This document shows positions 1-37,886 of a DNA stretch of 37,886 bases, in pieces. The notes below the pieces were generated by a model. That model was not told the DNA's origin. It searched no databases and saw only the letters and a list, made by a program, of their open reading frames with translations. Location of the stretch: positions 1 through 37,886 of the IMG/VR virus record IMGVR_UViG_3300036820_000049; one strand, 5' to 3'. Source of the stretch: a virus. The number at the start of each line of letters is the position of its first letter. Position 1 is the first letter of the stretch. A program made the position numbers and the translations under genes.

Positions 1-553
1 CGAAGTTCGAACCTCCGATGTACAGCGCGCCGAGGACTTCTTGCACCGTTAGCGGCGAGTTCGGGAGAAACGATTGGAAGCCAAGCCCAAACTGCTGACA
101 GACACCCGCAATGAACGCCGTCGTCGTGATATTCGTCGCGATCGTCTGGATTTTCTGATCGACGAGCGGCGACGCAAGGCTGCGCAGCGAGAACGTGACG
201 TGGTCCCCCGAGAAGTTCGGGTCGTACTGTCCGACGAGCCCGTAGTAGGCTCGCGTCAAGCCGGCAATGCTCGGTGCGCGGCCGATAGCCGGCATGCTAG
301 GCGGCCACCCGATGAAGATCTCGCCCGTGACGGCCGTGGCGCCCACATTTGCGAAGGCTTGCGAAAAGTCGGGGTTGCCCGTGATCGGCAGCGTTACGGA
401 GCCGGTGCTGGTCGCTCCATGCGCCGTTAGGCCGATGTCAAAGGCGCTTGCAGCGTACGTTGCGCCATTGATGCGCGCAACGACATACGGCGAAGAGGTC
501 TCAATGAACGACTCGAAGTTGTCCGGACCGATCGGCGAGGGAACGGAGCTCAT
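1..553 (-). CDS. Baseplate hub (late control D-like) protein, N-terminal part
   Basis: This reading frame starts with ATG immediately after the TAG stop of the LysM-like gene and stays open to the window edge, giving 184 visible residues. It begins MSSVPSPIGPDNFESF. The pattern of a short beta-rich start, a VARINGATY segment, an isoleucine/valine strand containing GEIFIGWPPS, and then YGLVGQYDP is like the first domain of gpD/gp27-type hub proteins of contractile tails. I see no enzymatic motif in the visible part. Its position after a LysM-like tail protein fits the usual order tape measure, LysM protein, hub. The family call is by general resemblance; the missing C-terminus would decide it. 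Confidence 0.6.
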   Translation of the reverse strand, partial: MSSVPSPIGPDNFESFIETSSPYVVARINGATYAASAFDIGLTAHGATSTGSVTLPITGNPDFSQAFANVGATAVTGEIFIGWPPSMPAIGRAPSIAGLTRAYYGLVGQYDPNFSGDHVTFSLRSLASPLVDQKIQTIATNITTTAFIAGVCQQFGLGFQSFLPNSPLTVQEVLGALYIGGSNF

Positions 554-1483
554 CTACGCGGCCGCCGGCAGCTGCGGCAGAACCAGCGACGTCGGCTGCA
601 TCGTCGATAGAATCGGGGAGCTCAACCCGTTCGCCGCCATGATCGCCTGCACGCCCAGGGTGGCGTCGCTATAGTACTTCGCGGAGATGTGGTACAGCGT
701 GCCGCCGGTCACGGTGATGGTGGTCGTCGTCTGGGCGTTCGCTATATTCTTGCCGATGAGGGTCAGCACGTTCGCGAGCTGCGTTCCCAGCGAGTACTGC
801 TGCGAGGTAGGGTTCTGAGCCGCCACGTACGCATTGACGCCGGCGAGCGCACTGGTGACGTCGTTGACGAGGGCTTGCGTTTCGCTGCTCGACAGATCGC
901 CAAGCGGCCCTGCATTTCCGATATCGGTGAAGAGCTGGGTTAAGGCTTGCTGGTAAGGCTGCGTGCCGTTCGGATCGAGATTTTGCAGATTCTGGTTGAG
1001 GCCCTGAGCCTGCTGCTGTTGTTGATTAACCTGCTGATCTTGGTCGGGCCCAGAGGATCCGCCGCCGATGTTTCCCCCGGTCGAGTTGACGACGACCAGT
1101 TCGATATCGTAGGTCGCGTACCACTGATTTTTGTACGTCGGCTGAACGTCTTTCACGACGACGGTCCAAGCCTGGGTTCCATACGTCAGCGAAACGGCTA
1201 CGCCGGCATTGGCCATCTGCTGCAGGGCCGGGATCTGCGTAGCGACGCGATCGGCGAGGAACTTCCCACGGAACGAAAAGCCCTTAGCCTGGGCACCCAG
1301 TTGGTGGGTGACCTTGCCCCCGCCGACGAGCTCCGTCTCGACAACGTTCTGCTTGACGCCGCCGATCATGAAGTCGGCTGGGGCCTCTTGCGTCCAAAAC
1401 TGGATCCCGCCGAGCGTTACGGGCTGGGAACCCGGCGCGAAGGGGTTTGTCGTGGGAGCCGGGGCCGGCGGAACGAAGCTCAT
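554..1483 (-). CDS. LysM-like tail/baseplate protein
   Basis: A 309-residue protein. Residues 1-130 form a beta-rich domain (TLGGIQFWTQEAPADF, then alternating strands) like the N-terminal part of phage tail proteins that contact the tube. Residues 135-165 are a Gly/Ser and Gln-rich linker. The last 55 residues (TLYHISAKYYSDATLG...IMAANGL...LVLPQLP) have the spacing of a LysM-like domain as found in gp53/gpX-type baseplate proteins. A strong ribosome site (AAGGGGG) lies about 9 nt before the ATG. It lies downstream of the tape measure gene, separated from it by a gene on the other strand, and abuts the hub gene. Confidence 0.65.
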   Translation of the reverse strand: MSFVPPAPAPTTNPFAPGSQPVTLGGIQFWTQEAPADFMIGGVKQNVVETELVGGGKVTHQLGAQAKGFSFRGKFLADRVATQIPALQQMANAGVAVSLTYGTQAWTVVVKDVQPTYKNQWYATYDIELVVVNSTGGNIGGGSSGPDQDQQVNQQQQQAQGLNQNLQNLDPNGTQPYQQALTQLFTDIGNAGPLGDLSSSETQALVNDVTSALAGVNAYVAAQNPTSQQYSLGTQLANVLTLIGKNIANAQTTTTITVTGGTLYHISAKYYSDATLGVQAIMAANGLSSPILSTMQPTSLVLPQLPAAA

Positions 1484-1521
1484 TGCGCAGCGCCCCCTTG
1501 ATCCGTGGTAGAATGGTCCCC

Positions 1522-1872
1522 ATGAAGCGGGCGCACAACCCCTCGAAGCCGCTCCCCGACATCAGCCCGTTTGCGGCCCAGTTCGTCGACGACGACGAGC
1601 CTGAGACCCAACCACGGGGAGGCCACCGGGATGCCTTTTTGACGCGGATCCTCGAGATGCAAAACGCTGCGCACGCGCAGCAAACGATCAACGGCCGCCG
1701 GTTCTGGATTTGGACCGGTTACGGTCTGATCTGCTGGTTCATTTCGATGCACACGAGCGGGCCGTTCAGCTTCTGGGTTTGGTGGGCGGGCATTGCTTGG
1801 GGTTCCGCTGCGCTCAGCGCTGCAATGCGCTGGAACAACGCGCGCATCGAGTCTACACTCTCGGCTTTTTAG
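1522..1872 (+). CDS. Opposite-strand 2TM-domain membrane protein
   Basis: A 116-residue protein on the plus strand, the only plus-strand gene among the structural genes. Residues 1-55 are polar. Then come two hydrophobic helices (WIWTGYGLICWFISM and FWVWWAGIAWGSAALSAAM) separated by a short loop and followed by an Arg/Asn-rich end, which is the layout of small 2TM-domain proteins (PF13239-like). Its stop overlaps the tape-measure stop by 4 nt, so the two genes converge. An in-frame ATG at 1513 is an alternative start. A TAGAAT box at 1509-1514 just before the ATG could be a -10 element of a leaderless transcript. A moron or lysis-related role is conceivable but unproven. Confidence 0.6.
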   Translation: MKRAHNPSKPLPDISPFAAQFVDDDEPETQPRGGHRDAFLTRILEMQNAAHAQQTINGRRFWIWTGYGLICWFISMHTSGPFSFWVWWAGIAWGSAALSAAMRWNNARIESTLSAF

Positions 1873-3971
1873 CCCACCGGCGCCGCGGCGCCGTACGCGG
1901 CCGGCGTAATATTGATGCGAGTGCCCGGATGCGCGGCACCAGCCGTTCCCAGGATGTACTGCAAAATGCGATTAGCATTGCCGCGATCGCTGTCTTTGGG
2001 CAGTACGAAGCTGACGTGCTCGATGTGCACGTGGGCGGCGTGGCCACCCCTCGCCCAGGTCGGCGGACCGATCTTGGTGTGAGGATCACGCCACCCCGGA
2101 GATTCACCAGCCGGAATCGGCGCCATTGCTTGCAGAAAAAACACGACGGCGTTGAGCTTCCCGGCGAGAATCCCTAAAGCGTTCCCGAACAACGTCAACG
2201 GGCTCAGGATCCCGCCGAGGACGCCCTCGATGCCGGTCATGCGCCCGGCGAAGGTTGTCATCCAGATCGCAAGCCGCTGACCAAACGGTCCCAGCTTGCC
2301 GAGCATCGAGGTGACCGGGAGCAACAGGCTCTTCGTCAGCCAGAACGACACAGCCGTGCCGGCGCTGATGATGAGTGGACCGAAGCCTCCGGTGGCAAAG
2401 TCCCACGCACCGCGCAGAAAGCGGCTGAAGCCGCCTTCCTTTTCGGCTGCCGCAACTGCTGCGCCGCCGCCCTTACCGCCGCCGACTAAGAGTAGTCCAT
2501 CATCGGCGAGGATCTGACGCGTCACGCGGTCGACCGCCGAACCGAAACGCAACGTGGCTGCTGCCAGGCCCAGCATGCCCGTCACGAACTTGATTCCGGC
2601 AAGCGTCGTCACCGCGGCAACGATTCCGCCGATATCCCTCTCGATGTCCTTGTTATTATGCAGGGCCACCTGGATCCGGTGCGCGCCGTCAGCAACCGCG
2701 ATGAAGAAGTTGGTCGCGTTCTTGAGCCAGGGCGTACCCAGTTCGGCGAAGATCGACTGCACGTTGGTCTTCGCTCGCTGGAAGCCGCCCCAGAAGTTGC
2801 CCATGTACGTCGACTGCGCTTGCGCGGTGTTCTGCGTTCGACCAAGCTGGTGGATCATGTTGAGCAACTGCTCGACGCCACCAGGAGTCGCTAAAAAGCC
2901 GAAGCGCGCACCCTGAATCTTAAACGCCGAGAGTAGATCGTTGATGAACTCTGCACGCTTCGCCGTTAAGGCGCTACCTTCGAGACCCTTCGTCTGGTCG
3001 GCCAGCGCCTTATTGATCTGCCGGAGCTCGCCGAACAGATCGAAGGTCGTCGCCCCCTTCCGATCGGTCCGGTAGAAGTTGTTTTGGCCGCGCGAATCGA
3101 CAATCCCAAGACGCTGCAACGCTTGGAGATGGCCGGTCTGCGCGTGCTTCGTCTGCTCCAGCGCGTTCATCGACTGAATGACGAAGTCTTGGAGAGCCGT
3201 GCCGCCCTTGCCGCGGCCGAGACCCATGCGATCGAGGAACGCCCCCACGATGAGGGACTGATCTTCGGGGACGCCCATTCGCCGGAACAGGGGCGTGTAG
3301 TAGCCGGCCTGCGTCAAGTACCGGTTTAAGTTGTCCGGCATCATGAACGAAAGTTTCGTCACCGTATCGAGAATCGGTTTGATGGCCTGCGGGGTGTACG
3401 CTTGGTACAAATGCGCCAGCTGGATGCCCTGGCGCGTCGCATCCTCAAACGATACCTGGCCGCCGGACTTCAAAAACTGAACGTCAGCAAACTGCGCGAC
3501 GGTCTTCACAAAATCCGGATTCAGCTGCTTGATTTGATTGATTCCGGACGAGGCCATCACGCCAATGATCTGCGCCGACTGCACGACGCTCTGTGCGGTG
3601 ATGTTCGAGACGTCGTATGCGAGCTGTCGAATGCGGCCCATCTGCGTCCCGTTGGCGCCGGTGGCAATCTGCACGGTAGTCAGCGCGCGCTGAAGATCTG
3701 CCGCCTGGGCAATCGAGTACGCGATCGACGCGCTGCCGGCCAGAGCAAACCCGCCGGCCATCATCGTGGTGTTGCGCAGCTGCGCAAGCCGTATTTCTTC
3801 GATGCGCCGGGTATAGCGGGCCATCGCGGCCGCGTTGGCATCGATCAGCCCCTGCTGTCGCAGGAGTTGTTCATTTGCAGCGCGGGTACTCGATGCAAGC
3901 CGCGCCATGGTAATGGCACCGTTCGACTCGAACCGCATGAAGATCCCGATCGCCCAATCGCCGAAGCCCAT
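1869..3971 (-). CDS. Tail tape measure protein
   Basis: A 700-residue protein that would set tail length and fill the tube. The N-terminus (about residues 20-75) is helical with IEEIRLAQLRN repeats, followed by an Ala-rich segment and the region GINQIKQLNPDFVKTV...FADV typical of the conserved PhageMin_Tail/TP901 core. Hydrophobic Gly/Ala stretches (about 455-480, 535-560 and 590-625) are potential membrane-inserting segments, common in tape measures. The C-terminus (GHAAHVHIEHVSF) is polar. It starts one nucleotide after the stop of the tail-completion gene. At 700 residues it implies a rather short tail compared with T4-like phages. Confidence 0.88.
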   Translation of the reverse strand: MGFGDWAIGIFMRFESNGAITMARLASSTRAANEQLLRQQGLIDANAAAMARYTRRIEEIRLAQLRNTTMMAGGFALAGSASIAYSIAQAADLQRALTTVQIATGANGTQMGRIRQLAYDVSNITAQSVVQSAQIIGVMASSGINQIKQLNPDFVKTVAQFADVQFLKSGGQVSFEDATRQGIQLAHLYQAYTPQAIKPILDTVTKLSFMMPDNLNRYLTQAGYYTPLFRRMGVPEDQSLIVGAFLDRMGLGRGKGGTALQDFVIQSMNALEQTKHAQTGHLQALQRLGIVDSRGQNNFYRTDRKGATTFDLFGELRQINKALADQTKGLEGSALTAKRAEFINDLLSAFKIQGARFGFLATPGGVEQLLNMIHQLGRTQNTAQAQSTYMGNFWGGFQRAKTNVQSIFAELGTPWLKNATNFFIAVADGAHRIQVALHNNKDIERDIGGIVAAVTTLAGIKFVTGMLGLAAATLRFGSAVDRVTRQILADDGLLLVGGGKGGGAAVAAAEKEGGFSRFLRGAWDFATGGFGPLIISAGTAVSFWLTKSLLLPVTSMLGKLGPFGQRLAIWMTTFAGRMTGIEGVLGGILSPLTLFGNALGILAGKLNAVVFFLQAMAPIPAGESPGWRDPHTKIGPPTWARGGHAAHVHIEHVSFVLPKDSDRGNANRILQYILGTAGAAHPGTRINITPAAYGAAAPVG

Positions 3972-3972
3972 C

Positions 3973-4464
3973 TTACTCCTCTGCTATGCGCGCGAAGGGC
4001 GTTACGCCGAACATTGCTCCGATCGACTCTTCGGAGAGCTTCAGCACCTCGGGGATCGACTCCATCATGCCTTCCTTGAGGACCGGGCGTGGCGGAACGA
4101 CTTTGTTGGGAATCATCGAGTTCGGCGCCGTGACGTACCCGTGCTCGTGATACGCCACGATCGGCTCGGCGCTACCGACGCCGGCTAACCCGCCCTCACT
4201 ATGCGACTCGATTGAATCGCGCAGGAGCGAACCGTCAATAAGTAACGGGCCACCAGCGCCGCCGTCGGAACGAAGTTGTGCGGTGCTATCTTGCGAAATG
4301 GGCGCCAGCGGAGGAGACTCGCCGTAGAGCCTTTTGACGTTCTTCTCAACGAGTTTCGCGGCCGCCGCAGCGGTCACGTCGATCATCATGCCGGAGCGCA
4401 GAGCGCTCGCCTCCAGGAAATCGGCAAACTCACCGAGTCCATCAAAGAACTTGGCAATCGACAT
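3973..4464 (-). CDS. Tail completion / virion morphogenesis-like protein
   Basis: A 163-residue protein beginning MSIAKFFDGLGEFADF. A helical N-terminus leads to GPLLIDGSLLRDSIES, AEPIVAYHEHGY and VVPPRPVLKEGM. This pattern of a DSI segment, a position where the chain returns with HEHG, and then PPRP is that of phage virion-morphogenesis/tail-completion proteins (PF05069-like, Mu gpG/P2 gpS type). AAGGAG lies upstream, inside the end of the frameshifted chaperone frame, which stops 3 nt before this ATG. Placement between tail chaperone and tape measure is slightly unusual but within the tail cluster. Confidence 0.65.
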   Translation of the reverse strand: MSIAKFFDGLGEFADFLEASALRSGMMIDVTAAAAAKLVEKNVKRLYGESPPLAPISQDSTAQLRSDGGAGGPLLIDGSLLRDSIESHSEGGLAGVGSAEPIVAYHEHGYVTAPNSMIPNKVVPPRPVLKEGMMESIPEVLKLSEESIGAMFGVTPFARIAEE

Positions 4465-4467
4465 CGC

Positions 4468-4946
4468 CTAGCTCTCCTTTTTAGCCGAGTTTTCCGCGAT
4501 CTCCTGATTCATTTCGCTAAAGACCTCAGACCACCAGATTAGGTCGCTAACGGTACACTGCTGGACGAGCCATCCGGGGACTCCGACGATGCAGGCTCCG
4601 GCAATGGCGCGCCCGAGGTCACGGCGGAAATCACTGCCTCCAGATATTTTTTTTGGTTGTCATCCAACATCGACAAGCGCAGCTGCGCGATACCGATAAG
4701 CTGGATGTCGTCATCGCTCAGCTGACTCGCGAGTGTGTTGAAGTCGGCCCTCGAACGGCACGGAAACTGCGCGACGCCGTCCAGCTCGCCAATGGCGCAC
4801 ACGGCGCCGGCCATATTAAGCAATGCCTTCGAGGGCGTTTCACCGCAGTAGGACACCGCCTGCATCGACTCGAGAGCCGTTAGGCGACGGAGAATGACGG
4901 TGTGGCCGCTCGTTAAGGCGACCGACACTTTCTCGGTTTGATTCAT
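4468..4946 (-). CDS. Tail assembly chaperone, -1 frameshift (G-GT type) product
   Basis: Inferred 159-residue product of a -1 ribosomal shift on the A8 run read from 4654 to 4647. Residues 1-100 are those of the short chaperone up to the Lys-Lys codons AAA AAA. After the shift, 59 residues follow in the new frame (starting ISGGSDFRRD and ending SAKKES) up to a TAG three nucleotides before the next gene. The new-frame segment CTVSDLIWWSEVF has normal protein composition and fills the otherwise unexplained gap at 4465-4538. Paired products of this kind are made by tail chaperone genes of many contractile and long-tailed phages, with the tape measure as client. Confidence 0.75.
4539..4946 (-). 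CDS. Tail assembly chaperone, short (G) form
   Basis: A 135-residue protein read without frameshifting. The ATG at 4946 shares one nucleotide with the TAA of the tail tube gene. It starts MNQTEKVSVALTSGHTVIL, a short beta-hairpin opening, followed by a helical body (LTALESMQAVSYCGE; DFNTLASQLSDDDIQLIG) and a Ser/Pro-rich tail. This fits the small helical chaperones encoded between tube and tape measure genes. Codons 99-100 sit on an A AAA AAA heptamer, where a fraction of ribosomes should slip to make the longer form. An earlier in-frame ATG at 4973 would overlap the tube gene and is less likely. Confidence 0.72.
   Translation of the reverse strand: MNQTEKVSVALTSGHTVILRRLTALESMQAVSYCGETPSKALLNMAGAVCAIGELDGVAQFPCRSRADFNTLASQLSDDDIQLIGIAQLRLSMLDDNQKKYLEAVISAVTSGAPLPEPASSESPDGSSSSVPLAT
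4647..4654 (-). other. Slippery A8 run for programmed -1 frameshift
   Basis: On the minus strand the codons read CAA AAA AAA TAT, so the heptamer A AAA AAA is exactly in the X XXY YYZ register needed for tandem -1 slippage. After the shift the next codon is ATA, and the new frame stays open for 59 codons. Eight identical bases in a row stand out in this GC-rich sequence. I did not identify a definite downstream pseudoknot. Confidence 0.75.
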
Positions 4947-5416
4947 TAAGAGATTTGAACCCTCTGGGAGCAAGTGAAGTTCACAGACGGCTTAACCGCT
5001 GAGTCACGCATCCACGTACCCGGATGGTAGCCGTGAAAGCGGAGGTTTTGATACTGCCATGCCTGATTCGGGCTCACGCCATCGACCGACGGCTCGTACG
5101 AAGTAATGGTGAACGCCGTGTCGGCAAGCCCCGCATAGAAGGCCGCGTCTAACAGCCCGACGACCGCAGCAAAGTTACCGTTTTGGCGGGTCATTTCGAG
5201 CGAGCCCGTGATCGTGCCCGGGATTCGGACAAGATCGATCACCCCACCGTTGTCGCAAGGTGCGTCTTCGAGCACCTTGTCATTATATTGCGATTCGAAC
5301 TTCTCGCGCCGACCATCCAGAAGCACGGTCAACGGTGCAATCTGAGGGTTTTGGCACGTAATAACGAGCGTCTGTTGCGTGCCGGTATTAAACTGACCCG
5401 GTGCTCCGAAGCCCAT
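4946..5416 (-). CDS. Tail tube protein
   Basis: A 156-residue protein directly downstream of the sheath gene, where contractile-tail phages encode their tube. It is beta-rich with few helices: TLVITCQNPQIAPLTVLLDG, then VIDLVRIPGTITGSLEMTR, AFTITSYEPSV and a terminal FTCSQRVQIS strand. The segment around TITGSLEMTRQNG resembles the GSI/GTLEL strand that lines the inner tube in tube/Hcp-fold proteins. Length matches the usual 140-180 residues. A terminator-like hairpin separates it from the sheath gene, suggesting the tube and later genes may also have their own promoter or be read through. Confidence 0.72.
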   Translation of the reverse strand: MGFGAPGQFNTGTQQTLVITCQNPQIAPLTVLLDGRREKFESQYNDKVLEDAPCDNGGVIDLVRIPGTITGSLEMTRQNGNFAAVVGLLDAAFYAGLADTAFTITSYEPSVDGVSPNQAWQYQNLRFHGYHPGTWMRDSAVKPSVNFTCSQRVQIS

Positions 5417-5440
5417 GATGATCTCCTAGATGGGAGGCGC

Positions 5441-5471
5441 AGAAAAGGAAAATGGGAGCCGTGAGGCTCCC
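5441..5471 (-). terminator. Intrinsic terminator-like hairpin after the sheath gene
   Basis: On the minus strand a perfect 7-bp stem GGGAGCC/GGCTCCC with a 4-nt loop (TCAC) is followed by ATTTTCCTTTTCT. The stem is 5454-5471 and the U-rich tract 5441-5453. It lies between the sheath stop (5495) and the tube start (5416). It could be a partial terminator that makes sheath more abundant than downstream proteins. Confidence 0.6.
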
Positions 5472-5494
5472 TGATCGAGGTCATTGCCACTTCG

Positions 5495-7135
5495 TTAGGT
5501 GGCGGGCGACACCGTAATCGTGACGCCGGCGCCGACCTGGACTGCAGCGACCGCGAAACGAACCGGGGTCAGCGTCTTGACTGTGAGGCTGCAGAGCATT
5601 TGGCCCTCGGCGATCGTCGTCGGGGTGTTGTTCGTGATATCGAGCACGTCGTCGTAGCTCTCGATTAGGCCGGGCAGCGTGCCCATGTATTCGTTGACCT
5701 TGGCGCGCGCCGCAGCTCGAGTCGCATCGTTCGCTGAAGTGCCCTGCATCTGACCAACGAACTTCGCAAGGATGTTGGCGATGTTGATGGAGATGACGGC
5801 TGCGGCCGACACGTCGGATGCGTACGTCGCCGCATCGGACATCATGCCGTGGAAGAGCGCGAAGGCTTGACCGCCGGGGGCCGGGCTGGCGATCCAGTTC
5901 CAGCCGTTGCTTTCGCGTTCGCCGGCCTCTGCCAGCGATAGGGGGATGCCCGAAGCCGTGTCTTCGGTCGCCAGCGCGCCGCCGTTGATCAGGCCGCCAG
6001 GTGGTTTATTGCCGGGATACGCACCCGGCCCGATCGGCGGGCACGACGCCCAAACACCGGCGAGCACGGCGGAGGGTTCGAGGTAGCGTAGCACGCCCGT
6101 GGCCGGATCGGCGAACTGAATCCACGACATGCCGCCCATCAGGAACTGCGAGCCGCTGGGGAAGTTCGTCGCGCGGTACTGCACGGCTTCGGCAGTGGAC
6201 TGCCCGGCGACGAGATTGCCCCAGACGCCCATGCACGTTTCACCCGAGCAGAACGTCGCGAGCGCGCCGAACGAGGACGAAGCGCTGACACCAGGGAGAA
6301 TGACCTTTGCTGCGCCCGCAATCGTGCGGAACATGTAGAGGCCCGTGCGCACTCCGGCGGGACCATCGGTTCCGACGATCAGCGCATCGGTAAGGCCCGG
6401 GCTGTTGGCGTTTCCGTCGAGACCGCCGGTCAGCGCGATCGGCGTACCAACGCCTGCCGGGAAGACGCCGGATCCCAGCGAGCCCGGGGCCGACGCAACG
6501 ACCCATTTCGACGCGGGGGAGCCGGCGAGACCGTTCACCGCTGCGATGATATTTGCCGACAAAGCGGATTGGCTGAAGGTTGCAACCGGCGGCGCGTAAC
6601 CGAGGATGTTCGGGAACACCTCCGGATTGCCAACCGGCGGGAAGATCGTAAGGCGACAGACCGGGTTGTTCGTCGACGTACCCGACGTTATGTCGATCTG
6701 ATAGCTGATCCGATTGCCGAACGAACCGTGCCAGACACCGGTTAGCACCGCGAACTCCGAAGTCGTTGGTGAAGCCGGATTTGAGCCGATGATGATGCTC
6801 GCTGCGGCGTCTGAGCCGTCGGTAACGCGCGTTACCGCGAAGCTCGATGCGCCAGCTGCAGCCGCGAGGTAGACGCGCGCCATGCCGCCGTAATCGACCT
6901 TGCCGTTTGCCGACGATAGTGCGACTTGCGTGTCGCCGTGAATCGGTACACCCGATGCATAGCTTCCGAAGTAGCGCACCTGCCCGATGGGCCCCCAGTT
7001 GAAGAGGCCGGGCATGATGACGAGGCCGGAGTTGGGGCCAGCCGGCAGCAGTTGCGAAGCAATCTGCTCGAAGACGTACGCGCCGTCAGCTTCCAAAGCG
7101 GCTGCATTGATCTGCGTCTGAAAGATTGTGGGCAC
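5495..7135 (-). CDS. Contractile tail sheath protein
   Basis: A 546-residue protein starting with GTG, with GGAGA upstream. The N-terminus contains GLVIMPGLFNWGPIGQVRYF, the typical opening of sheath subunits (PG-x-F-x-WG-P). Further on come WHGSFGNRISYQID, DALIVGTDGP and a C-terminal half with NGWNWIASP and NIANILAKFVGQMQG...VNEYMGTLPG, matching the C-terminal sheath domain that wraps the tube. It is followed by the tube gene. This is the main evidence that the particle is a myovirus. Sheath subunits carry no catalytic site; contraction energy is stored in assembly. Confidence 0.88.
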   Translation of the reverse strand: MPTIFQTQINAAALEADGAYVFEQIASQLLPAGPNSGLVIMPGLFNWGPIGQVRYFGSYASGVPIHGDTQVALSSANGKVDYGGMARVYLAAAAGASSFAVTRVTDGSDAAASIIIGSNPASPTTSEFAVLTGVWHGSFGNRISYQIDITSGTSTNNPVCRLTIFPPVGNPEVFPNILGYAPPVATFSQSALSANIIAAVNGLAGSPASKWVVASAPGSLGSGVFPAGVGTPIALTGGLDGNANSPGLTDALIVGTDGPAGVRTGLYMFRTIAGAAKVILPGVSASSSFGALATFCSGETCMGVWGNLVAGQSTAEAVQYRATNFPSGSQFLMGGMSWIQFADPATGVLRYLEPSAVLAGVWASCPPIGPGAYPGNKPPGGLINGGALATEDTASGIPLSLAEAGERESNGWNWIASPAPGGQAFALFHGMMSDAATYASDVSAAAVISINIANILAKFVGQMQGTSANDATRAAARAKVNEYMGTLPGLIESYDDVLDITNNTPTTIAEGQMLCSLTVKTLTPVRFAVAAVQVGAGVTITVSPAT

Positions 7136-7138
7136 GTT

Positions 7139-7360
7139 TTACTTCTCCGCTTCAGGGACGGGCTTGCCACCAATGGGGCAACCCGGGGTGTCGGCGGGGC
7201 TAACCGTCTTGTACGGGCTCGCCGCCTTGATGCAATGCTGATCGAGGTACCTTTTAGGAAGCACGCTCGGATCGGCAATGCGATCGCCGCGCTTGTACGA
7301 GCTTCCCGGAAACGGCTCGCGCACGATATAGATGAACTCGGTAGAAACGAACTCAGGCAT
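7139..7360 (-). CDS. Small hypothetical structural-module protein
   Basis: A 73-residue protein starting MPEFVSTEFIYIVREPF. The pattern EFIYIVREPFPGSSYKRGDRI, with a beta strand then a basic loop, resembles short beta-barrel accessory proteins near tail genes, but I do not recognise a family. It contains two cysteines (CIKAASP and GCPIGG). It fits exactly between the upstream neck gene (stop at 7363) and the sheath gene (start 7135), so it belongs to the head-tail transcription unit. Function unknown. Confidence 0.6.
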   Translation of the reverse strand: MPEFVSTEFIYIVREPFPGSSYKRGDRIADPSVLPKRYLDQHCIKAASPYKTVSPADTPGCPIGGKPVPEAEK

Positions 7361-7362
7361 CG

Positions 7363-8247
7363 TTAAGAGCTCCCGATGAGATGCGAGATAGCTGCGGCTC
7401 CCGCGGAGCCTGAGAGAGCGATGGCGCCGATCTGCGTCGCCGGCGAGGCGACCATAATCGGGTACTCGACCTTGAACAAAGACACGGCCTGATAGGCGGA
7501 ATACGACAGTTGCGCTTTTTCGTTCAGGTACTCGCCCGCGTAGGTATTGCGAACGTACAACGCTTGGCCGTCTGACAGCGTTAGAAAATCGGTCTCGGTC
7601 GTACCAAGCCGCCCTACGATCGCGTCGTCGATCAAGGTGCGCGCCTCAGGGCTTGGGGCGTAGGTCGTCACCTGAATCAGGCGCGTCACGCGATCGACCT
7701 CGCGCGCAATGGAACCCGTGCCGCCGACGTTGCAGGCTAGATCGAACGCGCCCGTGACGACGACGAGCGAGCCGGTTGCATTCGCGGATACACCGCTGAG
7801 ATCGAGATCCGTAATCGCAGCAGCGACTGCGGTGGCCACCGCCGGCAGCGACTCCGCATTTGAGGTCGTTACCAGAGCGTCGGCGCCGTCGACAATCGAG
7901 TGGATGTTGTAGACACCGGCAACCGAACCGCCAAACTGAATGTGGTACGCGCCGCCGACAACCGTTACGGCGGCCGTAAGGCCAACAGTGGGAGGCGTGG
8001 GCACCTGGCAGTAGGGATCGTTGCTGCTGTAGACGGCGCCTTTCATCGGCTTGAGCGGCCACAGCACGACCAGATGATTCATCTGGCCAAGCGATAGAAT
8101 CTTGGTAAGCTCGGTTGTCACCGCCCAGCCGGCGACGGTCTGCCCTGGTGCGAGTTCATCGTCTTGCGGAATCTGCGCGTCGTTGATCGCAGCGGAAATG
8201 GCGGTGATGAGTGCGTCGAGCACGTCCAGGAGGCGCGGGGTTGCCAT
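7363..8247 (-). CDS. Neck/tail-terminator-like structural protein
   Basis: A 294-residue protein with helical ends and a beta-rich insertion. Residues 1-30 form a helix (RLLDVLDALITAISAAIND). Residues 70-180 form an Ala/Gly/Val/Thr-rich beta domain (VGLTAAVTVVGGAYHIQFGG, SLVVVTGAFDL). The C-terminal third returns to REVDRVTRLIQVTTYAP and LYVRNTYAGEYLNEKAQ, which looks like the end of gpU/terminator-type proteins. The insertion looks like a decoration domain. Its position just before the sheath gene fits a tail terminator or neck protein. The precise family is not established. Confidence 0.5.
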   Translation of the reverse strand: MATPRLLDVLDALITAISAAINDAQIPQDDELAPGQTVAGWAVTTELTKILSLGQMNHLVVLWPLKPMKGAVYSSNDPYCQVPTPPTVGLTAAVTVVGGAYHIQFGGSVAGVYNIHSIVDGADALVTTSNAESLPAVATAVAAAITDLDLSGVSANATGSLVVVTGAFDLACNVGGTGSIAREVDRVTRLIQVTTYAPSPEARTLIDDAIVGRLGTTETDFLTLSDGQALYVRNTYAGEYLNEKAQLSYSAYQAVSLFKVEYPIMVASPATQIGAIALSGSAGAAAISHLIGSS

Positions 8248-8268
8248 CTCTCCTCCAGAAAAGGTTAG

Positions 8269-8499
8269 CTATCCCTCGTAGTCGCGATCGTGACTAACAA
8301 TCCACCGTGCCTCATCCATTAGACCGACAGCGACATGGCTGAAACAGCCACGAGCGACCGACACATATCCGGTCTTGCCGTCAGGATCGTCGTGCACGAA
8401 GCGAATCAGCACCGCATAATCTCGCGGACCCATGGCGTCGACTGCCTGTTTCAAGTGCTGTCGATCGGCAATGCCCTGCATTTCGCGGTCAAGCGACAT
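8269..8499 (-). CDS. Hypothetical protein after the CheY-like gene
   Basis: A 76-residue protein (MSLDREMQGIADRQ...) whose ATG lies 11 nt inside the end of the CheY-like gene, so the two are probably translated together. It has a helical N-terminus (LKQAVDAMGPRDYAVLIRFV) and a beta-rich middle (GKTGYVSVARGCF). It is not recognised. Coupling to the receiver-domain gene suggests a shared role, which is inference only. Confidence 0.55.
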   Translation of the reverse strand: MSLDREMQGIADRQHLKQAVDAMGPRDYAVLIRFVHDDPDGKTGYVSVARGCFSHVAVGLMDEARWIVSHDRDYEG

Positions 8500-8857
8500 T
8501 CAGCTTCGCCTCAGCCTGCGCGATCGCTCGCAGCAAAAACGCATCCTCATCGCTCTTCGGTATGACGATGCATCCCAAGTCCAGAAACGGCCGCTTTGTC
8601 GCCACCTGCATAAGCGTCGTGACCGCAATAATCTGCTTCGCCGTCTTATCGCGATGGATGGTCTGCGCAGCCTCAATCCCCGTCATTACCGGCATGGAGT
8701 TATCCAGGACCACGACGTCGGGGAGCAGCTCGGCGCAGAAATCGACGGCCTGCTTACCGTTCCATGCCTCGCCCACCACTTCGTGACCGGCCTGATGCAC
8801 GATACGACGCAAGAAACGTAGGGCTGGGCCCATATCGTCTGCCACTACAAAGCGCAC
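8489..8857 (-). CDS. CheY-like stand-alone response regulator receiver protein
   Basis: A 122-residue protein that is a single receiver (REC) domain with nothing attached. The acidic pocket is Asp7/Asp8 (VVADDMG), the phosphoacceptor is Asp52 in VVVLDNSMPVMTG, the switch Thr is at 80-81 (AVTTLMQ) and the conserved Lys is 101 (VIPKSDE). All key residues for Mg2+ binding and phosphorylation are present, so it should still accept phosphate. It starts with GTG. It sits between head-tail genes and upstream of the sheath, an unusual place for a signalling protein, and probably interferes with or mimics a host two-component or chemotaxis pathway. No kinase gene is nearby. Confidence 0.88.
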   Translation of the reverse strand: MRFVVADDMGPALRFLRRIVHQAGHEVVGEAWNGKQAVDFCAELLPDVVVLDNSMPVMTGIEAAQTIHRDKTAKQIIAVTTLMQVATKRPFLDLGCIVIPKSDEDAFLLRAIAQAEAKLNVA

Positions 8858-8869
8858 GCAGGAACCTCG

Positions 8870-9679
8870 CTAGAATGGCAGCTTTTCGACCATTGCGTAT
8901 TGCCCAGCAAGCGCAGTCTGGTCCGTCGTGAAGTACTTCTTGATTTGATAACGGTCAGAACTCGCGTTGCCGACGTTGATGATCGTCTTGGTTTCTTCGA
9001 GAAACACGCCCGGCGTTCGCGGGATGAAGGCAACGAACGGCGCGCGCGGCTGCTCGGTGGGAACCCCCAAGTCGTTGCCGTCGCGGATCCGCGCGGTCGG
9101 CTGAATCCCGACCTGAATCTGCGCCGGCGTTACCGACGAACCGGGAGTCGAAAACGCATACTCTCCATTAATGAGAGTCAGTACCGTCTCGTTCTCTTTG
9201 TACGTTCCCGACCAAGCCGACGAGGCCAGGATCGGGATATTTCCCGATGAGGGCTGCTGTGACGCCGCGCCGGCGTCCGTATTGACCGACGTAATCGTCG
9301 CGTTGAACGGGCAGCCGATCAGTAAGGTCTCAGCCATCGGGCGCATCTGCACGACGCAGAACACGCCGGTGTCACTTAGGTATCCCTGCGTGACGAGCAT
9401 GTCCATTTCTTGAAGAAACCGGCGGTCGCAGTTAGCGACGTAAACGAGGACTTCAAACGGGGTACCTTCGATCGCAGCTTTAACTGGGTAGCGCCGAATG
9501 TTCATTGGGAAGTTCGCGATCGCAGGATTCTGCGAGATCACGCTGCCGGTTGTCACGCCGTCGATGAGGCGGTACACGTTAAACGGTTGGCCAACGACCG
9601 ATGCAACCACTCCGAGACCCTCATCGATCGCCTGATCGATACCGGGCATAACGCCGAGCCACGGAAGAAAGCCGGACAC
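8870..9679 (-). CDS. Head-tail/neck structural protein, unrecognised
   Basis: A 269-residue protein (MSGFLPWLGVMPGIDQAID...) in the head-to-tail segment. It is mostly beta strands: FNVYRLIDGVTTGSVI, TPFEVLVYVANCD, TGVFCVVQMRP, and a C-terminal RAPFVAFIPRTPGVFLEETKTI block with SDRYQIKKYFTTDQTALAGQYAMVEKLPF at the end, which reads like a structural subunit. It is 12 nt from the upstream gene and 13 nt from the CheY-like gene. A head-tail joining or neck role follows from position only. Confidence 0.5.
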   Translation of the reverse strand: MSGFLPWLGVMPGIDQAIDEGLGVVASVVGQPFNVYRLIDGVTTGSVISQNPAIANFPMNIRRYPVKAAIEGTPFEVLVYVANCDRRFLQEMDMLVTQGYLSDTGVFCVVQMRPMAETLLIGCPFNATITSVNTDAGAASQQPSSGNIPILASSAWSGTYKENETVLTLINGEYAFSTPGSSVTPAQIQVGIQPTARIRDGNDLGVPTEQPRAPFVAFIPRTPGVFLEETKTIINVGNASSDRYQIKKYFTTDQTALAGQYAMVEKLPF

Positions 9680-9690
9680 TGCAACCCCCG

Positions 9691-10491
9691 CTAGGCGGAC
9701 GCACCTCCCGATGCGCCAGCTCCGAACATCTGGACGTAGGTTTCGCCACCGATCGTGCGACTGAGCTGCTCGCAGTACTCGAGATAGAGACGCTTCCGGG
9801 CCGCGGCCTCAGCCTTATTAAAGACGACACCCGCGCCGCCGGCACCAGTGGCGCTTTCGAGCCACATGCTGAGATTCTGCTGCGTCTGCCCCATGGATAG
9901 ATAGTCAAGCAACGCAACATAGCCGTAGACCGTTGCTTGACTGCCGCTGGGCTGCGAGACAAAGGTGGCGTTCACCGGGCAGACACTCCCGGGATCCTCA
10001 ACAGCGAGGTTTGTGGTCCCGGTAAAGGAGCACGAGAGCGTGAAAGCGATGCCGCTTTGCGGCGCCGCCACATACACTTCAGCGAAGTAGGGCGGCATAA
10101 ACTGCGGGGAAAAGAGGTCTGCCGGCATCGTGCCGACACAAATGAATCCGGCGCCGCCGATCTGCTGCGCAATCGCGTTGGCTGCGTTGAGCGCGATCGA
10201 ATAAAGCGGCGAGGAATAACTCGGATTAACGGGGTTGACGGGTATCTCGAAATCCGAGGCTTGAACCGTGTAGTGCGCCGTATACACCGTGCTTCCGACG
10301 GTGACCGTGAACGTGAGAACGTCGCCGATGGTTGGCTGGCCACCGATGCGGTACGACCCGAGCGATGCACCAGTGATGAGTACCTCTTCGGTAGCCTGCA
10401 TGTTGTTCATGCGGTACTCGAGGTCTTCGCGATAGAACGTAAAGCGCCAACCGTAGAGTCTACCTGCTTGCGCAGTGCCCGCATATGGCAC
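9691..10491 (-). CDS. Head-tail connector-like structural protein (main frame; N-terminus probably shifted)
   Basis: A 266-residue protein if started at GTG 10491. Its first residues (VPYAGTAQAGRLYGWRFTFYREDLEYRMNNMQ) look like the middle of a known kind of phage protein that begins MLTP-x-QKVDVRRF-x-G and continues with LEYRLNNL. That missing start exists in another frame at 10537 (see the separate entry), so the natural gene probably spans 9691-10537 with a one-base shift near 10498. The middle (residues 35-230) is a beta-rich insertion (YRIGGQPTIGDVLTFTVTV, QSGIAFTLSCSFTG). The C-terminus (KAEAAARKRLYLEYCEQLSR) is helical. It lies directly after the major capsid gene. Confidence 0.65.
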   Translation of the reverse strand: MPYAGTAQAGRLYGWRFTFYREDLEYRMNNMQATEEVLITGASLGSYRIGGQPTIGDVLTFTVTVGSTVYTAHYTVQASDFEIPVNPVNPSYSSPLYSIALNAANAIAQQIGGAGFICVGTMPADLFSPQFMPPYFAEVYVAAPQSGIAFTLSCSFTGTTNLAVEDPGSVCPVNATFVSQPSGSQATVYGYVALLDYLSMGQTQQNLSMWLESATGAGGAGVVFNKAEAAARKRLYLEYCEQLSRTIGGETYVQMFGAGASGGASA

Positions 10492-10537
10492 GCCGAAGAT
10501 GCCTTCTTACGGCGACTTTTTGCCGTTGCGTTAGCAT
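10460..10537 (-). other. N-terminal fragment of the connector-like gene in another frame
   Basis: An ATG at 10537 is preceded by GAGGGGG at a good ribosome-site distance. It opens MLTQRQKVAVRRHL and runs 25 codons to a TAG at 10460. The first 13 residues match the expected start of the downstream gene, whose frame takes over if one base is dropped around CATCTTCGG (about 10498). Joined, the protein would read ...VAVRRHFGVPYAG. This is an indel in the genome, an assembly error or, less likely, a +1 recoding site. Confidence 0.6.
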
Positions 10538-10652
10538 CTCATGCGTCCCCCTCACAGGTACGACTAGCCATTGATGGCTTTGGTGCAATATTGATCGGAG
10601 CGACGGTTCTGGGAAATGTCTGATTTACTATAACGCCCGCCGTCGAAAGACC

Positions 10653-10682
10653 AAGGGAGGCCAGCCGTAGCCAGCCTCCCTT
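10653..10682 (-). terminator. Hairpin after the major capsid gene
   Basis: A perfect 9-bp stem AAGGGAGGC/GCCTCCCTT encloses a 12-nt loop, 14 nt downstream of the capsid stop on the minus strand. Only a weak T-rich tail (GGTCTTTC) follows, so it could be a partial terminator or an mRNA 3'-end stabiliser that boosts capsid yield. It is symmetric, so orientation is set by context only. Confidence 0.5.
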
Positions 10683-10696
10683 GAGCGAACCCATCC

Positions 10697-12190
10697 CTAG
10701 AAGGGGACCACGGCCTGGAGCATGACGCCACGCTTGTAGCGCATGTAGTCCGACTGCTGAATGACGTACGGATTCGAGCTCTTGTCGGTACCCGGGACGA
10801 AATCTCCCTGGTAGTCGTACGCGAGCTTGATTACGTCTCCCAACGTGTCGATAGCCGCGAGCGTGCGGAACTTGATGCGATCGGTGAAGCGCGTATCCGC
10901 AACATCACCGACGCCGGCAACGATTGCCGTTGCATCCTTGACGCCCTTGAACGGATGCTCGGTGATGCATTCTTCGCCAAAGACGAAGGCGTGCGCGAGT
11001 TGGAACTGACCGTTCGGGGACGGGTACGTCGGAACCTGAGTCGCCTCGGTGAACTCGACGCCCCAGCCGGCAGCAATGACGCCGTTCTGGAAGACCGGCG
11101 AAGAATGCCACCGCGTTGCAGTGGCCTTCAAGAAGCCGTCGTCTTGGTAGAACTGGGCGAGCAGCTGCGAGTCGATGGCGCAACCGTAGAGCCCGTTGGA
11201 GAGCTTCGGAATGCCGCGCCGCTTGACGCGTGACACCGCGTACGGAATCATCGCCGACGGCGCCATGATGTTGGTGTCGGTAAGCGCGTAGGCGGTCGTG
11301 ATCATCTGGCCGCCTTCGTTGAGCGGTCGGACGACGTACGATCCGTCCTTCCAGACGGGATTGAGCGTCTGGCCGACGGCCGGCTTGTTCGTCGCCGGGC
11401 CGGTGATCGCGGACGTGTCGATCGCGACGATCCGGTCACCTGCGGACACCGTGACCGACTCGGACAGCGTGAGCACGCCCGACCGTCCGAACTGGATACC
11501 GCCGTTCTGCATATACGATGCACTGACAGTATCAAGTGCGTAGTTCGTCACGTAACAGAGGTACGTGATGAAGCCCGTTGAGCCGGAAACAATGGCAACA
11601 GCCAGCTGATTTTGCGACGTCACTGGTTGCGGCGAACCGAGGTTCGGCAGGTCGACTGCCGAGAACTGGGTGATGAAGCCGTGGCAGTTGTCTACGGCCA
11701 CCTGGGTCCCCGTCACACCAGCGGTGATGAACGAGTCGCCCGAATCGTATGCCTCCCAAATACGCTCCGCACAGACCAGCTCGAGCGAGTTGCCCGCCTT
11801 CTGGCCCAGCGCGTAGATATTGTCGAGGTAGAGATCGGCGATGAGCGTTTCCTGACCCGTGATGAAGGTCGGGATGAATCCGGGCCAGCGGTTCAGCTTA
11901 GCCGTCCATTGTTCGAATGAACGAGCGTCGGCGGTCATGCCGTTGTCCAAGCCGGTGTTCTGCGCCGGATCCAGCGGTTTGGTATTCGGAGCGATCAGCG
12001 CGCGCCGAGTGAACGTCTTCGTTTCACCGATGTTCGCATCGAACCAATCTTTCGGGTCGATTTTGGTCGGCCGGAAGACGTAGGTGGGGAGAAGAGATTT
12101 GCGGATTTTACGCTCGAGGAAGTTCTTCTGTTCGAAGATATCGATGAGCGCCGACGGGAAGCCGTTGCCGCCGCCAGGATTGAGAGCCAT
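10697..12190 (-). CDS. Major capsid protein
   Basis: A 497-residue protein directly downstream of the scaffold-like gene and upstream of the connector-like gene, the standard place for the major head protein. It starts MALNPGGGNGFPSALIDIFEQ and has a ribosome site AGGAG before the ATG. After a helical N-arm comes WPGFIPTFITGQETLIADLYLDN, then a beta-rich middle (SGVLTLSESVTVSAGDRIV) and the terminal segment DVIKLAYDYQGDFVPGTD...YMRYKRGVMLQAVVPF, which is typical of HK97-fold shells closing with a long strand. Length is within the usual range. No maturation protease gene is visible next to it. Confidence 0.78.
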   Translation of the reverse strand: MALNPGGGNGFPSALIDIFEQKNFLERKIRKSLLPTYVFRPTKIDPKDWFDANIGETKTFTRRALIAPNTKPLDPAQNTGLDNGMTADARSFEQWTAKLNRWPGFIPTFITGQETLIADLYLDNIYALGQKAGNSLELVCAERIWEAYDSGDSFITAGVTGTQVAVDNCHGFITQFSAVDLPNLGSPQPVTSQNQLAVAIVSGSTGFITYLCYVTNYALDTVSASYMQNGGIQFGRSGVLTLSESVTVSAGDRIVAIDTSAITGPATNKPAVGQTLNPVWKDGSYVVRPLNEGGQMITTAYALTDTNIMAPSAMIPYAVSRVKRRGIPKLSNGLYGCAIDSQLLAQFYQDDGFLKATATRWHSSPVFQNGVIAAGWGVEFTEATQVPTYPSPNGQFQLAHAFVFGEECITEHPFKGVKDATAIVAGVGDVADTRFTDRIKFRTLAAIDTLGDVIKLAYDYQGDFVPGTDKSSNPYVIQQSDYMRYKRGVMLQAVVPF

Positions 12191-12331
12191 GGTAGAAGTG
12201 CTCCTGAGGGAGTGGTGATTTAATGGTGAGTCGCTCCATCCGGAGGCGCACTCGCGATCGAATCACCGCATCCGCAGGTGGACTCGAATCGTCATTTTGG
12301 AAAGTTGATCAGCCGCTACAAGCGGCAACGG

Positions 12332-13078
12332 CTACGTGCGGCCGCTTCGAAGACCGGACTCGAAGGCGTCAAACTCGGCGTCGCTGGCCTTGGACCAGTC
12401 CTTCGAATCTTTCCGCGACGCTGGCTTAGGCCGAACGAAACGCCCAGTCTGCTCGTCGCGCGTCTGGGTTTCGTCCTCGTCCTCTTTCTTTTTAAAGAGG
12501 TGCGGCCGTTCTTCGACGACGGCGTCGATCAGAGCCGTAAGCTCCTCGTCGTTGATATCGCCGTCTTCGACGGTGACGACCGACAAGTCAAGCGCGGTCG
12601 AGATCAGATCAGCGTCGATCGCGCCCTTTTCTTTTAGGGCGCTGACAACAGAGCGACGGACGAGGACTTCGTCGCGAGCCTTAAGCTGCTTCTCGAGCGC
12701 CTTGCGCTCGTCGGCAGCAACCTTATCGCGCTTTGCGAGTTCGTCTTTGAAGGAGGATTCAACCGTGGCAAGGCGATCGGCGAGCGGCTTCTCCGCGTCG
12801 TCCTTCTCCTTCTGTTTCCGCGCAGCTTCGTTTTTCGCCGTTTCCTCATCAGCTTTGCGCTTGCTTTCGGCGTCGCGAAGCTCCTTAAGGTCTTTCTCGA
12901 ATCTGTCGGCGCGCTCGCGATGATCCTGCGCCTCGCGGCCACGCTTCTCGATGACCTTTTTAGCGTGTTCGTCGTATCCAAGCTCCGTGAGCTTAGACTT
13001 CAGGCCCTCGTCGACTTTGCCGGTAACGAGGGTATCAAACTCTTTTTGTTGCTCTTCATCGAGCTGGGGTAATGGCAA
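12332..13078 (-). CDS. Head scaffolding protein
   Basis: A 248-residue, very charged, almost entirely helical protein. Residues 45-135 are a long Lys/Glu/Arg-rich coiled coil (REAQDHRERADRFEKDLKEL and similar). Residues 140-190 form a compact segment (RRSVVSALKEKGAIDADLIS, then DGDINDEELTALIDAVVEERPHLFK) of the kind seen in GP20-like phage minor structural/scaffold proteins. The C-terminus is acidic then Ser-rich. Position right before the major capsid gene is the canonical scaffold location. It should be needed for assembly and absent from the mature virion. Confidence 0.82.
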   Translation of the reverse strand: MPLPQLDEEQQKEFDTLVTGKVDEGLKSKLTELGYDEHAKKVIEKRGREAQDHRERADRFEKDLKELRDAESKRKADEETAKNEAARKQKEKDDAEKPLADRLATVESSFKDELAKRDKVAADERKALEKQLKARDEVLVRRSVVSALKEKGAIDADLISTALDLSVVTVEDGDINDEELTALIDAVVEERPHLFKKKEDEDETQTRDEQTGRFVRPKPASRKDSKDWSKASDAEFDAFESGLRSGRT

Positions 13079-13131
13079 AATAGCCTCCTGCGCATCCGCA
13101 GCAGTGAGAGGGTGCCCGGTATCCTCCGGGT

Positions 13132-13344
13132 TTAGGTGCCGAGAATCCGGCGCGTACCTACGGTCGAGTGGCCAAGCTGACGCTCTACGGCGCGTGCGAG
13201 CTTTTTACGCTCAGCGCTCGTGAGCTTTGGCTTGGCCTGATTGATGCGCGCCATTGCGTTGCGAGCGCGCCCCTTCGTCGTCGTCGGGAACTTGAACTTC
13301 TTGCCGACCTTGATCGTCCCCGACTCGTGAGATCCTTCGGCCAT
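13132..13344 (-). CDS. Small basic head-module protein
   Basis: A 70-residue Lys/Arg-rich protein (MAEGSHESGTIKVGKKFKF...). The segment RARNAMARINQAKPKLTSAE followed by a basic helix ending near GTRRILG is a pattern I have seen in short proteins encoded between portal and scaffold genes of phages, often of unknown role. The charge suggests binding to DNA or to an acidic protein. It starts 4 nt after the end of the secreted-protein gene. No specific function can be assigned. Confidence 0.6.
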   Translation of the reverse strand: MAEGSHESGTIKVGKKFKFPTTTKGRARNAMARINQAKPKLTSAERKKLARAVERQLGHSTVGTRRILGT

Positions 13345-13348
13345 TGGA

Positions 13349-13888
13349 CTATTGCGACTTCAGCAGTGCTTGCGAGTTGAACACGACGACGCCACCCGGA
13401 CAGTTAGGGCTGACGATCGGGTCCCCGGCGGTATAGTAACCGGCTGGGACCGTGAACTGAATCATCGTATTGCCGTTGAGATTGTAGTAGTACTCGCCAA
13501 CCGAGTTGATGTAGCCCACGACGGAGGAAAGCGATTGAAGATTCGCCTTGCTGGTCGCTTCCGTGACGACGATGCCGGCAGTAAACGTTCCGTAGACCGA
13601 CACGGTGCAAGAGTTCGTACCGCTCAAGCCGATGACGGCAAGCGTAGCGTTCACCGCATTGAGGTCGAACGCCATGTACTGGGTGTTCGGATAGCCGAAC
13701 GGTAGCCCAGCATCGGTCGTAGCGTTGGACGAAGCCTGAGGCGAGGGAGTGGCTGCCGGCGGTCCGAGCGTCGGCGTTGCGGCGGGGGCCGGAATCGCGC
13801 CGAACGGCGCGGTGTTGTGAACCGTCGCGACTGCCGAACCAACGAAGGTGGCAACTGCGAAGAGCCCAACGAGAAGAAAGCGCTTCAT
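13349..13888 (-). CDS. Secreted protein with signal peptide inside the head operon
   Basis: A 179-residue protein with a clear Sec signal peptide: MKR, a hydrophobic core LLVGLFAVATFVG, and a likely cleavage after SAVA. Residues 25-60 are an Ala/Pro/Thr/Ser-rich linker. The rest is a small Ser/Thr/Asn/Gly-rich domain with two cysteines (NSCTVSVYG and SPNCPGG) that could form a disulphide, and strands such as TMIQFTVPAGYY. AAGGAA precedes the ATG. A secreted product between portal and scaffold genes is odd; it may be a lysogenic-conversion or surface-exclusion factor. Nothing in it marks it as a virion component. Confidence 0.65.
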   Translation of the reverse strand: MKRFLLVGLFAVATFVGSAVATVHNTAPFGAIPAPAATPTLGPPAATPSPQASSNATTDAGLPFGYPNTQYMAFDLNAVNATLAVIGLSGTNSCTVSVYGTFTAGIVVTEATSKANLQSLSSVVGYINSVGEYYYNLNGNTMIQFTVPAGYYTAGDPIVSPNCPGGVVVFNSQALLKSQ

Positions 13889-13906
13889 GATCGTTCCTTT
13901 TTGCGG

Positions 13907-15514
13907 TTAGGAACCGGCGCCGCCGGCATCTTCGCCGTCGCCTCCGGATTGTTGAGGTTGAGGTGGAGCATCGCAGCTCCCCTTAATCGTGGAGTACGGC
14001 TCGTGAAGACCGAGATCTCCAGAAAGTTTTGCGCCAATGGCTTCGGGCTTTATCAGCTCCTTGGGCGCCTTGATGGAACCACCGCAAGCGTACTGCAGCC
14101 CCTCGACGTGCGCGAGCAACTCTGTCCCCTGCAGCGTGTCGTCGTTCGGCCAGTCCAGGACGTTCTTGGCGTCGTCGGGGATGGCATCGAAGTCTACGCC
14201 GGTGATATCGAGCGCACCGATGCGCTGGCCGTAGACAACGAGGTCGATCAGCGCTAGGAGGCCGCCGTTTCCGTACGGCCGGCGCTGGCGACGGATCAGG
14301 CGCCGCAGTGGCTTCAGACCCTTGTCGAGAGCGGTGCCTGATGGCGCACCCTTCAGATGCTCCGCGCGGGCCTTCATCCCACCCAAAACTTCAAACGCGT
14401 ATTCGCGGAGATCGCGAACGTATTCTCGCTCTTCGGTGATACCGTCGGCCGAGATCTCCAAGAGCTTCGCGTCGGCGCTGGCGCCGCGCGCGACGTAGAC
14501 TTGACCTACGCCCGAAACCTGCTTCCCGGCATCGTCAAGCTGCGTGGCGGTCCCGCCAGCTGGCTTATCGTACCCAGCGGGTACGCCGCCGCCATCGTCG
14601 AGTTCACCCGTTCGGATGAAGAGGCGCGGGTCCGCCGCATAGCGTAAGCCGCGGCCGGCCTGCGACAGTGTGTAGTCGATCTCGACGCATATGTTCCGGA
14701 TGGGCCACCACAATGCCATGCCATCGATATCTTGCGGCCGCCCGCCGAGATTCTTGACGTAGATCGCAGGGACGCGACCCTTGAACCCGTGAGCGATGAC
14801 CTCGCGCGGCGTAAACTCAATGATCTCGTCACCGGTGTCATCGTACTTTTCGCCGAGACGGGCGTAGAGATCGTCGGGCATCGGCTTGTAGTCGGCGATA
14901 TCGTTGGGTCCAACGAGATACCGATACCAAAACTGCTCGCTTTTTTGATTCCGATCGTCATCGAGCAAGTCGGGCTCGAGTTCGATCGCCGCCTCTTTGT
15001 CGATCGGCATCGTGACCATTAGCGCCTTAAGCGTGCGTGAGATCTGCGATACGTAAATCGGCTGACACCAGCGACCTGGCAACACATCGAAATACGGGAG
15101 GCCGTCGTCGCTCCGCTGCATGACCACGCCGACCGAGCCAACGACGCCAGCCTCATAGACGTCCACCGCGACGTCGGCGAGGCCGACCGTCTCGATGAGC
15201 TCCTGCAGAGCCTTTTCCGCCGGGTCGTCCGGGTCACCGTTCTTGATAACGCGGACCGCAGGGAACTGTTCGTCACCGAAGAGTTCGGCGAGAGTATCCT
15301 GCGTGATCACGTATGAGATATTGAAGTCGACCGATGGACGCCGGTCGCGTAGGTTGATGTACTTTCTTCCCGGCGCCGATTCAGTCTCGAACGAGTAGGT
15401 GAGATCGTCGTATAGACTACCATCGAGCATCCGGTCCAACGCTTCCATCTTGCGAAAGCGCGACGTGCAGCCGTCAGAAAGCTTGAGCCCCTCCATCAGT
15501 TCGCGGAAGGCCAA
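13907..15514 (-). CDS. Portal protein
   Basis: A 535-residue protein immediately after the large terminase, the usual portal position. The N-terminus is helical, followed by NISYVITQDTLAELFGDE and DVYEAGVVGSVGVVMQR, typical of portal wing domains. The centre has PREVIAHGFKGRVPAIYVKNLGG and DGMALWWPIRNICVEIDYTL, the long crown helix region. The C-terminal part (KPLRRLIRRQRRPYGNGGLL) forms basic helices, ending in a Gln/Gly-rich tail. It should form the dodecameric DNA gate at the head vertex. The gene starts 16 nt after the terminase stop. Confidence 0.82.
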   Translation of the reverse strand: MAFRELMEGLKLSDGCTSRFRKMEALDRMLDGSLYDDLTYSFETESAPGRKYINLRDRRPSVDFNISYVITQDTLAELFGDEQFPAVRVIKNGDPDDPAEKALQELIETVGLADVAVDVYEAGVVGSVGVVMQRSDDGLPYFDVLPGRWCQPIYVSQISRTLKALMVTMPIDKEAAIELEPDLLDDDRNQKSEQFWYRYLVGPNDIADYKPMPDDLYARLGEKYDDTGDEIIEFTPREVIAHGFKGRVPAIYVKNLGGRPQDIDGMALWWPIRNICVEIDYTLSQAGRGLRYAADPRLFIRTGELDDGGGVPAGYDKPAGGTATQLDDAGKQVSGVGQVYVARGASADAKLLEISADGITEEREYVRDLREYAFEVLGGMKARAEHLKGAPSGTALDKGLKPLRRLIRRQRRPYGNGGLLALIDLVVYGQRIGALDITGVDFDAIPDDAKNVLDWPNDDTLQGTELLAHVEGLQYACGGSIKAPKELIKPEAIGAKLSGDLGLHEPYSTIKGSCDAPPQPQQSGGDGEDAGGAGS

Positions 15515-15529
15515 AGCACATTCTCCCTT

Positions 15530-17899
15530 TTAGCGGCCCATTGTCCAGCCCGCCCATGTCAGCTTCATGCCAGCCTCGAGCCGGCGCTCCGTAAAAACCA
15601 TGTAGCCCCACGCATCACTATTGCTAACGAGCACACCGTTAGCGAAGAACTCGTGGTCTTCTGCAACAGTCAGGTCGAAAACGTCAGCGTTCGCGCCATG
15701 CACTACTTCGACCACACGAACGACCGCAACACTTGGTCGGGAGATACCGGTTGACGGAGAACGCCGCGCCACAGTAGGCGCAGGTGCGCGTTTCATTGTC
15801 AACGCCAGAGGCTGCGCGCGCTGCGCTCTTACACTTACGGCTACAGTATTTAACGTCTGGTCGGTGGTTTTTAGTAACAAAGCGCTTTCCGCATTGCTCG
15901 CAGCACCGTTCGAGGTCCGTGCGCGCAGCCCATGACCGCTTGCCATGATCTCGGTGCCATTGGATTCCCTCAGGACTCGCGTGCCAAGCTTTGGCAAGCT
16001 CTCTGATGCGATCCATGTGGCCATTGCTGACGCAGACTCTGCCCCACGCGCTACGCACTTCGTAATGTTCAGCGAAGTGTTCTGGGGCAGGCAGACATTC
16101 AAGATTGAGGAGCGCGTTGTTTGCCGGATCTCCGTCAATATGGTGGACATGCCAGCCGGCAGGGATTTCCCCATTAGCTGATTCCCAGACATCCCGATGG
16201 AGATAGTGCGTTTTTGGGGGCGTCCCCCAACGCGCTCTCCAGTAGCGGCCCGATGGAGCCCGCGAATAGCTTCGGCCGGCGAATATAATGGAATACGCGT
16301 TTCTAGTTTCAGGCACTGCTCACCGGGCAACAGGTCAGCGGCAGCAACAAACTCCCCTCGATCGGCCGAGTAAATTGGGTGCGTATCAGTAGCGTCGAGA
16401 ACCGCTCCATTCGAAAAGGTAACGCGGACCGTCGCGGCGTCGCGCCTGGTAAGGAGGCTCGCCGTTACCGTCCGTAAGCCGGTCCGCGTCCATACTCTCT
16501 GGCCAACCCTTATACGTTCGATCGGAGTAAGCCCAGCTTCACTCGAAATAAGCGTTCCGCGGGCAAGACACATGTGCGTTAATCTCGCAGCGGCCGCAGG
16601 ATTAGTCTTCTTCTCGATCTGATTCGTGCCAGGCTTGAACTGCACCGCCAGCCAGTCGTTCACCAGCACCGGGCACCGTTCCATATCGACCAGCGTTCCG
16701 AAGCCGGCGCCAGTACGAAACTGCGCGTTGACCTCGTTGATACGATCGCCCTCAGACGGATTCGCCTCAGGCACGCAAAACTTCACCGGAATCTTCCGTC
16801 GCAGCAGCTCCGAACGAATGAACTTCCAGTTCGTCCGAACCGAGCTTTGCGCCGAGATGAGCTGGGAACGCCCGCCGGCTGTCGCGTCGCCGTAGATCGT
16901 GACGCCCCATCGCTTCGCGTGATCTTCGTACCGTCGCAGAAACTCCGGAACGACGTCCTCAACGCCAGCATCTGGCATGGCGATCTCGTCGATCGCATAG
17001 AAGATGCGTCGCTGCCAATCCGGGACCGGTAGCGATTGCTGTGGCTGCGGATGGCCTCGGTAATCGACGATCGGCTGCTGCACGTACGCCTGCGCGATTA
17101 CCGAGCACTGGAAGCCGACATTGAAATCGAAACTCCAGAGCAGTGGCGCCTGCCGTAGTCCGATCGGCGGCAGGCCGCTGACCGCAACCCCATGGATATC
17201 CTGGTCAAAAAAGCGGTAGACGCTACCACCAGTCGTTGACCAATGCCCATCAAGGTGAACCGCCCACAGCTCCGGCGGCAGCAGCTTCTCCTGCAGGGCG
17301 ACATATTGATCGCGACCGGGCCAGAGGAAGTTGTCGCGCACCGAGAAGCGCCACCACTTCATCGCCTTCTGCTTCTCAAGCAGGTCGTAGATCCAGTGGC
17401 CCTTTTGCACCGGATTGAAACTCATCCGCATCATTGGAACGCACGCGCCGGGGCCGTACGAAGCCAAGGCTTGCGGCGAACCCGACAGACGGGACATCAC
17501 CAGGTCGAAGGTATCGCGGCCGCCATCCCACGTCTGCGGCTCCTCAAGCAGCAGCGTGTCGGCCTCAGTCGAGAGGATGCGATCCTGGATCTGCGCCGAG
17601 AGCGGCTCGAGCTGCGCGCCATTCGCCAAGCGGATGATGCCGTCGTTACTAAGGTACCGGAACTCGATGCCGTGGTCGGTCAGCAGCTGCCGCATCGTCT
17701 GCAAGAAGCCGCGCTTCAGCTGGGGTAGGTCGCCACCGGTAACGTAATGTCTGGCCCCCGGATAGAGTTCTAACCGGTCATGCATCCAGTCGGCAAACAT
17801 CCGAGATTTCCCGGCTCGCCAACCGCCGCAGACCGCAGCCATCGTGTCCTCGCACGCGAGGACCTCCGCCTGGCCCGGCGTCACCGTCGAAGTGAACAC
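15530..17899 (-). CDS. terL: Terminase large subunit interrupted by an intein
   Basis: A 789-residue precursor. The ATPase domain has Walker A at about 25-33 (GGWRAGKS), Walker B as TLLLEEPQTW and a coupling motif SFNP. The nuclease domain has Asp in WSFDFNVG and in IYGDATAGG, and the last acidic motif in SDAWGY. Between LTHM and SDAWGY lies a 317-residue intein (residues 444-760), so the spliced enzyme would be 472 residues, a normal size, with the motif HMSDAWGY restored. Without splicing the nuclease motif is broken. ATP-driven packaging and headful or site-specific cutting at the portal are its role. The start overlaps the small terminase stop by 1 nt. Frame 0 stays open for the whole length even across the embedded HNH gene. 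Confidence 0.9.
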   Translation of the reverse strand: MFTSTVTPGQAEVLACEDTMAAVCGGWRAGKSRMFADWMHDRLELYPGARHYVTGGDLPQLKRGFLQTMRQLLTDHGIEFRYLSNDGIIRLANGAQLEPLSAQIQDRILSTEADTLLLEEPQTWDGGRDTFDLVMSRLSGSPQALASYGPGACVPMMRMSFNPVQKGHWIYDLLEKQKAMKWWRFSVRDNFLWPGRDQYVALQEKLLPPELWAVHLDGHWSTTGGSVYRFFDQDIHGVAVSGLPPIGLRQAPLLWSFDFNVGFQCSVIAQAYVQQPIVDYRGHPQPQQSLPVPDWQRRIFYAIDEIAMPDAGVEDVVPEFLRRYEDHAKRWGVTIYGDATAGGRSQLISAQSSVRTNWKFIRSELLRRKIPVKFCVPEANPSEGDRINEVNAQFRTGAGFGTLVDMERCPVLVNDWLAVQFKPGTNQIEKKTNPAAAARLTHMCLARGTLISSEAGLTPIERIRVGQRVWTRTGLRTVTASLLTRRDAATVRVTFSNGAVLDATDTHPIYSADRGEFVAAADLLPGEQCLKLETRIPLYSPAEAIRGLHRAATGERVGGRPQKRTISIGMSGNQLMGKSLPAGMSTILTEIRQTTRSSILNVCLPQNTSLNITKCVARGAESASAMATWIASESLPKLGTRVLRESNGTEIMASGHGLRARTSNGAASNAESALLLKTTDQTLNTVAVSVRAQRAQPLALTMKRAPAPTVARRSPSTGISRPSVAVVRVVEVVHGANADVFDLTVAEDHEFFANGVLVSNSDAWGYMVFTERRLEAGMKLTWAGWTMGR
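15620..16570 (-). other. Intein in the large terminase
   Basis: Terminase residues 444-760, 317 residues. It starts with Cys in CLARGTLISSEAGLTPIERI (block A). Block B is GAVLDATDTHPIYSADRGEF with the TxxH motif, and the N-terminal domain ends near LPGEQCLKL. Block F is ADVFDLTVAEDHEFFANGV and block G is VLVSN followed by Ser, the first residue of the C-extein. The penultimate residue is Ser where His is usual, which may slow cyclisation. Intein residues of about 90-280 are not a splicing domain: in this frame they read as a poorly folded Ser/Ala/Thr/Arg-rich stretch, because the DNA encodes an HNH nuclease in another frame. The functional splicing core is thus about 120 residues, the size of a mini-intein. 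Confidence 0.88.
15684..16316 (-). CDS. HNH homing endonuclease, nested out of frame in the intein
   Basis: A 210-residue protein. GTG start at 16316 is made from the last base of terminase codon 528 and the first two of codon 529. GGTGAG lies just before it as a possible ribosome site. Residues 17-40 (YSRAPSGRYW, THYLHRDVWE) and the motif VHHIDGDPANNALLNLECL (57-75) followed by H80 are those of the HNH_3 family. Two zinc-ribbon units follow: C139/C142/C158/C162 and C179/C182 with C196/C197/C201. It occupies exactly the place where inteins carry their homing endonuclease, between blocks B and F, but it is shifted one frame relative to them. It would be made as a free protein unless ribosomes frameshift. 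Expected target: intein-less terminase genes at the HMSDA codons. Confidence 0.82.
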   Translation of the reverse strand: MPETRNAYSIIFAGRSYSRAPSGRYWRARWGTPPKTHYLHRDVWESANGEIPAGWHVHHIDGDPANNALLNLECLPAPEHFAEHYEVRSAWGRVCVSNGHMDRIRELAKAWHASPEGIQWHRDHGKRSWAARTDLERCCEQCGKRFVTKNHRPDVKYCSRKCKSAARAASGVDNETRTCAYCGAAFSVNRYLPTKCCGRSCGRSSAWRER

Positions 17900-18444
17900 T
17901 ACGATGCTTTCGCCGGCTCGATCGCCACGACGTAACGCTTGCCGCGATCGTCGGAGACCTCTGGCGCCACCGTCGGCTGGCCCGGCTTGAGCCCGTGATA
18001 CTCCCGCACGGTCGTAGCGAAACGAGCGTAACCCGACATGATCGTGTTGAACACGTCAGCCAGACTCTGCTTCTCGCCAGGAGAGACCTTGCCGTCTCTG
18101 GCTTTCTGAAGGATATCCTTCACGTACTCGGCTGCAACGCGCGATGCGTCCCCGATCGCGAGCAGCTCTGCCGCTACGCGTTCACCCTCTTCGGCTGCAA
18201 CACGCTGCGCAATGTGTTGCGTAACATCTGTTACAACAGCGTTACGAATCTCTTTGCGGGATGCCCACTCGTGCCCAGCCTTCTCATCGGCTTTCATCCA
18301 GCGCCAGATCGTGACGCGCGTCGTGCCATGCTTCTTGGCCAGCGCCGTGATGTCGGTCTCGCCGTTGATGTAGTCGGTCTTGACCTTCAGCCGAACGGAA
18401 AGGCCGCGTCGGCCGCCGCGCTTCTTGGCTCCTGCGTCTCCCAT
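17899..18444 (-). CDS. terS: Terminase small subunit-like DNA-binding protein
   Basis: A 181-residue protein directly upstream of the large terminase, sharing one base with it. After a basic start (KKRGGRRG) residues 25-55 form a helix-turn-helix (DITALAKKHGTTRVTIWRWM), used by small terminases to bind the packaging site. The central part is helical (HIAQRVAAEEGERVAAELLAI; EYVKDILQKARDG), as needed for oligomer rings, and the tail contains FATTVREYHGLKPGQP. The recognition is by domain layout and position; the family is diverse. It should recruit phage DNA to the large subunit. Confidence 0.75.
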   Translation of the reverse strand: MGDAGAKKRGGRRGLSVRLKVKTDYINGETDITALAKKHGTTRVTIWRWMKADEKAGHEWASRKEIRNAVVTDVTQHIAQRVAAEEGERVAAELLAIGDASRVAAEYVKDILQKARDGKVSPGEKQSLADVFNTIMSGYARFATTVREYHGLKPGQPTVAPEVSDDRGKRYVVAIEPAKAS

Positions 18445-18477
18445 TGCGGTTTTAACCCCGGCATCCGCACGGGGCTC

Positions 18478-18672
18478 CTACGAGATGTGCCGGCGCGCGT
18501 GACGCTTGCGAGCGCGTTCACTGAGCGACTCGTGACCGCATTCCGGGCAGATGTGTTGAACCTGTGCTACCGACGCATCCGCAGCCGGCGCGGGCTCTGG
18601 GCTAGATGGTGATTCAGGTTTTGGAGGCTCGGGTTTCTTTTTGAAGAGCTGCCAATCGTCGCCGTACGGCAT
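18478..18672 (-). CDS. Small C2H2-type zinc-finger protein
   Basis: A 64-residue protein. ATG 18672 shares one base with the TGA of the gene before it. The N-terminal half is a Pro/Lys/Glu-rich linker (FKKKPEPPKPESP). The C-terminal half holds one classical finger: C-P-E-C, then 12 residues, then H-A-R-R-H (ICPECGHESLSERARKRHAR). The short, basic finger region suggests DNA or RNA binding. It lies 34 nt upstream of the small terminase gene. A second finger protein of similar type is encoded at 19718-20005. Confidence 0.65.
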   Translation of the reverse strand: MPYGDDWQLFKKKPEPPKPESPSSPEPAPAADASVAQVQHICPECGHESLSERARKRHARRHIS

Positions 18673-18986
18673 CAGCGTGTGGCCGTAACGAGCTGGCCCG
18701 GCGGCTGAGCGGGCAGTTCCCCCTTCAGGGCCGCGACCTTGGCTGCCGCTACGATGTTCGGTAACACGCCCAGCCCTTCCATCGCCTCTTTGAACTTCGC
18801 GAGGATGTACTGCCGCTGGGCGGCCCTGGGGTACTTCGCGAGATCCGCTGCGGCGATTGATACCTCGGCACGATGCTTCTTGCGAGCGGCGCGCGATGAG
18901 GAAATCGTCCACTTGAAGTGGAGCTCACCCTTGACGTAACACTGCGCCGGCGGGGACACCCAGAACGGGAGATTTGTCTTAGCCAT
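18672..18986 (-). CDS. Hypothetical protein upstream of the terminase genes
   Basis: A 104-residue protein starting MAKTNLPFWVSPPAQCYVKG. It has a short beta-rich start, a Lys/Arg-rich stretch (SSRAARKKHRAEVSI) and then helices (DLAKYPRAAQRQYILAKFKE). I do not recognise it. An upstream in-frame start (19001) exists; I chose the ATG because the MAKTN start reads better, although neither has a strong ribosome site. It is coupled by overlap to the zinc-finger gene that follows. Confidence 0.5.
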   Translation of the reverse strand: MAKTNLPFWVSPPAQCYVKGELHFKWTISSSRAARKKHRAEVSIAAADLAKYPRAAQRQYILAKFKEAMEGLGVLPNIVAAAKVAALKGELPAQPPGQLVTATR

Positions 18987-19019
18987 CGCAGGGCCACACA
19001 CCGCGTTCGATCTTCGGGT

Positions 19020-19304
19020 TCAAAGAGACACTCCCGTGAAATGATGAAGCAATGCCTCGTGCGCGGGGGACGGGGCAGCTGGGGGATCCTCACCGAACAG
19101 CTGGGCTGCTAAGCCTTCACTCACGTAGGCGAGGAGACTCTCCACCCGGGCGATCGATGCTTGGAGCCTCGCCACCTCGTACAAATGGTCGTCGGGTTTG
19201 GGGCACACGGAAATGGGGCGTAGCGAAAGCTTGGCGATCTCTTCGCGTGCCCATGCCTCCAACGCGAGCTGTCGGCGCTCGTACTCAGTGGCGCGAGCTG
19301 ACAC
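19020..19304 (-). CDS. Predicted coiled-coil protein
   Basis: A 94-residue, mostly helical protein from GTG 19304: RATEYERRQLALEAWAREEI then LYEVARLQASIARVESLLAY suggests a coiled coil, with a Pro/Ala-rich end. The reading frame extends farther upstream (to 19412), but that part is arginine-rich and overlaps the small membrane-protein gene, so the GTG is preferred. It follows two tiny membrane proteins. A spanin- or lysis-accessory role is possible in such a place, but there is no membrane anchor of its own to support it. Confidence 0.5.
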   Translation of the reverse strand: MSARATEYERRQLALEAWAREEIAKLSLRPISVCPKPDDHLYEVARLQASIARVESLLAYVSEGLAAQLFGEDPPAAPSPAHEALLHHFTGVSL

Positions 19305-19315
19305 TGGGCTTTGCT

Positions 19316-19444
19316 TTACTGGCGAGCGGTTCGCCGCGTGCCGATTGACATGACGATGCGGGCCGCGGCGTGCCACCCGACGCCTGCGGCAAACGCGATA
19401 CAGAACACCCATAGAAAGAAGTTGAGGCTAAAGGTATGCGTCAT
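19316..19444 (-). CDS. 42-residue single-pass membrane protein
   Basis: ATG 19444 overlaps the TGA of the preceding small membrane protein by one base. One hydrophobic helix (NFFLWVFCIAFAAGVGWHAA) is followed by a basic end (GTRRTARQ), so the C-terminus should face the cytoplasm. Size and charge fit a small holin-like or regulatory peptide, but no family is recognised. It and its neighbour form a translationally coupled pair of membrane peptides. Confidence 0.5.
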   Translation of the reverse strand: MTHTFSLNFFLWVFCIAFAAGVGWHAAARIVMSIGTRRTARQ

Positions 19445-19575
19445 CAGTTGCCTCCGATCGCGCTGCCAAGCAGCTTCAGTAGGGCCCAAACGATGTAGAC
19501 GATGACGCCGAGAGAACCCAGAAGAACGAGTCCGAGGAACCCTAAACCGACGTCGCGCGCGACTAGCTCGAGCAT
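19444..19575 (-). CDS. 43-residue single-pass membrane protein
   Basis: MLELVARDVGLGFLGLVLLG opens a nearly uninterrupted hydrophobic helix (residues 10-38) ending KLLGSAIGGN. It overlaps the end of the 52-residue gene upstream by 13 nt and the next membrane-protein gene by 1 nt. A small holin or membrane-pore peptide is possible; direct evidence is limited to hydrophobicity and coupling. No lysin gene is visible in the window. Confidence 0.5.
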   Translation of the reverse strand: MLELVARDVGLGFLGLVLLGSLGVIVYIVWALLKLLGSAIGGN

Positions 19576-19721
19576 ACGTCACTCCCATAGCGAATCGGGC
19601 GATACGAGAATCGCCCTGAAGCGTTCCGGAGGATGACCTCTTCGATCGTTACGGGAAGCCGGGCGGCCTCAGGCTTCGCCGCCTGGGCGGCAGAGGTCTG
19701 CTCCGCACTCTCACACGTCAC
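19563..19721 (-). CDS. 52-residue hypothetical protein
   Basis: GTG 19721 overlaps the TGA of the C2H2 gene (GTGA). The sequence MTCESAEQTSAAQAAKPEAA leads into RLPVTIEEVILRNASGRFSY, which has ordinary soluble-protein composition with a beta strand at the end, and it fills the gap before the membrane peptides. No family recognised. The overlaps on both sides support that it is translated. Confidence 0.5.
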   Translation of the reverse strand: MTCESAEQTSAAQAAKPEAARLPVTIEEVILRNASGRFSYRPIRYGSDVCSS

Positions 19722-20005
19722 TCGCCAGCGCCTTCGTATGCCGAAGGCCCGAACCGCTTTTCGAGGTATTCGAGCACCCGGAAGTCCGCGCTTCGGTCGG
19801 TATCGGCATTCGTAAAGAGTTCGATCGCTTTCGTCAACAGCGATGCTTCAGCGTCCGCCGTCGTCGCCTTCCCACCAGCTGGGCGCCCAGCGCGTTGCCG
19901 AGACGTACGGGGCTCTGCGCCATGCTGTTCGACCTTGTGATCGCTGACGGCGCGCGGATGAGGGAATGCTTCACCGCACTCTTTGCAGTGGTAGTCACGG
20001 GCCAA
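19718..20005 (-). CDS. C2H2 zinc-finger protein with helical tail
   Basis: A 95-residue protein from TTG 20005, with a perfect AAGGAGG ribosome site just upstream. Residues 5-28 are a classical finger: C-K-E-C, 12 residues, H-K-V-E-Q-H (YHCKECGEAFPHPRAVSDHK). Then come a Gly/Arg/Lys-rich linker (RQRAGRPAGGKATT, resembling an AT-hook) and a helical end (EASLLTKAIELFTNADTDRS). The finger plus AT-hook-like stretch suggests DNA binding. Such fingers are uncommon but known in phages. Confidence 0.7.
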   Translation of the reverse strand: MARDYHCKECGEAFPHPRAVSDHKVEQHGAEPRTSRQRAGRPAGGKATTADAEASLLTKAIELFTNADTDRSADFRVLEYLEKRFGPSAYEGAGE

Positions 20006-20059
20006 GACGGCCTCCTTCGTTGGAGCGTAAATGCGGATTGAAGACCGCTAACGATAGAT

Positions 20060-20419
20060 TCACGGCGTCACGGCCCATCTGAGCGCAGCGCCGGCGGCTC
20101 GAGCCATATCGCACGGGTCACGGCGATCCTCGGCCGGCTGGACGCCCAATGCATCCGTTGGCGCGACGACGACCGGAGGCGTTGTGCGAGAGCTTGTCAG
20201 CTTCGTCTCGACGTTTTCACGCACGATCTGGTCGTAGAGGGAACGCCGACGTTCGGCAGAGCGCGGACGCCCCGACCGATGCATCGTCGCTTCCCTCCAC
20301 GGTTTCCCATACGCACTAGCTGAGAACGGGGAAAATCGCCCCTGCCTGCAACGCCGGGGCTGCGCGTTGTACCCGCAGGCTTTCGGACCACGCATTTCCA
20401 GCCGAGTCAACATGGTCAT
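20060..20419 (-). CDS. Hypothetical basic protein
   Basis: A 119-residue protein from ATG 20419, preceded by GAGGGG. The first part is Cys/Arg-rich (KACGYNAQPRRCRQGRF). The middle (HRSGRPRSAERRRSLYDQIV) reads like a DNA-binding basic helix, and the tail is Pro/Val/Ala-rich. A longer TTG start (20455) is possible. The composition of the first 40 residues is less protein-like than the middle, so the true start could be ATG 20284 (MHRSGRPRSAERR). No family recognised. Confidence 0.4.
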   Translation of the reverse strand: MTMLTRLEMRGPKACGYNAQPRRCRQGRFSPFSASAYGKPWREATMHRSGRPRSAERRRSLYDQIVRENVETKLTSSRTTPPVVVAPTDALGVQPAEDRRDPCDMARAAGAALRWAVTP

Positions 20420-20467
20420 GAGTCTAAGCCCCTCGGCGCTGATCCAGCGCGTCAACGGGTGACAGCT

Positions 20468-20764
20468 TTACTCGATTGGCGGCGGATCGTCGCCCTTCTT
20501 CTTGCCGAACTCATCCATGCCGAGCGACGTGCGTAGATCACGCAGCCCCTCCGCAGATGTCCCGCTATCGATCATCGCTTGACGAGCACCGGCGGCTTCA
20601 CGCTCACCGACATGCCGGTCGATACGATCGAGGATCTCGGCCTGAATCTCCTTGGCATCCCGAAGGTCGCGCTTCGCGGCATCGTAGCGACGCTGCGCAT
20701 CGTGCCGATATTGGTTGCATTTAAAGAGGGCCGTCAACGCGTCCCAATCGTCAATGAACTTCAA
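20468..20764 (-). CDS. Predicted helical protein
   Basis: A 98-residue protein from TTG 20764, chosen because AGGGAGAG lies 5 nt before it. The body is one long charged helix (YRHDAQRRYDAAKRDLRDAK, EIQAEILDRIDRHVGEREAA) ending in a Lys/Asp/Pro-rich tail (FGKKKGDDPPPIE), so a coiled-coil oligomer is likely. The upstream part of the open frame (to 21259) has implausible composition and overlaps the lipoprotein gene, so it was left out. Function unknown. Confidence 0.5.
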   Translation of the reverse strand: MKFIDDWDALTALFKCNQYRHDAQRRYDAAKRDLRDAKEIQAEILDRIDRHVGEREAAGARQAMIDSGTSAEGLRDLRTSLGMDEFGKKKGDDPPPIE

Positions 20765-20829
20765 GCGCTCTCCCTGACGGATGAAATCGAAGGGCGGCCA
20801 TGACCCGGGCCGCCGCGGGTAAAGCAGCT

Positions 20830-21018
20830 CTAGGCTGCGGCGAGCTCGCGCCCGAACGATCGCGACATGATCGCATCGAATCGGGTATCGATCTCGCGCT
20901 GCGAAACGGTGTTGCCGATTGCAGAAGTGCCGGCTTGTACGGACCACCGGCGACCGGCTCGCGCCCCATCCGTCGAAATGCTTTCTGCCCCATGATGGTG
21001 GAGCAGTCGGGATTCCAA
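20830..21018 (-). CDS. Possible short gene, frame uncertain
   Basis: A TTG-started frame of 62 residues whose second half (NTVSQREIDTRFDAIMSRSF) has convincing codon use. Its first half is weaker, and a competing frame (ATG 20993, MGQKAFRRMGREPVAGGPYK) looks better there, so the region may hold a frameshifted or decayed gene. No clear ribosome site for either start. The stretch 20765-21060 has no other gene I can support. Confidence 0.3.
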   Translation of the reverse strand: MESRLLHHHGAESISTDGARAGRRWSVQAGTSAIGNTVSQREIDTRFDAIMSRSFGRELAAA

Positions 21019-21060
21019 CCCGAGTCCGAATAGCGCGTTTACGAGCGTTTCTTGCCTCGG

Positions 21061-21507
21061 CTACCGCCGAGAATCCTTGACGTTTAGATCGTACGATAAC
21101 ACCGAGACGCCGCCGGCCGCACGAACCGAGCAAGCCGTATCGTTCCCCTGCCTGAATACCGAGACGCCCGCCGGCGTCACCCGGAACCAGCAAGTAACGT
21201 ACGAGTTCCATGGGAGATCGGAAACCTTGAGCAGCGCGGTCGGCTTTACGGCCGCACACGCCGGACGCGCGGCGACGAGATCGACCCTCTCGCCAGGCTT
21301 GATGACCGCGAAGCGCTGATACAACGTACAGGCCGCCTCGAACCCGGTCGCATCGATGTATGTCACTGGAGCGAACGAGGCATCCTTAATCGCGAGGGCC
21401 GCCGGGGCCGCGATCGCCGGCGATATCGGGAGCGCCGCCGGCGTCGGCACGATCGCAGCCGGCGTACAGGCGGCAAGCAACGAGAGGGCCAGCAAGCGAA
21501 CCCTCAT
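21061..21507 (-). CDS. Small lipoprotein
   Basis: A 148-residue protein with a lipoprotein signal: MRVR, hydrophobic LLALSLLAAC with lipobox LAAC and Cys14 as the lipid-attached residue. Residues 15-40 are an Ala/Pro-rich linker. The mature domain has four cysteines (EAACTLYQ, ARPACAAV, YVTCWFRV, DTACSVRA), probably two disulphides, and strand-like segments. It should be exported and membrane-anchored. The stop codon lies in a perfect 6-bp hairpin (CTCGGC/GCCGAG). It lies just after a terminator, so a promoter of its own is expected between 21510 and 21583. Superinfection exclusion is one possible role. Confidence 0.65.
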   Translation of the reverse strand: MRVRLLALSLLAACTPAAIVPTPAALPISPAIAAPAALAIKDASFAPVTYIDATGFEAACTLYQRFAVIKPGERVDLVAARPACAAVKPTALLKVSDLPWNSYVTCWFRVTPAGVSVFRQGNDTACSVRAAGGVSVLSYDLNVKDSRR

Positions 21508-21582
21508 GGCGTCCCCTTATCGACCCAAGAGGCCGAATAGCGTACCCACAAGGCGCTTCTTGCCGCGCCGTATCGGGGAATT

Positions 21583-21616
21583 AAAAACGCCCTAGTTTCG
21601 CGGACGAAATACTAGG
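21583..21616 (-). terminator. Probable intrinsic terminator
   Basis: On the minus strand CCTAGTATTTCG, a loop TCCG, and CGAAACTAGG form a 10-bp stem with a 2-nt bulge, followed by GCGTTTTTAA. The stem is 21591-21616 and the T run lies at 21583-21587. It sits after the 111-residue gene (stop 21654) and before the lipoprotein gene, and would end the transcript that starts near 22800. Confidence 0.65.
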
Positions 21617-21653
21617 ACGTGAAAGTCGATTTCTCCGCAAATGGTACCAACGA

Positions 21654-21989
21654 TTAGCTCGCCGTGTCAAGCGGTGGGAAGCCCAACGCCTGCAGCTCTT
21701 CTTCGAGCGCGGCGCGGGCTCGCTGGGCGGCGACCCGGGCCTGCTGATATTCCGACGCTAAATTGAGTACCCCATGCATGCGCTCCACAAACTCCTTGAC
21801 GTCGCAGCCGGACATCTTCTGGAGTTCTGCTACTAACGAGGGCTCCCACCGGTGGGTATAGCGCTCCTGAATCTCGCTGCGCTCTGGCGGTCGACCTGGG
21901 CGTCGTACGCGGTCGCGCACATCGGAGCGCCGGATCTCTGTTGCAGCCTTCTGCTGGGCGGCCGTGGACACATCGATCGCCTCGTTCAC
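21654..21989 (-). CDS. Hypothetical helical protein
   Basis: A 111-residue protein whose ATG overlaps the stop of the gene before it by 4 nt. The first third is basic (VRDRVRRPGRPPERSEIQER), with GRPPER resembling an AT-hook. The rest is helical, ending in a coiled coil (QQARVAAQRARAALEEELQA). Binding to DNA or to a partner through the coiled coil is plausible. It is the last gene before the terminator. No family recognised. Confidence 0.55.
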   Translation of the reverse strand: MNEAIDVSTAAQQKAATEIRRSDVRDRVRRPGRPPERSEIQERYTHRWEPSLVAELQKMSGCDVKEFVERMHGVLNLASEYQQARVAAQRARAALEEELQALGFPPLDTAS

Positions 21990-22708
21990 GTGGCATCTCC
22001 CATCAAGCGGTCATAACGATTTTGTGTGTCACTCCAAACCGGCGTCGCCGACGGCCTCTTGCCTTTCCGGCTCCCGGTGTGCGCTGGGCGGATCGACGGC
22101 TTCATCAAGTTTTCGGTCCGGTCGCCCATGTAGGCAGCCTCTGGACTCTCCCGCTTCTCACCGCCGTCCATTCGATCAACGATGCCGGCATTGCGGTCCT
22201 CGACGCGCTGAGCGGCCATTCGTTGCCGTTCAGCCAGCGGCATATCGGGATGCTCCTCGGCAACCATCGCCATTTCGGCCTTTACATCGTCGTAGGCACC
22301 CTGATTGCGGTGCGAGGGGACTTGGCGAGCCGCGACCCTATCACGCGCGAGTGCCACCTGCTCCGGAAAGGTAAGGCCGGGTCGCTCTTTCTCGATTCGC
22401 TTCAGCTCTTCGCGGCGTTGAACTTCGACATCGCGATCTATGATCGACACGAGGCCGTTCGGCTCGACTTGGATTGCGGGCGGGAGCGCCTCGCCCGCGG
22501 CTTCGAGTTCGGCCTGAAGCCTGCGATTGTTATGTTCGAGCCACTGCTCGTCGAGCAGCAAGGGATTCTCGACCACTTTCGGGAGGGGATGCTCGCCGAT
22601 CGGATGCATCGCCTCCGCCCTTTCTGGATGATACGAGAGCCCTAAAGCTGCGCTTGGGTCATCGTAAAATTCCGACGATGGCAAATCGACTGGCTTGGCG
22701 TCTGGCAC
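21986..22708 (-). CDS. Hypothetical charged protein, first gene of the leftward switch transcript
   Basis: A 240-residue protein from GTG 22708 (VPDAKPVDLPSSEFYDD), with GAGG 6 nt before; a TTG two codons upstream (22714) is the alternative. It is rich in Glu/Arg/Pro. The middle is helical (EQWLEHNNRRLQAELEAAGE; VQRREELKRIEKERPGLTFP), then VAEEHPDMPLAERQRMAAQR. I see no catalytic motif. The repeated E(H/R)P-x(1-3)-L/F patterns (ERPGLTF, EHPDMPL) look like two copies of a short helical unit. It is transcribed away from the operator region, in the opposite direction to the plus-strand operon. Confidence 0.5.
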   Translation of the reverse strand: MPDAKPVDLPSSEFYDDPSAALGLSYHPERAEAMHPIGEHPLPKVVENPLLLDEQWLEHNNRRLQAELEAAGEALPPAIQVEPNGLVSIIDRDVEVQRREELKRIEKERPGLTFPEQVALARDRVAARQVPSHRNQGAYDDVKAEMAMVAEEHPDMPLAERQRMAAQRVEDRNAGIVDRMDGGEKRESPEAAYMGDRTENLMKPSIRPAHTGSRKGKRPSATPVWSDTQNRYDRLMGDAT

Positions 22709-22799
22709 TCCCAACCTCGGCTCTCACCCCGCACAGGGGCGGCACTGCTAGTTGGTTTCTAAACTTTCTGCTCGGACGGTATCATTTTCCCGGTGCCAG

Positions 22800-22815
22800 G
22801 CTAAATATTTTTAGC
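22800..22815. promoter_or_regulatory. Palindrome upstream of the plus-strand promoter
   Basis: GCTAAA-TATT-TTTAGC is a perfect 6-4-6 inverted repeat ending 8 nt before the -35 box of the plus-strand promoter. It is AT-rich in a GC-rich genome and lies between the divergent genes. It could be a second operator or part of the leftward promoter. Confidence 0.4.
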
Positions 22816-22823
22816 GTTCCCTC

Positions 22824-22861
22824 TTGCCGTGTTACCGTTACCGTGATATAGTAACGGTAAC
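22824..22861 (+). promoter_or_regulatory. Sigma70-like promoter with overlapping operator palindrome
   Basis: A -35 box TTGCCG (22824-22829), 17-nt spacer and -10 box TATAGT (22847-22852) face the plus-strand genes. A perfect inverted repeat GTTACCGTTAC-N9-GTAACGGTAAC (22831-22861) covers the spacer, the -10 box and the start point, so a protein bound there would block transcription. The first gene follows with AAAGGAG before its ATG. The arms share CCGTTAC with the 12-bp iterons at the right end. Confidence 0.65.
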
Positions 22862-22894
22862 AGAACAGCAAGCATTGGAAAGGAGCCCCACCAA

Positions 22895-23095
22895 ATGACC
22901 ATCCGAATCGAGATTCGCAACGTGTACGGTAACGAGACGATCTATCCGGTGAACGAGGCCGCACAGACCTTCGCGAAGATCGCCGGAACCAAAACGCTTA
23001 AACCGGACACCCTCCGTTATGCCAAGACCCTTGGCTTCTCGGTCGAAGTCGTTCCGAACGCTGCTCAGGTCGCCGCGATGGCGGGGGCGTACTAG
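22895..23095 (+). CDS. Small conserved phage protein (KIxVRNVYG type)
   Basis: A 66-residue protein: MTIRIEIRNVYGNETIYPVN then FAKIAGTKTLKPDTLRYAK and LGFSVEVVP. I have seen this short pattern (an RNVYG strand, a YP-x-N turn, an AGTKTL helix) in several unrelated phages, without known function. It is the first gene of the plus-strand operon, has a strong ribosome site AAAGGAG, and is directly behind the operator, so it should be produced whenever the operator is free. Confidence 0.7.
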   Translation: MTIRIEIRNVYGNETIYPVNEAAQTFAKIAGTKTLKPDTLRYAKTLGFSVEVVPNAAQVAAMAGAY

Positions 23096-23097
23096 GG

Positions 23098-23304
23098 ATG
23101 AAGATTCCCGCCTACGTCATCGACCATGCCCGCGCCGATTGCGATATCTTCTCCGAAACGCTCGCGGGCGCAGACGCCGAAACGATAAACGAGGCGCTCT
23201 CAGAGCAAGCCGATACGAACATCGATCTCGGCTCTCTCCAGGTCGCAGATCGCGAAGCCTACATCGTCGCCTGCAAGGCCATCCTTACGGGATTGGCCTC
23301 ATGA
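23098..23304 (+). CDS. Small acidic hypothetical protein
   Basis: A 68-residue acidic protein (MKIPAYVIDHARADCDIFSE...), mostly helical, starting 2 nt after the stop of the preceding gene. Many Asp/Glu/Ala residues (LAGADAETINEALSEQADTN) would give a strongly negative surface, as in DNA mimics, but this is not evidence of function. It overlaps the next gene by ATGA. Confidence 0.6.
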   Translation: MKIPAYVIDHARADCDIFSETLAGADAETINEALSEQADTNIDLGSLQVADREAYIVACKAILTGLAS

Positions 23305-23477
23305 CCAACGAGCAATCCGCCCCAATCGAGCAGCGAATCGCCTATCGTTACGCGGATGGAACGCTCAGAATAGATTCGACGCTAGACTTCCTTACGCACG
23401 CCGAGTTGCGCGAGATCGGGCTGACGCGTATCGCCGCCGATCTCGAAACCGACGAGATCGCCGAAGAGGCCGCCTGA
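23301..23477 (+). CDS. Small hypothetical protein
   Basis: A 58-residue protein starting MTNEQSAPIEQRIAYRYADG. ATG overlaps the previous stop (ATGA). It has a short beta hairpin (QRIAYRYADGTLRID) and a helix with an acidic end (RIAADLETDEIAEEA). Third in the plus-strand operon. Not recognised. Confidence 0.55.
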   Translation: MTNEQSAPIEQRIAYRYADGTLRIDSTLDFLTHAELREIGLTRIAADLETDEIAEEAA

Positions 23478-23478
23478 A

Positions 23479-23643
23479 ATGGCGCTCACCCCCGCTGAGA
23501 AGATGCACGCCAGACGGCAGCGGTTAGCCGCCGCTGGAATCTGCACGCGATGCGGCAATCGCAAAGCGGCGCACGGGATTACTCTGTGCAGGCCATGTAA
23601 TGAAGGCGCCAAAGAGCGCGTTAGGTCTTCGCGCGAAGGCTGA
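23479..23643 (+). CDS. Small zinc-ribbon protein
   Basis: A 54-residue protein beginning MALTPAEKMHARRQRLAAAG. Two knuckles, C-T-R-C and C-R-P-C, are 14 residues apart (ICTRCGNRKAAHGITLCRPC), so it should bind one zinc. The N-terminal helix is basic. It starts one base after the TGA of the previous gene and closes the plus-strand operon. Similar small zinc ribbons dot the facing operon. Confidence 0.55.
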   Translation: MALTPAEKMHARRQRLAAAGICTRCGNRKAAHGITLCRPCNEGAKERVRSSREG

Positions 23644-23644
23644 A

Positions 23645-23683
23645 CGTTTCTGCGTCGGCTCTAGGAACGGAACTCCAGAAACG
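23645..23683. terminator. Inverted repeat between convergent operons
   Basis: CGTTTCTG (23645-23652) and CAGAAACG (23676-23683) are perfect 8-bp complements around a 23-nt loop, between the stop codons of the converging transcripts. There is no clear T tract, so a bidirectional terminator is only a possibility. Confidence 0.3.
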
Positions 23684-23876
23684 ACCTCAAATCTCTAAGC
23701 TCGCGTATCACCGCTCCCAGACACCAACAGATCGCGGTCGCGCAAGTGAAGATCGTCGCCGGGGTCAGCGCATCATCCGCTCCGCGCTCCTTCCGATCGC
23801 GGAGACGATTGAAAGCGGCGGATAGATCGGCTTGCGCCTCTTCGGGAACATCGCTTCCCATGTCAATACTACTCAT
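23661..23876 (-). CDS. Small protein with hydrophobic C-terminal helix
   Basis: A 71-residue protein (MSSIDMGSDVPEEAQADLSA...). A polar helical half with RLRDRKERG is followed by a hydrophobic stretch (LTPATIFTCATAICWCLGAV) and a short charged end, so it may be membrane-attached. It is the last gene of the early minus-strand operon, one triplet from the previous stop, and converges with the plus-strand genes. Confidence 0.5.
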   Translation of the reverse strand: MSSIDMGSDVPEEAQADLSAAFNRLRDRKERGADDALTPATIFTCATAICWCLGAVIRELRDLRSFLEFRS

Positions 23877-23878
23877 GG

Positions 23879-24064
23879 TCAGCGAAGTTCGCGACGAGGC
23901 CCATCCCGTCCCCGTGGCAACGGGATGACGTTAGGCTTAGGCGTAGCGAGCCCTTTGCAGCCGCTCACCATTCGCAAATTTCCACACCGCGCACACCGAC
24001 CAGCAATCGCTGCCCAGTGAATCCGTCGGCAGCTCGTCTGCTGGTGACAGCTATCGCAAATCAT
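23879..24064 (-). CDS. Zinc-ribbon protein, 61 residues
   Basis: ATG 24064 overlaps the stop of its neighbour (ATGA). Knuckles C-D-S-C and C-A-R-C with another Cys between (MICDSCHQQTSCRRIHW; GRCARCGNLRM) make a likely zinc ribbon, and the tail is Arg/Pro-rich (VIPLPRGRDGPRRELR). It resembles the next upstream product in the VIPLP segment, so the two may be related by duplication. Confidence 0.55.
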   Translation of the reverse strand: MICDSCHQQTSCRRIHWAAIAGRCARCGNLRMVSGCKGLATPKPNVIPLPRGRDGPRRELR

Positions 24065-24219
24065 TTCATTTCGGAACGAATCGGACGATGGCCACACATC
24101 AAGCATCGCGTGTGCTCACCCAGCCACATGATCGAGACGCCACACTCGCATGGGAGCAGCTCGCCCAATCTAGGATCCCACTTCCTTTTAGGAAGCGGGA
24201 TTACCTGACAGTCGTTCAT
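24061..24219 (-). CDS. Zinc-ribbon protein, 52 residues
   Basis: ATG 24219 overlaps the previous stop (ATGA). It has MNDCQVIPLPKRKWDPRLGE, then C-E-C and C-L-M-C (LLPCECGVSIMWLGEHTRCL), likely one zinc site. A VIPLP segment is shared with the following protein. Coupled at both ends. No specific function. Confidence 0.55.
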   Translation of the reverse strand: MNDCQVIPLPKRKWDPRLGELLPCECGVSIMWLGEHTRCLMCGHRPIRSEMK

Positions 24220-24578
24220 CCGCAACAGCCCCATTCGTAGGTTCGAATGAACCCTCTTGTGGACGATACACCGCGGCAAAACGAGCAGATGCGTTCAACA
24301 TCATCGGTTGCGCTCCGGCAATAGATGCAAGATTTTCGGGCACCGCTGACTCGCGGCGGCTGGCTCCGTATAGGCTTGTCGCGATTCTCCGCTATATAGG
24401 CGAGGATCACCCGGCAAATGTCCACCTGGGCCACCGCGCTTTCGGATTCAAACGCGCGTCGAAACGATTGCTTGAGTCCTTTTGGCACGACGCGCCAATG
24501 ATCGACGCAGACCAAGGACCCGATGGGCATAGGACGATCACACCAATCAACTCGACACTTCCGCTTTGCAGCCGGCAC
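24216..24578 (-). CDS. Cysteine-rich putative zinc protein
   Basis: A 120-residue protein from GTG 24578, adjacent to the stop of the DUF4326 gene. The N-terminal part (KCRVDWCDRPMPIGSLVCVD followed by H) is one Cys/His cluster of the kind found in many phage and actinobacterial short proteins. The C-terminal part (SCIYCRSATDDVERICSFCR) is a four-Cys ribbon. The middle is helical (KQSFRRAFESESAVAQVDIC). DNA or RNA binding is the likely use. Confidence 0.55.
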   Translation of the reverse strand: MPAAKRKCRVDWCDRPMPIGSLVCVDHWRVVPKGLKQSFRRAFESESAVAQVDICRVILAYIAENRDKPIRSQPPRVSGARKSCIYCRSATDDVERICSFCRGVSSTRGFIRTYEWGCCG

Positions 24579-24938
24579 CTACGCTCCGTCTTCTGCACGC
24601 AGAGCGCGCTCTAGTTCCCGTTTTATAATGTCCCCATGACACAAGAGGGGGTGACAGAAGCATGCCAACTCCAGCCGCCCCGTTTGCACCACGGTCGCAG
24701 CGAGCCTCTTCATCTCCTCCAGCACATCCCTATCGCCTGCGACGTAGATTCTTTCAGTGAGCCACGCGTCATACTTGGCGATTACTTCGCCGCGATCGCC
24801 GTCGTGGCCGATGATGAAGCGATTGGCCAACGGCGATGGCCGAAGTCCCTTCCAGCGATTGCCGCGACCAATGTAGACAGCGGTGGCCTCGCGGAGGACG
24901 CTCCAATCTTGCTTGACGTTGACGACGCGTATGCTCAC
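24579..24938 (-). CDS. DUF4326 domain protein
   Basis: A 119-residue protein from GTG 24938, overlapping the stop of the helicase-methyltransferase gene (GTGA). The sequence follows the DUF4326 layout: RVVNVKQDW, AVYIGRGNRWKG, PLANRFIIGHDGDRGEVIAK, and LELACFCHPLLCHGDIIKRE. The Cys/His cluster FCHPLLCHG would fit a metal or catalytic site. The family is common in phages and its role is not settled. A longer start at 25001 would lie inside the previous gene and is unlikely. Confidence 0.8.
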   Translation of the reverse strand: MSIRVVNVKQDWSVLREATAVYIGRGNRWKGLRPSPLANRFIIGHDGDRGEVIAKYDAWLTERIYVAGDRDVLEEMKRLAATVVQTGRLELACFCHPLLCHGDIIKRELERALRAEDGA

Positions 24939-27445
24939 GCTGACTTCTCCTCCGCTGCAAAGAGTGTGGGCATCGGAATGTCGCGTTCCGCGGCTTCGCA
25001 ATAGGCCACGGCATCCGCGTGGTAATCATGAGACAACTCGACCGTGTATCCCCGGCGGCCCATTTTTATCGCGCAGTATGCGACGGTTCCAATGCCGCCG
25101 AAAGGGTCCAGGACTAGGTCGCCCGGATTTGAGTACCGCTCGATCAGCCGTTCGACGATATCGAGCTGCAGCGGGCACGTGTGCTGCATCACTCGCCGTT
25201 GCGCCTGCGCTGTGTTGAGCGTCCGCATACGAGTGACGTCGTCCCATACGAACTCGCTGTTAGAAACGGGATCTAGGGCCATGAAGCTCGCCGGCAGACT
25301 CCCATTTTGCTCCAATGCTTCAGCGATCTTGACGTGCTCTGCAAAGTCGTAAACCATCGCTCCGTTAAACTCATGCCATAGCTTACGCAGCGTGGCCATA
25401 TCGAGGGTCCGGATCTCCTCGGGACTCAGAAAGCGATCGCCCGATGACCGCCAAAATGCATGAGCATCAAACTGCCAGCGTGCTCGAGTGTAATCGGACT
25501 TGTTATGACGAACCGGGTTGTCCGCATAAGCTCGGCTGCGATCGGTAGGAAGCTTTCGGAAGAGCAAAATGTATTCGGGCATGCCGCAGCCCATCTTCGT
25601 GCCGTCCTTACATTGCTCGCTCCAGCCCAAACGGTAGGTTTGATTGTTTTCACGGACGACATCCGTGACGACGACGAGTCGGCCCATGAAGCGTAGGCCG
25701 TGGCGTTGAAGATGGGCGACGCATTTATCTGAAAAGGGATTGACGGTTGGCGTGCCGTCCCCGCTCTGCGCCCCAAATACAATTCGGTCTTTGGCGTGAA
25801 CGCAGTACATGCGACCCGGCTTGAGCGCTCGGACGAGTTCGGGCGTGAGGTAATCCATCTGCCTAAAGAATCCTACGTCGCCAGGGTTGTGCCCAAAATC
25901 ATTGTAGCTCGGCGAGTATTCGTACTGGTCGCTAAACGGCCAGCTCGTTAGGATAAGATCGACTGAGTCGCCCTGAAGCAGCTTGCCTTCTTCGACAGCG
26001 TCGTTGTGAACGGCCGTGTAGTGCTCTCCGCGGACCTCGGTACGCGACACACCCATGGTTCGCTTCATCTCCTTTCGGCGCAGCTCGGCATCTAAGCCGT
26101 ACGAACGAATGATCTCCGACATACGCTCTCGAAGCATGTTATGCTCGTTCCACTTGCGCCTAAGCTCGTCGTAGATGCGGTCCTCGCTCTCCGTGTGGAT
26201 GACGTGGATGTCAACCGGCGCGGATTGAAGGAAACGATGGATCCGGTGAATGGCCTGCATAAAGTCGTTGGCTTTATAATTAACGCCCAGAAAGATCGCG
26301 CTGGAGCAATGTCGCTGAAAGTTGCATCCGGAACCGCAGATGACCGGCTTGGCGGCAAGCAAGGAAATCTTTCCGTCTGAGAAGTCGAGAATGGCTTGCT
26401 CACGCTCGTCGAGATCCTGCGTGCCGTAAACGCTGACGGCGTTCGGAAACTCCGCTTCGATCGCTCGGCGCTCATCTTCCAAATCGTGCCAGATAATCCA
26501 ATGGCGTTCCGGGGCGCCATTGTCGATGATCGCTTTCGCCGTAGCTATGCGCGCCGGCAAACTTTCGCGCTTTTCGCGCGCCGCGTCACTCAGACTGACC
26601 GTGGCATCGCGCAGCAGCTTTCCTTGCCCCCAGGTATCGAAGCCGGCGGTTACATGGTCGGCGTCGAGACGGTGACGGTGCACCCGCAGGGGAGGGAGAT
26701 CATAGCCTTCGTCACTGTAACCCAGATCGCTAGGGCGCGTCAGGAACGCAGCCCACGTGCTCAGCCAGAGCCAAAACTCTCTTTCCATGTGCGGATAGAG
26801 CGTGAGGTTTCCAGCCTTCTCAGAGTCACGCTGGAAAAAGCGCGTCAGCGCCTGGCCGGTATCCATGACGCCGAGGAAGCCGGCGTAGTGAATCAGCTCT
26901 TTATAGCGGTTCGGTGACGGTGTGGCTGTCGCCACGTATTTGTAGGGCACCTGGCTAAAGAGCTTAAGGAACTCCTGGTACGTCTTCGAGCCGAAGCTTC
27001 GTAGAACAGACGCCTCGTCGAGCGTCACGACCTGAAAGAGGTTTGGGTTAATATCGCCATCGCGCACGCGCTCGTAGTTGGTGATCAGCACGCTCCGGCC
27101 GCCCGCTATGTGACGGGATGCCTCCGCATCTGTACGCACGTAGGGAATGTCTATGCCAAAGAAGCGCGTTGCATCGCGCTGAAACTCTTGCTTTACCCCA
27201 AGTGGGCAGATGATCAGGGCGTCACAACCGAGTCCTTCGACGAGCGCGGTCACGACCTGCAGCTGGATGATCGTCTTGCCTAATCCGAAATCCGCAAAGA
27301 TCGCCCGATTGCCACCGCGAATCGCCCACTCCGCAATAGCTGCCTGATGCCCCTTTAGGGCCGAGTTGAGACGGATCCCGCCTTGATAGCCGCGCTCGAC
27401 GTCCGTCGCGACCTTACAAGAGAGGAACGCCTGATAGTCACTCAC
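24935..27445 (-). CDS. SNF2-like helicase fused to a DNA methyltransferase
   Basis: An 836-residue protein from GTG 27445 (SDYQAFLSCKVATD). The N-terminal half is an SF2 ATPase: Walker A FGLGKT (53-58), motif II DEAS (143-146), motif III TATPSPN (173-179) and motif VI QAIHRIHR (397-404). The C-terminal half is an N6-adenine/N4-cytosine methyltransferase: the catalytic tetrapeptide is SWPF (501-504, LILTSWPFSDQYEY) instead of DPPY, and the AdoMet loop DPFGGIGT is at 780-787 near the end, so motifs are in the beta-class order IV then I. Such helicase-methylase fusions are found in phages. It probably remodels and modifies phage DNA, possibly for protection from restriction. No cognate nuclease is adjacent. 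Confidence 0.85.
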   Translation of the reverse strand: MSDYQAFLSCKVATDVERGYQGGIRLNSALKGHQAAIAEWAIRGGNRAIFADFGLGKTIIQLQVVTALVEGLGCDALIICPLGVKQEFQRDATRFFGIDIPYVRTDAEASRHIAGGRSVLITNYERVRDGDINPNLFQVVTLDEASVLRSFGSKTYQEFLKLFSQVPYKYVATATPSPNRYKELIHYAGFLGVMDTGQALTRFFQRDSEKAGNLTLYPHMEREFWLWLSTWAAFLTRPSDLGYSDEGYDLPPLRVHRHRLDADHVTAGFDTWGQGKLLRDATVSLSDAAREKRESLPARIATAKAIIDNGAPERHWIIWHDLEDERRAIEAEFPNAVSVYGTQDLDEREQAILDFSDGKISLLAAKPVICGSGCNFQRHCSSAIFLGVNYKANDFMQAIHRIHRFLQSAPVDIHVIHTESEDRIYDELRRKWNEHNMLRERMSEIIRSYGLDAELRRKEMKRTMGVSRTEVRGEHYTAVHNDAVEEGKLLQGDSVDLILTSWPFSDQYEYSPSYNDFGHNPGDVGFFRQMDYLTPELVRALKPGRMYCVHAKDRIVFGAQSGDGTPTVNPFSDKCVAHLQRHGLRFMGRLVVVTDVVRENNQTYRLGWSEQCKDGTKMGCGMPEYILLFRKLPTDRSRAYADNPVRHNKSDYTRARWQFDAHAFWRSSGDRFLSPEEIRTLDMATLRKLWHEFNGAMVYDFAEHVKIAEALEQNGSLPASFMALDPVSNSEFVWDDVTRMRTLNTAQAQRRVMQHTCPLQLDIVERLIERYSNPGDLVLDPFGGIGTVAYCAIKMGRRGYTVELSHDYHADAVAYCEAAERDIPMPTLFAAEEKSA

Positions 27446-27479
27446 TGCACGATCTCCGAGAAGCGGCGGTCGAGATCAT

Positions 27480-27998
27480 TCATCGGTTGTATGCCGCCAC
27501 GTCTTCGGTGCAACCCGCAGCGCCGTGGAAGGAGCGCCAGTTTATCCAACCCTGCACCTTGTAAAAGCCCCACTCTTGTACTTTCGGAAAGACGATGACC
27601 AAGGACCACGAGCCCCTCTCTTCATCGTTCAGCTCGACGCGATGCGCCCACCAAGCTGGACGAACCAGGAGCGAACCGGGCCCGTATCTCTTGCGCTCGT
27701 AAAGGGCGGCGCTGGCCATAGTCACTTCGCTGCGCGGATGCGCCTCTAACGATATCTCCCTAAGCGCACCGCGAATACAGAAGTCAGGTCGAACCTCTGT
27801 GTAGCCGCCCCAAAGGATCAGCGATACGAAGAGCCACGGATGGTCGTGCAGTTCGCGATCTTCATCGCTCCGATGGAAGTGATGCAGTTTGATGCTGAAC
27901 CACGGCGTCGTCAGAATCCGCCAGCGAGTCATCAAGGGTTCTGGCGACCGGCAACCGGCAATAACTTTCGAGGGAAAGAGCCGATTGAGCAACTTCAC
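27480..27998 (-). CDS. Cupin-fold-like phage protein
   Basis: A 172-residue protein whose ATG overlaps the previous stop (ATGA). FSIKLHHFHRSDEDRELHDH, then PWLFVSLILWGGYTEV and later RKRYGPGSLLVRPAWWAHRV form the two cupin-like motifs, with His residues positioned as metal ligands. Similar proteins occur in many phages with no proven activity. A metal-dependent sugar or nucleotide modification role is possible. Upstream of the helicase-methyltransferase gene in the same operon. Confidence 0.6.
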   Translation of the reverse strand: MKLLNRLFPSKVIAGCRSPEPLMTRWRILTTPWFSIKLHHFHRSDEDRELHDHPWLFVSLILWGGYTEVRPDFCIRGALREISLEAHPRSEVTMASAALYERKRYGPGSLLVRPAWWAHRVELNDEERGSWSLVIVFPKVQEWGFYKVQGWINWRSFHGAAGCTEDVAAYNR

Positions 27999-28273
27999 GC
28001 AGCGTCCTCGACCAGCTCGTAGCTCGCTTCGAAAATGTCACGCCTGCACGGGTAAAACTCCCCCTTGAGTCCCTTGATAATCCAATCGCCCACGCTTGCA
28101 TAGATTGGACCTTCGAGAGTGTAGATCTCGACCTTGAGGTTGTCTACACCGTCGCTGACGCCGGTGCCGTGAACCGGTACACTGAGGAAAGAGGCTACCA
28201 CTTCCCAGGACGCTTGCGTGCCGGTCCACTGCACGGCTTCAATAACAATTGGCTTCTTTCGATATTTTTGCAT
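27995..28273 (-). CDS. Conserved small phage protein (YRKKPIVIEA type)
   Basis: A 92-residue protein. MQKYRKKPIVIEAVQWTG is the hallmark of a short protein present in a great many phages; the C-terminal GDWIIKGLKGEFYPCRRDIF is its other conserved block. The start shares one base with the TAA of the phosphoesterase gene (TAATG), so it is translationally coupled to it. No activity is known for this family; it is a good sign that the surrounding DNA is phage and not host. Confidence 0.78.
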   Translation of the reverse strand: MQKYRKKPIVIEAVQWTGTQASWEVVASFLSVPVHGTGVSDGVDNLKVEIYTLEGPIYASVGDWIIKGLKGEFYPCRRDIFEASYELVEDAA

Positions 28274-29730
28274 TAGTTGTCAGTGTCCACAGGAGTATCG
28301 TCGGCCGGATCCTGGGCTATGAAGTGCCTTCCGCTCAACGGAGCGCTAATCGGCCTAAAAACGATAGGGGTTTGGTTGAAGTCGAAAAAATCGGAGAGAT
28401 CGTCGTCGCGCGCGTCAGTCGTTCCCAATGATGGCAGGCCAAACGCCTCTTCGGAGAACTTCAGAATGCTGCCGAACTCGTGTTGAACGTGCGACACATA
28501 GCCTTGCTTCACGTAAGGCGCGACCACGAGCAGCGGAACGCGGAACCCTTGCTCGTAGGAGTTGTAGATATTAGGCGGAGGCACGTGATCGTACCAGCCG
28601 CCCCAGTCGTCCCAGACGACGAAGATCGCGGTAGAATCCCAGTATTGTGACTGTCCGATCGCATTGACGACCGAGGTAACCCACGAGGGCCCGCTGCCAT
28701 CGGTGGCGCCCGCGTGGTCGGATGCTTTCCCGCTTGGCGTAATCCATGTCACGCTGGAGAGTTTGCCGGCAGCGATGTCGCTTAGGAATTTCGACGACGG
28801 GTAAATGACGTTCGCCGCATAATCTGGCCTGTCCGACCAGATGGGCTGCAGAGCATCCACCGCATTCCAAAGTGCCGGACCAGCGTGCTCCTGATAGTAG
28901 GACCACGTGAGACCGGCCGCCTCAATCTCGGTTATCAGAGACGCACGGTTAAAGCACGGAAAGGTCGTCTGCGCCTCGCCGCCGGCTGCATCGATCTCAG
29001 CGACCGTGGAGCCGGGTGGCGAATCGCAACCGCCAACGGGCCCTTTACCGGGTCCCTTTGGGTTTTCCGATGCGCGCAGCGGTGACCCATCGGCAACCGC
29101 GGACGTTCCGCTCACGAGATACTGGTGCGCAGGGAACGACGGGCCTTGGCTTGTTTCGAACATTTCGTCGCCGAAGCTGTACGTCTCGGCTATCGTGTAG
29201 TACGGAACGACTTCGTTCGGCGGCACGTACGCGTACGCGCGTGTTTGCGCGCTGGGGCAGGCGGATTGTTTTCCGGCGCAGTTCGAACGGGCACGATCCC
29301 AGCCATCGAGCTTTCCGCCATCGTAATCAATAAGCCACGCCGAATGTTTGTGGCTCATATCGTAGGGCGCCGTCAACAGTTCGGGCTGCAACGTGATTTG
29401 CACGCCGCTCGAGTTCATCCCATGCTGCACGGTGTTTGCGCCGGGAAGTTCGTTGAAGAGGTTGTCGACCGTGCGATTCTCTTGAATCACGATGACGACG
29501 TGTTTGATGTATGGGCCCGGCGAGCCGGTGGGTGCGGTCGTTGGCGTAACCGTCGGTAACGGTGAGGGGCTTGGCGACGATACGTGACATCCGATCTCGA
29601 CGACGCATGGTTGCGACGAGGGCGAAGGCGTCGGGCTTGGGTTACCCGAGCCTCCGCCGGATCCGCATCCTGCGGCCACCGCAATGGCGATCAGAGCTGA
29701 GGGAACAAAAGCTGTGTGAACGATCTTCAT
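28273..29730 (-). CDS. Secreted lipoprotein phosphoesterase (PF04185 / phospholipase C-acid phosphatase type)
   Basis: A 485-residue protein. A lipoprotein signal (SALIAIAVAAGC, Cys22) is followed by a Ser/Pro/Thr linker to about residue 72. The catalytic domain starts HVVIVIQENRTVDNLFNELP, the metal and nucleophile region of the family, followed by SFGDEMFETSQGPSFPAHQY and VVWDDWGGWYDHVPPP near the end; Glu-Asn, His and Asp ligands are all present. It should act outside the cytoplasm on phosphate esters or phospholipids. It is fused into the operon: ATG overlaps the ASCH stop (ATGA) and its TAA overlaps the next ATG. A host-derived gene carried by the phage (auxiliary or conversion function) is the likely explanation. 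Confidence 0.88.
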   Translation of the reverse strand: MKIVHTAFVPSALIAIAVAAGCGSGGGSGNPSPTPSPSSQPCVVEIGCHVSSPSPSPLPTVTPTTAPTGSPGPYIKHVVIVIQENRTVDNLFNELPGANTVQHGMNSSGVQITLQPELLTAPYDMSHKHSAWLIDYDGGKLDGWDRARSNCAGKQSACPSAQTRAYAYVPPNEVVPYYTIAETYSFGDEMFETSQGPSFPAHQYLVSGTSAVADGSPLRASENPKGPGKGPVGGCDSPPGSTVAEIDAAGGEAQTTFPCFNRASLITEIEAAGLTWSYYQEHAGPALWNAVDALQPIWSDRPDYAANVIYPSSKFLSDIAAGKLSSVTWITPSGKASDHAGATDGSGPSWVTSVVNAIGQSQYWDSTAIFVVWDDWGGWYDHVPPPNIYNSYEQGFRVPLLVVAPYVKQGYVSHVQHEFGSILKFSEEAFGLPSLGTTDARDDDLSDFFDFNQTPIVFRPISAPLSGRHFIAQDPADDTPVDTDN

Positions 29731-30176
29731 GCAGATTCCTTGGCAGCGAGGTGAATCGCAAGCGTTTCCACTGAACCGAAGACCGCGCGTGGCACCTTAA
29801 ACAGCCCAAGCGCGCCCTGGTAAACAATGGGCTCGCGAAAGATACGCGGGTTTTCAAAAACAAAGCACCATGGGCCGAACGCCCACGAAGCCTGCTCCTC
29901 CGCGACGGCCTCGGCGCGAACGCAATCGACCATCGTTACCATGCCGAGCAAAACGCCGCGACGATCGGAAGCTGATGAGAGCAGCGGGCGCATTAGGGCG
30001 AGCCCGATCTCGTTGTATCGCTCCATAACGAACGTCATGCCGTCCTGATCAAAGCGTTTGCCGGCATGGATGAGGAGATTGCCCCGGTAGTCGCTGCGCC
30101 AGGTGCGGTTCTCGATCCGCTTGGCTCCGGTAAGGACGGCGTCCGCCCAAGGCTGCTGAATCGACAGCGCTTTCAT
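29727..30176 (-). CDS. ASCH-domain protein
   Basis: A 149-residue protein. MKALSIQQPWADAVLTGAKR then IENRTWRSDYRGNLLIHAGK and GVLLGMVTMVDC...WCFVFENPRIF match the ASCH fold, in which the GAKRIENR loop is the likely ligand pocket. ASCH proteins bind RNA or modified nucleotides, and some are nucleases or amidohydrolases acting on modified cytidine. It lies next to the HNH-like gene upstream and overlaps the phosphoesterase gene downstream. Confidence 0.85.
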   Translation of the reverse strand: MKALSIQQPWADAVLTGAKRIENRTWRSDYRGNLLIHAGKRFDQDGMTFVMERYNEIGLALMRPLLSSASDRRGVLLGMVTMVDCVRAEAVAEEQASWAFGPWCFVFENPRIFREPIVYQGALGLFKVPRAVFGSVETLAIHLAAKESA

Positions 30177-30181
30177 TTCGC

Positions 30182-30490
30182 CTACGGTGATTCCAGCTTT
30201 ACCGTAAGTACTTTATTGAGCGCGCGCACCGCCGCTCGCCGATCTCTGAGCGCGAAGTTGATCGACAGCCAGCCCTTGGTGTCGTGACACTTCCGGCAAC
30301 CCGGCCGACCATTTTCCTCGGGGCAGGCGTAGCGGTGAGGTCCGAGATGCGCCCGGCCAATCAAATGCATCGCATCTGTTGCCGCGCCACCGCAAAAGTA
30401 GCATCGCTTGCCGTGCGCAGCGAAAACTCGGCGGTGAAACTCCGCCGCTTGAGTATTACGCTTGGGATTGGCTGACAGGGGTCGCGACAT
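30182..30490 (-). CDS. HNH-like zinc protein (NinG/recombination-type)
   Basis: A 102-residue protein from ATG 30490, 2 nt after the previous stop. AEFHRRVFAAHGKRCYFCGG opens a C-Y-F-C knuckle; then DAMHLIGRAHLGPHRY supplies His residues and GRPGCRKCHDTKG the second knuckle, the layout of small HNH-type proteins found in phage recombination regions. Nuclease activity on branched DNA is a reasonable guess. Just upstream lie an XRE-type regulator and a RusA-like resolvase. Confidence 0.7.
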   Translation of the reverse strand: MSRPLSANPKRNTQAAEFHRRVFAAHGKRCYFCGGAATDAMHLIGRAHLGPHRYACPEENGRPGCRKCHDTKGWLSINFALRDRRAAVRALNKVLTVKLESP

Positions 30491-30492
30491 GC

Positions 30493-30801
30493 CTAGTCCG
30501 TCAACTGCGGTTTGACGTCGTCGGCATTTGCCGGAAGTTCGCCAGTGCACCCAAGGGAAGCGATATAGTCTCGCAAATCGAGGTTGCAGAACTGGAGGAC
30601 CTTGCAAAGCGCATCGAACGCGACACCCTCGCCCGTCGTTAGGCGAATGACGACTTCGCGGTGAACGCCGATCGCTTTAGCAAGTTGGCTTGTATTCTCA
30701 AGCCGATGAAACTTTCGGATCGCATCGAGCTCTTGGCCGAACTTTACGTGGTCGAAACGGGAGTTTTCGTAACGAGAGGGCTTTTCAACTTGGTCGTTCA
30801 C
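30493..30801 (-). CDS. XRE-type helix-turn-helix regulator
   Basis: A 102-residue protein from GTG 30801 with AAAGGA upstream. Residues 35-75 are a Cro/CI-type helix-turn-helix (TSQLAKAIGVHREVVIRLTT then FDALCKVLQFCNLDLRDYIA). The C-terminal 20 residues are acidic and lack a dimerisation or peptidase domain. It is a candidate to bind the palindrome at 22831-22861 or the iterons, and the only obvious repressor-like protein in the window. It is inside the early operon, not next to the operator. Confidence 0.72.
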   Translation of the reverse strand: MNDQVEKPSRYENSRFDHVKFGQELDAIRKFHRLENTSQLAKAIGVHREVVIRLTTGEGVAFDALCKVLQFCNLDLRDYIASLGCTGELPANADDVKPQLTD

Positions 30802-30811
30802 TGGTTTCCTT

Positions 30812-31222
30812 TCAGGCGGCTTCTAAGAGTTCAACTTCAATATCGACGCAACGCGTGGCTTCGGTTCCCTTCGCTATCATGACCGAGCGCACACATGAGT
30901 CATTCTGGTAAACCGGACCCTCTAAAGAGTATAAGACGATCTTCGCACCAGCGTCTGCGTCGTGACGCGTACCATGATGCGTGATGCGGACGCTAACGGC
31001 GCGCACGCGCCGAGCCGTCGGCCAAAGCTGCTGACGCGTCGCGACGATAGCGTGCGCGCGACATGCCTCTTTGAAATCCTTCGCCACGGAGCTTAAAAAC
31101 AGCCCACCGCGCGCGCTGCGCCTATAGATGCGATTAACCGACACGATCGGACGCGGCACACGAAAGCGCAGCACCTGCGGCATAATGTCGATCTGCTGAA
31201 CGACGAAGGCTTCAGCAGTCAC
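30812..31222 (-). CDS. RusA-like Holliday junction resolvase
   Basis: A 136-residue protein from GTG 31222, overlapping the previous gene by 11 nt; a longer start at 31258 is possible. LRFRVPRPIVSVNRIYRRSA is the usual N-terminal strand-turn. The acidic site is HDADAGAK (D-x-D followed by Lys four residues later), with a further Asp in YQNDSCVRSV, corresponding to the three carboxylates and the Lys of RusA. Residues around IVLYSLEG diverge from the usual LDAL, so it is a distant member. It would cut four-way junctions formed in replication or recombination before packaging. Confidence 0.65.
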   Translation of the reverse strand: MTAEAFVVQQIDIMPQVLRFRVPRPIVSVNRIYRRSARGGLFLSSVAKDFKEACRAHAIVATRQQLWPTARRVRAVSVRITHHGTRHDADAGAKIVLYSLEGPVYQNDSCVRSVMIAKGTEATRCVDIEVELLEAA

Positions 31223-31487
31223 CGTTGACCTTTGGTAGCGACCCGAGGGCTGCTTCAATGGCCTTGCGCATACTGCCGCTCTCTTCGAACGTCGCTATCG
31301 CAGCATGAATCGCATCGTGCCGCAACGCATGTTTCTGAGCGTCACGCACACCGCTGAGGTATTGGTAGTCGAAGTCTGCCGGGTCGGCAAGTACGCGCCC
31401 TTCGATCTGTTCGTGCCCATCGAAGAACGCCTTGGTAAGTTTCTTGCCTTCGTGCTCGAAGTGGGGGTTGTCGCGGATGAGGTCCAT
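31212..31487 (-). CDS. Hypothetical early protein
   Basis: A 91-residue protein (MDLIRDNPHFEHEGKKLTKA...). It is acidic and helical with several His residues (DAQKHALRHDAIHAAIATFE). No recognised family. It starts 2 nt after the DUF5131 stop and overlaps the RusA-like gene, so it is translated in series with them. Confidence 0.6.
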   Translation of the reverse strand: MDLIRDNPHFEHEGKKLTKAFFDGHEQIEGRVLADPADFDYQYLSGVRDAQKHALRHDAIHAAIATFEESGSMRKAIEAALGSLPKVNGDC

Positions 31488-31489
31488 TT

Positions 31490-32293
31490 CTACTCCTTTG
31501 AAATTGATGGATATTCGCGAATGCGAAGGTCATCAGGAATCATGTCGTCGGTCGGCCTGAACGCCCCGACCTGTTTGAAAAAGAACGGAATGCTCATTGC
31601 CTTGCAGTCGTCGCGAATGTCGCGCGCCCATTGCAACTCCATCGGACGATTACCTCGGCCACTTTCGCCACCGACGATAATCCAATCCATATCGCGCAAA
31701 GCGATCACAGGAAGGTGGCCCAGTAACGGTTCACACGATAGGAAGCGCACCGCAGCTGGCGTCTCACGAAGCATATCTGAACGCCAGGCGTAATCGACGC
31801 TCTCGATGGATACGCCGAGCCAGACGTTGGGATAGGGCATCGTGCCGGGAACCACAAGACGATTTACAAAGCGCCCGTCAAACGAATTGCCGAGCCATTC
31901 AAGAGCCAGAAGCATCCGTCTCGTAGTCACGTCGCGGAGGTAGCGACGCATCCGCTCGGGGCGCTTCGTTAATACCTGGAAAGTGTGCGCGCTCGACGCA
32001 CCCATCACCGCAAAAACACCGTCGATATACGAGTCGGGCACGTCCCGGTGGAACAAGTCGCTCATTGAGTTGACGAATATACGGCGAGGCTTGCGCCACG
32101 AAAGCGGCTTTGCAAGAGCCTCTGGACGCAGCGTAAGATCGAACCCCTGCTCGAAGTGGTGGCCCGGTATACCGCGCCACCGCTCGGCAAAGGTCTTTGC
32201 ATAGCAATGATCGCAGCCTGGCGAAACCTCCGTGCATCCCGTTACAGGATTCCAGGTCGCGTCAGTCCACTCGATTGTACTTCGGTCGCTCAT
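31490..32293 (-). CDS. DUF5131 (phage Gp37/Gp68) radical SAM-like protein
   Basis: A 267-residue protein. WTDATWNPVTGCTEVSPGCD followed by HCYAK gives the Cys triad C-x6-C-x2-C characteristic of the family, which is predicted to hold a 4Fe-4S cluster. FQVLTKRPERM, PNVWLGVSIE, RFLSCEPLLG and DWIIVGGESGRGNRPM are the other conserved blocks; the last resembles an AdoMet-binding strand. The reaction is unknown; a link to nucleotide modification has been proposed for such phage proteins. It overlaps the small lipoprotein gene upstream (ATGA). Confidence 0.85.
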   Translation of the reverse strand: MSDRSTIEWTDATWNPVTGCTEVSPGCDHCYAKTFAERWRGIPGHHFEQGFDLTLRPEALAKPLSWRKPRRIFVNSMSDLFHRDVPDSYIDGVFAVMGASSAHTFQVLTKRPERMRRYLRDVTTRRMLLALEWLGNSFDGRFVNRLVVPGTMPYPNVWLGVSIESVDYAWRSDMLRETPAAVRFLSCEPLLGHLPVIALRDMDWIIVGGESGRGNRPMELQWARDIRDDCKAMSIPFFFKQVGAFRPTDDMIPDDLRIREYPSISKE

Positions 32294-32457
32294 GGGTTAC
32301 CCGGCACGTACGGCTGGCACGGCTGCGTATTGCACGGGCTCGGACAAACCTGTAGCCAACCGCATTTCTGATCTAACGGGGTGCAGCCGCCGAGAGCGGA
32401 GATTACAACGCCGAGCAGTAGAGCGACTGCGAAAGCGATGAGGTTAGCTTTCGTCAA
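32290..32457 (-). CDS. Cys-rich small lipoprotein, 55 residues
   Basis: TTG 32457 overlaps the previous stop (TTGA), and its own stop overlaps the DUF5131 start. The signal (LIAFAVALLLGVVISALGGC) ends in a lipobox-like LGGC at residue 25. The mature part has five further cysteines (LDQKCGWLQVCPSPC, QPCQP appear in order) and prolines. This reads like a bacterial or phage Rz1-type or exclusion lipoprotein; I cannot tell which. Confidence 0.55.
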   Translation of the reverse strand: MTKANLIAFAVALLLGVVISALGGCTPLDQKCGWLQVCPSPCNTQPCQPYVPGNP

Positions 32458-32699
32458 AACGGAATCTCCGGGTCATTCGGGTCGTTGGCGGGCGCAGTAG
32501 GTGCCGCCGGTTCCTTATGATGCGGGGCTTCAGGACCGCCGTCGCCGCAGATGTGACAGGGTTCCCATTGCGTGCCTACGCCGATGTCCACATCCATTCC
32601 GATGTATGCATGCGGTACGATCTCGCCTTGTTCGCCACCGAGCCACGCCAGGTGGTCTGCAGCACGGCGACCTACGTCGTGAAAGTAGCTGTCGTTCAT
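32454..32699 (-). CDS. Hypothetical protein with a small metal-binding motif
   Basis: An 81-residue protein from ATG 32699 (ATGA overlap with the tiny lipoprotein). MNDSYFHDVGRRAADHLAWL opens it; AYIGMDVDIGVGTQWEPCHICG carries a single C-H-I-C knuckle near the end, followed by a Pro/Ala/Asp-rich tail (PANDPNDPEIPF). Not recognised. Confidence 0.55.
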   Translation of the reverse strand: MNDSYFHDVGRRAADHLAWLGGEQGEIVPHAYIGMDVDIGVGTQWEPCHICGDGGPEAPHHKEPAAPTAPANDPNDPEIPF

Positions 32700-32761
32700 T
32701 CCGAATCGCTCGGGGTGCAGCCGCACAGCGCAATGAGGAGCGCGAGAGCGGCGTTACGCAT
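32696..32761 (-). CDS. Possible 21-residue lipoprotein peptide
   Basis: MRNAALALLIALCGCTPSDS: a basic start, a hydrophobic core and a Cys-Gly-Cys lipobox-like end. The start lies 8 nt inside the end of the previous gene and the stop overlaps the next ATG. Coupling and composition support translation, but the size is at the limit. It resembles a processed lipoprotein stub like that at 32290-32457. Confidence 0.35.
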   Translation of the reverse strand: MRNAALALLIALCGCTPSDSE

Positions 32762-32924
32762 ACGAGCATGACGGCCAATGCGGTCGGTGCCCGCAGTCGC
32801 AGGGGTACGCTTTTGCTTTTGCTGCGGCAGCTTCCCGCGCGCATTTTTGGCAGCAGTATGCGATGCCAACTTTCACGCACACCAAAGGCAAATCGCCGCC
32901 GCAGTTTTTGCATTGCCTCCTCAT
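32754..32924 (-). CDS. Zinc-ribbon protein, 56 residues
   Basis: ATG 32924 overlaps the preceding stop (ATGA). Knuckles C-K-N-C, C-C-Q-K-C and C-D-C-G-H (MRRQCKNCGGDL; IAYCCQKCAREAAA; YPCDCGHRPHW) suggest one or two zinc sites. The short Ala/Lys helix between them is basic. Nucleic-acid or protein binding is likely. Confidence 0.55.
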   Translation of the reverse strand: MRRQCKNCGGDLPLVCVKVGIAYCCQKCAREAAAAKAKAYPCDCGHRPHWPSCSYA

Positions 32925-33439
32925 TCCGCAACCTCTTTGATTCGTGCGTTGCAAGGCAACGTCTCTCCCGCTTTTGCAGGAACCGGGTCGAAGTCGTGGT
33001 CGTGGTCTGGATGCTCGCCGATATTGGCGGAGTCGTAAACTACGTCATTCGCGCATCCCAAGCAACGGAATAAAGCGATCGGCTCGTAGTCGTGTTCGTG
33101 GTCCTTTTGTGGCACTCCGCAAGTCAGGCAGGGTTCATTCTCGTCCATCGCGCAGGGCGATGTTGGCTCCCAAGCCGCTTTCGCTTTTGCGTCCGCAGCG
33201 GCAGCAATGGCGGCGCGGCACCGTTCAGCCTCTGCTACCGAGACAAGCACGTAATCGTGCTCCTTGCACCACGCCAGCACTTCTTCTGCCTTCTCGGCCT
33301 TCGCTTTTGCGGCTTCAGCAGCAGCAAATGCGGCGCGCATCCTGGCAAACTGCGCGAGCCCGAAGTTGCTGACTCTTCCAGGTGCGTAGAACGCAATCAG
33401 CGCCGCCAGCACTACCTCGTCGCTGTACTTCTCGTTCAT
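32921..33439 (-). CDS. Ala-rich helical protein with Cys/His C-terminus
   Basis: A 172-residue protein. Residues 1-30 (KYSDEVVLAALIAFYAPGRV) form a short compact segment, followed by an Ala/Lys/Glu coiled coil (AAFAAAEAAKAKAEKAEEVL). The rest contains PCLTCGVPQKDHEHDYEPIA and FRCLGCANDVV with more His, a repeated metal-binding pattern (C-x2-C and H-x-H clusters). Coupled at both ends by ATGA. Function unknown. Confidence 0.6.
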   Translation of the reverse strand: MNEKYSDEVVLAALIAFYAPGRVSNFGLAQFARMRAAFAAAEAAKAKAEKAEEVLAWCKEHDYVLVSVAEAERCRAAIAAAADAKAKAAWEPTSPCAMDENEPCLTCGVPQKDHEHDYEPIALFRCLGCANDVVYDSANIGEHPDHDHDFDPVPAKAGETLPCNARIKEVAE

Positions 33440-33615
33440 AGCGTTCCTTTCAAAACTCCAGGTATTTCAAGACGCCGTTGTCGCGGCACACCTGCTGCCT
33501 CCGGCTTGGGGGCGACAAGACCATCGGGTACCGGCGCGGCTGTCTGCCCGTCAGGCGAAATAAAGAAGGTCTTTTCTTGCGCCGGGAGTCGTGTCACCTT
33601 CACCTTATCACTCAT
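33436..33615 (-). CDS. Small hypothetical protein
   Basis: A 59-residue protein from ATG 33615, overlapping the end of its upstream neighbour by 8 nt. MSDKVKVTRLPAQEKTFFIS then a Pro/Ala-rich section and a basic end (RQRRLEIPGVL). Not recognised. The start at 33645 is discounted because it lies deep in the preceding gene. Confidence 0.45.
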   Translation of the reverse strand: MSDKVKVTRLPAQEKTFFISPDGQTAAPVPDGLVAPKPEAAGVPRQRRLEIPGVLKGTL

Positions 33616-33901
33616 CCTTCGTAGCCTCCTGTGCGCGGAAATCATGCGGAGTAACGCTTGGATCGTCGCTCCACGGGATAGGGTAGTCCGCGTGGTTTAT
33701 GTGTGTTCGCGATTGCCCGCAAAGTCTACACAACGCGCCGACCGTGTTCTCGGCGCTAACGCGGCTCGGACCCATCCAATCGCACTCGGCACAACGCGAA
33801 ATCTCATCGTATGCGCTCGGCTTCAACGTTCGCCCGCACCCTTCCGGGCAGAGTCCCGCGATAACGTACTGCGCGTGCGTATGTCTCTGCGCTCCGCTCA
33901 C
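33608..33901 (-). CDS. Zinc-ribbon protein, 97 residues
   Basis: GTG 33901 overlaps the previous stop (GTGA). CPEGCGRTLKPSAYDEISRC then AEC, and a second pair C-R-L-C (ALCRLCGQSRTHINH) with His, make two zinc sites. The C-terminal part has a Trp/Pro turn (YPIPWSDDPSVTPHDF). Frequent in phage early regions; function unknown. Confidence 0.55.
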   Translation of the reverse strand: MSGAQRHTHAQYVIAGLCPEGCGRTLKPSAYDEISRCAECDWMGPSRVSAENTVGALCRLCGQSRTHINHADYPIPWSDDPSVTPHDFRAQEATKDE

Positions 33902-34269
33902 TGTAGTTTCTCTCCTTGCGCGTTGCGCTGGCTTAGGGTGCGGCATTCGGCGCAAGGTCCGTAGCCCTCGTCGCAATCTCCAGCGCAGGGCGTTACCGGC
34001 TGCTGGAGGGAGCGTACCGTAGCCACCAATCGCGGTATATCTTCGCGAGCGTGCGCGATGAAAGCCACGTCGGGTTCCTCCCAGCACTCCCCTATCGGTG
34101 TGTCAACTGTGCGCTCGCTTTTCCCAGGTGAAATAAGCAACTGCTCCGCACTGTCGATGTGCGTCATTCCATCGTTGTCGATTCCCGCGCTGCGCCACGG
34201 CCCCGACGTAGCCCTAGCAGCGCGATCCTCAATCTCCTGGAGTTCCCGAGCACCTAGTGGCGATTCCAT
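33898..34269 (-). CDS. Conserved mobile-element hypothetical protein (ead-like)
   Basis: A 123-residue protein, one base after the radical SAM stop. LQEIEDRAARATSGPW at the start and DVAFIAHAREDIPRLVATVR in the middle are the conserved ends of a widespread phage and plasmid protein family, here followed by a Cys cluster (CAGDCDEGYGPCAECRTL). The family has no proven function. The acidic glutamate-rich body suggests a protein partner. Confidence 0.7.
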   Translation of the reverse strand: MESPLGARELQEIEDRAARATSGPWRSAGIDNDGMTHIDSAEQLLISPGKSERTVDTPIGECWEEPDVAFIAHAREDIPRLVATVRSLQQPVTPCAGDCDEGYGPCAECRTLSQRNAQGEKLQ

Positions 34270-35301
34270 TTATGCAGCCCTCCCTAAGTTGCGAAACGGA
34301 GCCGGCTCGTTGAGCCGCGGTTTGTATTCCTCGATCGGTGTCGTGCGCCATACCTGGGGGCTGTTGAAGTAGCGGCGCATATCGTAAGGGGCTCTCCTGT
34401 TCGGCCAATCGTGGCGTGGTGGCGGTGGGAACTTCTCAGGATCGTGCGGATAGTTAAGCGGAATAAACACCTGGCAGAACGGCTCGCCCCCCCAAGCGAT
34501 GACCTTCCGCGCCCGCTTAAAGCATTGCTCGATAGGCTCCAGGCCGAGAAGGCAGTACACGCGTTTCTTGCGGGGAGCAACGTCTTTGAGAATCCGCATC
34601 ATCCGCTCTACGTCGTCAGTCTCTTTGGTTTCATCGAGGCCGAATCGCCACGCTCCGCGCAAGATCGGCGACCAGCGCGCAAAGCACTCCTCGTCGAACG
34701 TCTTGGGCTCGAAGCCGCTGTTGGCATCCATGAGTGGAACGCCCGTTTCCTGATAGCGGCGGATGACGAAATCCTGATACTCTATCGGCGCAGCGGAAAG
34801 GTTATTGTCGCACAGCATCTTCGCCGGATAGAAGGCGCGGTTCAGTGCAAACTCCGCACCCTCGATTAGCGTCACGGGACAAAAGCTACAACCAAGAGGA
34901 CAGCCGCGCATCGCATAGATCATGCGGTACTCGCCGGGTTGTCGGTCGAACCGCGCATCCGGGGCTCCATGCACTTTCGTTTGCTTGCCGTTCACCGTGC
35001 GCCAGATGAAGGGGACTTCCACCCCTGTCTCAGCCGTGAATCGTTCGTGGTTCTGATTGAGCGCAGGTCCGCCAACCCAAATTTCGGCGTGCTCCTTTAC
35101 GGCAGAAGCAATGTCAATCGCCCGGTCAACGTGCCATGAGAAGATAACGGAAAGGCAGACGCGATCGTAACCTAGCGCCAGCATCGCGGAATCGCTGCCC
35201 GTAGTGGAAACTTCGTCGCCCTGAGCCGCCAGGTAGTTCGCCAACTTCGACGCCCCAAGGTTATAGTGCGGGTGCGAGCAGTTGACGACGAGGGACCTCA
35301 T
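34270..35301 (-). CDS. Phage radical SAM protein with cobalamin-domain-like N-terminus
   Basis: A 343-residue protein with GGAGAAAAG before the ATG. Residues 1-85 (LGASKLANYLAAQGDEV, VCLSVIFSWHVDRAIDIASA, EIWVGGPALN) have the alternating pattern of a B12-binding Rossmann domain, but the DxHxxG motif is missing. The radical SAM triad is RGCPLGCSFC (C134, C138, C141), followed by NNLSA and a GLDETKE segment. Such proteins methylate or rearrange difficult substrates. In phages this may serve nucleotide modification. Located between small zinc-ribbon genes; a second Fe-S protein (DUF5131) is 2 kb downstream. Confidence 0.85.
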   Translation of the reverse strand: MRSLVVNCSHPHYNLGASKLANYLAAQGDEVSTTGSDSAMLALGYDRVCLSVIFSWHVDRAIDIASAVKEHAEIWVGGPALNQNHERFTAETGVEVPFIWRTVNGKQTKVHGAPDARFDRQPGEYRMIYAMRGCPLGCSFCPVTLIEGAEFALNRAFYPAKMLCDNNLSAAPIEYQDFVIRRYQETGVPLMDANSGFEPKTFDEECFARWSPILRGAWRFGLDETKETDDVERMMRILKDVAPRKKRVYCLLGLEPIEQCFKRARKVIAWGGEPFCQVFIPLNYPHDPEKFPPPPRHDWPNRRAPYDMRRYFNSPQVWRTTPIEEYKPRLNEPAPFRNLGRAA

Positions 35302-35341
35302 CTTTTCTCCAGCAGTAAGGGGGGCTCTACTATGGGGGAAG

Positions 35342-35602
35342 TCATCCGCAGTGCCATGTGCCGTCCGGGTGATCGACGGCCCACTGCGTGAGGATGCACA
35401 CCTGCGCGAGATCGTGCCAGGTCAAGCCCATGGCCGGTCTTTCGGTCATTAGCGACACCATCACGTTAGCGGGCTTACCGTCGAGAGTTGACAATAATCC
35501 GGCCAGCCGCTCTGTGTTAAACAGTACGGTGCTCGACACTCTCCAAACGACGCCTTCCCGGCGAACCAGGTGGGCAGCGCAAAGGGGACACAACAGATTC
35601 AC
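35342..35602 (-). CDS. Small hypothetical protein with N-terminal CxxC
   Basis: An 86-residue protein from GTG 35602, chosen because it overlaps the preceding stop (GTGA). MNLLCPLCAAHLVRREGVVW opens with a zinc-binding knuckle. The rest (LLSTLDGKPANVMVSLMTER, LTWHDLAQVCILTQWAVDHP) is a helical domain. A start at 35857 would overlap the zinc protein gene almost completely. Not recognised. Confidence 0.5.
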   Translation of the reverse strand: MNLLCPLCAAHLVRREGVVWRVSSTVLFNTERLAGLLSTLDGKPANVMVSLMTERPAMGLTWHDLAQVCILTQWAVDHPDGTWHCG

Positions 35603-36018
35603 GATGTCCTCACTTTTCTGGTTGCCCTTGCAACGCAAGAACGGCACCGTGAAGCCTGTCGGCTGGAGATGGGAACTCCGCAATCCAAGCAGTTCGGCAT
35701 GGGCTTCGCATTGCTGCTGAGGTAACACGCGACGCACCGTTTGGAGCGATAATCGGTTACCGACTCGCCGCAGTCCGCGCATTTTTTCTTTGACTGCCGC
35801 GTGCTCTGCCGAGCGCGGTCGTACTCCCGCTGGGCGGCAATCCGACAACTCGAGCAATAGATCGAACGAGCGCGCCTTAGATTACCGCAGGCACAGAGCG
35901 ACCCCGACGCGTCTACAGGGCTTCGGTCGAGTAATCCGCTCAATGTGATTTCTCGCATGAAATCCGGGGCGGATAGTCGCCAGATCCAGTGCTCCGCTTT
36001 CACCGCTGTCGTCGTCAT
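35599..36018 (-). CDS. Multi-zinc-ribbon protein
   Basis: A 139-residue protein from ATG 36018, overlapping the DnaC-like stop (ATGA). Three Cys pairs units appear: CACGNLRRARSIYCSSC, KCADCGESVTDYRSKRC and NCLDCGVPISSRQASRC, each a C-x(1-2)-C...C-x2-C ribbon separated by basic linkers. Residues 1-40 are a separate helical segment. Three similar ribbons in a row suggest binding of a nucleic-acid strand. The gene follows the helicase loader, so it may be part of the replication complex. Confidence 0.6.
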   Translation of the reverse strand: MTTTAVKAEHWIWRLSAPDFMREITLSGLLDRSPVDASGSLCACGNLRRARSIYCSSCRIAAQREYDRARQSTRQSKKKCADCGESVTDYRSKRCVACYLSSNAKPMPNCLDCGVPISSRQASRCRSCVARATRKVRTS

Positions 36019-36776
36019 GCGCGCATCCGATACGAGCGTCCGGTGAGTTCGAGGATCTGGCACATTTCGCGTAACCGATCGATGATGGCGACACTCATCG
36101 ACTGGTTCAGGCCCTTCTCGCTCCAGCTAATGGCGAGCTGCGCGGGGCCGCAGTTCGAGGTCGCGAGCAATGGGCGGTTTTCCGCGTAGCGTGCGTTGAT
36201 AAGCTTGTAAAACTTCTCAGACACCCATGCGCTGAAGTTCACCTTATCGAGGTCATCGAGAACAAGGAGCGGCACACGCGCGAGCTTGCCGATGATATCG
36301 GATTCGCCGTTTTTGATGCGGCCGTCGTGCCCGTACGTGGCGAGGATAGCATCGATGACACCGGAGGCGGTCCGATATGTGCCGGCGATTCCGCGATCCG
36401 CGGCGGCTAGAAGCGTCCCCGAGCAGAGATGCGTTTTGCCAAGGCCGGTTGAGCCATAGAGCCAAAAGCCGCGCAGTCCCGGAACGTTCGCGACAAGGCC
36501 GTCGACGACGTCGCGCGCCATGGTCAATGCCTGTGGGTTGCCAGGCGGAGAGTAAAAATACTCGAGCGCGCTTTCTTGAAAGCGCGGACTGATTTCTGAG
36601 ATTCTTCGGGCCTCGTCGATGCGGCGCTGCTGGTCAGCTTCCAGCATCGCTTGCCGGGTATTCGTGCGGATCCGTTCATCGCGGAGCCGGCGTTCGTCGG
36701 GAGAGAGGTTGCGTTCGTGTTCGAGCAACGTGTCGAGCGATTGAAAATACCCTGGGCGTCCATCGAACAGGTTCAC
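36015..36776 (-). CDS. DnaC-like helicase loader (AAA+ ATPase)
   Basis: A 253-residue protein from GTG 36776 (GTGA overlap). The N-terminal 75 residues are helical with EHERNLSPDERRLRDERI, the helicase-interacting region. The AAA+ core follows: GSTGLGKT (108-115), LLVLDDLDK (170-178) and the sensor LLATSN, with an arginine-finger-like DRLREMC near the end. The layout is that of DnaC/IstB and phage P-like loaders. It should load the host replicative helicase at the phage origin. Directly behind the presumed initiator, as in lambda O-P. Confidence 0.85.
   Translation of the reverse strand: MNLFDGRPGYFQSLDTLLEHERNLSPDERRLRDERIRTNTRQAMLEADQQRRIDEARRISEISPRFQESALEYFYSPPGNPQALTMARDVVDGLVANVPGLRGFWLYGSTGLGKTHLCSGTLLAAADRGIAGTYRTASGVIDAILATYGHDGRIKNGESDIIGKLARVPLLVLDDLDKVNFSAWVSEKFYKLINARYAENRPLLATSNCGPAQLAISWSEKGLNQSMSVAIIDRLREMCQILELTGRSYRMRA

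Positions 36777-37886: not shown

Follow-up and report, generated by a model that had tools for sequence, protein, structure and literature searches.

A widespread intein of the phage terminase large subunit with a homing-type HNH endonuclease gene nested out of frame

Introduction

The usual description of an intein is that of a splicing domain combined with an endonuclease domain in the same reading frame. In the viral record IMGVR_UViG_3300036820_000049, of which positions 1 to 37,886 were analysed (the window), two open reading frames of the minus strand overlap with an offset of 2 nt, one of 789 aa (17899-15530) related to the terminase large subunit (TerL) and one of 210 aa (16316-15684) related to HNH endonucleases. 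An initial annotation, made from the sequence alone, had read them as a terminase intein with its homing endonuclease in a different frame. The locus raises the question of whether both frames encode real domains, and how an intein and an endonuclease come to occupy the same DNA. The evidence presented here makes it very probable that a mobile intein has inserted into the nuclease domain of TerL and that its homing endonuclease is encoded by a gene of its own, nested within the intein in another frame.

Organization of the terminase locus

Both overlapping ORFs were recovered as first described. The terL precursor (15530-17899, minus strand) is a single open frame, matches the terminase large subunit family phrog_2 with an E-value of 1e-19, and is composed of an N-extein, an intein and a C-extein. 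The N-extein (443 aa; 16571-17899, minus strand), with matches to phrog_2 and phrog_979, comprises the ATPase domain and most of the nuclease domain. The intein, located by Hint and intein profiles, junction mapping and the structure model, occupies exactly the interval that had been proposed (15620-16570, minus strand) and extends over 317 aa from Cys1 of CLARGTLI to Asn317 of VLVSN, followed by Ser at position +1. The C-extein of 29 aa (SDAWGYM...), together with the stop codon (15530-15619, minus strand), was delimited by junction alignment against intein-free relatives, and the DA of the nuclease motif is conserved in it.

The profiles Hint_2 (residues 443-486), PT-HINT (451-531) and Intein_splicing (481-760) all match in the terminase frame, with Pfam scores below the curated cut-offs, and TIGR01443 (intein C-terminus) matches residues 739-761 of that frame with a score above its own cut-off. 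Similarity to splicing domains is found on both sides of the HNH gene, with blocks A and B at one end and F and G at the other, as the initial annotation had claimed, and the objection that it might be absent outside the HNH region falls away. The nested gene (15684-16316, minus strand) encodes an HNH_3/zinc-ribbon endonuclease of 210 aa, its HNH_3 match (E = 5e-15) being above the cut-off and its HNH PHROG match having an E-value of 1e-31. It spans intein residues 85-295, and the intein frame is frame +1 of the HNH gene, which is out of frame with terL. The terL frame of the window is uninterrupted, so that the intein halves do not lie on separate ORFs as in a split intein, and the HNH is in the other frame, not in that of the splicing domain as in a bifunctional intein.

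Elsewhere in the window, a second HNH/endonuclease VII-like protein, unrelated to the nested HNH, is encoded near the contig end (36773-37771, minus strand). An SNF2-type helicase fused to an N6/N4 DNA methylase (836 aa) occupies 24935-27445 (minus strand); two same-strand ORFs overlapping this gene were examined for a second hidden HNH, and none was found in them. The minus strand also encodes a phosphoesterase family protein (28273-29730; PF04185, E = 3e-51), an uncommon phage cargo, a DUF5131 protein (31490-32293; E = 5e-91) and a B12-binding/radical-SAM-like protein (34270-35301).

Predicted folds and conserved residues

The intein was modelled with AlphaFold2 on an alignment of 57 inteins with the window sequence placed first; the alignments for structure prediction leave out three rows from named records. 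The pLDDT is about 97 at intein residues 1-92 and 278-317, which make up the Hint fold, and about 49 in between. The Hint N-part (residues 1-92; 16295-16570, minus strand) contains block A (CLARGTLI) and block B (TDTH, residues 61-64), and the Hint C-part (residues 278-317; 15620-15739, minus strand), where TIGR01443 matches, contains blocks F and G. A structure-based search, which the initial annotation had suggested as a check, was made with Foldseek. The intein model aligns along its entire length with the gp41-1 intein, the best PDB match (TMt 0.86, rmsd 2.3), and also with the Mtu RecA and Npu DnaB inteins. The catalytic set of C1, TDTH, N317 and +1 Ser is complete in the window. T61 and H64 are invariant across the 57 inteins, and TxxH is present in 83 of 86 relatives; in the relatives, the script that located the junctions partly dictated Cys1, the terminal Asn and the +1 residue. 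At the penultimate intein position, the window has Ser in place of His, a trait shared by 26 of the 86 relatives.

The model of the HNH frame has a mean pLDDT of 93.1, and its best structural match, a weak one (E = 0.016, probability 0.99), is the HNH homing endonuclease I-HmuI. The conserved residues comprise HxHHxD..NN...H and two zinc-ribbon Cys quartets (CxxC...CxxxC), that is, an HNH motif with predicted DNA-binding modules, as expected of an HNH homing endonuclease; the earlier description of a 210-residue HNH_3 protein with zinc ribbons is borne out. A relative of this frame at L002 (4249-4848), also nested, contains two successive HNH-like repeats, for which a duplication is possible.

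The part of the terminase frame lying between the two Hint parts (residues 93-277; 15740-16294, minus strand; mean pLDDT about 49) is predicted to be disordered. Its odd composition had been noticed from the window alone and extends across the family, S, T, A, P, Q, G and N making up 51% of the approximately 185 residues and acidic residues 6%, as against 15% in the exteins. Only about 26 codons, located at both ends of the HNH gene, are ordered in both frames. The pLDDT values, the fold matches and the conserved residues of the two frames indicate that the real domains are a Hint domain in one frame and an HNH domain in the other, and the in-frame middle, as modelled, looks like filler.

Distribution of the nested arrangement

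When the terminase was used as the query for related loci, only two matches were obtained, and the HNH was therefore taken as the query instead. By tblastn, the same overlap was detected in Tetrasphaera phage TJE1, MT838676, Rhodobacteraceae phage LS06-2018-MD07 and Acinetobacter phage Highwayman. Viral and genome contigs were scanned with alignments, which extended the panel to 177 loci with an HNH relative, and the intein N and C blocks were located by profiles, stop counts not being used. In 96 loci, both blocks lie in one frame, which is +1 of the HNH, with zero stops from N to C. Two further loci with both blocks at +1 have stops between them (L061 and L160, both split), and two have both blocks at +2, uninterrupted in L031 and with stops in L159. 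The HNH is in frame with the intein blocks in none of the loci having N and C blocks in one frame. At an HNH identity of 80%, the 96 loci fall into about 86 clusters; they have a GC content of 29-67% and include two cultured isolates, and the complete phage genomes of TJE1 and Highwayman show the same nesting. The HNH of the nested loci starts at a median of 272 nt into the intein and stops 70 nt short of its end, between blocks B and F, where an endonuclease domain normally resides. In L031, the intein with nested HNH_3 in frame +2 lies in a Family-A DNA polymerase gene (2116-5232, 1038 aa), and this is apparently a separate case with another host gene and another phase.

Displacement of the HNH from the terminase frame by indels of assembly or sequencing has a possible parallel in one relative, the otherwise nested L148, in which a frame break after block B in a G-rich stretch (3790-3840) is probably a 1-nt indel; L148 was for this reason also rejected as an intermediate between the nested and split forms. 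Two indels nevertheless fail to explain an offset shared by 96 loci over such a range of GC content and with isolate genomes included, so that an artefact is excluded for the family and has a negligible probability as an explanation. The out-of-frame design is not an error and is widespread, occurring in about ninety phage and prophage lineages in one fixed phase. The initial annotation had described a single locus; it belongs to a widespread family whose insertion site is the TerL nuclease motif.

Within about 50,700 phage records, the searches made found the nested form only in TJE1 (two entries), Highwayman, LS06-2018-MD07 and MT838676, which may explain why it was overlooked. The records of TJE1, Highwayman and LS06-2018-MD07 annotate one terL gene over the region and leave the nested HNH unannotated; it is missing from the annotation of HQ225832 (TJE1), OP947163 and OZ038341 (Highwayman).

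Selection on the two frames

The openness of the frames was assessed by shuffling synonymous codons within each gene in 96 nested HNH clusters having at least one intein block and an open frame. Frame +1 contains 0 stops as against 1.82 per gene on shuffling, and a fully open frame +1 would be expected in about 19 of the 96 clusters; this set being partly defined by openness, the unbiased figure is that of the 96 loci found by profiles, all of which are uninterrupted. Frame +2 of the nested clusters shows no purging (15.8 stops observed, 16.8 shuffled). Among 30 relatives that lack an intact nested intein, the mean number of stops in frame +1 is 6.7 observed and 6.4 shuffled, and none of the 30 has this frame open. 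The earlier remark that both frames are kept open is valid for the family.

Codon differences in the HNH frame between nested pairs amount to 59% at third positions, 36% at first and 31% at second positions, and the amino-acid identity of frame +1 in nested pairs is at most slightly higher than in non-nested pairs of equal HNH identity. This codon-position pattern is that of a protein-coding gene, and with the low excess of +1-frame identity it shows that the HNH is the frame under protein-level selection. The intein frame across the HNH is chiefly kept stop-free. Selection in the latter frame acts mainly on the absence of stops, and on the 26 or so codons in which Hint and HNH truly overlap.

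Expression of the nested gene

The HNH start codon is ATG in 80 of the 93 nested clusters with usable upstream sequence. A Shine-Dalgarno-like (SD-like) stretch of at least 4 nt precedes 71% of the nested HNH starts as compared to 29% of random places in the same loci, and is found in 67% of the non-nested HNH genes. The start codon in the window is GTG with GGTGAG close by, a weak and closely spaced SD, and a TGA in the HNH frame just upstream of it excludes a long upstream fusion. The enrichment of start codons and SD-like stretches and the exclusion of a long fusion point to internal initiation as the probable mode of HNH expression, although the start in the window is weak. Programmed ribosomal frameshifting, which would instead yield a TerL-IntN/HNH fusion from the one transcript that holds both overlapping frames, is highly improbable, since the HNH-frame stop lies a few nucleotides before the start codon in the window and in many relatives and leaves no upstream overlap for a fusion, and since start codons and SD-like motifs are enriched.

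Insertion site and proposed mechanism

A terminase large subunit PHROG is matched by 28 of the 29 host ORFs scanned. The junction mostly reads DNH/C-x-DA-x-RY or NDHA/C-DA-x-RY (the slash marks the junction) and falls within the RNase H-like nuclease domain, next to a conserved and probably catalytic Asp. The intein is an in-frame insert, and intein-free TerL aligns across the junction; for example, TerL of L050, which has the empty site and a free-standing HNH, is 67% identical to TerL of the nested locus L076. Two kinds of relatives had been called for earlier, of which the intein-free terL was thereby found, and an HNH in frame with the intein was found nowhere in the panel. Highwayman and BP10, considered as an isolate-level empty-site pair, were dropped on account of too great a divergence of their terminases. 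In about a dozen clusters, free-standing HNH relatives are encoded directly after intein-free terL, with the ORF opening 8-163 nt past the empty site.

These data are best read as an intein whose HNH is encoded separately, a reading supported by the profiles, the folds and the 96 loci and in agreement with that of the initial annotation. The terminase frame would be translated throughout, giving the N-extein, the Hint N-part, an unstructured filler of about 185 residues, the Hint C-part and the C-extein. We infer that the precursor undergoes protein splicing, in which the Hint domain would excise itself and rejoin the exteins, restoring the motif around the conserved and probably catalytic DA. 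An internal start in the HNH frame of the same mRNA would give the 210-aa HNH/zinc-ribbon endonuclease, and this would cut intein-free terL alleles and so lead to homing. What is observed in this regard is a patchy distribution of the element and a position near the empty site.

HNH proteins of the HK97 gp74 type are encoded beside terminases, and HNH proteins linked to packaging were reportedly described by Kala et al. in 2014, a study cited in PMC10448857. The free-standing relatives directly after terL in many phages would fit a nested HNH that acts as a packaging cofactor of this type, with the intein merely as its carrier; however, the sporadic presence of the gene, its tight linkage to the intein site and its I-HmuI-like HNH with zinc ribbons favour homing and render a packaging role unlikely.

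Split relatives and origin

At the same TerL region, 14 loci (L061, L111, L133, L107, L108, L135, L141, L156, L015, L140, L143, L096, L159 and L160) have a split intein with the HNH gene between the halves. The N-half stops shortly past block B. The C-half begins at a start codon of its own; in the eight loci checked, this codon falls within the HNH 3' end, giving an overlap of 101-137 nt. The C-half is in frame +1 with the sole exception of L159. L061 is split, yet it lies within the main nested clade. The HNH tree, which is poorly resolved and unrooted, requires at least 17 changes among the nested, free and split states, and its starred branches by themselves force 3 to 4 changes per state. 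Since similarity to nested HNHs determined the ranking of the panel, the ratio of the states in it is no measure of prevalence.

As regards the origin only, an in-frame endonuclease domain may have been shifted once by a pair of indels and then inherited, which would account for the identical phase of all nested terminase cases and for the HNH lying where an endonuclease domain usually does. This origin is rather unlikely, as the panel contains no in-frame relative, closely related genes stand free next to this very site, and the tree demands the many changes of state given above; the shared phase is also predicted by permissiveness, the 30 non-nested homologs having 6.7 stops in frame +1 versus 15.6 in frame +2. 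The free-standing and split relatives suggest instead how the nested element arose. A free HNH gene may have entered the intein in the stop-poor +1 frame, the openness of which was then selected; on the later appearance of stops, the intein would survive only by splitting, with the start of the C-half inside the HNH 3' end and in the same +1 phase. Nesting would then be the usual state of this HNH family in terminase inteins and a bridge from the free-standing to the split form, a course of events to which we assign somewhat less than even chances.

Comparison with known systems

The element resembles a canonical bifunctional intein in its Hint fold, in blocks A, B, F and G with an endonuclease between B and F, and in having been inserted into a host protein at a conserved motif of the active site; it differs in that its endonuclease is encoded in another frame as a separate product, the in-frame middle being an unstructured filler. 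Fractured genes, in which a free-standing endonuclease lies between the halves of a split intein, were reportedly described by Dassa et al. in 2009. The 14 split loci at the same TerL site likewise have the endonuclease gene between IntN and IntC, whereas the precursor of the window is one continuous polypeptide with the endonuclease gene nested inside its coding sequence. HNH homing endonucleases also occur as free-standing genes, which may engage in collaborative homing with group I introns. The free-standing relatives similarly adjoin the target site in the unoccupied gene, but the partner here is an intein, and the endonuclease gene must therefore share coding sequence with an open frame.

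Mycobacteriophage TerL inteins splice, and some have an active endonuclease (PMC5050341). The host protein is the same, but those described earlier are all in the ATPase domain (PMC5050341) and the present ones occupy the C-terminal nuclease motif. The ShiLan paper of 2025 (PMC11855218) reported HNH genes that lie concealed in another frame of actinophage methylases, without a splicing domain. A zinc-finger HNH is there too hidden in the other frame of a continuously open host gene; the ShiLan insert lacks a splicing domain and is considered to remain part of the protein, whereas the present insert has a Hint domain, as seen in the window, its host is TerL, and it occurs in about 86 clusters with both blocks and in many hosts. 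The present element is the intein counterpart of the ShiLan-type out-of-frame HNH. On overlapping frames, the ShiLan authors refer to a 2025 preprint dealing with actinophage inteins of 'non-canonical architecture' and to the 'Non-canonical inteins' of Gorbalenya (PMC11855218). A literature search for inteins with an out-of-frame endonuclease returned only the ShiLan paper and one announcement, on the same kind of element; an earlier partial description is possible, Gosselin et al. 2025 and Gorbalenya 1998 lying outside the search.

Significance

An intein with a homing endonuclease is a known kind of element; what sets the present one apart is the homing-type endonuclease encoded out of frame, in a fixed phase and in a widespread family. 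The splicing and endonuclease activities share DNA, and not protein, over about 630 nt in some ninety lineages and one phase, and the loci amount to a large natural collection of overlapping gene pairs, with constraint on sequence in one frame and mainly on openness in the other. Annotation misses the nested HNH, as the single terL listed in TJE1, Highwayman and LS06-2018-MD07 illustrates. The arrangement uncouples splicing from homing and suggests a route to natural split inteins.
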